DNA of 64,000 nt from Oscillospiraceae bacterium (lineage in GTDB: Bacteria; Bacillota; Clostridia; Oscillospirales; Oscillospiraceae). Both the position numbers and the translations under genes were made by a program. The DNA lies in NCBI GenBank assembly GCA_022792945.1, contig JAAWBZ010000033.1, positions 1-64,000 of the forward strand, written 5' to 3'. The first letter of the stretch is position 1. Each line of letters begins with the position of its first letter. Of this stretch, positions 1 to 64,000 are shown piece after piece. The notes beneath the pieces were generated by a model. It was not told the origin of the DNA. It saw only the letters and a list, made by a program, of their open reading frames with translations, and made no database searches.

Positions 1-52
1 CCTTGCCCTTTATCGTCCATATCGTGCCGAGGCGGGTGTTATCATCCAGACC

Positions 53-592
53 TCAAAAGTAGTAAACAGGTAGTACATTTGCAGGGGGATCTGCTAAAAG
101 TCCAGATATATCAACCATTTTCAAGGACAGGATGTGTACTTCCATGGCAAATGAATACTTTTTCTCCAGCTCCGGCTGGAGGATATACCGCCAGCCAGCC
201 TCTTCCAGACCGCCTCCGACCAGCATCACGGGAACCAGTACGATGATCGCGTAGATCGGCGCGCCGCTTTCGTATCCGCAAATCACACATTGCGGTATGA
301 GGAACAGAATTGCCATCACCACGACCATCAGGTAGGAAAAAACAGGATGCCGGAAATCAAATATATTTTTTAACCACGCCTTCACGCCTGCAACGCTGCG
401 GCTGCGCTTTAGCGCGCAGTAGGATGCAATTGTGGGGGACAATCCGCCCAGCAGATACGGCACATACAGCCATTTATGAGCGCTCAGCGAGATTCCCTGA
501 AGGCTGCATAATACGCAGCTCCCCCAGCCCAGCAGCATGAGCAGGAAGGTAAGGCTCAAATAGTTTTTATTCAGCTTGCTCACAGCGCTCAT
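53..592 (-). pseudogene. CPBP-family intramembrane metalloprotease, probably C-terminally truncated
   Basis: Multi-TM protein from MSAVSKLNK with the CPBP motif EEAGWR; the later His motifs (FxxxH, HxxxN) are replaced by an unrelated 30-aa tail. Confidence 0.6.
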
Positions 593-1224
593 CCCTCCTT
601 CTGAATCCGCTCCTCCAAAGCCGCGTAGGGCGGGCGCAGGAGGCGGAGGGTCAGGAGGGCGTGGAGGCTGAAATAGAGGCCGGCCCACAGCGGCAGCAGC
701 AGCAGAAACAGCGGCGGCAGCGCCAGGGCGATCACCACCGGCAGCATCAGCAGCAGCGCCGAGGGCAGAGCACGGAGGGGGTTTGCCAGGGAGATGAAGC
801 AGGTGTTGCGCAGCAGCTGCCACGCCGTGCAGGTGAAGCGGGCGTGGAACGGCGGCATCTGCGATGCCAGCAGCGCGCACAGCAGCAGCGCCGCGCTGGC
901 GAGCAGCAGCACCGTCTGCGCGCCGGCCACCAGCGCCGCCATGACCTGGAGCGCCAGCAGCGCCGTGGGGACCAGCAGGACGCAGAAGCCCACAGTGATC
1001 TGCGGAAATCCGGTCCTAAAGCCCCGGAAAAACGCCCGGAGGCAGGAGCGGCCGTCCTCCTTGTCCCGCAGGACCCGGATGCCGCTGTACAGCCCCGCCC
1101 AGGACGCCCCCAGCGTGACCACCGGCAGGGCGCAGAGCACGAACAGCACGTTCAGCACGATCAGGTCCCACAGGAAGGACAACGCCTGCATCAGGCCGGA
1201 ATCATAGGAAAAAATGCCTTTCAT
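589..1224 (-). CDS. DUF624/YesL-like membrane protein
   Basis: N-terminus MKGIFSYDSGLMQALSFLWDLIVLNVLFVLCALPVVTLGAS typical of YesL/DUF624; next to LplB-type ABC genes. Confidence 0.75.
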   Translation of the reverse strand: MKGIFSYDSGLMQALSFLWDLIVLNVLFVLCALPVVTLGASWAGLYSGIRVLRDKEDGRSCLRAFFRGFRTGFPQITVGFCVLLVPTALLALQVMAALVAGAQTVLLLASAALLLCALLASQMPPFHARFTCTAWQLLRNTCFISLANPLRALPSALLLMLPVVIALALPPLFLLLLPLWAGLYFSLHALLTLRLLRPPYAALEERIQKEG

Positions 1225-1251
1225 GGGAAATCCACCTCCCCTTCCGCAGCT

Positions 1252-3006
1252 CTACACCGCTTCCGTCAGCTCCCGCAGGAACTGACCCACCCGGTGCAGC
1301 TGACCGGGCTTGCACTCGCGCAGCCACGCCGCCTCATAGGCCGGGAGCCACGCCTCCCACCCGGCCCGCACGGCGGCGCGGTCGCCCTCCCCGGCGCGGA
1401 GCAGGACCGTCTCATTGAGCAGGCCGACGGCCCGGGCCGTCAGGGCCAGGTCCTGGTACCGGGGATCGTCCCCCAGGTCGGCGAAGGTCTCCGCCAGCTC
1501 CCGGCAGCGGGCGATGTGGGCGCGGATACGCGGCGGGTCCACATCCAGGGGCTTTTCCGCGCCGCGGCGGCGGGCGCTGAGCCAGGGAACGATCTGCGCC
1601 CACTCGGCGGTGCGCTCGCAGTCGCCCAGGTCCCGGAGCAGCTGCGCCATGTTCAGCTCGATCTGATCGTACAAAAGGGCGCTGACGGCGGCGTCGAAGT
1701 CCCCGTCCGGCCCGCCCAGGGCGTTCCACGCCTTCTCGGCCCCCAGGGCCACGCCGAACTGCTGGCTGTTCCAGCCGCAGATGGCCCCGAAGTCGCCCCA
1801 GTTGGTGTTCAGCAGGCCCGCCGCGCCGTTTTCCAGGCCGCAGCGGGCCATTTTCGTGATGTTCCCGGTGGAGCGGTCGATCTCCTCCACAAAGCGGTTC
1901 CACGCAGAGGTGCCGGGGCAGACCACCTGCGGATGGCCGCACCGGGCGAAGAACCGGACGTGCGCCTCCACCGGCTCCTTGAGATAGCACCAGTTGAGGA
2001 ACACCACGTCCGCCGGCAGCGCCGCCGCCTGCTCCGGGTGATTGAGGACGATGTCGCCCCACATCTGCACCGTCTTGCCGCGGCGCTTCAGATGCTCAAT
2101 CAGCTTTCCCACGAAGCGGACGTACTCCTCGGCAGCGTCCTTGCCGGCGTTGCGGCCAGTGCAGAGGTCGAACGTCTCGTCGCAGCAGATGTTGAAGCGA
2201 TTGCTGCGAAACAGGGGGATATACTGATCCATCAGGGCGCAGATCAGCGCCAGGCTCTCGGGGTTGGAGACGTCGATGGTGTGGTGGTCCATTTTCTCCA
2301 TCCAGTAGTGTTCCGTGGGCCGGTAATCGGGCAGCTCGCAGAGATGGCGGTAGCGCTCGCTGCTCAGCAGGTCGTGGAGGTGGCCGAAGGTGGAGAGGGA
2401 GGGGACCAGCTCGATGAAGTGGAGGTGGCAGTAGTCGTCCAGGGCCAGGATTTCTTCGGTGCTCAGCCGGTCGCCGGGGCCGGTGATCCCGCGGCACTCG
2501 ACGAACTCGTAGTTGCTCTCCACATACAGCTCCAGGCAGTTGACCTTCAGCCGCGCCAGCTCCCGGACCATGTGCCGGAGCTGCTCCAGGGTGGGCACGC
2601 GGCCCCGGGAGACGTCGTGGTAGAAGCCGCGGTCGGCGTAGTCGGGCCGGTCCTCGATCCGCAGGCACGGCAGGGCCGCGCCGAACTCCGAGAGCAGCTG
2701 GTCCAGGGTCTGGAGGCCGTAGAACGCGCCGGCGGGGCCGTCGCCGGCGATGTCCACGCCGTCCTCGGCGATCTCCAGGACGTAACCATCCCCCGCCGCA
2801 CCGTGGCGGATGCGCAGGGGGCGCGCCGCCTCGGCAGCGGTGAGGCGGACGGGCTGGCCGGTCAGGTCCTCCAGCCGGGCCTTCAGCCGTCCGGCGTGGC
2901 AGGCCAGCCGCCGGTCGGTCCCGGCGGGCAGGACGATGGAGAGGGCCGCGGCGTTGCAGACGCCGGCACGGCGGCGGATGGTCTTGGGCATGGGAATGAG
3001 CTTCAT
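1252..3006 (-). CDS. Glycoside hydrolase family 20-like (beta-N-acetylhexosaminidase-like) protein
   Basis: GH20-like motifs DRGFYHDVSRGRVPT, LELYVES, NICCDETFDL (D-E pair). Confidence 0.75.
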   Translation of the reverse strand: MKLIPMPKTIRRRAGVCNAAALSIVLPAGTDRRLACHAGRLKARLEDLTGQPVRLTAAEAARPLRIRHGAAGDGYVLEIAEDGVDIAGDGPAGAFYGLQTLDQLLSEFGAALPCLRIEDRPDYADRGFYHDVSRGRVPTLEQLRHMVRELARLKVNCLELYVESNYEFVECRGITGPGDRLSTEEILALDDYCHLHFIELVPSLSTFGHLHDLLSSERYRHLCELPDYRPTEHYWMEKMDHHTIDVSNPESLALICALMDQYIPLFRSNRFNICCDETFDLCTGRNAGKDAAEEYVRFVGKLIEHLKRRGKTVQMWGDIVLNHPEQAAALPADVVFLNWCYLKEPVEAHVRFFARCGHPQVVCPGTSAWNRFVEEIDRSTGNITKMARCGLENGAAGLLNTNWGDFGAICGWNSQQFGVALGAEKAWNALGGPDGDFDAAVSALLYDQIELNMAQLLRDLGDCERTAEWAQIVPWLSARRRGAEKPLDVDPPRIRAHIARCRELAETFADLGDDPRYQDLALTARAVGLLNETVLLRAGEGDRAAVRAGWEAWLPAYEAAWLRECKPGQLHRVGQFLRELTEAV

Positions 3007-3107
3007 CGGTGGTTTCCCCCATTCGTGATTCTTGCCCCCAGCGTATCACACCGAAAGCCCCCGGGTCAAGGCAAAACGCGAAAAAATTTGGGCGGCGGGG
3101 CGAATCG

Positions 3108-3172
3108 GTCAAATTTGTCGGGGCCTTAGGTTTAATTTGTCGATTGTCACGGGGGCTTCCCTATATTTTAAT
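3108..3172 (+). promoter_or_regulatory. Promoter with tandem 22-bp-spaced direct repeat operator
   Basis: GTCAAATTTGTCG (3108-3120) and GTTTAATTTGTCG (3130-3142), then TTGTCA (3144-3149), N17, TTTAAT (3167-3172). Confidence 0.6.
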
Positions 3173-3202
3173 AAAATCAGAAACAAAAAGGGGGCTTTTC
3201 TC

Positions 3203-4498
3203 ATGAGCGGCAAGGTGCGCATCGGCGTCCTGGGAGCAGGACGCGGCGAGACCATGATGAAATACTGTGCCACGGCGGACAATGCGGCGCTGGTGGCCGT
3301 GTGCGACAGGAGCGAGGAATTCCTGGCCCGGGCCAGGGCCAAGCTGGCGGGCGGGGACATCGCCTATTACACGGATTTTGAAGAATTCCTGCGGCACGAG
3401 CTGGATGCGGTGGTCCTGGCCAACTACGCCACCGACCACGCGTCCTTCGCCATCCGGTGCCTGGCGGCAGGCAAGCACGTCCTCAGCGAGGTGCTCCCCT
3501 GCGAGACCCTGTCCGAGGCCGTGGCACTGGCTGAGGCGGTGGAGAAAAGCGACAGGGTCTACGCCTACGCCGAGAACTACTGCTTCATGCCCGCTCCCCG
3601 GGAGATGCGGCGGCTCTATCGGGCGGGAAAGCTGGGGGAGTTTGAGTACGGCGAGGGAGAGTACTTCCACAACTGCGAGTCCATCTGGCCCTCCATCACC
3701 CGGGGCGAGCCGGAGCACTGGCGCAACCGCATCCACGCTGCCTATTACTGCACTCACTCCATCGGGCCGCTGCTGCACATCACGGGCCTGCGCCCGGTGC
3801 GGGTGACAGGCTTCGAGCTGCCCTACAACCGCCGCTGCGCCCGCTGCGGCGCCCGGGCTGGCCTGGGGGCGGTGGAGATGATCGAGCTGGAGAACGGCGC
3901 GCTGATCAAGAGCTGCCACGGCCTGGGCATCGCCCGGAACTCGGTGTGGTACACCGTCTACGGCTCCCTGGGCCGCCTGGAGAGCGCCCGGGAGGACGCG
4001 GAGCAGGGCGGGACAGGCCGCATCTACGTGAACCTGGACGCCCGGGAGGGGGAGAACGCCTCGAAGGTGGAGACCTACCTCCCCCGGGACGCCCACTCCG
4101 ACGCCGCCGGGAGCTACGGCCACGACGGGTCGGACTACTATGTCATGTGGAACTTCATCGAGAAGATCCGCGGCAACCCTGACGCCGAGACCATCGACGT
4201 TTACGAGGCCCTGGACATGGGTCTGCCGGGCCTGCTGGCCTACCGGTCCATTTTGAACGGCGGCGCGCCGGAGACGGTTCCCGACTTCCGCCATCCGCTG
4301 GCCCGGGAGGCCTGCCGCCACGACACCGCCTGCACCGACCCGGTCAAGGCCGGGGACCAGTACATCCCCAGCTGCTCCCGGGGCAATCCCATCGTTCCCC
4401 CGGAGACCTACCGGCGCATCGCGCGGCTCTGGGAGAGCTCGGCGCGGACGGCCTACGGCGTGGTGACAGAATCACCAAATAAATCAGACGAAAATTGA
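3203..4498 (+). CDS. Gfo/Idh/MocA family oxidoreductase
   Basis: MSGKVRIGVLGAGRGETMM Rossmann start; GKHVLSEVLPCETLSEAVAL motif. Confidence 0.85.
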   Translation: MSGKVRIGVLGAGRGETMMKYCATADNAALVAVCDRSEEFLARARAKLAGGDIAYYTDFEEFLRHELDAVVLANYATDHASFAIRCLAAGKHVLSEVLPCETLSEAVALAEAVEKSDRVYAYAENYCFMPAPREMRRLYRAGKLGEFEYGEGEYFHNCESIWPSITRGEPEHWRNRIHAAYYCTHSIGPLLHITGLRPVRVTGFELPYNRRCARCGARAGLGAVEMIELENGALIKSCHGLGIARNSVWYTVYGSLGRLESAREDAEQGGTGRIYVNLDAREGENASKVETYLPRDAHSDAAGSYGHDGSDYYVMWNFIEKIRGNPDAETIDVYEALDMGLPGLLAYRSILNGGAPETVPDFRHPLAREACRHDTACTDPVKAGDQYIPSCSRGNPIVPPETYRRIARLWESSARTAYGVVTESPNKSDEN

Positions 4499-4526
4499 CG
4501 ATTATGCACAGACCTCACAAAAGAAA

Positions 4527-4592
4527 GTTTAATTTTTCCGGTATGGAGGTTTAAATTTTCAGAATTACAAAAGCCCCGGGGCGCGCTATACT
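4527..4592 (+). promoter_or_regulatory. Promoter with the same tandem 22-bp-spaced repeat operator
   Basis: GTTTAATTTTTCC (4527-4539) and GTTTAAATTTTCA (4549-4561), then ATTACA/TTACAA (4564-4570) and TATACT (4587-4592). Confidence 0.6.
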
Positions 4593-4633
4593 AAAATTAT
4601 CCAAACTACCCATACCGAAGGAGGAGCAAGATC

Positions 4634-6343
4634 ATGAAAAGATGGAACCGTATGCTGGCCCTGTTCCTGGCCGTGCTGACAGCCGCCGCGCTGTTTGCCG
4701 GCTGCGCCAAGGAGGAGGCCGCCCCGGATACCGCCCAGCCCGCCGCCTCCGGCAGCGGCAGCGGTGAGGCCGCCCCCGCCGCCGCCGGCGGCGGGAGCGA
4801 CGAGCTGTACGTGGTGGAGGCCATGCCGCCCAGCGTCATGGTGCCCTACACCCCGGACTCCGCCGTGGGCCAGTACATCGCCGACGAGTTCGGCATCGCA
4901 TTCAAGTTCACCGAGTACTCCGGCGATATCCAGGAGAAGCAGGCGCTGATGCTGGCCGGCCAGGAGTACAACGAGCTGCAGTATATGCAGGGCGAGAACA
5001 TCGTGCAGCAGTACATCAACGCCGGCGCCCTTATCAACCTGGACGACTACAGGGACGTGATGCCCGACTTCTATGAGCGCTACGCCGACATGATCCCCTA
5101 CTGGCGCGCCTCCGCGCCCGACGGCGGGCTGTATAAATTCGAGCGCGACACCCCCTGCCTCACCGAGACCACCTTCCCCCACAACGACATTCTGGTCCGC
5201 TCCGACATCCTGGAGTACTACGGCTGGCCGCAGCTGGTCACCGCCAGCGACTGGAAGGCGTTCCTGGAGCAGGCCCTCATCGACTTCCCCGAGAGCTACG
5301 ACGGCCAGGCCACCGTGGGCCTGACCATGCCCATGGCCGAGTCCTACGGCATTCAGGGCATCGTCCCGGTGGGCTATGAGAAGGGAGACACCTACATCGC
5401 CGCCGGCAACGACTACTATACCTACAACGTCAAGACCGAGCAGTTTGAGGACTACCTCCTCAATCCCGAGGCCAAGGAGTCCTTCCAGTTCTTCAACGAC
5501 CTCTACAAGTCCGGCGTCCTGGACGAGGAGTGCTTCACCGACACCGGCGACATCACCCTCCAAAAGATGAGCAACGGCCGCGCCATCGCCGTGTGGTACG
5601 TCACCTGGAACAAGGACACCGCCAACGCCGCCCTCACCGACGCGGGCCACCCCGAGATGAGCTATATCCAGCAGCCCTTCCAGCTGGATTCCCAGGCGGG
5701 GCAGGACTACGTAATGCCCGTGCGCTATTCGTATCCGTACTACTCCGTGGGCATCACCAGGAACTGCAAGGACCCCGAGCGCCTGTGCAAATTCATCAAC
5801 TGGTGCTGCACCGACGAGGGTCAGATCATTCTCCAGACCGGCCTGGAGGGCGTACACTACACCGTGGAGAACGGCAAGCGCGTGGCCACCGACCTCTTCA
5901 AGCAGTGCACCCTGGACGAGGACACCAAGAAGGCCGAGGGCGTCATCGGCTGCATGGCGATGCTGCCCCTGTGCCATGAGCTGGCCGCTGACGGCCAGCC
6001 CTTCAACCTCAGCGAGACCCAGGCCTTCGTGGACGAGTTCAGCCTCACCGGGCGGGAGAAGGAGGCCTTCGCCGCCCTGGGCTGGGACAGCTCCAACGGC
6101 TGGTGGAACGACCACGGCCGCGGCGTGGACGCCGGGTACTATCAGTCCTGCTCTCTGGACGCCGCGTCGGACCTGGCCAAGGTGGGCGCGAAGATGGTGG
6201 AGACCCGTATCAAATACTCCGCCAACCTTCTGATGGCCGACGACTTTGACGCCGCCTGGAGCGAACTGATGGCGGAATACGACAAGCTGGACCATCAGGC
6301 CGTGATCGACGCGATGAACGCGAATCTGGCCTCCCACCAGTAA
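4634..6343 (+). CDS. Extracellular solute-binding lipoprotein of carbohydrate ABC transporter
   Basis: Signal peptide with lipobox LFAGC; followed by two permease genes. Confidence 0.88.
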   Translation: MKRWNRMLALFLAVLTAAALFAGCAKEEAAPDTAQPAASGSGSGEAAPAAAGGGSDELYVVEAMPPSVMVPYTPDSAVGQYIADEFGIAFKFTEYSGDIQEKQALMLAGQEYNELQYMQGENIVQQYINAGALINLDDYRDVMPDFYERYADMIPYWRASAPDGGLYKFERDTPCLTETTFPHNDILVRSDILEYYGWPQLVTASDWKAFLEQALIDFPESYDGQATVGLTMPMAESYGIQGIVPVGYEKGDTYIAAGNDYYTYNVKTEQFEDYLLNPEAKESFQFFNDLYKSGVLDEECFTDTGDITLQKMSNGRAIAVWYVTWNKDTANAALTDAGHPEMSYIQQPFQLDSQAGQDYVMPVRYSYPYYSVGITRNCKDPERLCKFINWCCTDEGQIILQTGLEGVHYTVENGKRVATDLFKQCTLDEDTKKAEGVIGCMAMLPLCHELAADGQPFNLSETQAFVDEFSLTGREKEAFAALGWDSSNGWWNDHGRGVDAGYYQSCSLDAASDLAKVGAKMVETRIKYSANLLMADDFDAAWSELMAEYDKLDHQAVIDAMNANLASHQ

Positions 6344-6421
6344 CCGCATTTCCGTCCCATGTGGAATCCGCCCAGCGAAGCCGCGTTCGTTGGGCGGATT
6401 CTGACAGCAAGGAGGTCCTCT

Positions 6422-7372
6422 ATGAAAACAACGGAACTGGCGGCCCCGGCGACTGGGCGCAGAAAGCTCTGGCTCCGGGCCAGGCGGCAGAAGTGGCTGT
6501 TTCTGATGCTGCTGCCGGCCTTTGCAACCATTGTGCTGTTCAATTACCTGCCTCTCTCCGGCTGGTATCTGGCCTTCTCGGACTACCGGCTGGGCGGCTC
6601 GCTGTTCGGCGGGGAGTTTGTGGGTCTGAAATACTTTGCGAAAATTTTCCAGGAAAGCTCGGATCTGGCCTACCTGGTCCGCAACACCCTGGTCATCAAC
6701 GGCGTGACCCTGGTCCTGAACCTGGCGGTGGCCCTGGCGCTGGCGATCCTCCTGAAGGAGGCCTGCTGGAAGTTCGGCGCCAAGGCGACACAGACCGTCT
6801 CCTTCTTCCCCTACTTCGTCTCCTGGGTCATCGTCTACTCCATTGTGTGGTCCCTGCTGGCCACCAACTCCGGCGCCATCAACCAGTTTCTGGTGCGCAT
6901 CGGCGTGCTGAAGAAGGGGCTGAACGTGCTGGGGGACCCGAAATACTCCTGGCGGCTCATCATCCTCTTGAATCTCTGGAAGTTCACCGGGTACAACACC
7001 ATCATCTTCCTCTCCTCCATCGCCGGCATCCCCGCCGAGCAGTACGAGGCGGCGACGCTGGACGGCGCCGGGCGGTTCCAGCAGATCCGCTACGTGACCC
7101 TGCCCAACCTGATGCCCACAGCGTCGGTGCTGCTGATTATGAACGCCGGCTGGGTCCTCTCGTCCAACCTGGAGCAGTTCTTCATCTTCAACAACGCCAC
7201 CAACTGGTCGAAGATGGAGGTCCTGGACATGTACATCTATAAATTCGGTCTCAAGATGCTGGACTTCCCCTACTCCACGGCCATGAGCATCGTCAAGACC
7301 GTGGTGAGCATTGCGCTGCTGCTATTCGTCAACTGGCTGACGAAGCGGCTCAACAAGCATTCCGTTCTGTAG
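6422..7372 (+). CDS. Sugar ABC transporter permease (LplB-like)
   Basis: TM protein with EAA loop EQYEAATLDGAGRFQQIRYVTLPNL. Confidence 0.9.
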   Translation: MKTTELAAPATGRRKLWLRARRQKWLFLMLLPAFATIVLFNYLPLSGWYLAFSDYRLGGSLFGGEFVGLKYFAKIFQESSDLAYLVRNTLVINGVTLVLNLAVALALAILLKEACWKFGAKATQTVSFFPYFVSWVIVYSIVWSLLATNSGAINQFLVRIGVLKKGLNVLGDPKYSWRLIILLNLWKFTGYNTIIFLSSIAGIPAEQYEAATLDGAGRFQQIRYVTLPNLMPTASVLLIMNAGWVLSSNLEQFFIFNNATNWSKMEVLDMYIYKFGLKMLDFPYSTAMSIVKTVVSIALLLFVNWLTKRLNKHSVL

Positions 7373-7384
7373 GGAGGGCGCGGC

Positions 7385-8257
7385 ATGGTACGAAAAAAAC
7401 ACGCCGGGGATATTGTATTTGACGTGGTCGCGGCCCTGATCCTGCTGCTGATCTTCATCGTCATGGTGTACCCCTTCCTGTATGTGGTCAACTTTTCCAT
7501 CTCGTCTCTCTCCGAGACCGGCGGGAGCCTGCTGCTGCTGCCGAAGAAGATCACCTTCAGCGCCTACGAGGTCCTTTTGAAGGACGACGCGGTGCTCAGC
7601 GCGTTCTTTATCTCCGCCGCCCGCAGCATTGTGGGGCCGCTCCTGATGGTGGCGGTCACCGGCATGGCGGCCTACGCCCTGGCGACGCCCGACCTGGTGT
7701 TCGGCAGATTTTTCCGCACGGCCTTTGTGCTGACCATGTATGTCTCTGCCGGTGTGGTGCCCACCTATATTTTCATCAAGCAGTATGGGCTGATGAACAA
7801 TTTCCTGGTGTACATCCTGCCCAGCCTGTGCAGCGCCTTTAACCTGATCCTCATCAAGACGTACATCGAGGGCATCCCCCGCTCCCTCCAGGAGGCGGTG
7901 TATGTGGACGGCGGCAGCGACCTGGACGCCTATTGGCGGGTGATCTTCCCCATCTGCCGGCCGGTCAACGCGGCGGTGCTGCTGTTCGGCATCCTCAGTC
8001 AGTGGAACAACTTCATGGACACCCAGCTCTACTGCGCCATGGAGGAAAAGCTCTACACCCTCCAGTATGTCCTCTACAACACCTTGGCCGCCCAGACCAA
8101 CATTGAGGCCCTCAAGGCCGGCGGGGCCATGGCCTCCAGCGGGCAGACCATCAAAATGGCCATCACGGTCATCACCGTGGTGCCGGTAATGTGCATTTAC
8201 CCGTTTTTGCAGAAGCATTTCGTCTCCGGCATTATGATTGGCTCAGTGAAGGCGTAA
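7385..8257 (+). CDS. Carbohydrate ABC transporter permease (YtcP/AraQ-like)
   Basis: TM protein with EAA loop LQEAVYVDGGSDLDAYWRVIFPICRP. Confidence 0.9.
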   Translation: MVRKKHAGDIVFDVVAALILLLIFIVMVYPFLYVVNFSISSLSETGGSLLLLPKKITFSAYEVLLKDDAVLSAFFISAARSIVGPLLMVAVTGMAAYALATPDLVFGRFFRTAFVLTMYVSAGVVPTYIFIKQYGLMNNFLVYILPSLCSAFNLILIKTYIEGIPRSLQEAVYVDGGSDLDAYWRVIFPICRPVNAAVLLFGILSQWNNFMDTQLYCAMEEKLYTLQYVLYNTLAAQTNIEALKAGGAMASSGQTIKMAITVITVVPVMCIYPFLQKHFVSGIMIGSVKA

Positions 8258-8323
8258 AAAAGCCCCCATTGATGGAAATTTGTGGTATACTGGAGGTATC
8301 CCTCCTGAAAGCAGGTGCCTCCC

Positions 8324-10108
8324 ATGAAAAAGACCGCCATGCGCCGCTACCAGAACGCCGGCATCCAGGCCAAAATGACGGCCGCCAGCCTCCTGGTGAC
8401 CATGATCCCCATGCTGATCCTGGAGGGATTGTTCTTCCTGCTGATCCAGCGGGCGACGCTCCGGGAGTTCCGCGGCTCTGCGGAGGTCTACGTCCGGCAG
8501 CTGGAGGAAAACTATGCCGCCGAGCTGGACAAGCTGGAGCATCTGGCCGGGACGCTGGCGGACTTCCGGCTGCTGGAAACGTACCTGACCACGGACTTCC
8601 CCAGCGCCGCCGACGCCTTTCACTACTACCAGCAGAACATCCACCCCATCCTCAAGAACTGCAACAGCGCCTATGAGGGCGTTCGGGTGCGGGTGTATCA
8701 CGGCAACCAGCGGCTGGGGAACTTCTCCTTTGAGCTGAGCAACCGTCTGGACGACCTTTTGCACAGCGGCGCGCTTTCGCCGGCGCAGCTTGGCTCCGAG
8801 GGCGGGTGGGTGCGCGCGGATATGCGCTACAACACCTACCGCCCCGCCTACAGCTACTTCCGCGCCGTGCGGCAGTCGGAGAGTCCCTACGGGCTGGCCT
8901 ATGTGATCTCGCTGCACATGGACGAAAACTCCTTCTACACCCAGATCGCAGGCCAGCCGGAGGAGAGCGCCCTGGTGTTTGTCCTGGACCGGCAGGGCAC
9001 GGTGCTCACCGCCAACCAGCGCGACGCCGTGGGCCTGTGCCTGGAGGACCTGGGCCTGGTGGTCCCGGAGAACTGGGAGCGGGTGAGCTGCGGCGGCGGG
9101 ACCTACGTGCCGGTGTACGCGGAGACCCGGGATTTTTCCATTCTTTACCTGCTCTCCTACGACGGCGTTTTGCAGGAAATGCGCTGGTCGATGCAGATCC
9201 TTCTGATGTCGGGGCTGCTGCTGCTGGTGATCTCCTACCTGCTGATCGCCCGGATTTCCCAGAGAATCGCCGCTGGTCTCCAGAGCCTCAACCGCCGGAT
9301 GCAGAACGTGGACCGGGAGAGCATCCTCTCCATCGCCACGTCCAAGCCCGGCGGCGGCGGCGACGAGGTAGCCCAGCTGGAGGCGGTGTTCATCGCCATG
9401 ATGGCCCGCATCGACCGCCTGATCGAGACCGCCGCGGACCGGGAGCAGTCCCTCAAGGACGCGGTCATCGCCCGGCAGAAGGCCGAGATCCAGGCCCTCC
9501 AGCACCAGATCGACCCCCACTACCTCTTCAACACCCTGGAGGCGCTGCGGATGAACCTGGTCATCAGGGGCGACCGGGAGAACGCCGAGATCGTCAAGCT
9601 CTTCTCTGAGGGCTTCCGGCGGTACATCGACATGGACCGGGAGTATGTGACCCTCTATGAGGAGGTGGAGTTCATCCACAAGTATATCCGCATTCAAAAC
9701 TACCGCCTCAACAACAAAATCCAGTTTGACACCGCCGTGGAGGGCAACGTCCTGGGCTTCCGGGTCCTGAAGCTGCTGCTCCAGCCGCTGGTGGAGAACG
9801 CCGTGTGCCACGGCCTGGAGGCCAAGGAGGGCGTGGGCCGCATCCTGCTGACCATCCGGCGGGAGGGCGAGGTCCTGCGCATCCTGGTGGAGGACGACGG
9901 CGTCGGCATGCCGCCGGAGCGGCTGGAGGCCCTGCGGCGCTCCATCCGCGGCGCGCAGCCGGAAAAATCGGTGGCCCTGCACAATGTCTGCGACCGCATC
10001 CGCCTGGCCTACGGCGAGAGCGCCTCGCTGGACATCCACAGCGCCCCGGGCCAGGGCACCCGCATCACCCTCCTGCTGCCCATCCGGCTGCTGGAGGAGA
10101 GAAAATAA
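8324..10108 (+). CDS. Sensor histidine kinase (YesM/LytS-type)
   Basis: ALQHQIDPHYLFNTLEALRM H-box; HATPase motifs PLVENAVCHGLE, VEDDGVGM. Confidence 0.9.
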   Translation: MKKTAMRRYQNAGIQAKMTAASLLVTMIPMLILEGLFFLLIQRATLREFRGSAEVYVRQLEENYAAELDKLEHLAGTLADFRLLETYLTTDFPSAADAFHYYQQNIHPILKNCNSAYEGVRVRVYHGNQRLGNFSFELSNRLDDLLHSGALSPAQLGSEGGWVRADMRYNTYRPAYSYFRAVRQSESPYGLAYVISLHMDENSFYTQIAGQPEESALVFVLDRQGTVLTANQRDAVGLCLEDLGLVVPENWERVSCGGGTYVPVYAETRDFSILYLLSYDGVLQEMRWSMQILLMSGLLLLVISYLLIARISQRIAAGLQSLNRRMQNVDRESILSIATSKPGGGGDEVAQLEAVFIAMMARIDRLIETAADREQSLKDAVIARQKAEIQALQHQIDPHYLFNTLEALRMNLVIRGDRENAEIVKLFSEGFRRYIDMDREYVTLYEEVEFIHKYIRIQNYRLNNKIQFDTAVEGNVLGFRVLKLLLQPLVENAVCHGLEAKEGVGRILLTIRREGEVLRILVEDDGVGMPPERLEALRRSIRGAQPEKSVALHNVCDRIRLAYGESASLDIHSAPGQGTRITLLLPIRLLEERK

Positions 10109-10126
10109 GAAAAAAGGAGCAAATTT

Positions 10127-11083
10127 ATGGAACTGGGCACCTATACTACCGCCCTGGGCGACCGCACGCTGGCCGAGGCCTGCGCGTTTCTGGCGGAGCG
10201 GGGCGTGACCCGGGTGGAGCTGGCCTGCGGCGGCTACCCCGGCCGCGCCCACTGCGACCCGGAGCAGCTGCTGGACAACGCCCCGGCGCAGCGGGCGCTG
10301 CTGGACCTGATCCACGGCCACGGCATGGAGATCAGCGCCCTCAGCTGCCACGGCAACGCCGTCCACCCAGACCCGGCGGAGGCCCGGCGCTTCGACCGGG
10401 ACTTCACCCGCGCCATCCTGCTGGCGCGGCAGCTGGGCGTGGAGGTGGTCAACAGCTTCTCCGGCTGTCCCGGCGGCGCGCCGGGGGACCGGACACCCAA
10501 CTGGACCGTCTGCTACTGGCCCGAGGACTTCTCCCGGACGCTCCGGTACCAGTGGGAGGACGTGCTGATCCCCTACTGGAAGGAGAAGGCCGCTTTCGCC
10601 CGGGACCAGGGCCGGAAAATCGCGCTGGAAATGCACCCGGGCTTCTGCGTCTACAACACCAGCACCCTTCTGCGCCTGCGGGAGGCGGCAGGACCGGAGA
10701 TCGGGGCCAACTTCGATCCCAGCCACCTGATCTGGCAGGGCATGGACCCCTGCGTCAGCATCCGGGCGCTGGGGCGGGCCGGGGCCATCTTCCACGTCCA
10801 CGCCAAGGACACCCGCATCGACCCGGAAAACTGCGCCCGCAACGGCGTGCTGGACGGCACCCACTACAGCCGGGAGCTGGAGCGCCCGTGGAACTTCCGC
10901 ACCGTGGGCTACGGCCACGGGGAGGAATACTGGCGGGCCATCCTCCTGGAGCTGCGGCGCAGCGGCTACGACGGCGCGGTGAGCATCGAGCACGAGGACC
11001 CGCTGATGTCCCGCCGGGAGGGGCTGGAGAAGGCCATCGCGTGCCTGCTGCCGCTCATCCTCCGGGACGCGCCCGGCAATTGA
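10127..11083 (+). CDS. Sugar phosphate isomerase/epimerase (TIM barrel)
   Basis: ANFDPSHLIWQGMDP and IFHVHAKDT motifs. Confidence 0.85.
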   Translation: MELGTYTTALGDRTLAEACAFLAERGVTRVELACGGYPGRAHCDPEQLLDNAPAQRALLDLIHGHGMEISALSCHGNAVHPDPAEARRFDRDFTRAILLARQLGVEVVNSFSGCPGGAPGDRTPNWTVCYWPEDFSRTLRYQWEDVLIPYWKEKAAFARDQGRKIALEMHPGFCVYNTSTLLRLREAAGPEIGANFDPSHLIWQGMDPCVSIRALGRAGAIFHVHAKDTRIDPENCARNGVLDGTHYSRELERPWNFRTVGYGHGEEYWRAILLELRRSGYDGAVSIEHEDPLMSRREGLEKAIACLLPLILRDAPGN

Positions 11084-11113
11084 CATTGGGCATGATATAG
11101 GAGATGACAGAAT

Positions 11114-12163
11114 ATGGAACACAAACTCGCGCTGATCGGCTTCGGCGGCATGGCCGGCTGGCATCACGACCTGATCGAGCGCATCGACGGCCTCACCGTC
11201 GCCGGCACCTGGGACATCCGCGAGGAGCGCCGCGCCCTGGCCCGGGAGAAGGGCCTGCGCGTCTACCGGAATTTTGAGGACCTGCTGGCCGACCCCGCCG
11301 CGGACCTGGCCCTGGTGGCCACGCCCAACGACCTGCACCGGCCCCTGGCCATCGCCGCCATGGAGGCGGGCAAGCACGTGGTCTCGGAGAAGCCCGTGAC
11401 CCTCTGCTCGGAGGACCTGCGGGCCATGACCGAGGCGTCCGAGCGCACCGGGCGGCTGTTCACCGTCCACCAGAACCGGCGGTGGGACGAGGATTTCCTG
11501 ACCATCCGTGAAATTCTCGCCGGCGGCAGGCTGGGGGAGGTGCACCGTATCGAGTCCCGGGTTCACGGCGCCCGCGGCATCCCCGGCGACTGGCGGCAGG
11601 AGCCGGAGCACGGCGGCGGCATGGTGCTGGACTGGGGCGTGCACCTGCTGGACCAGGCGCTGCAGCTCTTCCCCGGGGTGAAGCTCACCTCGGTCTACGC
11701 CAGCCTCACCCACGTCACCAATCAGCTGGTGGACGACGGCTTCTCCGCGGAGCTGGCCTTCGCCAACGGCGTGCGGATGCTGGTGGAGGTGGGTACCAGC
11801 AACTTCCTCGCCCTGCCCCGGTGGTACGTCCTGGGCCGCGACGGCTCGGCGCGGATCGCCGGCTGGGGCGCGGACGCGGAGATCGTCCGGGCTGTGGGCG
11901 AGAGCGAGCGGGATGTGGTCCCGGTGCGCACCGCCGCCGGCCTCACCAAAACCATGGCCCCCCGCCGGCCCGACAGCATCCGCAGCGAAACTGTCCCCGA
12001 GGTCAAAAGCGACATCCGCGAATTCTGGCAGAACGTCATGGCCGCTGTGGAGGGCCGCGAGGCGCCCCGCGTCCGGCTGGACGAGGCGGCCCGGGTCATG
12101 CGGCTGATGGAGGCCGTCTTTGCCTCGGACAGGGCCGGACAGGCCGTGGCCTTCGAGGCATAA
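11114..12163 (+). CDS. Gfo/Idh/MocA family oxidoreductase
   Basis: LALIGFGGMAGWH and EAGKHVVSEKPVTL motifs. Confidence 0.9.
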   Translation: MEHKLALIGFGGMAGWHHDLIERIDGLTVAGTWDIREERRALAREKGLRVYRNFEDLLADPAADLALVATPNDLHRPLAIAAMEAGKHVVSEKPVTLCSEDLRAMTEASERTGRLFTVHQNRRWDEDFLTIREILAGGRLGEVHRIESRVHGARGIPGDWRQEPEHGGGMVLDWGVHLLDQALQLFPGVKLTSVYASLTHVTNQLVDDGFSAELAFANGVRMLVEVGTSNFLALPRWYVLGRDGSARIAGWGADAEIVRAVGESERDVVPVRTAAGLTKTMAPRRPDSIRSETVPEVKSDIREFWQNVMAAVEGREAPRVRLDEAARVMRLMEAVFASDRAGQAVAFEA

Positions 12164-12174
12164 GAGGGAGCGCC

Positions 12175-12939
12175 ATGTACCGAGTTATGATCGTGGACGA
12201 CGAGCAGATGGTCCGCCAGGGCCTGCAGCGGCTCATCGACTGGGAGGCCTACGGCTTCCAGGTGGTCCAGACCGCCGCCAACGGCCAGGAGGCGCTGCAA
12301 TGGCAGCGCCGGCAGCACTTTGACCTGGTGGTGACCGACCTCAAGATGCCGCTGATGGACGGCGTGGAGCTGGTGCGGCAGCTGTCCCTGGCGGGGGAGA
12401 GGTGCCGGATCATCATTGTCAGCGCCTACGGGGAGTTCTCCTACGCCCAGGCGGTGATGCAGTACGGCGTGCAGTATTACCTGCTCAAGCCCATCAGTGA
12501 GGAGGTCCTCTGCGGCTACCTCAGCCGCATCGCCGAGGAGCTGGACGCCTGCGCCGAGCCTGAGCCGGCGCCCGACGCGCCCCAGGACAAGCGCTTCGAG
12601 CACCTCTACCGCCTCTCGGCCAACGGCGTCATCGCGGAGATCCTCCGCTACATCTCCGACCACTACAGCGAGCCGCTGACGCTGAACCTCCTGGCGCGGC
12701 TGTACAGCTTCAGCCCGGTGTATCTGGGGCGGCTGTTCAAGAAGGAGACCGGCGTCTCCTTCAACGAATACCTCAACAGCTTCCGCATCCGCGCGGCGGT
12801 GGAGTACCTGGACGCCGGGACGTACATGGTCTACGAGATCGCGGAGAAGGTGGGCTACCGCGACATCAACTACTTTTACAAGTGCTTCAAGGCCATCGCC
12901 GGGACCACCCCCGGCGAGTACAAAAACCGGAAAGGATAA
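12175..12939 (+). CDS. Response regulator with AraC-type HTH output (YesN-like)
   Basis: MYRVMIVDDEQMVRQGL receiver; C-terminal LGRLFKKETGVSFNEYLNSFRI AraC HTH. Confidence 0.93.
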   Translation: MYRVMIVDDEQMVRQGLQRLIDWEAYGFQVVQTAANGQEALQWQRRQHFDLVVTDLKMPLMDGVELVRQLSLAGERCRIIIVSAYGEFSYAQAVMQYGVQYYLLKPISEEVLCGYLSRIAEELDACAEPEPAPDAPQDKRFEHLYRLSANGVIAEILRYISDHYSEPLTLNLLARLYSFSPVYLGRLFKKETGVSFNEYLNSFRIRAAVEYLDAGTYMVYEIAEKVGYRDINYFYKCFKAIAGTTPGEYKNRKG

Positions 12940-12943
12940 CGCC

Positions 12944-14110
12944 ATGGCCAGAATCACTCAGCTGGACCCCAACCTCCGCCAGAGCGGCGGCGGCAGCGGC
13001 CCCATCCGCTATCTGCCCCTGGACGCCCCGGGCCTGCGGGTCACGGGGCTGCTGGGCTGGGAGGAGGAACAGGTCCTCCACCGCCTGCCCCGGGCCTATC
13101 GGGCGGTCTTTGAAACCGTCAACCCGGCCGTCGCCGCCCTGGGCCGCGACACCGCCGGCGGGCAGCTGTCCTTCCGCTCCGATACCAGAGCCCTCTGGCT
13201 GCGGGCGGAGCTGGAGGCCCCCGTGGAGCTGTGCCACATGACCGCCATCGGTCAGGGGGGCTTCGACTGCTACGCCGGGACGGACCGGCGGGACCTGGCC
13301 TTCGTGGGCGTGAGCAAGTTTCCCCCCGCGGCGCAGAGCTACCAGTGCGAGCTGGTTTCACATCAGGCCCTCCGCGCCCTGGACCGGGGCGCGCCGGGGC
13401 GGAAATTCCACGAGTTTACGGTCAATTTCCCGCTGTACTGCGGCGTCAGGCGCCTGGAGATCGGCGTGGACCCCGAGGCGGCGGTGCTGCCGCCGTCGCC
13501 CCCCGCGCAGCCGGGCAGCCTGGTGTTTTACGGCACCAGCATCACCCAGGGAGCCTGCGCCAGCCGCCCGGGGCTGAGCTATCCGGCGCTGCTGTCCCGG
13601 GCGCTGGGCCTGCCGGCCTACAACTTCGGCTTCTCCGGCAACGGCCTGGGGGAACCGGAGATGGCGGCGCTGCTGAGCGAGATCCGGGACCCCCTCCTCT
13701 ATATGATCGACTACGAGGCCAACGCCGGGGAGCGCGGCTGCCTGGAGGCGACGCTGGAGCCGCTGGTGCAGCGGCTGCGGGAGGCGCATCCGGAGACGCC
13801 GGTGCTGGTGGTGTCGAAGCCAGCGTCCCTCTTTGATGCCCTGGATCCGCGGAAGCGAGTCCAGTGGATGCACCTGCGGCGGTTTCAGCGGGAGACGGTG
13901 CGCCGGCTGTGCGCCGAGCTGGGGCGCGTGGCGTTCCTGGACGGCCAGACGCTGCTGCCCCAGGAGCCGTGGGACCTAACCGTCGATCTGGTGCACCCCA
14001 CGGACACCGGGTTCGCGGAGATGGCCCGGGGGATGCTGCCGGCGGTCCGTGAGCTGCTGGACGAGCAGCCGCTCTGCGCCCTGGCGAGGACCGCGGGCAC
14101 AAGCGGCTGA
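12944..14110 (+). CDS. SGNH/GDSL hydrolase family protein
   Basis: VFYGTSITQGACAS, NFGFSGNGL and VDLVHPTDTGF blocks. Confidence 0.85.
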   Translation: MARITQLDPNLRQSGGGSGPIRYLPLDAPGLRVTGLLGWEEEQVLHRLPRAYRAVFETVNPAVAALGRDTAGGQLSFRSDTRALWLRAELEAPVELCHMTAIGQGGFDCYAGTDRRDLAFVGVSKFPPAAQSYQCELVSHQALRALDRGAPGRKFHEFTVNFPLYCGVRRLEIGVDPEAAVLPPSPPAQPGSLVFYGTSITQGACASRPGLSYPALLSRALGLPAYNFGFSGNGLGEPEMAALLSEIRDPLLYMIDYEANAGERGCLEATLEPLVQRLREAHPETPVLVVSKPASLFDALDPRKRVQWMHLRRFQRETVRRLCAELGRVAFLDGQTLLPQEPWDLTVDLVHPTDTGFAEMARGMLPAVRELLDEQPLCALARTAGTSG

Positions 14111-14302
14111 ATATTCGGCATATTATACAAAATATTGCTGTTATTCTGCAATTTATGTGTTTTCTGAATTTTTCCTCGCTGTTCTGCGCTTTTATTTATT
14201 TGTTCATTGTATAAAATAAAGATCAGATTCGTCAATAACCCCTGCTTATCCGTGATAACGCTGATTTTTCCGAAATGGATTATCTTTTGCGCGAATTTGT
14301 GC

Positions 14303-14357
14303 TATAATTTTTGTGGATAAATCGAGTACAAATTTTTCGATTTACAAAAATTTGTAC
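14303..14357 (+). promoter_or_regulatory. Extended -10 promoter followed by a perfect palindrome
   Basis: TGCTATAAT with TATAAT at 14303-14308; GTACAAATTTTT (14326-14337) / AAAAATTTGTAC (14346-14357). Confidence 0.55.
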
Positions 14358-14391
14358 AGATTTGCGGCCTCCGGCCGCAGGAGGGGGCGGC

Positions 14392-14868
14392 GTGGTGGCG
14401 CATTCGAGGAAGAAACTGGATTTGACCGGACAGCAATTTGGCATGCTGACGGTGATGCACCCGGCGGAGAATATCGGAAAGCGGACCGCCTGGGTCTGCC
14501 ACTGTGACTGCGGGCGGGAGGCGGTGGTCAAGACGTGCCACCTGCGCTCCGGCCACACCACCAGCTGCCGCTGCCGCCGGGCCGCCGCCAGCGGCCGCCC
14601 GGATTTGAACTATATGGACGGCACCTGTGTGGAGATGCTGCGGGCCAAGACCGTCCGGCGCAACAACACCAGCGGCGTCCCGGGCGTTGATTGGCGGCAG
14701 TCCAAGCGTACATGGCGGGCGTCCATCTGCTTCAAGGGCAAGCGCTACTACCTGGGCAGCTACCAGGATTTTGACGACGCCGTGGATGCCCGCAAGCGCG
14801 CAGAGGCGGAGCTGCATGACGAGTTCGTGATGCAGTTCGACCGGGCGCGGGGCGGCAGGACCACCTGA
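14392..14868 (+). CDS. AP2-domain-like DNA-binding protein (phage/homing-endonuclease-type)
   Basis: Cys-rich CHCDCGREAVVKTCHLRSGHTTSCRC then NNTSGVPGVDWRQSKRTWRASICFKGKRYYLGSYQDFDDAVDARKRAE; GTG start after AGGAGG. Confidence 0.7.
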   Translation: MVAHSRKKLDLTGQQFGMLTVMHPAENIGKRTAWVCHCDCGREAVVKTCHLRSGHTTSCRCRRAAASGRPDLNYMDGTCVEMLRAKTVRRNNTSGVPGVDWRQSKRTWRASICFKGKRYYLGSYQDFDDAVDARKRAEAELHDEFVMQFDRARGGRTT

Positions 14869-14912
14869 GCCGCAAAAAAACGGGGATTTCTTGATTTTCC
14901 CGGAAATTTTCC

Positions 14913-14941
14913 TTGCAATTGGCGCGCGGTGGTGCTATAAT
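14913..14941 (+). promoter_or_regulatory. SigA-type promoter of the rimP-infB operon
   Basis: TTGCAA N17 TATAAT with TGC extension; leader hairpin about 14965-14995 follows. Confidence 0.65.
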
Positions 14942-15019
14942 AGGGAAGAATTAGGATGTTAACTTGACTGAGGCTGGGGATTCTCCCCAGTCTTTCTTGT
15001 TGGAAAGGCAGCTTTTACC

Positions 15020-15472
15020 ATGAAAATCACCGATCAGGTCCGCGCGTTTTCCCAGCCCATTGTGGAGCGGCTGGGCTGCACGCTGTGGGATGTGGAGTAC
15101 GTCCGCGAGGGGGGCGAATGGTTCCTCCGGCTCTATATCGACAAGGACGGCGGCGTGGATATCCAGGACTGCGAGGCCGTCTCCCGGGCCGTGGACCCGG
15201 TGCTGGATGAGGAGGACCCCATCCCCGGCAGCTACCACTTTGAGGTCAGCTCCGCCGGGCTGGAGCGGCCCCTCCGCCGCCAGGAGCACTTTGCCTGGGC
15301 CATGGGCAGGCGCGTGGCCGTGCGGCTCTACCGTCCGCGGGGCGGCGCGAAGGAGTTCGTGGGGACCCTCGCGGGCTTTGAAGACGGGCGCGTCACGCTG
15401 GAGACCCCCGCCGGGACACAGGTGTTTGAGAAAAGTGAGACCGCGCTGGTGCGGCTGTACGTGGAATTTTGA
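15020..15472 (+). CDS. rimP: Ribosome maturation factor RimP
   Basis: LYIDKDGGVDIQDCEAVSRAVDPVLDEED and SSAGLERPL; upstream of nusA. Confidence 0.95.
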   Translation: MKITDQVRAFSQPIVERLGCTLWDVEYVREGGEWFLRLYIDKDGGVDIQDCEAVSRAVDPVLDEEDPIPGSYHFEVSSAGLERPLRRQEHFAWAMGRRVAVRLYRPRGGAKEFVGTLAGFEDGRVTLETPAGTQVFEKSETALVRLYVEF

Positions 15473-15500
15473 CGGAACTTGGATACGAGGAGGAAGCAGT

Positions 15501-16712
15501 ATGAACGCCGAAATTTTTGAGGCTCTGGCGCAGCTGGAAAAGGAACGCGGTATCCCTCAGGCCTATATGCTGGAAAAGATCACCCAGGCGCTGGTGGCCG
15601 CTTACAAGAAGGATAAGGACGGCTACACTGACAACGTGTTCGTGGACCTGGGTGAGGGGACCATGCGGATGTACGTGCAGAAGGAAGTGGTGGACGACGT
15701 GTTCACCCCCGCCACGGAGATCGCCCTGGACGCCGCACGGAAGATCGACCCCCACGCCCAGCTGGGCGACCTGGTCAACGTGGACGTGGAGACCAAGAGC
15801 TTCGGTCGCATCGCTGCCCAGACCGCCAAGCAGGTCATCATCCAGGGCATCCGCGAGGCCGAGCGGGGCATGATCTTTGACAGCTTCTCCTCCAAGGAGC
15901 ATGAGATTCTCACCGGCACGGTCCTGCGGGTGGAGCCGCAGTCCGGCGACGCCATCATCCGCATCGGCTCCGGGTCCGACCGGACCGACGCGCTGCTCTC
16001 CGGGTCCGAGCAGGTCCGGGGCGAGCGCGTGACCGAGGGCGAGATCATCCGCGTCTATGTGGTGGAGGTCCGCCGCTCCAGCCGCGGGCCGCAGGTCATC
16101 GTGTCCCGGACCCATCCGGGCCTGGTCAAGCGCCTGTTCGAGCTGAACGTGCCGGAGATCGAGTCGGGCCTGGTGGAGGTCAAATCCATCGCCCGGGAGG
16201 CCGGCTCCCGTACCAAGCTGGCAGTGCATCCCACCCAGCCCGGCGTGGACGCCGTGGGCGCGTGCGTAGGCACCCGGGGCGGCCGCGTGAGCGCGGTGGT
16301 CGATGAGCTGCGGGGCGAGAAGATGGACATCGTTGTGTGGTCCGAGGACCCGGCGGCGTTTGTGGCCTCGGCCCTGTCCCCGGCGGACGTCATCAGCGTG
16401 ACGCCCATCCCGGGCGCCAAGGCCTGCCGCGTCATCGTCCCGGACGACCAGCTGTCCCTGGCCATCGGCAAGGAGGGCCAGAACGCCCGCCTGGCCGCCC
16501 GCCTCACCGGCTACAAGATCGACATCAAGCCCGAGTCCCAGGCTGCGGACCTGGAGCCAATCCCCGAGGCCGCGCCGGAGGAGCTGGAGGAGCCGGAGAC
16601 GGAGGCAGCTGAAATAACAGAGGAAATCCCAGAGGCGGAGGCCGGCGGGACGGAAGCGCCCGCCGTGGAAACAGAAGAAGAGAGTGAAGAGAGCGTCGAA
16701 GACGCCGAGTAA
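15501..16712 (+). CDS. nusA: Transcription termination/antitermination factor NusA
   Basis: S1 and KH motifs (VDAVGACVGTRGGRVSAVVDELRGEKMDIV; AIGKEGQNARLAARLTGYKIDI). Confidence 0.97.
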   Translation: MNAEIFEALAQLEKERGIPQAYMLEKITQALVAAYKKDKDGYTDNVFVDLGEGTMRMYVQKEVVDDVFTPATEIALDAARKIDPHAQLGDLVNVDVETKSFGRIAAQTAKQVIIQGIREAERGMIFDSFSSKEHEILTGTVLRVEPQSGDAIIRIGSGSDRTDALLSGSEQVRGERVTEGEIIRVYVVEVRRSSRGPQVIVSRTHPGLVKRLFELNVPEIESGLVEVKSIAREAGSRTKLAVHPTQPGVDAVGACVGTRGGRVSAVVDELRGEKMDIVVWSEDPAAFVASALSPADVISVTPIPGAKACRVIVPDDQLSLAIGKEGQNARLAARLTGYKIDIKPESQAADLEPIPEAAPEELEEPETEAAEITEEIPEAEAGGTEAPAVETEEESEESVEDAE

Positions 16713-16749
16713 GCTGCGTCTGCGGCCTGCTCCAAAGGAGGTATCAGCC

Positions 16750-17025
16750 GTGCCAAAAAAAATTCCCATGCGCCAATGTGTCGGCTGCCGGGAAATGAAG
16801 CCGAAGAAAGAGCTGGTCCGGGTGGTCAAGGCCCCCGACGGCGGCATCTCGGTGGACTTCCGCGGCAAGGCCCCGGGCCGCGGCGCCTACGTCTGCCCCA
16901 GCGGCGAATGCCTGAAGCGGGCGATCAAGTCCCGGGCGCTGGAGCGCGGCTTTGAGACCGTCATCCCGCAGGAGGTCTACGACCGCCTGCTGGAGCGAAT
17001 GGAGGCGGGTGCCGATGGGACCTGA
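16750..17025 (+). CDS. rnpM: YlxR family RNA-binding protein (RnpM)
   Basis: MRQCVGCREMKPKKELVRVV and PGRGAYVC motifs. Confidence 0.9.
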   Translation: MPKKIPMRQCVGCREMKPKKELVRVVKAPDGGISVDFRGKAPGRGAYVCPSGECLKRAIKSRALERGFETVIPQEVYDRLLERMEAGADGT

Positions 17026-17434
17026 GCGCGCGCTGAGCCTGCTGGCCCTGGCCCGGAAGGGCGGCAACATCCAGCTGGGCGAGGAAAGCACCGGCGCGGC
17101 CTGCCGCGCGGGGCACGCCCGGCTGATCCTGGTGGCCCAGGACGCGGCGGACAACGCCTTCCGGCGGGCCAGAAGCTTTTCCGGCGGCGGCCGGATCCCC
17201 TTCCTCCGCGTCCCCTTCGGCAAGGAGGCCCTGGGCCGCGCCTGCGGCCGCGCCGTGTGCGCCATGGCCGCCCTGACCGACGTCTCCCTGGCGCTGGCCT
17301 TCGTCAAGGCCCTGGAACAGCCCGAGCGGCACGAGGCGCTGCTCGCGGACCTGGAGACCAGGGTCCTGCGGGTCCAAAAGCGCCGCCAGGAGGAGCGGGC
17401 GCACCGCAACAACGTCAAACACGGAAAAAAGTAA
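17015..17434 (+). CDS. L7Ae-family ribosomal-protein-like YlxQ
   Basis: Position between rnpM and infB; LARKGGNIQLGEESTGAACRAGHARLILVAQDAADN. Confidence 0.88.
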   Translation: MGPERALSLLALARKGGNIQLGEESTGAACRAGHARLILVAQDAADNAFRRARSFSGGGRIPFLRVPFGKEALGRACGRAVCAMAALTDVSLALAFVKALEQPERHEALLADLETRVLRVQKRRQEERAHRNNVKHGKK

Positions 17435-17449
17435 CTCGGAGGTGGCTAT

Positions 17450-19786
17450 ATGAGTTTTATCAAATATCGGATCCACGAGGTCGCCAAGGACTTCGGAATG
17501 CCCACCAAGACCATGATGGAGCTGTTTGAATCCTTTTTCGGCAAGCCCAAGAATCATATGCAGGTGCTGGACGACCACCAGCTGAACGTGCTGTTCGACG
17601 TCATCACCCAGCGCAACCAGATCGGCTCCCTGGAGCAGGTCTTTGCCGCCGCGCCGGCCCCCAAGGCCAAGGAGGCCCCCAAGCCCGCCGGCGAGGCCCC
17701 GAAAAAGGACGCGGCCAAGCCCGCCCAGGAGGCCAAAAAGCAGGGCCAGAACGCCCAGCCGGCGGCGCAGAAGCCCCAGAAGCCGGCCCAGCCCGAGCGC
17801 AAGCGTGAGCGCCGCGTGGTGGATACCTCGGCGGTGACGGTGAACGCCTCCCGCTTCGACGACCGGGTGGACTCCCTGGTCTCCGAGCGGATGCAGAATG
17901 CCAAGGGCGGCAAGCAGCGCATCGGCGGCAAGCAGGGCGGCAATAATAAAAAGCGCGGCGGCAATTTCGGCAGCAAGCGCCGCAACGAGGAGCAGGAGAA
18001 AATGCGCCGGCTCCAGCTGGAGATCGCCAAGAAGGCCCCGCTGGTGGTCAAGATCCCTGACGAGATCACCGTGGGAGAACTGGCCAGCCGCATGAAAAAG
18101 ACCGCCGCTGAGGTCATCCGCCAGCTCATCAAGCTGGGCGTTATGGCCGCTGTGAACCAGACCATCGACTACGACACCGCCGCCCTGGTGGCCCTGGAGC
18201 TGGGCTGCAAGGTGGAGAAGGAAGTGGTGGTGACCATCGAGGAGCGTCTCATCGACGACCGCGAGGACACCGCCGAGGAGCTGCGCCCGAGAAGCCCCGT
18301 GGTGGTGGTCATGGGCCACGTGGACCACGGCAAGACCTCCCTGCTGGACGCCATCCGCAAGACCAACGTGGTCTCCGGCGAGGCCGGCGGCATCACGCAG
18401 CACATCGGCGCGTACCAGGTGGAGATCAACGGCCAGCCCATCACCTTCCTGGACACCCCGGGCCACGCGGCGTTCACCTCCATGCGCGCCCGCGGCGCCA
18501 TGTGCACCGATATCGCCATCCTGGTGGTGGCCGCCGACGACGGCATCATGCCCCAGACCGTCGAGGCCATCAACCACGCCAAGGCCGCCGGCATTCCCAT
18601 CATCGTGGCCATCAACAAGATGGATAAGCCCGAGGCCAACCCCGAGCGCATCAAGCAGCAGATCACCGAATACGAGCTGGTGCCCGAGGAGTGGGGCGGT
18701 GAGACCATCATGGTCCCCATCTCCGCCAAGAAGGGCGACGGTATCGACAGCCTTCTGGAGATGGTCCTCCTCACCGCTGAGATGCAGGAGCTCCGGGCCA
18801 ACCCAGACCGGCAGGCCAAGGGCGTGGTCATCGAGGCCCGCCTGGACAAGTCCCGCGGTCCCATCGCCACGCTGCTGGTGCAGAACGGCACGCTCCATCA
18901 GGGCGATATCATCATCGCCGGCACCGCCGTGGGCCGCGTGCGCGTGATGACCAACGACAAGGGCAAGGTGGTCAAGAGCGCCGCCCCGTCGGTCCCGGTG
19001 GAGATCACGGGCCTGGGCGAGGTTCCCGGCGCCGGCGATATCTTCAACGCCGTGGAGGACGAGCGCATGGCCCGCCAGCTGGTGGAGCAGCGCAAGAGCG
19101 AGGAGAAGGCCCGCGCCGCCAGGTCCGTGACCAAGGTCACCCTGGACGACCTCTTCGCCCAGATCCAGGAGGGCAACATGAAGGAGCTGAACATCATCGT
19201 CAAGGCCGATGTGCAGGGCTCCGCCGAGGCCGTCAAGGCCAGCCTCCTGAAGATCTCCAACGAGGAGGTCCGCGTCAAGGTCATCCATGCCGGCGTCGGC
19301 GCCATCAACGAGTCCGACGTCCTCCTGGCCTCCACCGCGGGCGCCATCATCGTCGGCTTCAACGTCCGGCCAGACGCGGCCGCCGCGGCCTCGGCCCAGC
19401 GGTCCAAGGTGGATATGCGGATGTACCGCGTCATCTACGACGCCATCAATGAGATCGAGGCCGCCATGAAGGGCATGCTGGACCCGAAGTTCCGCGAGGC
19501 CGTCATCGGCCACGCCGAGGTCCGCGTGACCTACAAGGTCTCCTCCGTGGGCACCGTGGCCGGCTGCTACGTCAAGGACGGCAGGATCACCCGGGACGCC
19601 CAGGTCCGCGTCCTGCGGGACAACATCGTCATCCACGAGGGCCAGCTGGGAAGCCTCCAGCGGTTCAAGGACTCGGTCAAGGAGGTGGCCGCCAACTACG
19701 AGTGCGGCATCTCCATTGACCGCTTCAACGATATCAAGGAGGGCGACGTATTCGAGTGCTTCGTCATGGAGCAGATCAAGGAATAA
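17450..19786 (+). CDS. infB: Translation initiation factor IF-2
   Basis: GTPase motifs [31 protein letters not shown]. Confidence 0.98.
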
Positions 19787-19793
19787 ATTCCAA

Positions 19794-19825
19794 GGGGGCG
19801 GGCGTTTCGCCCGCCCCGCCGTTTT
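19794..19825 (+). terminator. GC-rich hairpin with T tract after infB
   Basis: GGGGCGGGCG TTT CGCCCGCCCC then gccgtttt. Confidence 0.6.
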
Positions 19826-19840
19826 GAAAGGAGGCACGTC

Positions 19841-20167
19841 ATGCGCCTGCGGCGCTATGAGGAGCTGGAGGACCACTGCGCCTATGAATTCGCCCCGGAG
19901 CATGTCTATCGGGGCCGGGAGCACTGGCAGCCGGAATACCGCTATCTCCCCTGGGAGGAATTCGGCCCGCTGGCCCAGGCGCTGCTCCAGATCATTCCAA
20001 ACTACAACGAGTACGGCCCGGAAAAACTGACTCTGAGCCAGTGGGACCGGGCGGAGGCCCAATGCTTGGGCCAACACCCAGAGGAACGGGCGTTTTTTGC
20101 GTCGGTCCGGCAGTGGCTGGACCGGGAAAACCGGGGTGCGGACACGTTCTGGATCCTGGGACCATAA
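19841..20167 (+). CDS. Hypothetical protein (108 aa) between infB and rbfA
   Basis: RBS-preceded ORF with unrecognised aromatic/acidic sequence. Confidence 0.75.
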   Translation: MRLRRYEELEDHCAYEFAPEHVYRGREHWQPEYRYLPWEEFGPLAQALLQIIPNYNEYGPEKLTLSQWDRAEAQCLGQHPEERAFFASVRQWLDRENRGADTFWILGP

Positions 20168-20180
20168 AAGGAGGGTTACG

Positions 20181-20546
20181 ATGCCAAGCAACCGCATCGG
20201 ACGCATCAACGAGGAAATTCAGCGGGAGCTGTCGGGCCTGCTGCGGACCCTGAAGGACCCGCGGGTGCAGGCCATGATCTCCATCACCCGGGTGGAGACC
20301 ACCGGAGATCTGCGCTACGCCAAGGTCTTTGTCAGCGTGCTGGAAAAGGACCGGACCCGGGACGTCCTGAAGGGCCTCCGGTCCGCCGGCGGTTACCTCC
20401 GGCGGGAGGTGGGCAGCCGCTTACAGCTGCGCTATACGCCGGAGCTGGTATTTGAGGCGGACGATTCCATCGCCCACGGGGCACATATCTCCGACCTCAT
20501 CAGCCGGCTCCACGCCAGGGAGGAGGCACAGCATGACAAAAGCTGA
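20181..20546 (+). CDS. rbfA: Ribosome-binding factor A
   Basis: RIGRINEEIQRELSGLLRTLKDPRV, YAKVFVSVL, RYTPELVFEADDS. Confidence 0.95.
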   Translation: MPSNRIGRINEEIQRELSGLLRTLKDPRVQAMISITRVETTGDLRYAKVFVSVLEKDRTRDVLKGLRSAGGYLRREVGSRLQLRYTPELVFEADDSIAHGAHISDLISRLHAREEAQHDKS

Positions 20547-21477
20547 GGCCGCGGCCTTTCTCTCCGCGCAGGAGGCCGTCTGCATCCTCACCCACCGCAA
20601 TCCCGACGGCGACACCATCGGCTGCGCCGCGGCGCTCTGCCGGGGCCTCCGGGCGCTGGGCAAGACGGCGTGGGTGCTGGAAAATCCCCAGTTCACCCCC
20701 CGCTACGCCCCGTGGCTGGCGGGGCTTCTGACCGGCGAGGCGCGGGGGACGGTGATCTCAGTGGACATCGCCTCGGCGTCGCTGCTGCCGGACAACGCCA
20801 GGCCCCTGGCGGAGCGGATCGCCCTGGCGGTGGACCACCACGCCTCCCACACCGGCTTCGCCGCGCGCAGCTGGGTGGTCCCGGAGGCGGCGGCCTGCGG
20901 CGAGCTGGTCCATGCGCTGCTGCTGGAGCTGGGCGCACCCATCACGTCGGAGACCGCCTCGGCCATCTATCTGGCGGTGTCCACGGACACCGGGTGCTTT
21001 CAGTATTCCAACACCACGTCCAATACCCTCCGCGTGGCCGCGGCCATGCGCGACGCCGGGTGCGACGCGTTTCCCATCAACCGTCTGTTCTTCGGCGTCA
21101 GGTCCCGCGGCCGCCTGCGGCTGGAATCGCGCCTGACGGAGGCCATGACCTTCTTCGCCGGCGGCGCGGGGGCGCTGTGCGTCCTGCCCCGGGCGTGGAT
21201 GGATGAGCTGGGGCTGACGGAGGATGATTTGGAGTCCATTTCCGGCTTTCCCCGGTCGGTGGAGGGCGTGGAGATCGGCGTGATGCTGCGGGAGACGGCC
21301 CCGGGACGCGTCAAGCTGTCGCTGCGCACCGGCCCGGGGTACGACGCCGCGGCCATCTGCGCGCACCTGGGCGGCGGTGGCCACCGGGCGGCGGCGGGCG
21401 CGGCGCTGGACACCGATCTGGACGGCGCCAGAGCCGCGGTGCGTGCTGCGCTGCAGGCAGCGGGCGTGGAGGGATAG
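20533..21477 (+). CDS. nrnA: DHH-family phosphoesterase (NrnA-like)
   Basis: ILTHRNPDGDTIGCAAAL; C-terminal LGGGGHRAAAG DHHA1 motif. Confidence 0.92.
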   Translation: MTKAEAAAFLSAQEAVCILTHRNPDGDTIGCAAALCRGLRALGKTAWVLENPQFTPRYAPWLAGLLTGEARGTVISVDIASASLLPDNARPLAERIALAVDHHASHTGFAARSWVVPEAAACGELVHALLLELGAPITSETASAIYLAVSTDTGCFQYSNTTSNTLRVAAAMRDAGCDAFPINRLFFGVRSRGRLRLESRLTEAMTFFAGGAGALCVLPRAWMDELGLTEDDLESISGFPRSVEGVEIGVMLRETAPGRVKLSLRTGPGYDAAAICAHLGGGGHRAAAGAALDTDLDGARAAVRAALQAAGVEG

Positions 21478-21480
21478 CCC

Positions 21481-22350
21481 ATGGCCTGCGGTATTGTAGT
21501 GGTGGACAAGCCCGCCGGGTGGACCTCTCAGGATGTGGCGGCGAAGCTGCGGGGCGTCTTTCATGAGCGCCGGGTGGGCCACGGCGGTACGCTGGATCCC
21601 ATGGCCACGGGGGTCCTGCCAGTATTCGTGGGCCGCGCCACCCGGGCGGCGGAGTATTTCGAGGCGGCGGAAAAGGAGTACGTAGCGGGCCTGCGGCTGG
21701 GTGTCGTCACCAACACCCAGGACGTGACCGGTGAAATTTCAGCGACGCGGCCTGCGGACGTGGACCGCCCACGGCTGGAGGCCGCGCTGCTGCGGTTTAC
21801 CGGGCCGCAGATGCAGGTGCCGCCCATGTACTCGGCGGTGAAGATCGGCGGGCAGAGGCTTTACCAGCTGGCCCGTGCAGGCCGGGAGGTGGCGCGTCCG
21901 CCCCGGCCCATCGTGATCCACCGGCTGGAGCTGATGGACCGTGACGCCGCCGGTGACTGGCTGCTGCGGGTGCGCTGCTCCAAGGGGACGTACATCCGCA
22001 CGCTGTGCCATGACATCGGGCAGGCCCTGGGCTGCGGCGGCTGCATGGCCAGCCTCCGGCGGACGGCGGCTGGGCGGTTTGGCATTGGGGAGAGCGTCCC
22101 GATGCCGGTTTTGGCGTCCGACGCCGTGCCGGAGCGGTTTCTTCTGCCGGTGGACACGCTGTTCGCCGAGCTTCCGGCCTGTACGCTCAGCGAGGCGCAG
22201 CGCCGGACGTGCCTGAACGGCGCGCCGGTCCCCGCCCGGGGGACGCCCTTGGGCCGCTGCCGCGTCTACGGCCCGGACGGTGCGTTTCTGATGGTCGGCG
22301 ATTGGCAGGGAAACCGGATTCTGACCGAAAAAAACTTTTTTGAGGTTTGA
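21481..22350 (+). CDS. truB: tRNA pseudouridine(55) synthase TruB
   Basis: VDKPAGWTSQDV, GHGGTLDPMATGVLPV, CSKGTYIRTL. Confidence 0.97.
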   Translation: MACGIVVVDKPAGWTSQDVAAKLRGVFHERRVGHGGTLDPMATGVLPVFVGRATRAAEYFEAAEKEYVAGLRLGVVTNTQDVTGEISATRPADVDRPRLEAALLRFTGPQMQVPPMYSAVKIGGQRLYQLARAGREVARPPRPIVIHRLELMDRDAAGDWLLRVRCSKGTYIRTLCHDIGQALGCGGCMASLRRTAAGRFGIGESVPMPVLASDAVPERFLLPVDTLFAELPACTLSEAQRRTCLNGAPVPARGTPLGRCRVYGPDGAFLMVGDWQGNRILTEKNFFEV

Positions 22351-22470
22351 CTTTACATCAGCAGTCTGACGGGCGTGCCGGCCTGATCCGGCTGCGCCTT
22401 GCCGTTCTGGAATTGACAAGGGTTGGATGGACGCAGCTGCCGGCAGAGAGTGGTACGTTTGACTTTTTTG

Positions 22471-22536
22471 AACGCTTGGGGGAGTTTCGCGGCCTGCGGG
22501 CCGCGGCCTTTGAAAAGGCCGGCGAAGCTTTTAAAA
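22471..22536 (-). repeat. Dispersed intergenic repeat copy A
   Basis: 30-bp core 22503-22532 identical to 58723-58752 and 29/30 to the reverse complement of copy D. Confidence 0.75.
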
Positions 22537-22549
22537 TGGAGGTGCGGCG

Positions 22550-23443
22550 ATGGACAAGGGACGTGTGATCGCTTTGGGTTTTTTTGACGGCGTACATTTG
22601 GGACACGCAGCGCTCCTGCGCACGGCGCGTCAGGCCGCCGCGCGCCGCGGCGTCCCTGCCGCGGCGCTGACCTTCGACCGCCCCCCCGGCGAGCTGGTCT
22701 CCGGCACGCCGGTCCCCCTCATCAACACCCCCGGCGACCGTGCCGGCCTCATGCGCCGCCTCTGCGGCATCGACGAGGTCCTCCTCTGCCGCTTCGACCG
22801 CGCCATGATGGAAATGCCCTGGGAGTCCTATGTCGAGGATTACCTGATCGGCCGCCTCCGCGCCGTCCACGTGGTCTGCGGCTTCGACCACCGCTTCGGC
22901 TACCGAGGCCAGGGTACCGCCGAACGCCTCCGGGAGGCCTGCGCACGCCTTGGCGCCGGCTGCGACGTCACCGGCGAGGTCTCCCGCCGCGGCGTCAAGG
23001 TGTCCTCCACCCATATCCGTTCGCTCCTGTCCAGCGGACAGATCGAGGAGGCCAACCAGTTCCTGGGCCACCCCCACTGCCTCACCGGCACCGTGGTCCA
23101 CGGCCGGCAGCTGGGCCGGCAGCTGGGAACCCCCACGGCTAATGTTCTCTTGCCGCCAGGCGTCCTGTCTCCAGCCTTCGGCGTCTATGCCGCCCTGGCC
23201 TGCTTCGACGGCCGCGCCGTCCCCGCCGTGACCAATATCGGCGTCCGGCCCACGGTCCGCGGCGGCGACCAGGTGACGGCGGAGCCGTGGCTTTTGGACT
23301 TCGACGGCGACCTCTACGGGAAGGAGCTGCGCATCGAGTTTTACCGCTTCCTCCGTCCGGAGCAGAAATTCCCCTCCCTGGAGGCTCTGCGGGCCGCGAT
23401 TTTGCAAAATGCCCAGGAAACCCGGGACTTTTTCCGTCCATAA
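22550..23443 (+). CDS. ribF: Bifunctional riboflavin kinase/FAD synthetase
   Basis: ALGFFDGVHLGHAALL; C-terminal GTPTANV and VTNIGVRPTV motifs. Confidence 0.95.
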   Translation: MDKGRVIALGFFDGVHLGHAALLRTARQAAARRGVPAAALTFDRPPGELVSGTPVPLINTPGDRAGLMRRLCGIDEVLLCRFDRAMMEMPWESYVEDYLIGRLRAVHVVCGFDHRFGYRGQGTAERLREACARLGAGCDVTGEVSRRGVKVSSTHIRSLLSSGQIEEANQFLGHPHCLTGTVVHGRQLGRQLGTPTANVLLPPGVLSPAFGVYAALACFDGRAVPAVTNIGVRPTVRGGDQVTAEPWLLDFDGDLYGKELRIEFYRFLRPEQKFPSLEALRAAILQNAQETRDFFRP

Positions 23444-23451
23444 TCCCATGG

Positions 23452-23492
23452 GGCCGGATGCCGGAAAAATCGGCGTTCCGGCCTTGTTTTTT
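23452..23492 (+). terminator. Rho-independent terminator after ribF
   Basis: GGCCGGA...TCCGGCC followed by TTGTTTTTT. Confidence 0.75.
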
Positions 23493-23544
23493 CCCGGGAC
23501 TGTGCTATACTAAAATCACTATCATGTACATAACACAAGGAGGA

Positions 23545-24960
23545 ATGTCTATGAAACGGATTGTCAGGGTCCTGGCGCTCACTGCGGTGCTGGTCGCCCT
23601 GCTGGCGGTTGCCGCCGGGGCTGCGGATTTCACCCACTGCGCCGATGCGCTCAAGGAGCTGGGGCTGTTCCAGGGCAGCGACCAGGGCTACGACCTGGAC
23701 CGCGCCCCCACCCGGGCTGAGGCTGCCGCCATGCTGGTGCGCCTGCTGGGCAAGGAGGCCGAGGCCAAGGCCAGCACCGCCTATACCGCCCCCTTCACCG
23801 ACGTGGCCGACTGGGCCAAGCCCTATGTCCAGTACCTCTATGACAACGGCCTGACCAACGGCAAGACCGCCACTGCCTTCGGCTACGCCGACCGCTGCAC
23901 CGCCCAGCAGTACGCCGTGTTCCTGTTGCGGGCCCTGGGCTACTCCGACGCCGCCGGCGGCGACTTCACCTACGCCGCAGCTCTGGACTTCGCCCGGGAG
24001 AAGGGCGTGGTGGACGTCCTCAACTGCAACGCCGCCAATTTTCTCCGGGACGACGTGGCGGCCATGAGCTATACGGCGCTGTCCGTGGCCCCCAAGTCCG
24101 GCGAGGCGGATCTGCTGACCAAGCTGGTCAGCGAGGGTGCTGTGCAGGACGCCAAGGGCTATGACAAGCTGTTCGCCGGCCTCCGGTCCTTCGCCGCCGC
24201 CCAGAGCGCCGGGGATGCCGGCGCCAGCGCCGCGAAGCTGGATATAGAGATGGACATGAAGCTGGCCAACGTGGACTATCTCAGCGGCAAGATCGCCATG
24301 GACCTGGCGGCGGTCCTGGATGAGAAGGACCCCGACCAGTCCAAAATGGCCATGGATATGGACATCGACATGGCTTTCACCGAACTGGCGGCCCAGTCCA
24401 TGGGTCTCTCCGCCGCTGACGCCAAGCTCCAGGCCGCCCTTCAGTGTTACTATACAGACGGCGCGCTCTATCTGAACATGGACGGCGTCAAGGTCAGGAC
24501 GCCGCTCTCCCTGGCCGCGGTGATGCCCGCCGGCGCGGTGACCGCCGCCTCTGCCGGTCCGGTCAGTGCTGTCTCGTCCCTGGAGCATACGGCCGCCGGC
24601 GGTGTGGACCGCTATACCATCACCTACGCCGCCCATGCCATGGACCGCGTTGTGGAAACGGCCGGCGCACAGGCCGGCGCGGCGGGCTACTCCATGGGCT
24701 ATGACGCCATGACCGTGGAGATGGCCCTGCGCGGCGGGCAGCTCCAGTCCGCCAAGGTTGATCTCGCCATGCACGCGGCCGTGGAGGGCATGGCCATGCA
24801 CATGACCGCCCGGGTAGACCTGAGCGGCGTCAAGACCGGCTCCGCCGTGCAGGTGCGCCTGCCCGCGGATCTGAGCTCGTATCAGAACAGCGCCGGCGGC
24901 TCCTACGGCGTGATCGGCGGCGCCGACGGTCCCACCTCCATTTTCACCACTGCGGGCTGA
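23545..24960 (+). CDS. SLH-domain secreted protein with C-terminal IGGADGPTSIF motif
   Basis: Signal peptide; SLH-like repeats; C-terminus GGSYGVIGGADGPTSIFTTAG. Confidence 0.8.
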   Translation: MSMKRIVRVLALTAVLVALLAVAAGAADFTHCADALKELGLFQGSDQGYDLDRAPTRAEAAAMLVRLLGKEAEAKASTAYTAPFTDVADWAKPYVQYLYDNGLTNGKTATAFGYADRCTAQQYAVFLLRALGYSDAAGGDFTYAAALDFAREKGVVDVLNCNAANFLRDDVAAMSYTALSVAPKSGEADLLTKLVSEGAVQDAKGYDKLFAGLRSFAAAQSAGDAGASAAKLDIEMDMKLANVDYLSGKIAMDLAAVLDEKDPDQSKMAMDMDIDMAFTELAAQSMGLSAADAKLQAALQCYYTDGALYLNMDGVKVRTPLSLAAVMPAGAVTAASAGPVSAVSSLEHTAAGGVDRYTITYAAHAMDRVVETAGAQAGAAGYSMGYDAMTVEMALRGGQLQSAKVDLAMHAAVEGMAMHMTARVDLSGVKTGSAVQVRLPADLSSYQNSAGGSYGVIGGADGPTSIFTTAG

Positions 24961-25006
24961 TGAAAGCGCCAGCGGTTTTTCGGCTTTCACCATGCCAATG
25001 AAGATT

Positions 25007-25051
25007 GCTCCCCGCTTGTTTGGATCACACGGATCGAAGCAAGCGGGGAGC
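25007..25051. terminator. Bidirectional terminator-like hairpin
   Basis: GCTCCCCGCTTG ... CAAGCGGGGAGC 12-bp perfect stem between convergent genes. Confidence 0.6.
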
Positions 25052-25094
25052 TGTTCTGTCCCGGGCGGAATTTTCTTCCGCTTTTCTGTATATC

Positions 25095-26477
25095 TCAGCG
25101 CGCGGTCTGATAGCTGGCGTGCTTTTTCCAGCCGCCGCAGAGGAAGCGGGGGAGATAGAAGGCCGAACGGACGATCCAATCCAGGATCATGGCCGCCCAA
25201 ACGCCTGCCACGCCCCAGCGCAGTGTGACGCCCAGGAGATAGCTGAAGCCAATCCGGAACACCCACATGGAAAACACCGCCACGATGGACGTATAGCGCA
25301 CGTCGTTGGCCGCCCGCAGCGCGCCGGGTAGGATGAAGCTGGTGGACCAGAACACCGGCACGCAGACGCAGTTGAGCGTGACCAGCTGGCGGATATAGCC
25401 CGCCGTCTCCGGCGAGGCCTGATACATCCGGATGAGCACCGGCAGCAGCGCCAGCACCAGGGCGCAGACCGCCGTATTCAGCGCCGTGCCCAGGCCCACG
25501 AGCTTCAGGCCGTACTGCCGCGCCTGCCGCAGGTCCTGCGCGCCCACGCACTGGCCCACCACCGTCACGATGGCCAGCGAGATGGCCTGGCCCATGAGGA
25601 TGGCCACGGCGCTGATATTGTTGGACATGGCGTTGGCCGAGATCTGCGCGGTGCCAAAGGCGGTGATCATGCTGATGGTGATGATCTTGCCAAACTGGAA
25701 CATTCCGTTTTCCACGGCGTTGGGGATGCCAATGGTGAGGACGCGGTAGATCAGCCGCCGGTCCGGCCGCATTTTCAGCGGCGAGCTGAGCCGCAGCGGC
25801 GCGTCCTTCCGCCACAGCAGCGCCAGGATCACCGCCGCCGCCACCGCCCGGGACACCAGCGTCGGGATCGCCACGCCCGCCACGCCCATGCCCACGCCGT
25901 AGATCAGGATGGCGTTGCCGCTGAGGTTGACGGCGTTCATCAAAAGGCTCACCTTCATGCTCACCCGGGAGTTGCCCTGGGCGCGGAAGATGGCCGCGCC
26001 GGCGTTGTACAGGCTCATGAAGGGGTAGGCCGGGGCTGTGATGGTCACGTAGGTCAGGCAGTTGTCCATCACGTCCTGCTCCACTCTGCCGAAGGCCAGC
26101 CGCAGCACCGGCTCGCGAAAGGCCAGAAGGAACGTCATGATCAGCAGCGCCGCGGCGAAGGTGCAGAGGACCAGCTGGTCGCAGGCCCGCTGCGCCAGGA
26201 CCTTGTCCCGCGCGCCGATGAACTGGCTGACCACCACCGCGCCGCCGGTGGCCATGGCCGCGAAAATGTTGATGAGCAGAATGCTGATCATGTCCACCAG
26301 GGAGACGCCGGAGACGGCGGCCTCGCCCACCGAGGCCACCATCATCGAGTCGGCCAGGCCCACGGTGATGGCCAGGGCCTGCTCAACGATGAGGGGCCAG
26401 ATCAGGCGGGTCAGCGCCTGCCGGGTGAACAGCGGTTTGGATATTGTCTCTTCCACAACAGCCTCCAGGGCGCGCAC
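25095..26477 (-). CDS. MATE family efflux transporter
   Basis: 12-TM protein with MATE motifs (IWPLIVEQALAITVGLADSMMVASVGEAAVSGVSLVD); GTG start. Confidence 0.92.
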   Translation of the reverse strand: MRALEAVVEETISKPLFTRQALTRLIWPLIVEQALAITVGLADSMMVASVGEAAVSGVSLVDMISILLINIFAAMATGGAVVVSQFIGARDKVLAQRACDQLVLCTFAAALLIMTFLLAFREPVLRLAFGRVEQDVMDNCLTYVTITAPAYPFMSLYNAGAAIFRAQGNSRVSMKVSLLMNAVNLSGNAILIYGVGMGVAGVAIPTLVSRAVAAAVILALLWRKDAPLRLSSPLKMRPDRRLIYRVLTIGIPNAVENGMFQFGKIITISMITAFGTAQISANAMSNNISAVAILMGQAISLAIVTVVGQCVGAQDLRQARQYGLKLVGLGTALNTAVCALVLALLPVLIRMYQASPETAGYIRQLVTLNCVCVPVFWSTSFILPGALRAANDVRYTSIVAVFSMWVFRIGFSYLLGVTLRWGVAGVWAAMILDWIVRSAFYLPRFLCGGWKKHASYQTAR

Positions 26478-26535
26478 CGCGCCCGTAACATCAGTCGGAA
26501 TTGGGAGGGCCTCCGCCCTCCGGGGTCGCGCGGCG

Positions 26536-28665
26536 TCAGCGCACGGTCTTTCGGAACGCCGCCGAGTCCAGGATCAGCCGCAGCGTCCGCAGCGCCGCCT
26601 GCTCCAGCAGCGGCCGGCCCGGGAAGCGGGAGAACAGCTCGCCCGCGGCAAAGGCCATGCCGTCGTAGCCCCACTCGTCGCAGAGCACGTCTGATAGGAT
26701 GCGGTTGTCCAGGCTCAGCGCCTCGCCGCAGACGGCGATGGACGGGGCCAGCAGGGCCTTGGGCCGGCCCACGGCCACGGCGATCTCAAAGCCCTGGAGC
26801 TCCAGCTCCCGGAGGGTCCGCTCGGTCATGGTGACCTCCACGGTGCTCTCCACATGGCGCAGCGCCGCCATGGCATGCTGCTGGCAGCCCTGGATCAGCC
26901 ACGCCGCCGAGAGGCCCGCCACCACCGGGTCCTCGGAGAACGCGCCGTGGTAGCAGTCGGTTCTGGGGTCACGGTGGACCGTGGCCGACGGGGAGAGCCA
27001 GAGGTCCACGCCGAACTCCCGCATCTCCCGGCCCACGGCGCTGCCCACACTGTGCAGCAGCTCGCGGTCGAAGGAGCAGCCCAGCAGGCTCGGGACCGGG
27101 AAGGCCGTGGCGTACTGGTGGGAGACCACGTCGCCGTCGGTATTTTTGACGTCCCGGGTGACGCGGACGCCGTCGCAGCCCTTGGCCACGGTGATGGCGG
27201 GAATACCGTACTTGTCCCACAGGTCCGCCGACGCGCCCCAGGCCCCCGGCACGCCCGCCTGGCAGGCCCCGAAGGAGCAGACCAGCGCCCGCAGGTCGTG
27301 GTCGTCCATGACGGCCACCAGCTGCCTGAGGTCGTAGCGGCCCTCGTAGACGTCGGCCAGGCGGATGCCGGGCTTGCCGCCGCGGCAGCCGGAGAATTTG
27401 CGGGCGTAGCGCACCTCCCGCAGCGGCACCTGCCGGGGGGAGAGGCGCATGGCGTGCTGCCGCGCGGCGTTGCGCTCGGCCTCCTCGCCGGGGTAGGTGA
27501 AGGCCCGCGCGCCCTTGCGGGAACGGACGGTGAGGGCCGGAGCCTCGATGCAGTTGCGCACCTGGACCGTGACGATGGGCTTGGGGACGTAGACGCTCCC
27601 TGCGATGGTGGTGGCGCGGCTGTGGAAGCCGATGCGGATGTCGTAATACCCCTCGTCCAGCCGCCACACGGCGTTGTGCCGGTCAAACCGGGACAGCTCC
27701 GACACCGGGAAAGCCAGGCGGACGGTCTCCGAGTCCCCCGGCGCCAGGAGGCATGTCTTGGCAAAGCAGTCCATCATGTACACCGGCCGGGACACCGGCT
27801 CCTCGGGATAGGAGAAGTAGACCTGCAAAACCTCCCGGACGGGCCAGGTATCGCCGGCGTTCTCGATGGTGGCGTCCACGGTGATGTTGCCGTTGTCCAG
27901 GCCCACCGCGTAGCCGGTGAGGCGGGACTTGCCGTAGCCCAGGCCGTAGCCGAAGGGGTAGAGCACGTCCTTGTTGAAGGAATCGTAGTAGCGGTAGCCG
28001 GTGTACAGGTCCAGCTGTCCCGCGGCCTTGTCGAACTGCTGCGGGCTGACCGGCCAGGTGTCCGGGAGCTTGCCGCAGAACACCTCGCGGCCCGTCAGCA
28101 GGTCCGCCAGGGCCGCGCCGCCCTCCTGTCCGGCGATGCCCATATACACGATGGCCGAGAACAGCGGCGACGCCTCGGCAATGTCCATATACCCCGGGGT
28201 GTTGAGCACCAGCACCGAGCGCTCAAACACGGCGGTGACAGCGCGGATCAGGTCCATCTCCTCCCCGCGGAGGTTCCAGTCGTAGCCGTCGTGGGGCCGG
28301 GTGACGACCACGACGGCGGCCTTGCAGCGGCGGGCGGTCTCGCGGAGGGCGTTTTGGTCCAGGGGCAGCTCGCCGCCGCCTTTCTCCAGCGCGTGGGAGC
28401 GGTACTGGTGGGCCAGCAGGCCGTCTGGCTCCACGCCCCCGGCGGCGCACAGGCCGTCGAGCACGTTGACGCGCCGCCAGGGCTGGATGCCGGCGGTCAG
28501 CGCCGTGCGCACCTGCCCGATGCCGTACACCGCCACCGGCAGCGGCGTGTCCCCCTCGGGCCTGAGGGGCAGGGCGTGATGGGTGTTTTTCAGCAGCACC
28601 ATACTGCCGGCCGCCGCCGCGCGGGCCACCAGGGCGCTCTCCTGCATTCGCGGGCTGATTTCCAT
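26536..28665 (-). CDS. Circularly permuted GH3-like protein, catalytic residues apparently lost
   Basis: GH3-C block first (VLLKNTHHALPL), FnIII-like middle, then GH3-N-like region (FSEDPVVAGLSAAWLIQGCQ; LCDEWGYDGM). Confidence 0.8.
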   Translation of the reverse strand: MEISPRMQESALVARAAAAGSMVLLKNTHHALPLRPEGDTPLPVAVYGIGQVRTALTAGIQPWRRVNVLDGLCAAGGVEPDGLLAHQYRSHALEKGGGELPLDQNALRETARRCKAAVVVVTRPHDGYDWNLRGEEMDLIRAVTAVFERSVLVLNTPGYMDIAEASPLFSAIVYMGIAGQEGGAALADLLTGREVFCGKLPDTWPVSPQQFDKAAGQLDLYTGYRYYDSFNKDVLYPFGYGLGYGKSRLTGYAVGLDNGNITVDATIENAGDTWPVREVLQVYFSYPEEPVSRPVYMMDCFAKTCLLAPGDSETVRLAFPVSELSRFDRHNAVWRLDEGYYDIRIGFHSRATTIAGSVYVPKPIVTVQVRNCIEAPALTVRSRKGARAFTYPGEEAERNAARQHAMRLSPRQVPLREVRYARKFSGCRGGKPGIRLADVYEGRYDLRQLVAVMDDHDLRALVCSFGACQAGVPGAWGASADLWDKYGIPAITVAKGCDGVRVTRDVKNTDGDVVSHQYATAFPVPSLLGCSFDRELLHSVGSAVGREMREFGVDLWLSPSATVHRDPRTDCYHGAFSEDPVVAGLSAAWLIQGCQQHAMAALRHVESTVEVTMTERTLRELELQGFEIAVAVGRPKALLAPSIAVCGEALSLDNRILSDVLCDEWGYDGMAFAAGELFSRFPGRPLLEQAALRTLRLILDSAAFRKTVR

Positions 28666-28841
28666 ATAGAAGGGCCTCCTTTCAGCGTGCAGAGGGAATC
28701 GAATTTCTCTGCCTCTACTATACTCCTTTCCGCCGCTGAACACAATCGGAACTTTTCTATTTTTTCTCAGCCGACCGAATTCCCGGGAACCCGCCGGAGC
28801 ACGGCGGGTATACTGGAAATAACTTACAAAGGAGGGACGGC

Positions 28842-29528
28842 ATGAGACGAACGAGACTTGTATGGGCCGCAGCCATGTGGGCCGCGGCGGTGATGGTGCT
28901 GGCCGGCTACACGGAGGCCGGCGCGCTGCGCCCTGCGGAGGCCCCGCCGCGTCAGGCGGAGACAGCGGTGCTGCCGGACCTGCCGGCGCTGCCGGCAGCC
29001 GCGGAGGCGCCGGCAGCGCCGGAACCGGAGCCCTGGACCCCGCCGGAGGGATCGCTGCGGGTGGTGGTCCGGGACGGGAGCGGCCAATGCGGCCCGCTCC
29101 AGGTGCTGGACGAACAGGGCGCTGTGCTCTGTGAGGCAGAGGCGAACGAGCTGGGCGCATACGTCCTGACGCTGCCGCCGGGGCGGTACACCCTGGCGGC
29201 GGCGGACGGGCAGTCGGCGTCCTTCCGGCTGCTGGAGAACGCGGCGGTGGACGAGGCCGCAGGCAGCGGCTGGAGTGACGGAGAGATCCTGCACCTGGAC
29301 GGCACGCCCCGATGTATGCTCCGCCTGCTGCGCACGGCCCCGGAGCCGGTGGTCTACACCCTCACCGGCCCCGGCTGCGAGGAGAGCCGCGTCCTGGGCG
29401 GCGAGGCGGAGGCGGCCATGTTCGCGGGGCTGCTGCCGGGGACGTATCTCCTCCGGGGCAGCGACGGCTCCCTCCGGGAGCTTGCCTTGGACACACAGCA
29501 GCCGGAGTGGGTGGTCGGTTTGGACTAG
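28842..29528 (+). CDS. Secreted hypothetical protein with prealbumin/SpaA-like repeats
   Basis: Signal-like N-terminus; two carboxypeptidase-regulatory/SpaA-like strands (LPPGRYTLAAADG, LLPGTYLLRGSDG). Confidence 0.6.
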   Translation: MRRTRLVWAAAMWAAAVMVLAGYTEAGALRPAEAPPRQAETAVLPDLPALPAAAEAPAAPEPEPWTPPEGSLRVVVRDGSGQCGPLQVLDEQGAVLCEAEANELGAYVLTLPPGRYTLAAADGQSASFRLLENAAVDEAAGSGWSDGEILHLDGTPRCMLRLLRTAPEPVVYTLTGPGCEESRVLGGEAEAAMFAGLLPGTYLLRGSDGSLRELALDTQQPEWVVGLD

Positions 29529-29536
29529 AGAAACAG

Positions 29537-29574
29537 CGTGCAAGGCAGGCGGCGGCCGGTCTTGCACGTTTTTT
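29537..29574 (+). terminator. Rho-independent terminator
   Basis: CGTGCAAG ... CTTGCACG TTTTTT. Confidence 0.75.
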
Positions 29575-29625
29575 GATTCGTTTTCCGCAGCTTCAGAGAA
29601 ATTTTCCGGTTCTCCGCGGCGGCGT

Positions 29626-29841
29626 TCAGCGCCTCAGCCATCCGTGCGGCGCGCGCCGGGAGCGGCAGCTCCCCCCGGGCCAGGATCCCACGCCCCCGTG
29701 CGCCAGACTGCACCGCGCGATGGTGCACGACTGGCTGCCAAAGCCGCACCCGCCGCAGCGCCCGCACAGCCGCATGGGGCTGAGCCCGCAGCTGAGCCCG
29801 CACAGGGCGGGCCACGGGCCGTTTCGCGCAAATCCTTTCAT
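29626..29841 (-). pseudogene. DUF3795-like Cys-rich protein, degenerate
   Basis: MKGFARNGPWPALCGLSCGLSPMRLCGRCGGCGFGSQSCTIARCSLAHGG resembles the DUF3795 N-terminus; C-terminal Cys block lost. Confidence 0.55.
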
Positions 29842-30101
29842 CCTGTTTCTCCCATTCCGGAAAAGCCCGCGCACAGCGCCAGCTTCTCCGCCCGCGTCAT
29901 GCGCTTGAAGGCCGCCTCCCGCCGCAGAGCCTCCGGCTTCGTCTCAAACGCCTCGTAGTAGCACAGCGCCACCGGCCGGCGGGAGCGGGTGTATTTGGCG
30001 CCCCGGCCGGCGTTGTGGGCCGCCATGCGCCGCCGGAGGTCGCAGGTCCACCCGGCGTACAGCGTCCCGTCGGCGCAGCGGGCCAGATAGGCGTAGTGCA
30101 T
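29838..30101 (-). CDS. GIY-YIG nuclease superfamily protein (YhbQ-like)
   Basis: MHYAYLARCADGTLYAGWTCDLRRRMAAHNAGRGAKYTRSRRPVAL. Confidence 0.92.
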   Translation of the reverse strand: MHYAYLARCADGTLYAGWTCDLRRRMAAHNAGRGAKYTRSRRPVALCYYEAFETKPEALRREAAFKRMTRAEKLALCAGFSGMGETG

Positions 30102-30222
30102 GGCCTCACCTCCCTGTCTCCAGTATACCGCCCCTGTCAAGGCGTTTTTTCCATTTAGGTCTCGACAGCGGCCCGGCCGCGTGGTATAATTTGACCGAAA
30201 AAGAAATTTAGGAGGCCCTGTT

Positions 30223-31575
30223 ATGTCCGATTTTCAGGCTGGCTTCGCCAGAGTCAACGTTACGCCCCCCATGGGCGTGTCCATCAACGGCTATTTCTTC
30301 GACCGCTTCGTCGAGGGCGTCCTGGACGAGCTGGAGGCCAACGCTGTGGCCCTTTCCTGCGGCGGGCAGCGCGCGGTGGTCATCGCCCTGGACAACTGCG
30401 AGATCGATCAGTACACCATGGACAGGTTCCGCGGGCAGATCGCCCGGGACTGCGGCGTCGAACCCGCCGCCATCCTCGTCCACACCACCCACACCCATGT
30501 GGCCCCCTTTGTAGGCCAGGATCCGGTGGACCGAGGCCGGCACGGCGAGGCCGAATATGAGGCCTACCTCACCCGCCAGCTCTCCGCCGCCGCCCAGCGG
30601 GCCTTCGCAGACCTGAAGCCCGCCAGGGCTGGCTGGGCCGTGGGACAGGCGCCGGGCATCTCCTTCCTGCGGCGCTTCCGCATGAAGGACGGCTCCATCC
30701 GCACCAACCCCGGCGTGGGCAATCCCGATATCGCGGCCCCCATCGGAGAGGTGGATGAGCGGGTCAACGTGGTGCGCATCGTCCGCCAGGGCGGCGCGGA
30801 TATCGTCATCGCCAACTTTGGCGTCCACCCAGACACCGTCGGCGGCAGCAAAGTCACCGCCGACTACCCCGGCTTTGCCCGCCGCACCCTGGAGCGCGCC
30901 CTGCCCCATACCCGGTGCGTGTTTCTCAACGGCGCCCAGGGCGACGTGAACCATGTGAACGTCCACGCCAGGGGCGGCGACTTCAACGGCCTGGAGCTGG
31001 ACAGCTTCGACGACGTGGCCCGCGGCTATGAGCACGCGGCCCACATGGGCCGGGTGATTGCCGGCGGCGTGCTCCAGGTGTATACCAAGGCGCACTTTGC
31101 GCCGGTGGAGGACCTGCGCTTTGCCGAGCGGCGGGTGGACCTGCCGTCCAACATGCCCACGGCGGAGGAAATGGTCCAGGCCAGCCGGTTCGTGGCCCTG
31201 CACCAGGCCGGACGGGACTGCGACATCCCCTTTGAGGGCATGGAGCTGACCACCGTGGTGGCCGAGTCCCTGCGGATGCAGCAGCTGGAGCACGGCCCGG
31301 AGAGCTTCCCCCTGCGCCTGACGGCGGTGGCCTTCGGCCCCATTGCCCTGCTGGGCATCCCGGGCGAGCCCTTCACGGGCATCGGCCTGGCGGTCAAGGC
31401 GGGGTCCAAGTTCCCCATGACCATGCCCTGCTGCCTGACCAACGGCTCGGAGGGCTACTTCCCCATGCAGGAGGCCTACGACGAGGGCGGCTACGAGGCC
31501 CGCTCATCCTGCTTCAGGGCTGGCGTCGCCGAGCGTATCGCGGAGGAAAGCCTGACGCTTTTGAACAGCCTGTAA
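30223..31575 (+). CDS. Neutral/alkaline ceramidase-like protein
   Basis: GFARVNVTPPMG; LVHTTHTHVAP; VFLNGAQGDVNHVN. Confidence 0.75.
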   Translation: MSDFQAGFARVNVTPPMGVSINGYFFDRFVEGVLDELEANAVALSCGGQRAVVIALDNCEIDQYTMDRFRGQIARDCGVEPAAILVHTTHTHVAPFVGQDPVDRGRHGEAEYEAYLTRQLSAAAQRAFADLKPARAGWAVGQAPGISFLRRFRMKDGSIRTNPGVGNPDIAAPIGEVDERVNVVRIVRQGGADIVIANFGVHPDTVGGSKVTADYPGFARRTLERALPHTRCVFLNGAQGDVNHVNVHARGGDFNGLELDSFDDVARGYEHAAHMGRVIAGGVLQVYTKAHFAPVEDLRFAERRVDLPSNMPTAEEMVQASRFVALHQAGRDCDIPFEGMELTTVVAESLRMQQLEHGPESFPLRLTAVAFGPIALLGIPGEPFTGIGLAVKAGSKFPMTMPCCLTNGSEGYFPMQEAYDEGGYEARSSCFRAGVAERIAEESLTLLNSL

Positions 31576-31588
31576 ATAAAAAGAATCA

Positions 31589-31625
31589 AAAAAATCGCCG
31601 GCCTTTTGCAAAGACCGGCGATTTG
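31589..31625. terminator. Terminator hairpin related to the dispersed repeat core
   Basis: AAATCGCCGG...CCGGCGATTT. Confidence 0.6.
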
Positions 31626-31665
31626 TGTTATAATGGCGCAAACGCTTTTTTCCAAGGAGGAAACC

Positions 31666-32796
31666 ATGAACGATAAAGAAATTTCTGAGATCCGCCGGCG
31701 CTTCCGCGCCGACCGCTCCAACATCACCCATATCCGCGGCTGCTACGTCAACGACAACCGTGAGATCATCGCCTCCTTCGACCAGTCCATGGGCCTGGCC
31801 GCCGAGGAGGAGAAGGAAAAATACCTGGCGCTCCTCAAGCGCGCCCTCTCCGGCGTCCCGGGCAAAAACCTGCTGGACATCACCTTCCGCACCCAGCAGG
31901 TGGCCGACAGCGACGAGCACCGCCTCCTCTCCGCCCTGCGGGACTCCGCCCTGAAGGACGAGGAGATCGTCCAGGAGTTCTTCCAGAAGGTGGTCCAGGC
32001 CCTGACCATGGAGACCAGCTACCTCATCCTCCTGGCCCACGACGTCTACGACGTCCCCTACCGCGGCCGCGGCGGCGGACGGCTGGCGGACGCCTCGGAG
32101 AACCAGTTTTCCTACGTCGTCTGCGCCGTCTGCCCGGTAAAGGAGACCAAGCAGCAGCTCTGCTACAGCCCCGAGGAGCGCCGCTTTGTCAACCGCCGGG
32201 CCGACTACGCCGCCGCGCCGCCGGAGCTGGGCTTCCTGTTCCCGGCCTTCGACGACCGCAGCACCAACCTCTATAACGCCCTCTACTACATCCACAACAC
32301 GTCCCAGGTCCATGAGGACTTCATCGACGCCATCTTTCACACCGAGCCGCCCATGGCCCCCGACGAGCAGCGGGAGACGTTCCAGGCGGTGCTGGCCGGC
32401 TCGCTGGAGGAGGACTGCAGCCTGGACGTGGTGCAGACGGTCCACGAGCAGCTCTGCGGCCTGATCGCCGAGCACAAGGCCAGCCGCGAGCCGGAGCCGC
32501 TGGTCATCACCAAGGTGCAGGTGGAGGACGTGCTGGCGGCCTGCGGCGTGCCGGAGCAGGGCGTGGAGCGGTTCGGCCAGAGCTTTGACGAGGAGTTCGG
32601 CCCGGACGCGATTTTAAGCCCCAGCAACATCGTGGATCCCCAGCTGGCCCTGGTGACGCCGGACGTGACCATCAAGGTCAACCCAGAGCGCCGCGACCTG
32701 GTGGAAACCCGCGTCATCGCCGGCGCCAAGTACATCCTGGTCCGCGCCGACGAGGCTGTGGAGGTCAACGGGATCAATATCCATATCAACCAATAG
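31666..32796 (+). CDS. DUF4317 family protein
   Basis: MNDKEISEIRRRFRADRSNITHIRGCYVNDNREIIASFDQSMGL. Confidence 0.85.
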   Translation: MNDKEISEIRRRFRADRSNITHIRGCYVNDNREIIASFDQSMGLAAEEEKEKYLALLKRALSGVPGKNLLDITFRTQQVADSDEHRLLSALRDSALKDEEIVQEFFQKVVQALTMETSYLILLAHDVYDVPYRGRGGGRLADASENQFSYVVCAVCPVKETKQQLCYSPEERRFVNRRADYAAAPPELGFLFPAFDDRSTNLYNALYYIHNTSQVHEDFIDAIFHTEPPMAPDEQRETFQAVLAGSLEEDCSLDVVQTVHEQLCGLIAEHKASREPEPLVITKVQVEDVLAACGVPEQGVERFGQSFDEEFGPDAILSPSNIVDPQLALVTPDVTIKVNPERRDLVETRVIAGAKYILVRADEAVEVNGINIHINQ

Positions 32797-32800
32797 GAAA

Positions 32801-32833
32801 AGACAAGGCAGGCCGCAAGGGTCTGCCTTGTCT
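32801..32833. terminator. Bidirectional terminator
   Basis: AGACAAGGCAG...CTGCCTTGTCT between convergent genes. Confidence 0.7.
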
Positions 32834-32838
32834 CCGTT

Positions 32839-33348
32839 TCACGTTTTCTTCCGCGTCAGGCAGGCTCCGGCGGCGCCTCCGAGCAGGACAAGCGGCGCGG
32901 CCCGGACGAACAGCCACTCCAGCGCGTGCAGCGAGGCGCCGAGGACCGCGGTTTCAGGCTGGCTGTAGTCCCAGCCCAGGTAAGGGCTGGGGAACACGAT
33001 CAGGGCCGCGAAAACCGCCGCGGTCGCCGTACACAGCAGCACGAAAAACCAATGAAGCGCGCGCTGCTCCGCCGCCCTCCGGCGCGCAAGCTGCAGGTTG
33101 ATGACCTCCAGCTTCTCGGAAATGGCACTGAGCGCATCCGCCCTCGTCTCGGCCAGCGTCTCGCCCAGCAGGGTGCTGACCGGCGTTTCCAACGCCTCGG
33201 ACAGGGAGATCAGCAGCTCGGCGTCCGGGACCGACCGGCCCTGCTCCCATTTCGAGACGGTCTGCCGCACCACATTCAGCCGCGCGGCCAGCTCCTCCTG
33301 TGAAAGCCCTTTGGATTTTCTGACTGCCTTTATGTTTTCACTCAGCAT
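32839..33348 (-). CDS. XRE-type HTH regulator with C-terminal TM segments
   Basis: MLSENIKAVRKSKGLSQEELAARLNVVRQTVSKWEQGRSVPD plus two TM helices. Confidence 0.9.
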   Translation of the reverse strand: MLSENIKAVRKSKGLSQEELAARLNVVRQTVSKWEQGRSVPDAELLISLSEALETPVSTLLGETLAETRADALSAISEKLEVINLQLARRRAAEQRALHWFFVLLCTATAAVFAALIVFPSPYLGWDYSQPETAVLGASLHALEWLFVRAAPLVLLGGAAGACLTRKKT

Positions 33349-33468
33349 CAGCGAGGACCTCCTTTCCCCGCCATGATACAGCAAAAGGCCCGTTGCGGCA
33401 AGCAACATCCATTAACATGACAGGAAACACCCGCCAAAAAGCTGCTTTTCTGCGGATGTCCGGCTTTT

Positions 33469-34533
33469 TTACCGCCGCAGCTCCAGAAGCTGCTCCCGGG
33501 TGCCGAACCGTTTGGCGCTCTCCACCAGGGCAGCCACGTTTTCCGGCTTGGTATTTTCGCCCAGGGCACAGCCCGAGCTGAGGATCAGGCCGCGGCCCTT
33601 CGTCGCCCCGACCAGCGCCCTGGCCTGGGACAGGACCGTCTCCGGCGCGCCGGTACACATGGGGTCGCTGGGGTTCAGGTTGCCCATGAGCACCACGCTC
33701 TCCGGGACTGCCGCCCGGGCGCGGCCCATGTCCACCTGCCAGTCCACCTCCAGAATGTCGGACCCCAGGCGGCCCATGTCCTCAATAATGGCGTTGGTGT
33801 TGCCGCAGATGTGGATGGAGTACGCCCCCGGCAGATCCCGCACCGCCTCCGCCACCTTTTTCTCATACGGCGCGGCGAATTCCCGGTACATGGCCGGGGA
33901 GATCAGGTTGGGGCTGGCGTAGGCGTCTCCCATGCTGGTGGCGTGGGCGCCCAGCTTCAGCATGGCCCGGGCGAAGCGGGTGTGGGCCTCGGTGCACCAG
34001 GCCAGGGCATGATGGACCACGTCCTCGTCCTCCTCGATGAGGTCCATCATCAGGTTCTGCGCGCCCCGCAGCAGGCACAGCAGGTCAAACGGCCCCTGGT
34101 CCGCCCGGCCCATGATGAACACATGGTCCCCGACGGCGCTGAGCAGCCGCTCGGTGGTCTCCAGCCACACCGGCAGGCGCGCGTCCTTCTCGGGATCGGG
34201 CATGTGGAGGGAATCAATGTCCCGCAGGTCCTCCAGAATGGGGCTGTTCTCATCCACCGCCGCCACGTCGCCCTCGCGGTAGGTCACCTTCGCGCCGCAG
34301 GCCTCGGCCAGGCTGGCGTCGTCCACGTCCACCACGCAGCCGTCGTAGCCGAAATGGTCCTGACAGGCGATGTGGCACTGGGCCATCTTGGCCGGGTCGC
34401 GGTTGACCTGGCCGATGTGGAAGCCGCTGTGGCGCACGCTGAATAAAAAGCTCTGGGGAATCACCGGCAGGCGGTCCGGCGTCTCGCCGCGCAGGACCGC
34501 CTCCACCCGCTCCCGGGAAGTCATTTCTTGCAT
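33469..34533 (-). CDS. Uroporphyrinogen decarboxylase family protein (MtaA/CmuA-like)
   Basis: SRERVEAVLRGETPDRLPVIP; zinc-site-like HICGNT and SSGCALG motifs. Confidence 0.85.
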   Translation of the reverse strand: MQEMTSRERVEAVLRGETPDRLPVIPQSFLFSVRHSGFHIGQVNRDPAKMAQCHIACQDHFGYDGCVVDVDDASLAEACGAKVTYREGDVAAVDENSPILEDLRDIDSLHMPDPEKDARLPVWLETTERLLSAVGDHVFIMGRADQGPFDLLCLLRGAQNLMMDLIEEDEDVVHHALAWCTEAHTRFARAMLKLGAHATSMGDAYASPNLISPAMYREFAAPYEKKVAEAVRDLPGAYSIHICGNTNAIIEDMGRLGSDILEVDWQVDMGRARAAVPESVVLMGNLNPSDPMCTGAPETVLSQARALVGATKGRGLILSSGCALGENTKPENVAALVESAKRFGTREQLLELRR

Positions 34534-34634
34534 AGCTCTGTCCTCCTGTTGTGATGATCGTTCCTTTATCATAGCAGAGGCCGGAACGGGAAGTCTATGA
34601 TTTTCTAACGAAATTTTGTAAAATATTCCGGTCT

Positions 34635-36554
34635 CTACCGCTTTCTGCCGGATTTTTTGTGATATCTTCCGTTTTTGTTCCGGCTGGGCCGGTGCGGCTT
34701 GGGCACGCCGGTGCGGCCGTCCCGCTTGGCGCTGGGCGGCGGGGCGGGGCGGCGCTCACCGGGCAGGGGGCGGATGAGGCAGCCCTTCTCATAGCCGATC
34801 AGATCCCGCCGGCCCGCTTTCACCAGCGCCTCATGGACCAGGGCGTAGTTCTTGGGGTTCCGGTACTGGATCAGCGCCCGCTGCATGGCCTTTTCGTGGG
34901 GATCGGTGGGGACATAGACCCGCTCCATGGTCCTGGGGTCCAGGCCGGTATAGTACATGACGGTGGAGAGGGTGGAGGGCGTGGGATAGAAGTCCTGCAC
35001 CTGCTCCGGCGCGTGCCCGGTGTCCCGCAGGTACTCAGCCAGTGCCACGGCCTCCTTCAGGGTCGAGCCGGGGTGGGAGGACATGAGGTAGGGCACTACA
35101 AACTGCTTCAGGCCCAGCTGTCGGTTGAGACGCTCATACTTGGAGAGGAACCGCTCGTAGACCGCCCGCCGGGGCTTGCCCATCTTGTCCAGCACCGGGT
35201 CGGCGATGTGCTCGGGGGCCACCTTCAGCTGTCCGGAGACGTGATAGCGCACCAGCTCGCGGAAAAAGGTGTCGTCGGGGTCGGAGAGCAGGTAGTCAAA
35301 GCGGATGCCGGAGCGGATAAATACCTTTTTCACTCTCGGCAGCGCTCGGAGCTTCCGCAGCAGGGCCAGATAGTCGCCATGGTCCGCCTCCAGGTTTTTG
35401 CACGGCCGCGGATAGAGGCACTGCCGCCCGGGGCAGGCGCCCCGCTGGAGCTGCTTTTGGCAGGCGGGCTGCCGGAAATTGGCGGTGGGGCCGCCAACGT
35501 CATGGATGTAGCCCTTGAAATCCGGCGCTTCGGTCATACGCCGCGCCTCGGAGAGCATGGACTCGTGGCTGCGGGTCTGGATGATCCGCCCCTGGTGGAA
35601 GGTCAGCGCGCAGAAGCTGCACCCGCCAAAGCACCCCCGGCAGGACACCAGGGAGAACCGCACCTCCTCAATAGCCGGCACGCCCCCCGCCGCCTCATAG
35701 GACGGGTGATACGTGCGGACGTAGGGCAAATCGTAGACCTGGTCCATCTCCGCCTGGGTCAGGGGCGGCTGGGGCGGGTTCTGCACGACGAACTCGCCGC
35801 CCTCGTAGGGCTCCACCAGCGTCTTGGCAGAAAAGGGATCGGTGTTGCGGTATTGGATATAAAAGCTCCCGGCATAGGCCCGCCGGTCCCGCGCCAGCGT
35901 CGGATAGTCCGGCAGGACGATGTGAGGCGCCTGAAGGTCCGGCTTCCGCGTCCGGTAGACTGTCCCGCGGATGAAGGTAAGATCGGCGGGAGAAAGGCCG
36001 CTGTCCAAAGCGTCGGCCGCCTCCACCACGGCCTTCTCGCCCATGCCGTAGAGCAGCAGATCCGCCTGGCTGTCCAGCAGCAGCGAGCGCTTGAGCTTGT
36101 CTGACCAGTAGTCGTAGTGGGCCAGCCGCCGGAGGCTGGCCTCGATGCCGCCCACCAGGATGGGCACGGCGCCGTAGACCCGGCGAATCAGGTTGCAGTA
36201 GACCACCGCGGCGTAGTCGGGCCGCTTTCCCATCTGCCCGCCGGGGGTGTAGGCGTCGGTCCTGCGGCGCTTTTTGGAGACGGAATAGTGGTTGACCATG
36301 GAGTCCATATTCCCGCCAGACACCAGAAACCCCAGCCGCGGCCTGCCCAGGACCGTGACAGACTGGGGATTTTTCCAATTGGGCTGAGCGATGACGCCCA
36401 CCTTGTAGCCCGCGCGCTCCAGCACGCGGGTGATGATGGCGTGGCCGAAGGACGGATGGTCCACATAGGCGTCGCCGCTGACGTAGACAAAGTCGCACTG
36501 CGTCCAGCCCCGCGCCCGCATGTCCGCCTTGGAAACGGGCAGAAATTCCGCCAT
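34635..36554 (-). CDS. YgiQ family radical SAM protein
   Basis: VYVSGDAYVDHPSFGHAIITRVLERAGY; SCRGCFGGCSFCALTFHQGR; PHEKAMQRALIQYRNPKNY. Confidence 0.95.
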   Translation of the reverse strand: MAEFLPVSKADMRARGWTQCDFVYVSGDAYVDHPSFGHAIITRVLERAGYKVGVIAQPNWKNPQSVTVLGRPRLGFLVSGGNMDSMVNHYSVSKKRRRTDAYTPGGQMGKRPDYAAVVYCNLIRRVYGAVPILVGGIEASLRRLAHYDYWSDKLKRSLLLDSQADLLLYGMGEKAVVEAADALDSGLSPADLTFIRGTVYRTRKPDLQAPHIVLPDYPTLARDRRAYAGSFYIQYRNTDPFSAKTLVEPYEGGEFVVQNPPQPPLTQAEMDQVYDLPYVRTYHPSYEAAGGVPAIEEVRFSLVSCRGCFGGCSFCALTFHQGRIIQTRSHESMLSEARRMTEAPDFKGYIHDVGGPTANFRQPACQKQLQRGACPGRQCLYPRPCKNLEADHGDYLALLRKLRALPRVKKVFIRSGIRFDYLLSDPDDTFFRELVRYHVSGQLKVAPEHIADPVLDKMGKPRRAVYERFLSKYERLNRQLGLKQFVVPYLMSSHPGSTLKEAVALAEYLRDTGHAPEQVQDFYPTPSTLSTVMYYTGLDPRTMERVYVPTDPHEKAMQRALIQYRNPKNYALVHEALVKAGRRDLIGYEKGCLIRPLPGERRPAPPPSAKRDGRTGVPKPHRPSRNKNGRYHKKSGRKR

Positions 36555-36636
36555 ACATAACCCCTCCTGTTCTGTTTCTATGATACCAGATGGAGCGGCA
36601 AATGGGAAGGGGCAAAACAGCCGCCGCGCGCGCCAT

Positions 36637-36679
36637 AAAAAGTTTCGCCGTCCACAGACGGCGAAACCCCTTAAAGAGG
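36637..36679 (+). repeat. Dispersed intergenic repeat copy C (internally deleted)
   Basis: AAAAGTTTCGCC...CAGACGGCGAAACCCCTTAAAGAGG matches the two ends of copy D. Confidence 0.6.
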
Positions 36680-36682
36680 ATG

Positions 36683-36838
36683 CTGGCGCTGAACGTGGAC
36701 CCGCAGGGGGATTTGACCAATCCAGGCGGACTACCTGGCAGCGGGGGATATAACCTAGCTGGCAGGGACTGTTCAGCGCATCCAGAGGCAAATCCATCTG
36801 TGTTTGCGAATCAGCGGGGTGTTTCTGACCATGGCTAA
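36683..36838 (+). pseudogene. Possible ParA/Soj remnant
   Basis: MLALNVDPQGDLTNPGG and VFANQRGV in one frame resemble ParA signature motifs, in unusual order. Confidence 0.3.
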
Positions 36839-37227
36839 CGAAACGAACTTCCGGAAGGCTATTGCGGCCTCAGTTAGGCCTTGTTTGAAAAATGGCAACA
36901 TGCCCAGACGACGGTTCTTTTTCCGCCTGGGCGGCACAATATTCCCTTGAAATCCGTCAGGATTCCTGCGGAAAAATTGTTTGCCAGACGAGAAAATCCC
37001 TCTCCGCCGGGCACATTGCCATTTGTCTGCTTTGGCGTCTCATCATTCTTCATCCCTCCCATCTTATTTTACCATAGGAAGGCTTTATTCGTTACTTTGT
37101 CAACAGCTCCAGACTATGCCGGCGCCAACGGCGCCCGCATAATCTCCTGCATTCTCGACAGGAACTGTGTACGGTACATGGTCCCTGCCCCCGGCAAATC
37201 GGGATGGGATGGCAGATATGCGGGAAT

Positions 37228-37911
37228 TCAGCATGCACTGGAGAGGCGCTGCAGATGATCCAGCCGTACCTCGCCGGCGAAGGCCGGGACCGGCAGCTGT
37301 GCTGCCAGCACCCCGGCCTGTGCGCGCCGCGCCGCGTTGGAGACCTGGTTGACAATCAGCGTGTCGAAGCCGCCCTCCTGCCGCAGCACCGCGGCGATGT
37401 GCGCCGGCGTTGCCAGGGCCTCCGGAGACGTACCGGCCAGGGCGGCAAAGCGGTCGGAGCGGTGGGCCGCCGATTGGATCGGTACGCCGAAGCCCGACGC
37501 GCCCACCACTGCCAGGACGCGGTCCGAGCCGGCGGGGATCACCGGCTCATGGGCGAGGTGCGCCTTGAGGGGCAGGCCGGCAGAGCCGTCAGCCTCCACG
37601 AGAATATAGTCCGCCAGCCGCCGCAGGGCCTCCGGCGGCAGAGGCGGCGCGGACAGCTTGCCGTGTTCCGCCGGCGTCCCGAAGCAGACGGCCCGGCGCT
37701 CGTCCAGCAGCCGGCGCAGCTGCGCCGCATCGGCGGCGTTTGGCAACGTGTCCGAGGGGAAAATCCGCGTGGTGGTACAGAAGATCACCCGCCCCGGCAG
37801 CGCCGCCGCCAGGCGGTGGGCCAAAGTGGTTTTGCCGCCGCTGCCGATCATGGCAATCACGCCGGGGCGGATTTTCAGCAGCCGGTCCAGCGGCGTCCCG
37901 GCTGTCCTCAT
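37228..37911 (-). CDS. yqeC: YqeC-like putative selenium-dependent hydroxylase accessory protein
   Basis: VIAMIGSGGKTTLAHRLA P-loop; CTTTRIFPSD; ILVEADGSAGLPLKAHLAHEPVIP. Confidence 0.85.
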   Translation of the reverse strand: MRTAGTPLDRLLKIRPGVIAMIGSGGKTTLAHRLAAALPGRVIFCTTTRIFPSDTLPNAADAAQLRRLLDERRAVCFGTPAEHGKLSAPPLPPEALRRLADYILVEADGSAGLPLKAHLAHEPVIPAGSDRVLAVVGASGFGVPIQSAAHRSDRFAALAGTSPEALATPAHIAAVLRQEGGFDTLIVNQVSNAARRAQAGVLAAQLPVPAFAGEVRLDHLQRLSSAC

Positions 37912-38618
37912 GCGATCAGAGCCTTCACAGCCATCAGGATGCCGTAGACCACCGGCTGATGCGCCAGGTAGATCCACAGCGAGTGCCGCCCGCAGGCACT
38001 GAGAAACCGGATGGGCTGCCGGTCCGCCGGGACCCGGGGCAGCAGCGTCCGCCGGTTCCTGTAGGCGGTCCGGCCCAGCACCGTCCCCAGCATGAACCAG
38101 CCCAGCTGCGGACACAGCGGAAAATAGTCCCCCGCCGCGAACCCCGGCGCCCGCAGGCCCAGGACGAAGAGGTACGGGCACTCCACCAGGAACGTCGTGA
38201 ACCAATACCCCAGCGCCACCAGCGCCGCCCCCATGGCCGCGATGGCCCAGGTGGGCAGGCGGCGGTAGAGGGGATACACGATCATGCCCACGCCCAGCAG
38301 GTGCAGCACGCCGAACTGGATGCGGACCGTCCGGTCGGCCATACCCAGGGCGATCATGGCCTCGGTGACGCCGGTGACGGCCATGCCGCAGGCCAATACG
38401 ATCAGCCCCCGCCGGACGCTGCGGGACCCCAGTGTCACGCAGACGCCGCTGAGGATCACAAAGAGGACCCCGCCGTAGTCCATAATGAATTGGAACACCG
38501 GGTGCAGGGAGAATTGCAGCCCCACGAAGTAACGCAGGTCGAACACCGTGTGGACGATCACCACACAGAGGATGCAGAGCCCCCGGAAGGCGTCCAGCTC
38601 CCAGATGCGCTCCCTCAT
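37908..38618 (-). CDS. DUF1624-like (heparan-alpha-glucosaminide N-acetyltransferase-like) membrane protein
   Basis: MRERIWELDAFRGLCILCVVIVHTVFDL; multi-TM. Confidence 0.8.
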   Translation of the reverse strand: MRERIWELDAFRGLCILCVVIVHTVFDLRYFVGLQFSLHPVFQFIMDYGGVLFVILSGVCVTLGSRSVRRGLIVLACGMAVTGVTEAMIALGMADRTVRIQFGVLHLLGVGMIVYPLYRRLPTWAIAAMGAALVALGYWFTTFLVECPYLFVLGLRAPGFAAGDYFPLCPQLGWFMLGTVLGRTAYRNRRTLLPRVPADRQPIRFLSACGRHSLWIYLAHQPVVYGILMAVKALIA

Positions 38619-40327
38619 CCCTTGGCCTGCTCCTCTTCCTCCAGGACGCGGTAGGCCACCTTGCCCACTAACGTCTTTGGCAGCTCGGCGCGGAACTCGA
38701 TGTCGCAGGGCATGGCGTACTTGGCGATGTGATCGCGGCAATAGGCCATCAGCTCCTCCTTCACCGCCTCCGTCGGCTCGATCCCCGGCTGGAGGACCAC
38801 GAAAGCCTTGACCTTCTGCATCCTGTAGCTGTCCTTGACGCCGATGCAGCAGCTGAGGAGCACCTTGGGATGCCCGTCTATGATATTCTCCAGCTGACCG
38901 GGGTAGATGTTGTAGCCGGAGGAAATGATCATCCGCTTGATCCGCTGGCGGAAGTAGACGAAGCCGTCGGCGTCCATGTAGCCCAGGTCGCCGGTGTGCA
39001 GCCAGACCCGGCCCTCGTCATGGCGGCGGAGGGTGCTGGCGGTCTCCTCGGGGTTGTCTACGTAGCCCAGCATGACCGTGGGGCCAGAGAGGCAGATCTC
39101 GCCGTCGGTGTTGGGTGGCAGCTCCTCGGTGGTGCCGGGCTTGACGATCTTGTAGTAGGTATCCGGGAACGGCACGCCGATGGAGCCGGAGCGGTAGTAG
39201 TCCACCGGCGTGAGGCACGAGGCGGTGACGCACTCGGTGGTGCCGTAGCCCTCCCGGACCTGGATGGTGGCATGATGCTCATGGAGGAAGGCGTCCACCT
39301 TCTTTTTCAGCTCGATGGACAGTGAGTCACCGCCGCAGAACATCCCCTTGAGGAAGCTGAGGTCCGCCCCCTCCAGGTTGTCGGCCCGCAGCAGGGCCTC
39401 GAAGAGGGTGGGTACGCCGGGAATGATATTGGGCTTTTTCTTCACCAGGAGTTTGGCGTAGGACTTGACCGTGAACTGGGGCACCAGGATGCAGGTGGCG
39501 CCGGCGATGAGCGGCGTGTGGATGCCGATGCCCAGGCCGAAGCCATGGAACAGGGGCATCACCGAGAGCATTTTCAGCCCGTCGATGGGCGAAAAGCCGC
39601 TGGCGCCGATGGTCTGAAGGGCCAGGGCGTTGAAGTTCAGATTGGAGAGAAGGATGCCCTTGGTGGTGCCGGTGGTGCCGCCGGAGTAAAGGATGGCCGC
39701 GCCATCGGCAGCCTGTCCGTCATCGGGGGGCAGCTGGCCCTTCCAGCGCCGGCCCATGGCCAAGGCGTCGGACCAGAGGGTATACCCCTTTGGGGGCAGC
39801 CTGGGGATTTTCCGCCCGGCGGTCAGGGCGTAGCCCACAGCCAGGGCGGGGGGCAGCTCGTCGCGGATTCTGGCGATGAGGATGGTCACCGGCTGGTCCA
39901 GCTGCGGCGTGATGGCGGCGAGCTTGGGATAGAACTGGTCCAGGGTGAGCACGGCCTTGCTGCGGGAGAAATTGAGGTAGAACTTGATTTCATTGGGGGC
40001 CGAGAGCGGGTGGATCATGTTGGAGACGGCCCCGATGCGGTTGCAGGCATAGAAGCAGTCCACGCCCTGGGGGGAGTTTGGCATGCAGATGGTGACGCGG
40101 TCGCCCTTGCCGATGCCCAGGGCCAGGAGGGCCTTGGCTGTGAGGTCAACGCGGCGCAGGAACTCGGCGTAGGAGGTCCTTTTCCCCATGAACTCATAGG
40201 CGGTGTTGCCGGGATAGCGCCGCGCGGCATCGCGGACCATCTGATAGATGGTTTTCTGGGGGTAGTCGATGGTCCGGGGCGTCTCGCCGTAGAAATTCAG
40301 CCACGGTGCGGTCGCGGAAATGCTCAT
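38615..40327 (-). CDS. AMP-dependent synthetase / acyl-CoA ligase
   Basis: AILYSGGTTGTTKGI; REGYGTTE; WLHTGDLGYMD. Confidence 0.93.
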   Translation of the reverse strand: MSISATAPWLNFYGETPRTIDYPQKTIYQMVRDAARRYPGNTAYEFMGKRTSYAEFLRRVDLTAKALLALGIGKGDRVTICMPNSPQGVDCFYACNRIGAVSNMIHPLSAPNEIKFYLNFSRSKAVLTLDQFYPKLAAITPQLDQPVTILIARIRDELPPALAVGYALTAGRKIPRLPPKGYTLWSDALAMGRRWKGQLPPDDGQAADGAAILYSGGTTGTTKGILLSNLNFNALALQTIGASGFSPIDGLKMLSVMPLFHGFGLGIGIHTPLIAGATCILVPQFTVKSYAKLLVKKKPNIIPGVPTLFEALLRADNLEGADLSFLKGMFCGGDSLSIELKKKVDAFLHEHHATIQVREGYGTTECVTASCLTPVDYYRSGSIGVPFPDTYYKIVKPGTTEELPPNTDGEICLSGPTVMLGYVDNPEETASTLRRHDEGRVWLHTGDLGYMDADGFVYFRQRIKRMIISSGYNIYPGQLENIIDGHPKVLLSCCIGVKDSYRMQKVKAFVVLQPGIEPTEAVKEELMAYCRDHIAKYAMPCDIEFRAELPKTLVGKVAYRVLEEEEQAKG

Positions 40328-40393
40328 GACTTGGTCAGTCCTTTCGTGTGATGGTTGTGGATTCAGAGATACAGCGCGCGGCAGGGGCGGCGC

Positions 40394-41542
40394 TCACCGT
40401 CCCAGCGCCCTGGCCGCCCAGGTGCGGTGCTGGAGCATGGCGCCATGGGGGCAGAACTCCTGGCAGCAGAAGCAGTGAATGCACCTGCCCTTATCGATCT
40501 TGGGCAGGCCCTTTTCCATGGCAATGGCCTTTGCCGGACAGATCTCCCGGCATTTGCCGCAGCCGACGCATACCGTCCGCCGCACCTGCGGCCGCGGACA
40601 CAGCGCCCGCTGGATCACCGCGCCGCGGAGCTTCCCCAGCGCGCCGCCCTGCCCGCGGAACAGCAGGCTGCTCTGGGCCTCAATGCGCCGGTAGTCCGGC
40701 ACCATGAAGCGCTGCCAGTCGCCGTCCACCGTCAGCTCTCCCGCACGCTGCGGGATGAGGCCCCGCTCGAAGGCCGCCTCCAGTGTGGGCACGTCCCGGC
40801 GCTCCAGGCCGATCAGCGCCGCGCACAGCAGATCCAGCCGGTGGGCGCTTTCAGACGCCGCCAGGCACCCGATCTCCCGGGGCGTCCCCGCGGTGGGGCC
40901 ATTGCCCTCCATGCCCACCACAGCGTCGCAGAGGGAGAGCCGCGGCTGCACATATTCATTCAAATCCACGAGCATTCTGGCAAAATCCGCGGGGTTGGCG
41001 AACTGAAAGTGGAATTCCGGCTTCTTGGTCCCCGGGATCACGCCGAAGAGGTTCTTGGCCGCGCAGGAGAGGGCCATCATGCCGTGGGTCTTGAGCTTGC
41101 AGAAGTCGATCACCGCGTCCGCCTGGTCCAGCCAGGCGGTGTAGGGGAACCGGCGGCAGACCTTCCCCGCGGGGAACTCGACCTCCCGCTGGGAGAAGTC
41201 CTGGTTGAGCCGCGCGCCGTGGTCCTCCAGGGCACGGTAGCCCGCGGCGGCGTAGAGGCGGTTCACATAGGCGGCGGTGTACAGCCCGCCGGGGCTGTCG
41301 CCCACCGTGACCTGCGCGCCGCGCTCCGTCAGCAGGTCGCTCAGGGCCGCCAGCAGCGCCGGATGGGTGGTGACGGCGGCCTCGGGCCTGGCGAAGGAGA
41401 CCAGGTTGGCCTTGACGGCCACGCGCATCCCCGGCCGCACCCAGTCCAGCCCGCCCAGCGGCGCCAGGACGGCCTCCAGCGCCTCGCGGCAGGCTGCCGG
41501 CGCGTAGTCCCGGCAGGGGACGATGGACACATCGCAGGACAT
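40394..41542 (-). CDS. DUF362 domain protein with 4Fe-4S centres
   Basis: CVGCGKCREICP and CIHCFCCQEFCP; DUF362 KANLVS, DSPGG. Confidence 0.9.
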   Translation of the reverse strand: MSCDVSIVPCRDYAPAACREALEAVLAPLGGLDWVRPGMRVAVKANLVSFARPEAAVTTHPALLAALSDLLTERGAQVTVGDSPGGLYTAAYVNRLYAAAGYRALEDHGARLNQDFSQREVEFPAGKVCRRFPYTAWLDQADAVIDFCKLKTHGMMALSCAAKNLFGVIPGTKKPEFHFQFANPADFARMLVDLNEYVQPRLSLCDAVVGMEGNGPTAGTPREIGCLAASESAHRLDLLCAALIGLERRDVPTLEAAFERGLIPQRAGELTVDGDWQRFMVPDYRRIEAQSSLLFRGQGGALGKLRGAVIQRALCPRPQVRRTVCVGCGKCREICPAKAIAMEKGLPKIDKGRCIHCFCCQEFCPHGAMLQHRTWAARALGR

Positions 41543-41783
41543 GAAACGCGCCTCCTTTTTTTGCAAATTACTATTATTATATCACAGATTGCCGCCCGCC
41601 GCAATGGCGAACCGCCGGCTTTTCTCCGGCGCTGCCTGGTCGGGCGCGCAATTTTTTGCGCGAATTCCCGAAAATAGGTTTACATATTCCCGGTTTCGCG
41701 GTAGAATAGCTGCAGAGTGTTCCGCGCCGTGCCGGCGGCGGAGCCCTGTGAGCCCTTTTTTGCAACCAAGGAGGACGACGATT

Positions 41784-43169
41784 TTGGACCTTTACGATTC
41801 CAGCGAGCTGGATCTGATCCTCAGCGATATCAAGCAGCTGCTCTCCGAGGACGAGCCGGAGCCGCCCGCCGCGCCGACGGCCAGTCCGGCCCCCACGGTT
41901 CAGGAGACCCGGAAATTCACCCCGGTGCATCCCCCCGTCCAGCCCCCGCAGGCGGCCCCGGAGCCTTCCGCCCCTGCTGTCCGCCCGCCCTGGGAGGACC
42001 CGGACTTCGCCGGGACCTACTATGACGGCGGCGCGGCCCAGGTGGTCCGCAGCGCCAGCGTCCACGACGCCCCCGCGCCCCGCCGCGCCCCGCAGTATCA
42101 GCCGCCGCAGCCGGAGGCCCGCCCCGCCCCGCCCGCCCAGGCCCGCCGGACCGAGCGCCCCGCCCCCACCCGGGCGCAGAAGATCGCGCGGCAGTCCCTG
42201 GCCTACGACAACGAGGATGACGAGGACGATCCCGAGGAGTACGCCGCGCCCAAGCGCCGCCGCCCCCTCCGCTGGCTGGGCCGGCTGCTGGTCATTCTGC
42301 TGGTGCTGGGGCTTCTGGCAGCCGGCGGGCTGTATCTGCTGGCCGCCCAGCCCACCGCCAGCGCCGCCCTGGGCGTTCGTCGCTCGGGGGTGTCCACGAT
42401 TCTGCTCATCGGCACCGACGCCGGAGACCTGCGCACCGACACGCTGATGCTCCTCTCCGTGGACGACGCCAACCACACCGCCGCCCTGGTGAGCATCCCC
42501 CGGGACACCCTGGTCAACGGCCCCTATACGGTGCCCAAGATCAACAGCGTCTACGCCGTCAACAACGGCGGCGAGGCGGGCATGGAGATGCTGCTCCAGC
42601 GGGTGACGGAGTCCATCGGCTTCCCGCCGGACGGCTATGTGCTGGTGAACCTGAGCGCTTTTGTGGAGCTGGTGGACATCATGGGCGGCGTCCGGTTTGA
42701 CGTGCCGGTGAGCATGCAGTACAGCGACCCGTCGCAGGACCTCTATATCGACCTGGCCGCGGGCGAGCAGGAGCTGGACGGCGTGCAGGCCATGGGCCTG
42801 GTGCGCTTCCGCTCGGGGTACGCCGAGGCGGATCTGAAGCGGGTGGAGGTCCAGCGGGCCTTCGTCTCGGCGGCGGCGGAGCAGTGGATCGGGCCGGGGG
42901 TGGTGTTCAAGGCTCCGCGGCTCATCGGCTGGCTCCAGGACCATGTGGAAACCGACATGAGCCTGCGCAACCTGACGTGGCTGGCCAAGGCTCTGATGCG
43001 CGCCGACCGCGCGTCCATCACCACCGAGACGCTCCCGGGCCATGCGGCCACTATCCAGGGCGGCTCCTACTATATTCTCGACCCCTACGCCGTGGCCGAC
43101 GTGGTCAACCGCTGCCTCAACCCCTATGTACAGGAGATCACTGTGAACGACCTCCTGATCCGGAACTGA
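41784..43169 (+). CDS. LytR-CpsA-Psr (LCP) family protein
   Basis: TTG start after AAGGAGG; cytoplasmic N-tail, one TM, then ILLIGTDAGDLRTDTLMLLSVD...VSIPRDT. Confidence 0.92.
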   Translation: MDLYDSSELDLILSDIKQLLSEDEPEPPAAPTASPAPTVQETRKFTPVHPPVQPPQAAPEPSAPAVRPPWEDPDFAGTYYDGGAAQVVRSASVHDAPAPRRAPQYQPPQPEARPAPPAQARRTERPAPTRAQKIARQSLAYDNEDDEDDPEEYAAPKRRRPLRWLGRLLVILLVLGLLAAGGLYLLAAQPTASAALGVRRSGVSTILLIGTDAGDLRTDTLMLLSVDDANHTAALVSIPRDTLVNGPYTVPKINSVYAVNNGGEAGMEMLLQRVTESIGFPPDGYVLVNLSAFVELVDIMGGVRFDVPVSMQYSDPSQDLYIDLAAGEQELDGVQAMGLVRFRSGYAEADLKRVEVQRAFVSAAAEQWIGPGVVFKAPRLIGWLQDHVETDMSLRNLTWLAKALMRADRASITTETLPGHAATIQGGSYYILDPYAVADVVNRCLNPYVQEITVNDLLIRN

Positions 43170-43184
43170 GAAGGTGCCTTTGAT

Positions 43185-43751
43185 ATGGAAGAATTTTACA
43201 TGGACCCCACCCGTTACCACGGCCGTCCGGCCTCCGCGGCGAACCGTACCGAGCAGGAGCTGGCCTGCTACGACCTCCTGGACCGTCTGGCAGTGGTCTT
43301 TGCCCGGGCCGACCACGGCCACGCGGATACCATCGAGCAGTGCAAGCGGGTGGAGGGTGTGCTGGGCGCGCCCATCTGCAAGAATTTGTTTTTGTGCAAC
43401 CGGCAGAAGACGCAGTTTTACCTGCTGATGCTGGCGGGGGACAAGGTGTTCAAGACCAAGGATCTCTCCAAGCAGCTGGGTGTGGCGCGCCTGAGCTTCG
43501 CCGGGCCGGAGGAGATGCGGGAATATTTGGACGTGACGCCCGGCTCGGTGACGGTGCTGGCGCTGAAAAACGACCGGGACCACCGTGTGCAGCTGGTCAT
43601 CGACCAGTCGGTGGCCGCCGGTGCGCAGGTCAGCTGTCACCCCTGCATCAACACCTCCACCATTCTCCTCTCCACCCGGGACCTGATGGACAAGGTGCTC
43701 CCCGCTTTGGAGCACGAGCCGGTCCTGGTGGACCTGCCGTGGAATGCGTAA
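43185..43751 (+). CDS. YbaK/ProX-like aminoacyl-tRNA deacylase
   Basis: ICKNLFLCNRQKTQFYLLMLAGDKVFKTKDLSKQLG; SCHPCINTSTILLS. Confidence 0.88.
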   Translation: MEEFYMDPTRYHGRPASAANRTEQELACYDLLDRLAVVFARADHGHADTIEQCKRVEGVLGAPICKNLFLCNRQKTQFYLLMLAGDKVFKTKDLSKQLGVARLSFAGPEEMREYLDVTPGSVTVLALKNDRDHRVQLVIDQSVAAGAQVSCHPCINTSTILLSTRDLMDKVLPALEHEPVLVDLPWNA

Positions 43752-43836
43752 CAGTGGATGAGAGCATGATCTCCATCTCAGAATGGCGTGTCGCAGCCTC
43801 ATCGTTTTGTGGATGTTTCCTTGCCATATAATTTCA

Positions 43837-43881
43837 CCCCCCTGATGTAATTCCGCGTTCCTACATCAGGGGGGTTCTTTA
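43837..43881 (+). terminator. Rho-independent terminator
   Basis: CCCCCCTGATGTA...TACATCAGGGGGG then TTCTTTATT. Confidence 0.85.
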
Positions 43882-43937
43882 TTGTCCGTTTTGACTGGCT
43901 CCGCGCAAAAGGGCCGGCGGCGCTTTTGTGGGAAGGG

Positions 43938-44393
43938 CTACAGTCTCAGTCCCTTCACATCCTTCATGCGCTCGAGGATCACATGGCTCCGCAGGCTGCG
44001 GACGCCGCGCAGGCCGTCCAGCTCCCGGAGAAACGCCTCCAGCCGCTCCTGGCTGTCCGCCACCGCGTGGGCGTGAAGACAGCAGTCCCCTGTCATGCGG
44101 TACAGCTGCGTCACCGTCGCGTTGCCGCACAGCTGCGCGCTGACCGCCTCCAGCCGCTCCGGCGCCGCCTCGATCTCCAGATACAGCGAGTAAGCCCCGC
44201 TCAGCTTCTGGGGGTTGATGACCGTGGTGTACCCCTCGATGACGCCCCGGCGCTCCAGGGCCTCAATGTGCGCGCGCACCGCCACCCGGGATACGCCCAC
44301 CTGATCGCCGATCTCCGAGTAGGAAAGGCGCGCGTTGGCCGTCAGCAGCTCCAGGATCCGCTGGTCCAAGGGGTCCAATCCGTCTAAATACAT
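43938..44393 (-). CDS. Lrp/AsnC family regulator
   Basis: LDPLDQRILELLTANARLSYSEIGDQVGVSRVAVRAHIEALERRGVI. Confidence 0.95.
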   Translation of the reverse strand: MYLDGLDPLDQRILELLTANARLSYSEIGDQVGVSRVAVRAHIEALERRGVIEGYTTVINPQKLSGAYSLYLEIEAAPERLEAVSAQLCGNATVTQLYRMTGDCCLHAHAVADSQERLEAFLRELDGLRGVRSLRSHVILERMKDVKGLRL

Positions 44394-44504
44394 GGTATTC
44401 CGCTCCTTTTTTCCGGCAGACAGGATTGGAAAATGCTGTCATTGCCTGGATGATGGTCTCAGTATACCACAACCCTGGCGAAAAAACAAATAGAAATATT
44501 CATG

Positions 44505-44566
44505 TTGACAAAAGAAATAAATACTGCTATTGTACTTACGAAACGATATATTAAGGTTACGAATCG
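44505..44566 (+). promoter_or_regulatory. SigA promoter with direct repeats over the predicted start site
   Basis: TTGACA (44505) N17 TATTGT (44528); TTACGAAACG (44536) and TTACGAATCG (44557). Confidence 0.5.
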
Positions 44567-44578
44567 GAGGAACCGGCC

Positions 44579-45901
44579 ATGCAGACCGACTTTACCACCG
44601 GCGCCATCACCGGGCGGCTGTTCCGCTTTGCCCTGCCGATGATGGTGGGGAATCTGCTGCAGCAGCTCTACAACATCGCCGATACCCTCATCGTGGGGAA
44701 GTACCTGGGGCCGGACGCTCTGGGGGCGGTGGGGTCCAGCTATACGCTGATGGTGTTTCTCACCTCCATCCTCCTGGGGCTGTGCATGGGCAGCGGCGCG
44801 GCCTTCTCCCAGTGGTACGGCCGGCGGGACCTGGAGCGGCTGCGGCAGGGGGCGTTCCTCTCCTTCTGCCTCATCGCCCTGCTGGCGCTGGCCCTGACGC
44901 TGGGAGCCTTTTTCGGTACCGAAGGGCTTTTGCGCCTCCTGCGGGTGCACCGCCGGGTGGTCCCGTGGATGCGGGCATACCTGCGGATCGTCTTTCTGGG
45001 CGTCCCGGCCACGTTCCTCTATAATTATTTCGCCACACTCCTGCGGGCGGTGGGGAACTCCGTGACGCCGCTGATTTTCCTGGGCGTGTCGGCGGTTTTA
45101 AACGTGGGGCTGGACCTGTGGTTTGTGCTGGGGCTGGGGTGGAGCGTCCGGGGCGCGGCGGCGGCCACGGTGCTCTCGCAGTACCTCAGCGGCGCGGGGC
45201 TGGCGGCCTACGCCCTGCTGGCCTGCCCGGACCTGCGGCCCCGGCGGCGGCACCTGCGCTGGAGCGGTCCGGTGGTGCAGGAGATCTCCGGGCTGAGCCT
45301 GCTCACCTGCGTGCAGCAGTCGGTGATGAACCTCGGCATCCTGATGGTTCAGGGGCTGGTCAACAGCTTCGGCCCCGCGGTGATGGCGGCGTTCGCAGCG
45401 GCGGTGAAGGTGGACTCCTTCGCCTATATGCCGGCCCAGGACTTCGGCAACGCCTTTTCCACCTTTGTGGCCCAGAACTACGGCGCGGGCCGCACGGACC
45501 GCATCCGGGCGGGACTCCGGCGGGCGGCGGCGGCCTCGGCGGGGTTCTGCGCGGCGGTGAGCGCGGCGGTGTACCTGCTGGCGGAGCCGCTGATGGGCCT
45601 CTTTGTGGAGGCCGGCGAGGCGGAGATCATCGCCGTGGGCGCGGCGTACCTGCGGATTGAGGGGGCGTTCTACTGCGGCATCGGCCTGCTGTTCCTCTGG
45701 TACGGCTGCTACCGGGCGGTGAAGCAGCCGGGGATGTCGGTGGCGCTGACCGCGGTATCCCTGGGCACCCGGGTAGCGCTGGCCTACGGGCTTTCAGCCA
45801 TTCCGGCGGTGGGGCTGTACGGCGTCTGGGCGTCGGTGCCCGTCGGGTGGCTCCTGGCGGATATTCTGGGCCTTTGGCGCTGGCGCCGTCTGCGGCTGTA
45901 G
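44579..45901 (+). CDS. MATE family efflux transporter
   Basis: FRFALPMMVGNLLQQLYNIADTLIVGKYLGPDALGAVGSSY. Confidence 0.95.
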   Translation: MQTDFTTGAITGRLFRFALPMMVGNLLQQLYNIADTLIVGKYLGPDALGAVGSSYTLMVFLTSILLGLCMGSGAAFSQWYGRRDLERLRQGAFLSFCLIALLALALTLGAFFGTEGLLRLLRVHRRVVPWMRAYLRIVFLGVPATFLYNYFATLLRAVGNSVTPLIFLGVSAVLNVGLDLWFVLGLGWSVRGAAAATVLSQYLSGAGLAAYALLACPDLRPRRRHLRWSGPVVQEISGLSLLTCVQQSVMNLGILMVQGLVNSFGPAVMAAFAAAVKVDSFAYMPAQDFGNAFSTFVAQNYGAGRTDRIRAGLRRAAAASAGFCAAVSAAVYLLAEPLMGLFVEAGEAEIIAVGAAYLRIEGAFYCGIGLLFLWYGCYRAVKQPGMSVALTAVSLGTRVALAYGLSAIPAVGLYGVWASVPVGWLLADILGLWRWRRLRL

Positions 45902-48516
45902 GCCGTGAGGAGCTTGCGCAGGAGGTCGAAGGGCACCACGGTGGCCGCCAGGGCCACCACCTGGAGGATGGTCTCCGCCGGCAGCGGCTCGGTGCGGAAG
46001 ACCGCGCTGCCATAGCGGATCAGCAGCAGCTGGATGCCTGACACCGCCGCCATGATGGCCAGAAACGCGCCGTTGCGCCCCAGGCTCCCCAGCAGGTTCA
46101 CCCGGTGGGTCCGTGCGTTGAAGGCGTTGAAGATGCCAGAGAAGATGAAGAGGGTGAAAAAGGCGGTCATGAAGCCCAGATAGTCGCTCTCATACCCGAA
46201 CCGCGCCCGGAAGTACGGCAGGCGCAGAAACGCCGCGCACAGGGCGATGGTGTAGGCGCCGGTGAGGACGATCTGCCCCAGCATCTCCCGGGAGAGAATG
46301 GGCTCACTGCGCCGCTTGGGCGCCTCACGCATATACCGCTCCAGGGGCGGCTCCCCGGCGAAGGCCAGACCGCCCAGGGTGTCCATGATGATGTTGATCC
46401 ACAGCATCTGCGTCACCGTCACCGGCGTCTCGATGCCGATGAACGGCGCGATCAGCGACACGCCCACGGCGCAGAGGTTCATGGTCAGCTGGAACACCAG
46501 GAATTTCCGGATGCTCCTGAAGATGGTCCGGCCGTAGAGGATGGCCCGGGCGATAGAGGCGAAATTGTCGTCCAGAATGACGATATCGCCGGCCTCCTTA
46601 GCCACCTCCGTGCCGCTGCCCATGGCGAAGCCCACGTCGGCACACTTGAGGGCCGGGGCGTCGTTGATGCCGTCGCCGGTCATGCCGGCCACCAGGCCCA
46701 GCTCCTGCGCCGCCCGCACCAGGCGGCTCTTGTCCCCGGGCAGCGCCCGGGCCACCACCCGCAGCCGGGGCAGCGCCGCGCGCAGGGCGGCGTCGCGCAT
46801 CCCGGCCAGCTCCTGGCTGGTGAGGACCAGGTCGCGCCCCGGCTCTGCGGCGATGCCGGCCTCCCGGGCGATGGCGAGGGCCGTATCCCGGTTGTCCCCG
46901 GTGATCATCACCACCTGGATGCCCGCCTCCCGGACCTGCCGGACCGCCCGGTCCACTCCGGGCCGGAGGCCGTCCCGGAGGCCCAGAAGGCCCAGAAAGG
47001 TCAGCGGTCCCCCGACGGGGGCGGCCGCCGCCGGGTCCGCCGCCGCCAGGGCCAGAACGCGCATCCCCGCCCCGGTCATGCGCCCCAGGGCCGCGCGGAC
47101 CATGGGCGGCACGCCGGCGCGGACGCGCCCCTGCCCGTCATAATGGGCGGTGCAGCGGGGCAGCAGAGCCTCCGGCGCGCCCTTGAACAGCAGCAGGTTC
47201 CGGTCGCCCCGCAGCCGCGCACAGGCGTACTTCCGCGCCGGGTCGAAGGGCAGGGCCATCTCCGCCGCCGCCGGGGTATCGAAGCCCGCCGCGAAGTCCA
47301 GCACCGCCCGGTCGGTGCTGTTGCCGCCCACGGCGCGCCCGCCGGAGAGCGCCGCCTCGTTGCAGTACCGGCAGGTCAGGGCGCACAGCTGCCGCAGGGC
47401 TGGGGACTTCACCTGCCGCAGCTGCGTGCAGCGCGTCCCATCGGCGAACACCAGCTGCTCCGCCTGCATCCGGCCCCGGGTCAGGGTGCCGGTCTTGTCG
47501 GTGAACAGGATATTCAGGCTCCCCGCCGTCTCGATGCCCACCAGCTTGCGCACCATCACATGGTCCCGCTTCATCCGTGCCATGTTGGACGAGAGGACCA
47601 CCGTGATCATCATGGGCAGCCCCTCCGGCACCGCCACCACCACCACTGCGATGGCCAGCAGCGCCGCGTGGAACAGGTGGCCGATGAGGGCCGAGGGCGT
47701 CTGCAATTCCGAGAGCACCGCCGCCCAGCGGAAACCGTTGTTCATGACCAGCGCGTGAAAAAGGTCGGCAAAGGCGACCAGGGCTGCGGCGGTGTAGCCC
47801 ATGCGGCTGATATCCCGGGCCAGGCCGGAAAGACGGGCCTTCATGGGGCTCTCGCCGCTGTCCTCCTGAAGCTCGGAGGCCAGCGCGCCGTAGAGCGTGG
47901 CGTCCCCCACCCGCTCCACGCGCATCACGCCCTGTCCCGCCGCGACCACGGCGCCGCGAAGCAGCTGGGATGGCTCCTCCGGCGACCAGCGCCGGGGGCC
48001 TTTTCCGTTCCAGGGAACCTTCTCCGCCTCGCGGCTCTCGCCGTTGAGGGGCGACTGGTCCACCTGGAGCGCCCCGGAGAGCAGCAGGCCGTCGGCGGGG
48101 ATCTTCTCGCCGGCCTGCAGGAGCACCAGGTCGCCCACCACCACCTCCGCCACCGGGATCACCTGGAGCCCCTCCCGCCGCTGGACGCGGCACTGGGTCC
48201 TGGCGGCCTCCTCCTGGAGCCGTTGGAAGGCCGACTCGCTGCCGTACTCCGAGAGGGAGGAGACAAAGGTCGCCAGGAACACCGCCGCGCCGATGCCCAC
48301 CGGCTCGAACCAGCTGTGCTCCCGCAGGGACACCAGCACGTTGAGGGCCAGAGCGGCCAGGAGAATTTTGATGATGGGGTCCCCGAAGCTGGCAGCAAAC
48401 TGCCGCCAGAAGGACCTGCGCCGCCGCCGGGTAAAGGCGTTGGCCCCGTGCCGCCGGCGCGACGCCTCCACCTCGCCCCGGCTCAGTCCCCGCAGTCTCT
48501 CCGTTTCTACCGACAT
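45784..48516 (-). CDS. Calcium-translocating P-type ATPase (PMCA-like)
   Basis: ILFTDKTGTLTRGRM; MTGDGINDAPALKCADVGFAMG. Confidence 0.95.
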   Translation of the reverse strand: MSVETERLRGLSRGEVEASRRRHGANAFTRRRRRSFWRQFAASFGDPIIKILLAALALNVLVSLREHSWFEPVGIGAAVFLATFVSSLSEYGSESAFQRLQEEAARTQCRVQRREGLQVIPVAEVVVGDLVLLQAGEKIPADGLLLSGALQVDQSPLNGESREAEKVPWNGKGPRRWSPEEPSQLLRGAVVAAGQGVMRVERVGDATLYGALASELQEDSGESPMKARLSGLARDISRMGYTAAALVAFADLFHALVMNNGFRWAAVLSELQTPSALIGHLFHAALLAIAVVVVAVPEGLPMMITVVLSSNMARMKRDHVMVRKLVGIETAGSLNILFTDKTGTLTRGRMQAEQLVFADGTRCTQLRQVKSPALRQLCALTCRYCNEAALSGGRAVGGNSTDRAVLDFAAGFDTPAAAEMALPFDPARKYACARLRGDRNLLLFKGAPEALLPRCTAHYDGQGRVRAGVPPMVRAALGRMTGAGMRVLALAAADPAAAAPVGGPLTFLGLLGLRDGLRPGVDRAVRQVREAGIQVVMITGDNRDTALAIAREAGIAAEPGRDLVLTSQELAGMRDAALRAALPRLRVVARALPGDKSRLVRAAQELGLVAGMTGDGINDAPALKCADVGFAMGSGTEVAKEAGDIVILDDNFASIARAILYGRTIFRSIRKFLVFQLTMNLCAVGVSLIAPFIGIETPVTVTQMLWINIIMDTLGGLAFAGEPPLERYMREAPKRRSEPILSREMLGQIVLTGAYTIALCAAFLRLPYFRARFGYESDYLGFMTAFFTLFIFSGIFNAFNARTHRVNLLGSLGRNGAFLAIMAAVSGIQLLLIRYGSAVFRTEPLPAETILQVVALAATVVPFDLLRKLLTAYSRRRRQRQRPRISARSHPTGTDAQTPYSPTAGMAESP

Positions 48517-48680
48517 ACCAAGCGCCTCCCCAAAGCCTTTTTGTACAGGCTATTGCCGCCGGCGCGGAAATATGCGTCCCGCCCCGCCGGCGGCTTTTGG
48601 CGCGCTTTGAGGATTGACATCGCCGGCGGCAGACGGTAGAATAGACCTATCAGTAAACGAGACGAAAGGGGAACTCACCT

Positions 48681-49955
48681 ATGACGCCATACGCCAACAT
48701 GACGCCCGCCGAGCTGCGGCAGGAGCACGAAGCCGTCTCCCAGGCCTTCGCCGCGGTGAAGGAGAAGCACCTCAAGCTGGATATGTCCCGCGGCAAGCCC
48801 GGAAAGGCGCAGCTGGACCTGGTCAGCGGCATTCTCACCGTGCTCTCCGACCCCGCCGACTGCCTGGACGGCGGGCTGGACACGCGCAACTACGGCGAGC
48901 TGGCAGGCCTCGCCTCCTGCCGGAAGCTGTTTGCCGAGCTGCTGGGCGTCAAGCCCGAGGAGGTCTTTGCCGGCGGCAACGCCAGCCTCAACCTGATGTA
49001 CGATGTCATCTCCAAGGCGTTCACCCACGGTCTGCTCCACAGTCCCCGGCCCTGGTCCCAGGAGAAAACCGTCAAATTCCTTTGCCCCTCCCCCGGCTAT
49101 GACCGCCATTTCAAGGTCACAGAATCCTTCGGCATGGAGCTCATCACCATCCCCATGACCGGCGCCGGACCCGACATGGACGCGGTGGAGGCCGCCGTGC
49201 AGGACCCGGCGGTCAAGGGCATCTGGTGCGTGCCCAAGTATTCCAACCCCCAGGGCATCATCTACTCCGACGAGACCATCGACCGCCTGGCGGCGCTGAA
49301 GCCCGCCGCTCCGGACTTCACCATCATGTGGGACAACGCCTACTGCATCCACGAGTTCGACGGCGGTTTTGTGCCCTTCCGGGACATTCTGACCCTCTGC
49401 CGCGAGGCGGGAAACCCGGATATGGTGTACGAGTTCGCCTCCACCTCCAAGGTCACGCTGCCCGGCGCGGGCGTGGCGGTGTTTGCCACCTCCGAGGCCA
49501 ACATGGCCTATATGAAAAAGCTCCTGAGCATCCAGGTTATCAGCTACGACAAGGTCAACCAGCTGCGCCACGTCCGCTACCTCCGGGACAAGGCCCACAC
49601 CCTGGAGCTGATGCAGCAGCACGCGGCAATCCTCAAGCCCAAGTTCGACGCCGTGGCCGACGCCCTGGAGCGGGAGATCCGCCCCCTGGGCATCGGCAGC
49701 TGGGCACGGCCCAAGGGCGGCTACTTCATCAGCTACGACGCCATGCCCGGCACGGCCAAGCGCGCGCTGGCGCTGTGCAAGGAGGCGGGCGTGGTGATGA
49801 CCGGGGCGGGCGCCACGTTCCCCTACGGCGTGGACCCGGACGACTCCAACATCCGCATCGCCCCCAGCCTCCCCCCGGTAGCCGAGCTGGAGCAGGCCAT
49901 TGAGGTATTCTGCATCTGTGTGCGCCTGGCAGCGCTGGAAAAGCTGATGCAATGA
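48681..49955 (+). CDS. Class I/II PLP-dependent aminotransferase (aspartate-aminotransferase-like)
   Basis: DMSRGKPGKAQLDL; FTIMWDNAYCIHEF; ASTSKVTLPGAG. Confidence 0.88.
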   Translation: MTPYANMTPAELRQEHEAVSQAFAAVKEKHLKLDMSRGKPGKAQLDLVSGILTVLSDPADCLDGGLDTRNYGELAGLASCRKLFAELLGVKPEEVFAGGNASLNLMYDVISKAFTHGLLHSPRPWSQEKTVKFLCPSPGYDRHFKVTESFGMELITIPMTGAGPDMDAVEAAVQDPAVKGIWCVPKYSNPQGIIYSDETIDRLAALKPAAPDFTIMWDNAYCIHEFDGGFVPFRDILTLCREAGNPDMVYEFASTSKVTLPGAGVAVFATSEANMAYMKKLLSIQVISYDKVNQLRHVRYLRDKAHTLELMQQHAAILKPKFDAVADALEREIRPLGIGSWARPKGGYFISYDAMPGTAKRALALCKEAGVVMTGAGATFPYGVDPDDSNIRIAPSLPPVAELEQAIEVFCICVRLAALEKLMQ

Positions 49956-49975
49956 TTCCCAACTGAAAAGTACGC

Positions 49976-50011
49976 CGCGCCGGAGCTCCCCTCGGGGGAG
50001 GCTCCGGCGCG
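49976..50011. terminator. Bidirectional terminator
   Basis: CGCGCCGGAGCTCCCC tcg GGGGAGGCTCCGGCGCG. Confidence 0.75.
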
Positions 50012-50018
50012 GTTCGTC

Positions 50019-50453
50019 TTATAAATAGCTTTGCAGGTCCCGCGAAAGCCGCTGCTCCGCCTGGATCAGCTGGCTGGCCAGGGAACGGGCCTCCGGGGAG
50101 GCGTCAGGGTAGCGGTTGCAGTAGCGGTGCAGGAGCTTGACGCCCTGGTTGCACCCGTCCACCATCAGGTCCGCCACCGACTGGTCGCCGGGCTGCAGGG
50201 CCAGCTTCAGGTTGGTTTTCATCCAGCTCATCCCCTTGGCCACAGGGCTGGGGCGCTTGCTGTCGGCCTTGCACTGGCGCAGCAGCGACTGGGCCTGGTC
50301 CCGCAGCAGCTCGTGGGCGCGGCGGCAGTTGCTCAGCTCCTGGCGCAGGTGGAAGCTCTCCACCATCGGCAGGACCTCGTTGATCGAGCTGACCGCCATC
50401 TGGATGCCCAAGTCACATTCGCCCAGCAGCCGGCGGGTGTCGTCATGTTCCAT
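50019..50453 (-). CDS. Hypothetical alpha-helical protein
   Basis: 144-aa ORF, helix-rich, unrecognised family. Confidence 0.7.
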   Translation of the reverse strand: MEHDDTRRLLGECDLGIQMAVSSINEVLPMVESFHLRQELSNCRRAHELLRDQAQSLLRQCKADSKRPSPVAKGMSWMKTNLKLALQPGDQSVADLMVDGCNQGVKLLHRYCNRYPDASPEARSLASQLIQAEQRLSRDLQSYL

Positions 50454-50507
50454 GTTGGTCGCCTCCCGTCCTCGTTTTGAGAATAGGATGCACCGATTTC
50501 CGCCAGA

Positions 50508-50957
50508 CTATCCTGATTTGCCGCAAAGTTCCGATAAAAGCCGCCGCAGGGCGGTCTCAAAGGCGATATCCTCCGCGGCGGTCCGGCGGCGCGGCCCCCT
50601 GAGCCGTCCGCCGCCGCGGCGGACGCGCTGAGCGGCGTGGCGGACAGCCAGGAGGGCGTCGATGTTGTCCGGGCCGTAGAGGAGGCCGTCCTGCCGGATG
50701 GGATGCGCGCCGCGGCCGAGGCACATGGCGGCGAGGCCGTAGTCCTGTGTCACCACCACATCGCCGGGGCGCAGCCGGTCCACCAGGGCAAAGTCCACGC
50801 TGTCGGCCCCCTGGTCCACCACGATGGTCTCCGCGCCGGGGCGGGCGAGCTGGTGGGCGGTGTCGCACAGCAAAAGGCAGGCAACGCCAAAATCCCGCGC
50901 CGCAGCCAGGGTGCAGTCCACCACCGGGCAGGCGTCCGCGTCAATGAGGATCCGCAT
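50508..50957 (-). CDS. YaiI/YqxD family protein (DUF188)
   Basis: MRILIDADACPVVDCTLAAA; DQGADSVDFALVDRLRPGDVVVTQDYGLAAM. Confidence 0.95.
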   Translation of the reverse strand: MRILIDADACPVVDCTLAAARDFGVACLLLCDTAHQLARPGAETIVVDQGADSVDFALVDRLRPGDVVVTQDYGLAAMCLGRGAHPIRQDGLLYGPDNIDALLAVRHAAQRVRRGGGRLRGPRRRTAAEDIAFETALRRLLSELCGKSG

Positions 50958-50971
50958 GAAACCCCTCCATC

Positions 50972-51060
50972 AAAAGTTTCGCCGGCCTTTTCAAAGGCCG
51001 CAGAGTCCAGAGGCAGCGCCTCTGGCCGCCATCCGCAGACGGCGAAATCCCCCCAAGAGG
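50972..51060 (+). repeat. Dispersed intergenic repeat copy D (longest)
   Basis: AAAAGTTTCGCCGGCCTTTTCAAAGGCCGC...TCCGCAGACGGCGAAATCCCCCCAAGAGG. Confidence 0.75.
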
Positions 51061-51112
51061 TCTGGAGGACCCTGCTAAGGGGTCCTCCAGCGCTTTCGTC
51101 TATCACACGGTA

Positions 51113-51856
51113 TCAAACCGTCTCCAGCTTCACCGCCGTTTCCAATGCCAGACGGATCATATCGGTGAAGGTGTTCTGCCGGTCCAGGGCTGAAAGGTGC
51201 TCGTCCGTCACCAGATGGTCCGAGATCGTGCACATGGCCAGGGCGCGGCCACCGTGGCGGGCGGCGCTGCAGTAGAGCGCCGCCGCCTCCATCTCCACCG
51301 CCAAAGCCCCCATCTTCGCCCACAGGGCGTTGACGCGGCGGCTCTCGGGCAGGTCGTCATCGTCGTTGTAGAAGCGGTCGGTGCTCACCAGATTGCCCAC
51401 CCGGCAGGGCAGGCCCATGCCCTCCGCCGTCTCCACGCAGGCGCGCAGCAGCGTGAAGTCCGCGATGGGCGCGAACACCCCCGGCAGGCCGTACTGCTCA
51501 GGAAAATGCGAATCGGTGCAGGCCGCCTGGCCCAGGACAATGTCCCGCAGGGCCACCGAGCCGTGCAGCGCCCCCGCCGAGCCGATGCGCAGGATGCTGC
51601 GCACGCCGAATTCCCGGAACAGCTCCTGGGAGTAGATGCCCATGGACGGCATCCCCATGCCGCTGGCCATCACCGAGACGCGGACGCCCTTGTAGTCGCC
51701 GGTGTAGCCCTGGACGCCGCGGACGTTGTTGACCAGCTTCGCGTTTTCCAGGAATTTTTCCGCGATCAGCTGCGAGCGCAGCGGGTCGCCGGGCATCAGA
51801 ACGGTTTGGGCAAAGTCGCCGCGGGCGGCGGCAATGTGCGGGGTAGGACAGGACAT
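51113..51856 (-). CDS. deoD: Purine-nucleoside phosphorylase (DeoD-type)
   Basis: TPHIAAARGDFAQTVLMPGDPLRSQLIAEKFL; VSVMASGMGMPSMGIYSQEL. Confidence 0.97.
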   Translation of the reverse strand: MSCPTPHIAAARGDFAQTVLMPGDPLRSQLIAEKFLENAKLVNNVRGVQGYTGDYKGVRVSVMASGMGMPSMGIYSQELFREFGVRSILRIGSAGALHGSVALRDIVLGQAACTDSHFPEQYGLPGVFAPIADFTLLRACVETAEGMGLPCRVGNLVSTDRFYNDDDDLPESRRVNALWAKMGALAVEMEAAALYCSAARHGGRALAMCTISDHLVTDEHLSALDRQNTFTDMIRLALETAVKLETV

Positions 51857-51884
51857 TGGGAACCACTCCTTTTTCCAGTTTCCC

Positions 51885-52835
51885 CTATTGTACCGCGTTC
51901 CGGCCTGGAACGCAAGTCCCCTGTTTCGCCGCCACGGCCCGGAGGACCGAAAGATATTCCTCCTGGCTGAGGTTTTCCGTCACCACCTCGAAATAAAGCC
52001 CCCCCAGCTGGAACTGCGCCTGGAACACGTGGCAGTATCCCGCGGGCTGGTTGGGTCCGTTCTCCACCACGGTGTAGGGTCCGTAGGGCATGGAGCGGTG
52101 GCCCAGGAGCATGGACACGCCCGATACGGTGGAGTGCAGCTGCTCGTCCTCGAACACCAGCACGGCGCAGTGAAAGACGGGCTGGGTGCTGACAGTCATG
52201 GTGACGCTGCGCTCCAGAGGGTCGTATTCCTTGCTGCCGGGGTCTTCGCACCAGGAAAGGGCGAACTGATCCCAGAGCACTCCCTCGGCGTCGCAGTAGA
52301 GCCACCGGCTGTCCGCGTCAAAGGCCGGCTCCAGCCCCGCCGGCAGCGCCTCCGGCCGGGGGTCCCAGCCCCAGTAGGCCAGGATCTGCTCCAGCGTCCA
52401 TTCCTCCTGGTTCTGCTGCAGGATCTGCATCCGCTCCAGGCTGGGCGCGGCATCCGCCTGCTGGGTTTCGTCCAGCTCATGGATGTGGATCTCGTCCGGC
52501 GGCAGAGCGGGCGCCTCCGGCAGTTCGGGCGCTTCAGGTGTTTCGGACGGTTCGGCGGTCTCCGGCGCAGTCTCGGCCGGCGTCTCCCGCGGCTCGTCAA
52601 TCGGCGGGGCGACCGCGGCAGGGCCGTCAGGGAGGGGTGCGGGCGTTTGGGGCGCCAGCCGCGGCAGCAGCGCCGCCCCCGCCAGCAGTACGACGGCAGC
52701 GGCCGCCGCGCTGGCCAGGTACCGCGCGGCAAAACGGCGGGGCTTTCGCGTCCGGATGCGGCGCAGCATGGTTTCGGCGTCCCAGTCGGGGACAGACGGG
52801 GCCGTCACCTGGCGGAAAAATTCATGGGTCTGCAT
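51885..52835 (-). CDS. Putative membrane-anchored anti-sigma factor
   Basis: Cytoplasmic N-tail, one TM, Pro/Glu-rich linker; directly downstream of sigma-factor gene. Confidence 0.7.
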   Translation of the reverse strand: MQTHEFFRQVTAPSVPDWDAETMLRRIRTRKPRRFAARYLASAAAAAVVLLAGAALLPRLAPQTPAPLPDGPAAVAPPIDEPRETPAETAPETAEPSETPEAPELPEAPALPPDEIHIHELDETQQADAAPSLERMQILQQNQEEWTLEQILAYWGWDPRPEALPAGLEPAFDADSRWLYCDAEGVLWDQFALSWCEDPGSKEYDPLERSVTMTVSTQPVFHCAVLVFEDEQLHSTVSGVSMLLGHRSMPYGPYTVVENGPNQPAGYCHVFQAQFQLGGLYFEVVTENLSQEEYLSVLRAVAAKQGTCVPGRNAVQ

Positions 52836-52837
52836 GG

Positions 52838-53368
52838 TCAGCCACCTTTCTGGTCGGGGCCCAGGGCCGCACGCAGCTGAGCGATGGTGCGGTAGAGCCG
52901 GTTTTTTACAAAGGATTCGGACACCTCCAGAGCCTGGGCCGTCTCGGCCAGGGTCAGGTCCAGGGCAAAGTGGAGGCAGAAGATTTTGCGCGTCAGGGCC
53001 GGCTGGCGGGCCAGGGCTTCCCGGACCTGCTCCAGCAGCGCCTGGGTGACCAGCCGGTCGTCGAGCTCCGCCGGCGGGGCGGGCACGTCGCCGGACATAT
53101 CCTCCAGGGAGAGCGGCTCGCACAGGACGCGGCGGGAATAGTGCCGGTGGAGCTGCTGCCGGGCCAGCTTTTTGACAAAAGCCGGCGGGTTTTCCACATA
53201 GCCGCCGCCGCGCCGGCGCAGGACGGCATACAGCTCGGCGTAGGTATCCTGAAACAGGTCCTGGAGTTCGGCGGGGTCGCCGCATTTGGCGGTGAGATAG
53301 ATGAGAATCTGGCGGTGCGTCGCATTGTAAATAGCCTCAAACGCGGTGTCCGCCGCAGGCACGGTCAT
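52838..53368 (-). CDS. ECF-type RNA polymerase sigma factor
   Basis: LQDLFQDTYAELYAVL region 2; CLHFALDLTLAETAQALEVSESFVKNRLYRTIAQL region 4. Confidence 0.92.
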   Translation of the reverse strand: MTVPAADTAFEAIYNATHRQILIYLTAKCGDPAELQDLFQDTYAELYAVLRRRGGGYVENPPAFVKKLARQQLHRHYSRRVLCEPLSLEDMSGDVPAPPAELDDRLVTQALLEQVREALARQPALTRKIFCLHFALDLTLAETAQALEVSESFVKNRLYRTIAQLRAALGPDQKGG

Positions 53369-53383
53369 GGCATCGCCTCCTTT

Positions 53384-53421
53384 CGTACTATAAGCGGCAC
53401 GCGGATGGGAAAAAGTTTCAC
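53384..53421 (-). promoter_or_regulatory. Candidate ECF autoregulatory promoter
   Basis: Minus strand GTGAAACTTTTT ... TTATAGTACG upstream of the sigma gene. Confidence 0.4.
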
Positions 53422-53744
53422 CGCCGCGGGGAAAAATTTTCGGCCGCTATCGGGCGGCGGAGAAGCTATCCGTTCGGCCAGGTTGGCTCTATGGAAATCG
53501 CGGAACATACAAGGTCTGTTCCGGGGATCTTGCGACGAAGCAGGTCAAGGGATATCCCTGTCTTTATAACAGACGGGGCAATCTGGAACATGCAAAATTT
53601 CTGTTTGCGGATAAGAGGTTGTAAAATAATCCCATTTTAATATAGCGCAAAACGGATTTTTCTGCAACCTCCGGCAGTTTTCGCGTTGACAGATTTGGGG
53701 ATTTATTATACTATAGACTTATCCAAAATTAGGAGGTTCATTTT

Positions 53745-53945
53745 ATGCCCACACAAAAGCCGGTCGCAGAGCGCGTTGCGCTGATCGACCAGAAAATTGA
53801 GAAGAAAAAGAGAGAGATTGCGGCACTGGAACAGCAGAAAAACAAGCTGCTGCATCCTGTGAATATGCGGACCGTCATGACCAAAGCCAAGGAGGCCGGT
53901 ATGACGCCGGAGGAGATTGCGGAGAAGCTGGGAATCGAGGTTTGA
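53745..53945 (+). CDS. Small hypothetical protein (66 aa, coiled-coil plus HTH-like tail)
   Basis: RBS AGGAGG upstream; EKKKREIAALEQQKNKLLHP...KEAGMTPEEIAEKLGIEV; strong terminator downstream. Confidence 0.75.
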   Translation: MPTQKPVAERVALIDQKIEKKKREIAALEQQKNKLLHPVNMRTVMTKAKEAGMTPEEIAEKLGIEV

Positions 53946-53951
53946 ATCTGT

Positions 53952-53989
53952 AAGACGCCGAATGTATCACAAGATACATTCGGCGTCTT
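53952..53989 (+). terminator. Perfect 17-bp-stem terminator
   Basis: AAGACGCCGAATGTATC acaa GATACATTCGGCGTCTT. Confidence 0.8.
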
Positions 53990-54005
53990 GGCTGTGACTG
54001 CGCCG

Positions 54006-54541
54006 TTAACTCGCTTCCCAGCCCGCAAAAATTGCAGACCGAATAGCATGCTTTCCATGTCGCAGCAACCGGAATTTCGTTGGGGGATTGCTCCTGAAGG
54101 CGTGCTTTCCGGACTCATCCACCGCCGGATCAACACCGGCAAAGCTCACAATGGAGCTGCGCTTTGAGAACCGGCGGACATCGCCAATCTCCGCCATCAA
54201 CGGGACGGCACCGGTTTCGCCCACACCGTACATGGCCCGGACGGTTTCATGCTCCGGAAGCTGCCGGGCCAGCACAGCCTTGGCGGAGGTCAACTCCCTT
54301 GCGGTAGTAATGCGCAGCTTGGTGTTGCTGTTTGATCCTGTCAATATCAGCAGACACATACTAATAAAGATTCTGACTGGTATGCCATTCGCATCCACGG
54401 CCACATGTATTTTGGTGTTGAACCCCCTTTTGTTCTGGACATATCCTGGTTACCGCCCTTTGCTCCTGCCGCATGAGCAGGAAGCTTCCATTTCTTGCCC
54501 CTCTGCTTTCTTTTTTTGTTTGCTTCCATTATATCACACAC
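54006..54541 (-). mobile_element. Chimeric IS remnant: IS110-like C-terminal fragment fused to IS5-type DDE fragment
   Basis: MYGVGETGAVPLMAEIGDVRRFSKRSSIVSFAGVDPAVDESGKHAF (IS110-like); AVDANGIPVRIFIS preceded in another frame by RTKGGSTPKYMWPWM (IS5-like). Confidence 0.6.
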
Positions 54542-55132
54542 TATCTGCGTTACCCCTCCCCCATTCTGCTTCCCCCGGCCTCCATACTAACAAGACACCC
54601 GGGAGAAGCAAAAATGCCCACCAAAGGCAGGCATTTCATGGAAAAGAGCGCAAAAAATAGAGGCCGCTTCGCTCTCACAAAACGACCCCTATTCGTCTAA
54701 TTTGTTTGCTCCGTCAATGGCAGCCTCGACAATGGGCAGATACTTTTCCGGGCATAGCTTCAATTTGTGGCTGACGCTGAGCGCTATCCTCTCCGATAAG
54801 ATCAGGACTGAAACAGCGTTCACCGGCAGGCGGCAAATCCATACCAACCGCAGCATAACATAGGGATTGGAGTGTTCGGGAGCCTTTTGACTGCGCTTTT
54901 CCAAACAGGATTAGGCACGGGCATCTGGTTTGTCATCCCTTATGGTTGGGGTATTTGTTTTTCTTCTTACGTTCTGGAAACGACCTTTGGCCTAATGCCG
55001 CCAGACAGAATAGGTATGGACTTTGACATCACCCTTTGCATATTGTCAACTTGTGCTATAATTAGGAATTGCAGTCCTCTGGTTTTCCAGATATAGCGGA
55101 AATCGGTCGTCCGATTGAGCGTGGAGGTAGAG

Positions 55133-55266
55133 CTGATGAATTGGTTGGGCAATATTATTTGGTTCTTGTGCTGCGGACTGTGGCAGGGAATTTCCTGGCT
55201 GATTGCCGGTGTTTTATGGCGCATTACCATTGGTATTCTGAGCTTTCGCCGGCCCGCGCGGTGCTT
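55133..55266 (+). pseudogene. YccF-like membrane protein fragment
   Basis: MNWLGNIIWFLCCGLWQGISWLIAGVLWRITIGI resembles the YccF-domain N-terminus; frame runs into pdxK without a proper end. Confidence 0.5.
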
Positions 55267-55346
55267 CGCGGCTGTCAGGCGGCTTGCGTTCCGGGGCGGA
55301 ACGTGGTATGATGATGCAGAATTGGACTGCGGGGGGGATAGAGGCT

Positions 55347-56186
55347 ATGAAACGAATCGTCAGCATCCAGGATATCTCCTGCCTGGGCCGGTGCTCGCTG
55401 ACGGCGGCGCTGCCGGTGATCTCGGCCATGGGGGTGGAGTGCGCGGTGCTGCCCACGGCGGTGCTGTCCACCCACACGGCCTTCCCCGGCTTCACCTGCC
55501 GGGACCTCACCGACCAGCTTGCGCCGGTGGCGGACCACTGGGCCGCCCAGGGCATCCGCTTCGACGCCATCTACACCGGCTACCTGGCCTCGGCGGCCCA
55601 GGCGGAGGCGGTCTGCCAGTTCTTCGACCGGTTCAAGACCCCCGATACGCTGCTGTTCGTGGACCCGGCCATGGCGGACAACGGACGGCCCTATGCGGGC
55701 TTTGACGCGGACTTTCCCCGGGCCATGGCCCGGGTCTGCGCCCGGGCGGACGTGATCGTGCCCAACCTGACCGAGGCCTGTCTCCTGACGGGGACGGCAT
55801 ACCGGACGGCGTATGGGGAGGATGATCTCCGCGGGCTGCTGCAAGCTCTGGCGGCGCTGGGGCCGCGGTACGCGGCGATCACCGGCGTGCGCCTGGCCCC
55901 GGGGCAGCTGGGCGTCCTGGCCTACGACCGGGCGGAGGACCGCTTTTTTGCCCACGCGGGCGAGCACATCCCCGCCAGCTTCCACGGCACCGGAGACGTG
56001 TTCGCCTCGGCCTGCGTGGGCGGGCTGATGAACGGCCTGGACCTGGCGGCGGCGCTGGCGCTGGCGGCGGACTTCACGGTGGAGTGCATCCGCCGCACGG
56101 AGCGCACCCCGGACAACTGGTACGGCGTGGAGTTCGAGCGGGCGCTCCCCTATCTGGTGCGCCGCGTCGAAGATCTGCGCCCATGA
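55347..56186 (+). CDS. Pyridoxamine/pyridoxal kinase family protein
   Basis: MKRIVSIQDISCLGRCSLTAALPVISAMGVECAVLPTAVLSTHT; FHGTGDVFAS. Confidence 0.93.
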   Translation: MKRIVSIQDISCLGRCSLTAALPVISAMGVECAVLPTAVLSTHTAFPGFTCRDLTDQLAPVADHWAAQGIRFDAIYTGYLASAAQAEAVCQFFDRFKTPDTLLFVDPAMADNGRPYAGFDADFPRAMARVCARADVIVPNLTEACLLTGTAYRTAYGEDDLRGLLQALAALGPRYAAITGVRLAPGQLGVLAYDRAEDRFFAHAGEHIPASFHGTGDVFASACVGGLMNGLDLAAALALAADFTVECIRRTERTPDNWYGVEFERALPYLVRRVEDLRP

Positions 56187-56190
56187 GATA

Positions 56191-56220
56191 CCCCGCCGGC
56201 CAAAGCCGGCGGGGGTTTTT
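56191..56220 (+). terminator. Rho-independent terminator
   Basis: CCCCGCCGGC caaa GCCGGCGGGG GTTTTT. Confidence 0.8.
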
Positions 56221-56227
56221 ATACAGA

Positions 56228-57133
56228 TCACTCGAACCGCGGCGAGATGGAGTCCAGCAGCGGCAGTTGCACCGGATTTCGCCGGACGTCCTCGTAATAC
56301 CGCCGCAGATTGTCCACCGACATCCCGATGCCGAAGGAGATGGGCTCCATGGCCGCGTACTCCAGGGAGTACCACCCGTCGTAGCCGATCTGCGCCAGCA
56401 GGCGGAACACCGCCGGGAAATTCACCACGCCGTGCCCCGCGATGGTGTCCCGCAGGTAGTCGCCCGCCCGCGTCACATACCAGCCGGCCCCCGGGCACGG
56501 CCCGTTTCCGGGCTTGCGGAGGTAGTCCTTCAGGTGCACATGGACGATCCGGCTGGAAAAATGGCCGATGAACTGCTCGGCTGTCTCGTCCACAAAGCAG
56601 ATGTTCCCCACATCCGCCACCACGCCGAAGGGCGCGTCCCCCAGGGCCTCCGCCAGGCGCCGGAACGCGCCGCAGCCGTTGAAGCACATCCCCTGATCCT
56701 CGTATACGCACAAAACCCCGCGGTCCGCCGCGTAGAAGCACAGCTCCCGCACCAGCGGCACGGCCCGGACCAGCGACTGAGCAAAGTCCGCCTCCCCCCG
56801 CCGTGGGAGGACCAGCGGCGGGTGGATGGTGTGGTGGAAGTAGGGGCTTCCCATAGCCGCAGCCTGGTCGATCCGGTGGCGCATCTGCGCCAGCACCGCC
56901 GCGCTGTCCGGCCCCAGCAGCTCGCAGCCGGTGGAGTAGCAGCTCACCGCCAGCCCCTTGTCCCGGATGTACGCGCCCACGCGCCGCGCCTCGTCCACAG
57001 TCTCCAGGCCGGCACAGGGGAACGGCTCGATGGCCCCAAAGCCCTGCGCCGCGGCCCGGTCGATCACCTCACAGACGCTGACGCCCTGCTCAAAAAGAGG
57101 GCCGTAACTGCACAAAAACGCGCTGATCTTCAT
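56228..57133 (-). CDS. Sugar phosphate isomerase/epimerase (TIM barrel)
   Basis: VVADVGNICFVDE; IVHVHLKDYLRK; GYDGWYSLEY. Confidence 0.85.
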   Translation of the reverse strand: MKISAFLCSYGPLFEQGVSVCEVIDRAAAQGFGAIEPFPCAGLETVDEARRVGAYIRDKGLAVSCYSTGCELLGPDSAAVLAQMRHRIDQAAAMGSPYFHHTIHPPLVLPRRGEADFAQSLVRAVPLVRELCFYAADRGVLCVYEDQGMCFNGCGAFRRLAEALGDAPFGVVADVGNICFVDETAEQFIGHFSSRIVHVHLKDYLRKPGNGPCPGAGWYVTRAGDYLRDTIAGHGVVNFPAVFRLLAQIGYDGWYSLEYAAMEPISFGIGMSVDNLRRYYEDVRRNPVQLPLLDSISPRFE

Positions 57134-57508
57134 GTCGGTCTCTCCTTCCGTCTCTCGGCAGTTTCCTTACCGCTATTGTAGCATACTTTGCCCCGATTCC
57201 AACGGTCTGATTTTATAATTTCTGCCGGAATATTTAAGGGATCAGTCCTCCGGTGAAGCGGCAGGGAAACGATCCCTGCGGCAAGCGCACACCACCGGGC
57301 GGGCGTCCGCAGGACGGCAGCCGGCGAAAAACAAAAACTTTATCCGAATTTGATTGCATTTTGCCGGAAATTTCGTTATGTTAGATGTAGCCAGACAATT
57401 CCGCCCGCGGGGCGGTTGAAATCTTACTTTTTGCCAATACTAACCCCGATAGACCGGAAAGAAGCGCAGTTTCGGTCTGCCGCGCTGGCGCGCGGGAAAG
57501 GAGCCAAT

Positions 57509-58618
57509 ATGCAGAATTATCCACTGCCGCCAGAGTCCGGAACCCTGGACCTGCTGGCGCAGCCCGTCCTCCATGTGGCGGAGGAGCGGATCATATTCCG
57601 CAACAGTGCGGCGGCCCTGCTGCTGCCGGACCAGCTGGAGGTCCAGGGCCTGCTGGACGAGGAAAACCTGGAGGCCTACCGCGCCCATGACGGCCGCTCG
57701 CTGCTGTCGCTGACGCTCCGCCTGGGCGGGCGGCCCTTCCACGCGGCGGTGCGGCGCGAGGCGGGCCGCGACGTGTTCGTGGCCCAGGCGCAGCCGCGCT
57801 TTGAGACGCTGCGGCCTGACACCCTGACCATCCTCGCCCAGAACGTCCGGCGGGAGCTGGCGGAGCTGTTCGACGCGGCCCATGTGCTGCTGCCGGCGGT
57901 GGAGGAGCTGGAAAAGCCCCGTCTCCAGCGGCAGACGGCCCGGATGAATAAGAGCCTTTATACGCTGCTGCGCCTCTCGGCCAACCTCTCGGACGTGGGC
58001 CGCTGCATGGCCGGGGAGAGCTGCCTGCGCCTGGAGGGCGTGGAGCTGGCGGGATTCCTGGATGGGCTGTGCGCCGGAGCCGCGCCGCTGTGCGCGCAGA
58101 TGGGCGTGGAGCTGGTCTACCGCCGGCCCCAGGCGGTGCTGGTGACGGCGGACCCGCAGTATCTGGAGCGGGCGGTTTTGAACCTGCTCTCCAATGCCCT
58201 GCGCTTCACGCCCCGGGGCGGACAGATCTCGGTGAGCCTGGAGGCCGGCCCGGCCCGGGTATACCTGCGCATCCACGACAGCGGCGAGGGCATCGCGCCG
58301 GCGGAAATGGCGGGGATTTTCAACCGCTATGAGCGCGGCGCCGCTGCGCCCGGGGATCCCCGCGGCCGGGCGGGGCTGGGCCTGCCGCTGGCGCAGCTGG
58401 TTTCGCAGCTGCACGGCGGCACGGTGGTGGTCAGCTCCGGGCCGGAGGGCGGCACGACAGTGACGATGTCGGTGGCCCGGCGCCTCCCGGCGGGGGACGC
58501 CGAGGGCTTTTGCAGCCCCATCCGCCGCATGGACTACGCCGGCGGCTATGATCACGCGCTCCTGGAGCTGTCCGACGCCCTGCCGCTGGAGCTGTTTGAC
58601 AGCGTGGATATTAATTGA
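57509..58618 (+). CDS. Histidine-kinase-like ATP-binding protein lacking the canonical H-box His
   Basis: HATPase motifs NLLSNALRFTPRGG, IHDSGEGIAP, GLGLPLAQL; H-box position reads NVRREL. Confidence 0.8.
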   Translation: MQNYPLPPESGTLDLLAQPVLHVAEERIIFRNSAAALLLPDQLEVQGLLDEENLEAYRAHDGRSLLSLTLRLGGRPFHAAVRREAGRDVFVAQAQPRFETLRPDTLTILAQNVRRELAELFDAAHVLLPAVEELEKPRLQRQTARMNKSLYTLLRLSANLSDVGRCMAGESCLRLEGVELAGFLDGLCAGAAPLCAQMGVELVYRRPQAVLVTADPQYLERAVLNLLSNALRFTPRGGQISVSLEAGPARVYLRIHDSGEGIAPAEMAGIFNRYERGAAAPGDPRGRAGLGLPLAQLVSQLHGGTVVVSSGPEGGTTVTMSVARRLPAGDAEGFCSPIRRMDYAGGYDHALLELSDALPLELFDSVDIN

Positions 58619-58722
58619 GCATTGCTCCCCTCCCGCCCAAGCGGCGGGAGATTTTTGCTGCCAGCGTCGCGCGCTGTGGCGAAGGCGGCGGGGCAGAGCG
58701 TGATCCGTTCAACAGAGATTGC

Positions 58723-58752
58723 GCGGCCTTTGAAAAGGCCGGCGAAGCTTTT
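58723..58752 (-). repeat. Dispersed intergenic repeat copy E (core only)
   Basis: GCGGCCTTTGAAAAGGCCGGCGAAGCTTTT identical to copy A core. Confidence 0.75.
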
Positions 58753-58810
58753 GACGGTTAAGCCTTGGGCGTTCTTGGCCGATATACATGAAAAAGAGGG
58801 GGAGTGTGCC

Positions 58811-59281
58811 ATGAAGATCACGCGTGTCAACAAGGCCGGCGTCCGCCAGACCATTGGGCCGGAGCGGGAGGTCAAAAAGGACGCCGTTTCCAGGAGCGCC
58901 GCCGACCAGGTGCTGCTCTCCAGCGCCGCCGTGCGCCGTCTGGAGGCCCGGCCCACAGGCGGCGCGGCCCTCAGCAGCCTCACGCCCGACCGAAAAACCC
59001 AGGCCCGCTGCCGCAAAATCGCCGCCCGCATCCGCGCCGGCGACCATGTGCCCCCCGAAGACCGGAAATATCTGGAGCAGTACGACGCCATGGGCTACCA
59101 GCTGGCCATGGCCACCCGCCACGTCAAGGAACGCCCCAGGCACTGGGACAGTGTTGTCAGGGACGCCCACAAGCCCAGCGCCGACGGCGTCGCCGCCGTC
59201 CTGGCGCCCCAGAGCCACAGCTCCGGCGGCGACCCCCGCCGCGGCCGCGGCACACCGTCCAGGGAGGAGGAGGAAGCGTGA
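58811..59281 (+). CDS. Hypothetical protein coupled to coaX
   Basis: RBS-preceded ATG; stop overlaps the GTG start of coaX (GTGA). Confidence 0.65.
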   Translation: MKITRVNKAGVRQTIGPEREVKKDAVSRSAADQVLLSSAAVRRLEARPTGGAALSSLTPDRKTQARCRKIAARIRAGDHVPPEDRKYLEQYDAMGYQLAMATRHVKERPRHWDSVVRDAHKPSADGVAAVLAPQSHSSGGDPRRGRGTPSREEEEA

Positions 59282-60066
59282 TCCTGACCATCGACGTGGG
59301 CAACACCACCACCGCTGTCGGCCTCCTGGAGGACGACGGCCGCCGGGTGTTCCGCTCCAGCGTGGACACCGCCGTCCACTGCTCGGCGGACCACTACGCC
59401 GTGGAGCTGCTCAGCGTGTTTCTCCTCAACGGCGCGGACATCCATGCCGTCTCCGGGGCTATGATCTCCTGCGTGGTGCCGCCGCTGGAGCGCAGCCTCG
59501 CCGCCGCCGTGACACGGCTGACCGGAAAGGCTCCGCTGGTGGTGGGGCCGGGCATCCGCACGGGCCTGAACATCCGTTCGGACCTCCACAACCAGCTGGG
59601 CGGCGACATCGTGGCCTCCTCTGTGGCGGCCATGGCCCGCTACCCCGGCCCGCTGATCGTCATCGACCTGGGGACCGCCACCACCTTTTCCCTGCTGCGG
59701 GAGGGGGTATACGAGGGCTGCGCGATCCTGCCCGGCGTCCGCCTGGGGCTGGAGGCCCTGTCTGACCGGGCCGCGGAGCTGCCCCATATCTCCATTGAGA
59801 CGCCCCCTGGGCCCCTGGGCCGCAACACCATCGACGCCATGCGCGCCGGCGTGCTCTACGGCAACGCGGGGATGGTGGACAGCATGATTGACCGCTTTGA
59901 GGACGCCTGCGGCCAGCCGGCGGCGACGGTGGTGGCCACCGGCGGCAACGCACCGCTGATCCTGCCCCACTGCCGCCGGAGGATCGTCCACGATCCGGAG
60001 CTCTTACAGCAGGGGCTGTATCTGCTCTACCAGAAGAACTGCGGCCGCGACGGGCGGCGGCGCTGA
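59278..60066 (+). CDS. coaX: Type III pantothenate kinase
   Basis: MILTIDVGNTTTAVGLLE; VIDLGTATTFSLL; VVATGGNAPLI. Confidence 0.96.
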   Translation: MILTIDVGNTTTAVGLLEDDGRRVFRSSVDTAVHCSADHYAVELLSVFLLNGADIHAVSGAMISCVVPPLERSLAAAVTRLTGKAPLVVGPGIRTGLNIRSDLHNQLGGDIVASSVAAMARYPGPLIVIDLGTATTFSLLREGVYEGCAILPGVRLGLEALSDRAAELPHISIETPPGPLGRNTIDAMRAGVLYGNAGMVDSMIDRFEDACGQPAATVVATGGNAPLILPHCRRRIVHDPELLQQGLYLLYQKNCGRDGRRR

Positions 60067-60076
60067 AGGTTTTTTC

Positions 60077-60101
60077 GCCGGGGACCTTGCAAGTCCCCGG
60101 C
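60077..60101 (+). terminator. Hairpin after coaX
   Basis: CCGGGGACCTTGCAAGTCCCCGG. Confidence 0.4.
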
Positions 60102-60252
60102 TTCTCGTGTTATAATCTCTCTGCCCGGGGCTGTATCCTTCGGAACGGCACCGCGGGCGGCGCGTTTTTCGTCTGCGTACTCAGCAGCCTCGGCTGTGGG
60201 TAAATATATGCGCTGCATCCCCATGGGAGCGGCAGCAGGAGGTTATTTTAAT

Positions 60253-60840
60253 ATGAATCACAGCAAAATCCAGCGTCTGACAGGTTTGGCGATTTTCACA
60301 GCCATTGTCGTCATCCTTCAGATCATCGCCACCTTTGTCCGGTTCGGCCCGTTTTCGGTGACGCTGACGCTGATCCCCATCGTGGTCGGCGCAACGGTCT
60401 ATGGCATGGGCGCCGGGGCGTACTTAGGCCTGGTGTTCGGCATCGTGGTCACCATCGCCAGCATTGTGGGCTGGGACCTGGGCGGCAACGCGCTTTGGAG
60501 CGCCTCGCCGTTTCTGACCGCGGCGGTCTGCCTCTTCAAGGGCGCGGCGGCAGGCTGGGCGGCAGGCGGCGTATACCGGGCCGTGGGGCGGAAGCGGCCG
60601 GTAGCCGCGGCGGTCTTGGCGGCGGTGGTCAGTCCGGTGGTGAATACGGGTATTTTCCTGCTGGCGCTGAATTTCCTGTTCCACGATTTCCTGGTGGCCT
60701 GGGCGACGGCGGCAGGCGCGGACATCCTGACCTATGTGCTCACGGGTTTGGTGGGCGTCAACTTCCTGTTGGAGCTGGGCGTCAACGCCGTCATGAGTCC
60801 GGTGATCGCCCGCATTGTCCACGGCAGACTGCATCGTTAA
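60253..60840 (+). CDS. ECF transporter S component (possibly pantothenate-specific)
   Basis: 6-TM-like protein LTGLAIFTAIVVILQIIA...VTLTLIPIVVGATVYGMGAGAYLGLVFGIV; next to coaX. Confidence 0.8.
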   Translation: MNHSKIQRLTGLAIFTAIVVILQIIATFVRFGPFSVTLTLIPIVVGATVYGMGAGAYLGLVFGIVVTIASIVGWDLGGNALWSASPFLTAAVCLFKGAAAGWAAGGVYRAVGRKRPVAAAVLAAVVSPVVNTGIFLLALNFLFHDFLVAWATAAGADILTYVLTGLVGVNFLLELGVNAVMSPVIARIVHGRLHR

Positions 60841-60841
60841 A

Positions 60842-60875
60842 AAAATCCCGGCGGCCTTTCAGGCCGCCGGGATTT
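60842..60875. terminator. Bidirectional terminator
   Basis: AAAATCCCGGCGGCCT TTC AGGCCGCCGGGATTTT. Confidence 0.85.
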
Positions 60876-62168
60876 TCAGCCCGCCGCGTTCTGGCGGGTG
60901 TCTTCATACGTTTCGATCCGCTTGATATCTGCGCCCAGGGCGCGCAGCTTTCCGATGATGTCCTCGTAGCCGCGCTCGATATAGTGCACGTCCTCCACCG
61001 ACGTGTGCCCCTCCGCCGCCAGGCCCGCGATGACCATCGCAGCGCCCGCCCGCAGGTCGCACGCCTTGACGCTGCACCCGTGGAGGTGCGCCACGCCGTC
61101 CACCACCGCCACGCCGCCGTTCACCTGAATGCACGCGCCCATACGCCCCAGCTCCGCCGTGTAGCGGAAGCGCGTATCATAAATACCCTCGGTCACGATG
61201 CTGGTCCCGCCGGCCAGCGACAGGCAGGCTGTGATCTGCGGCTGCATATCCGTGGGGAAACCCGGATAGGGCATGGTCTTTACATTCGCCCGGCGCAGCG
61301 CGCCCTGGCGCACCACGCGGATGGCGTCGTCATACTCCGTAATCTGTACGCCAATCTCCCGCAGCTTTGTGGTAATGCAGTCCATGTGCTTGGGAATCAC
61401 GTTCTGCACCAGCACATCGCCGCCCGCCGCGGCCACCGCCGCCATATATGTTCCCGCCTCGATCTGGTCGGGAATGATGCAGTAGCTGCCGCCGCCCAGG
61501 CGCGCCACGCCCCGGACCTTGATGACGTCGGTGCCCGCGCCGGAGATCTTCGCACCCATGGCGTTCAAAAAGTTCGCCAGATCCACAATATGCGGCTCTT
61601 TCGCGCAGTTTTCAATGATGGTAAGGCCCTGTGCCAGCACCGCGGCGATCATGATGTTCATGGTGGCGCCGACGCTGGCCATATCCAGATAGACGTGCCC
61701 GCCGCTGAGACCGCCATCGGGCGCGGCGGCGCAGATGTAGCCGTCCACCTGCTCCACCAGCGCGCCCATGGCCTCGAACCCTTTGATATGCTGGTCGATG
61801 GGGCGGACGCCGAAGTTGCACCCACCAGGCATCGCCACCCGCGCGCGGCCAAACCGGCCCAGCTCCGCGCCGATGAGGTAGTAGGACGCGCGGATCCGCC
61901 GCACCATCTCAATGGGCGCGGTGACATTGTTCACGCGGGTGCAGTCCAGCTCCAGGACATTGGGCGAGAGGCGGCGAATAGCCGCGCCCATGTCCGAGAG
62001 GATCTGCAGCAGCAGGCGGACGTCGGAGATATCCGGTACATTCTCGATCCGGCAGACGCCGTCCACCAGCAGCGCCGCGGGCAGCATGGCCACAGCGGCG
62101 TTTTTCGCGCCGGAGATGGTCACGGCGCCTTCCAGATGCATTCCGCCATTGATTTCGTACTTAATCAA
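60876..62168 (-). CDS. murA: UDP-N-acetylglucosamine 1-carboxyvinyltransferase
   Basis: SGAKNAAVAMLPAALL, GGCNFGVRPID, PYPGFPTDMQPQ; TTG start at 62168 has the better RBS (AGAGGG); the ORF extends in frame to an ATG at 62192. Confidence 0.95.
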   Translation of the reverse strand: MIKYEINGGMHLEGAVTISGAKNAAVAMLPAALLVDGVCRIENVPDISDVRLLLQILSDMGAAIRRLSPNVLELDCTRVNNVTAPIEMVRRIRASYYLIGAELGRFGRARVAMPGGCNFGVRPIDQHIKGFEAMGALVEQVDGYICAAAPDGGLSGGHVYLDMASVGATMNIMIAAVLAQGLTIIENCAKEPHIVDLANFLNAMGAKISGAGTDVIKVRGVARLGGGSYCIIPDQIEAGTYMAAVAAAGGDVLVQNVIPKHMDCITTKLREIGVQITEYDDAIRVVRQGALRRANVKTMPYPGFPTDMQPQITACLSLAGGTSIVTEGIYDTRFRYTAELGRMGACIQVNGGVAVVDGVAHLHGCSVKACDLRAGAAMVIAGLAAEGHTSVEDVHYIERGYEDIIGKLRALGADIKRIETYEDTRQNAAG

Positions 62169-62203
62169 GGTTTGATCCCTCTTTACTCTCATTCCGTTGG
62201 CCC

Positions 62204-62335
62204 GGTAAGCCCGGTGTTTCTAGTATATCCAAAATCTGCGCTCTGCCAGCTTCCAAAGCTTACCTGAGGGCAGTCCTGGTGAGAGCACCAGGAGCTACCA
62301 TGCCCAAGTATAGCATATTGTTATGAAATTGTAAA
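62204..62335 (-). promoter_or_regulatory. murA promoter and potentially structured leader
   Basis: TTTACA (62335-62330) N17 TATACT (62312-62307); TCCTGGTG/CACCAGGA hairpin 62274-62293; GGTAAGC/GCTTACC pairing 62258-62264 with 62204-62210. Confidence 0.5.
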
Positions 62336-62450
62336 GGAAGATTTGCAATCCGACAACAAACCGGAACAAATTTGTCTGCCTCCGGCGGGAACCCCAGGCG
62401 TTCGCCGGGATGCGGGGCGGTTCGCCGTTACCCGCGCGGCAGAAATTTCC

Positions 62451-63299
62451 TCAGCCGGCGGGAAAGGCGGAGACCTCGCGGGTCATGCCGTTGACCCAGT
62501 AAGCGCCGGCGTCGGTGGCGACGCGCCAGCCGGGGGTCAGGCGCACCACGGCGGCGGAGGCGGTCTCGGCGCGCAGGTAGCCCTGGGTGACCCCTGTGAC
62601 AGCCGCGCCCACCCAGCCCAGCTCGTCCCGGCTGTCCAGGAAAGCCACCAGGGCGTCGGCGCAGGAGATGCAGACGGCATCGTCGGTACGGAAGAGGCCT
62701 GCGGTATCGAAGTAGAGCGTGCCGGTCAGGCGGCCCGGGACGCCGTTATGGAAGGTGAAGCTCACGGCGGCGGAAAAGACGGGAACCTCCAGCAGCCGCT
62801 GCACGGCGGTGACGGTATAGACGCCGGCGCTGCTGCGCTGAGGCTGGGAGACGAAAGCGGTCTCCACGCCCATACACGCCAGCTCGTCGGCGGCGGCGCG
62901 GCCCAGGTCGCCCACAGCACCGCGGCCCCGGAGGCGGGCGTCCAGGGTATCGCCGCGGGAGAGCTGGCAGACGCCCTGCTCAGAGCGATAGGTGGTCAGG
63001 TAACGGGTGGAATCCTCCTCGATGAACACCATCTCGCCCAGCAGCGCCCGCATGGCGGCGAGGGCGGCGTCCTCGCCGGGAGAGAACTCCAGGGTATAGA
63101 GCGACCGCGTCTCCGGGAGGCTGAAGGCGTCAAGACTGACGCCGTAGCGGGCAAAGAGGGACTCCAGCTGCGCGGCGGTCTCGGCCTGCTGACGGGCGCG
63201 CTGGCCGCGCAGGGGGATGGCGAGGCTGAGCAGAAGAATATTCGCCAGAACCAGGATCAGGATCAAAATATTTTTCACTTTCGACGCAGGCACCGTCAA
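62451..63299 (-). CDS. YycI-like two-component regulatory membrane protein
   Basis: KVKNILILILVLANILLLSLAI N-terminal TM; YycH/YycI-like order; next to a similar upstream gene. Confidence 0.6.
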   Translation of the reverse strand: MTVPASKVKNILILILVLANILLLSLAIPLRGQRARQQAETAAQLESLFARYGVSLDAFSLPETRSLYTLEFSPGEDAALAAMRALLGEMVFIEEDSTRYLTTYRSEQGVCQLSRGDTLDARLRGRGAVGDLGRAAADELACMGVETAFVSQPQRSSAGVYTVTAVQRLLEVPVFSAAVSFTFHNGVPGRLTGTLYFDTAGLFRTDDAVCISCADALVAFLDSRDELGWVGAAVTGVTQGYLRAETASAAVVRLTPGWRVATDAGAYWVNGMTREVSAFPAG

Positions 63300-63310
63300 G
63301 CCTCCCTTAT

Positions 63311-63387
63311 AAAAAAATCGCCGGCCTTTTCAAAGGGACCTCTCGCCGGCGGCGACCTTAGTGTCCAGTGGGCAGCGCCGGCGGAAG
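63311..63387 (+). repeat. Dispersed intergenic repeat copy F (diverged)
   Basis: AAAAAAATCGCCGGCCTTTTCAAAGGG and GTGTCCAGTGGGCAGCGCC match blocks of copy D. Confidence 0.5.
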
Positions 63388-63389
63388 CC

Positions 63390-64000
63390 TCAGCTGAGCC
63401 AGCCCGCCTGCAGGCGGCTCTCGCCGACGTCGGCGTAGGCCGCCTGGAGGTCCGCGCCCCTGGGCTGCACCGCCGCCGCCTGCGTCGGAGGAAGCAGATG
63501 TTCGCGTTCGCTGGCGCTGAGGGTGTATGTCCGCACCCGGAACCGGAGCGTCGTGAGTACCGCCCCCTGAAACCGCGCTGTCACCGCCGCCTCCTGGCCC
63601 TGCTCCACCGGGAGGCCCGAGAGGAAGTAGGAAAACTCCACCTCCACCGCCTCGCCCGCCTCCCGCAGCGCCGTGAATTGCAGCCGTCCGTCCCCCAGCC
63701 GGTCCCCGGCCAGGGCCTGGAGCAGGGCGCGGACATATTCGATCCGGTCCCCGGCCGACGCTGATGCCGCCGAAAAGCGCGGGTGCTGGCCCGAATTTTG
63801 CAGCGTCAGCAGGCCGTCGGTACTGACGCGCAGGGTGCAGTCGGACTCGGTATAGACTGTGCCGCCGTCGTCGCTGCGATACTTGGAGTCGCCATAGGGG
63901 TTGAAGCCCAGCGCCGCGGCGGTGCTGGTCAGGAACAGGTCGTCGCAGGGGTTTTCGCTGCCCCCCGCCGCGATGTCCGTGCAGCTCAGGTCCACCAGCG
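63390..64000 (-). CDS. YycH-like protein, truncated by window edge
   Basis: Same-strand ORF open to the right edge; paired with the YycI-like gene. Confidence 0.5.
   Translation of the reverse strand, partial: LVDLSCTDIAAGGSENPCDDLFLTSTAAALGFNPYGDSKYRSDDGGTVYTESDCTLRVSTDGLLTLQNSGQHPRFSAASASAGDRIEYVRALLQALAGDRLGDGRLQFTALREAGEAVEVEFSYFLSGLPVEQGQEAAVTARFQGAVLTTLRFRVRTYTLSASEREHLLPPTQAAAVQPRGADLQAAYADVGESRLQAGWLS

Follow-up and report, generated by a model that had tools for sequence, protein, structure and literature searches.

AraC-type two-component sugar systems are numerous in gut Firmicutes, and most of their operators are unknown. In the one-component relatives of these regulators, the AraC I1-I2 and XylS Pm operators consist of two direct-repeat half-sites 21 bp apart, with the proximal half-site overlapping the -35 element. 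Among the AraC-type two-component regulators of Caldicellulosiruptor bescii, three out of five have large-spacer tandem sites upstream of promoters, an arrangement read as activation (PMC8579813). For the CuaSR system of Ruminiclostridium (Clostridium) cellulolyticum, it has been described that CuaR activates a transporter operon and that the cuaD-cuaS-cuaR operon is constitutive (PMC5663094), and for XydSR of the same species that xydRS is not autoregulated (PMC3572039).

The locus that we analysed lies in a 64,000-nt stretch of DNA from an Oscillospiraceae bacterium, which is called the window throughout. As in CuaSR and XydSR, an AraC-type response regulator is encoded beside sugar transporter or glycanase genes (PMC5663094, PMC3572039). 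The combination of a PF06580 kinase with a receiver-AraC regulator resembles the YesMN-type systems of Firmicutes, an assignment by domain make-up only, and the PDB sequence match was 3lsg (yesN). All features are compiled in Table 1.

Genes and tandem repeats of the locus

Table 1 Features of the sugar-uptake locus in the window. P1 and P2 are the promoters of the first oxidoreductase gene and of the solute-binding protein gene, respectively.
Feature	Position	Strand	Remarks
GH20 family protein	1252-3006	-	Divergent
P1 upstream half-site GTCAAATTTGTCG	3108-3120	+	First 11 bp invariant across 4 loci
P1 promoter-proximal half-site GTTTAATTTGTCG	3130-3142	+	22 bp downstream of the P1 upstream half-site
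P1 -35-like TTGTCA	3144-3149	+	Assigned from sequence and alignment
P1 -10-like TTTAAT	3167-3172	+	Spacer of 17 from TTGTCA
Gfo/Idh/MocA-family protein	3203-4498	+	Predicted P1 target; closest solved relatives are GH109 proteins
P2 upstream half-site GTTTAATTTTTCC	4527-4539	+	GTTTAATTT invariant across 4 loci
P2 proximal half-site GTTTAAATTTTCA	4549-4561	+	Conserved core GAGGTTTAAA, starting at 4546
P2 core promoter ATTACA-N17-TATACT	4564-4592	+	
Extracellular solute-binding protein	4634-6343	+	Predicted P2 target; lipoprotein-like signal
ABC transporter permease, UgpA/MalF-like	6359-7372	+	
ABC transporter permease, MalG/UgpE-like	7385-8257	+	
Kinase promoter extended -10 TGGTATACT	8283-8291	+	Overlaps the claimed half-site 8276-8285
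Sensor histidine kinase, YesM type	8324-10108	+	His_kinase PF06580 and HATPase_c
Xylose-isomerase-like TIM barrel	10127-11083	+	Match to 2-hydroxy-3-keto-glucal hydratase 8ro4
Gfo/Idh/MocA oxidoreductase (second)	11114-12163	+	
Response regulator, YesN type	12175-12939	+	Receiver domain and AraC double helix-turn-helix; proposed binder
SGNH/GDSL esterase	12944-14110	+	GxDLY N-terminus

The response regulator carries PF00072, PF12833 (HTH_18) and PF00165 (HTH_AraC) above the cut-off, corresponding to the YesN type, and the membrane kinase encoded with it has the PF06580 and HATPase_c domains of the YesM type. Beside the GH20 gene, we noticed genes for a GH109-related protein, a TIM barrel related to 3-keto-glucal hydratase and a second Gfo/Idh/MocA oxidoreductase. 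This gene set suggests an oxidative (3-keto) glycoside-cleaving pathway for an amino-sugar glycan; the TIM-barrel match and the two Gfo/Idh/MocA proteins hint at a 3-keto-glycoside route, as a lead rather than a result. Furthermore, a perfect 12-bp inverted repeat (GTACAAATTTTT/AAAAATTTGTAC, arms 8 bp apart) is located at 14326-14357 and coincides with, or immediately precedes, the start of a small ORF, which spans 14311-14868 unless it begins later. The window yielded no Rfam match.

The first-pass annotation had reported four 13-mers, starting at 3108, 3130, 4527 and 4549 and arranged as two pairs with a 22-bp period, and we located all four there, with 22 bp in both pairs. The identity sum of this quartet is 60/78. 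When the two intergenic regions were shuffled and periods of 14-44 were searched, this score was reached in none of 2000 dinucleotide shuffles (maximum 54) and none of 2000 local block shuffles (maximum 53). The similarity of the four repeat copies is not due to chance.

Conservation, geometry and rarity of the doublets

A scan of GTDB species genomes returned three close relatives of the regulator, 74-76% identical and all from Lachnospiraceae MAGs. Two of the corresponding loci (L005 and L009) possess all ten tested genes in near-identical order, with the regulator directly after the kinase. The third is represented by two contigs of one genome (G301), L023 from the GH20 gene to the second permease and L004 from the kinase onwards, which jointly hold the same gene set. 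The kinase adjoins the regulator in L004, L005 and L009, and two genes lie between them in the window. The TDLKMP motif of the receiver is conserved in five regulators, and of the ten genes that L005 has in common with the window, only that for the response regulator encodes a DNA-binding domain. In L004, an extra AraC-domain gene (~2914-3740), not seen in the other loci, immediately follows the response regulator.

Conservation in orthologous promoters had been set beforehand as the test on which the proposal could fail, and we found the doublet at both P1 and P2 in all three orthologous loci, with the same placement, while the intergenic DNA around the doublets has diverged. In the P1 alignment, 22/22 core columns are invariant versus 48/177 outside (Fisher 9e-12), and in the P2 alignment 17/22 versus 43/116 (Fisher 5e-4), P values that express a contrast rather than independent trials because the relatives are congeners. 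Since the three relatives belong to one small genus, of which four species were sampled, the comparison is effectively one of two lineages with limited independence. Positions 1-2 (GT) and 5-6 (AA) are invariant in 16/16 half-sites, AG precedes the P1 proximal half-site and AGGTTTAA is present in all eight doublets. The 3' half of the P2 proximal half-site varies among the loci. Of the 13 bp, the first 11 are invariant at 3108, and at 4549 GTTTAAA alone is conserved.

The half-sites are direct repeats with a period of 21 or 22 bp in all eight promoters, as in the ~21-bp tandem of AraC/XylS-type operators. The period at P2 is 22 bp in all four loci. At P1, only the window has 22 bp and the three relatives have 21 bp, so that the "exactly 22" of the first-pass annotation is no rule. 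An inferred -35-like hexamer lies next to the proximal half-site in 8/8 promoters, which is the AraC/XylS-type placement. Counted from where the proximal half-site starts, it begins 14 bp downstream in seven of them, including P1 of the window, where the offset is the same as in L005, L009 and L023, and 15 bp downstream at P2 of the window (14 in the orthologs). Upstream of P1 (3007-3107 in the window), we also noticed a TTGAC -35-like element of the divergent GH20 gene. Its distance to the P1 tandem is 43 bp in the window and 21 bp in the three relatives, a change of 22 bp or two helical turns. Possibly, the GH20 promoter is served by the P1 tandem as well.

The window's own genome (3.27 Mb, 305 contigs, 84% complete) was searched by pattern scans with ≤3 mismatches. 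With the pattern GTTTAATTTKTC-N10-GTTTAATTTKTC, a genome scan of the kind suggested as a check returned the P1 and P2 doublets only, and the reversed-pattern control returned none. Single half-sites (≤1 mismatch) numbered 19, compared with 24 for the reversed control; the doublet is the informative unit because single half-sites are no commoner than this control. Among most of the 19 half-site matches, none outside the locus had a partner of more than 7/12 at 20-23 bp that would have indicated a wider regulon. Among 397 sampled genomes of the relatives' family, a P2-type doublet (≤1 mismatch) was present in two, and these were precisely the ones that had yielded a regulator of this type. In the window's family, a looser P2-type pattern (≤2 mismatches) was present in 2/301 genomes, namely the window genome and one isolated match with 2 mismatches. 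These counts demonstrate rarity and locality rather than binding, since the patterns were derived from these very sites and the regulator lies in the same locus.

The solute-binding protein had no ortholog at E≤1e-60 in the 301 genomes of the window's family and was not found in five congeners of the window genome. Regulator homologs in this family are 37-43% identical and have different gene surroundings in the stretches examined, and the 397 genomes of the relatives' family held no further orthologs beyond G301 and G302. Horizontal transfer of the locus or an assembly binning error would explain why the binding protein was not found in the sampled genomes of the window's family and the orthologs are from Lachnospiraceae.

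The local response regulator as candidate activator

For the kinase promoter, a single related half-site, AAATTTGTGG, had been claimed. It exists at 8276-8285, where it abuts the -10 element TATACT (8286-8291), but the orthologous kinase promoters (L004, L005, L009) have a TGnTATAMT-like extended -10 in common and lack AAATTTG. As an operator half-site mediating autoregulation, AAATTTGTGG was rejected, since it is not conserved upstream of the kinase gene; it more plausibly belongs to the extended -10. The kinase and regulator genes would consequently not be under the doublet operator, matching the reports of a constitutive cuaD-cuaS-cuaR operon and of xydRS without autoregulation (PMC5663094, PMC3572039).

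We consider it highly probable that the doublets serve as operators of the local YesN-type response regulator, which would activate P1 and P2. The doublets consist of same-face half-sites that extend up to the -35 element, they are conserved and specific to this locus, and the regulator is encoded in it. These parts of the AraC-type operator reading in the first-pass annotation hold, and the kinase half-site and the strict 22-bp period drop out of it. The predicted chain from ligand and phosphorylation to binding and activation would begin with the kinase, which would sense a signal and phosphorylate the regulator. The two half-sites, at a distance of 21-22 bp, would then each be occupied by a regulator molecule on the same face of the DNA, and the proximal molecule would reach the -35 box and contact RNA polymerase, switching on the oxidoreductase gene from P1 and the binding-protein/permease operon from P2. 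The kinase and regulator genes would be read from their separate promoter, and because this promoter has no operator, their expression is probably steady.

Co-occurrence alone is also compatible with another regulator, because the regulator and the sites share one locus. Binding by a different protein, either a one-component AraC-type regulator encoded elsewhere or a global factor, could draw on the extra gene in L004 of G301, the C-terminal part of which matches the AraC domain of the regulator (35%), and on the other response-regulator-like candidates of the window genome (55 at first look). We regard it as unlikely, since no such extra gene was seen in the window, in L005 or in L009, the presence of just two doublets in the genome is unlike a global factor and the half-site differs in a paralogous system that has a regulator of its own. 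The local regulator might instead act as a repressor, given that a proximal half-site of ~17 bp, the length of an AraC half-site, would overlap the -35 element by 2-3 bp. However, the sites occupy the activator position of AraC/XylS proteins, which is also that of the Caldicellulosiruptor two-component tandem sites (PMC8579813), and repression appears quite improbable.

A/T-rich cores that immediately precede the -35 element in a GC-rich region, with about two helical turns between them, are furthermore what would be expected of phased UP elements or bent DNA raising promoter strength without a specific protein. This explanation is very improbable in view of the conserved G at half-site position 1 (16/16) and mostly at position 10, the AGG before the proximal site and the TTTAA core, the TpA step of which disfavours A-tract bending; moreover, a generic element would occur at more than two promoters of a genome of 3.27 Mb. 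That A/T-rich promoter flanks resemble each other by chance, for which the low-complexity cores might speak, has a negligible probability in the face of the shuffle tests, genome scans and conservation across orthologs.

A paralogous system and comparison with known regulators

G301 also has a second related system (L022 and L024, contig C14), in which the regulator is 56% identical to that of the window, the first oxidoreductase 68% and the permeases 66-72%. Its oxidoreductase and binding-protein promoters have a tandem of their own in common, with a period of 21 and half-sites close to GTCAAAATTTTTTT and G(A/G)CATTATTTTTTT; promoter-like hexamers come after it at a distance similar to that in P1 and P2. 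The score of this tandem was reached in none of 500 block shuffles. A different half-site in a similar geometry would follow from each regulator recognizing a tandem of its own. We give about even chances to the idea that the paralogous kinase-regulator-transporter regulons diverged by half-site change while the operator geometry was kept similar. If this is true, GTTTAATTTGTC of the present system and GTCAAAATTTTTTT of its 56%-identical paralog from the same genome would together be a starting point for working out the code by which AraC-type response regulators recognize DNA. The second solute-binding protein of the G301 locus (62% identical) also has GTTTAATTTGTC upstream (L004 10182-10240), with a degenerate possible partner only, ~21 bp on.

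One such system now has a specific predicted operator and promoter geometry, plus a paralog with a different half-site, and two promoters of one locus together with a few orthologs suffice to define an operator of this kind. The regulon had been called undescribed: neither the motif nor the locus came up in our search of the open-access literature, outside of which most subscription journals lie, but the architecture has already been described for Caldicellulosiruptor and CuaSR.

The two-turn direct-repeat layout at the -35 element is shared with AraC and XylS, which differ in being one-component, ligand-binding regulators and in their unrelated half-site sequence. As in the reading proposed for the window, CuaSR and XydSR act on a target operon and their own operon is not autoregulated (PMC5663094, PMC3572039). 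Cua differs by an added sensory solute-binding protein, and a word search found no tandem operator for CuaR (PMC5663094); the XydR sites, unlike the doublets of the window, were not resolved to a consensus (PMC3572039). Like the window, BxgRS and other systems of C. bescii combine a kinase and an AraC-domain regulator beside a CUT1 sugar ABC transporter with tandem-repeat sites that are conserved ahead of the promoter elements; organism, sugars and genes differ, and the likeness is one of layout (PMC8579813). Compared with these systems, the kind of control is known and the landing sequence is newly predicted.
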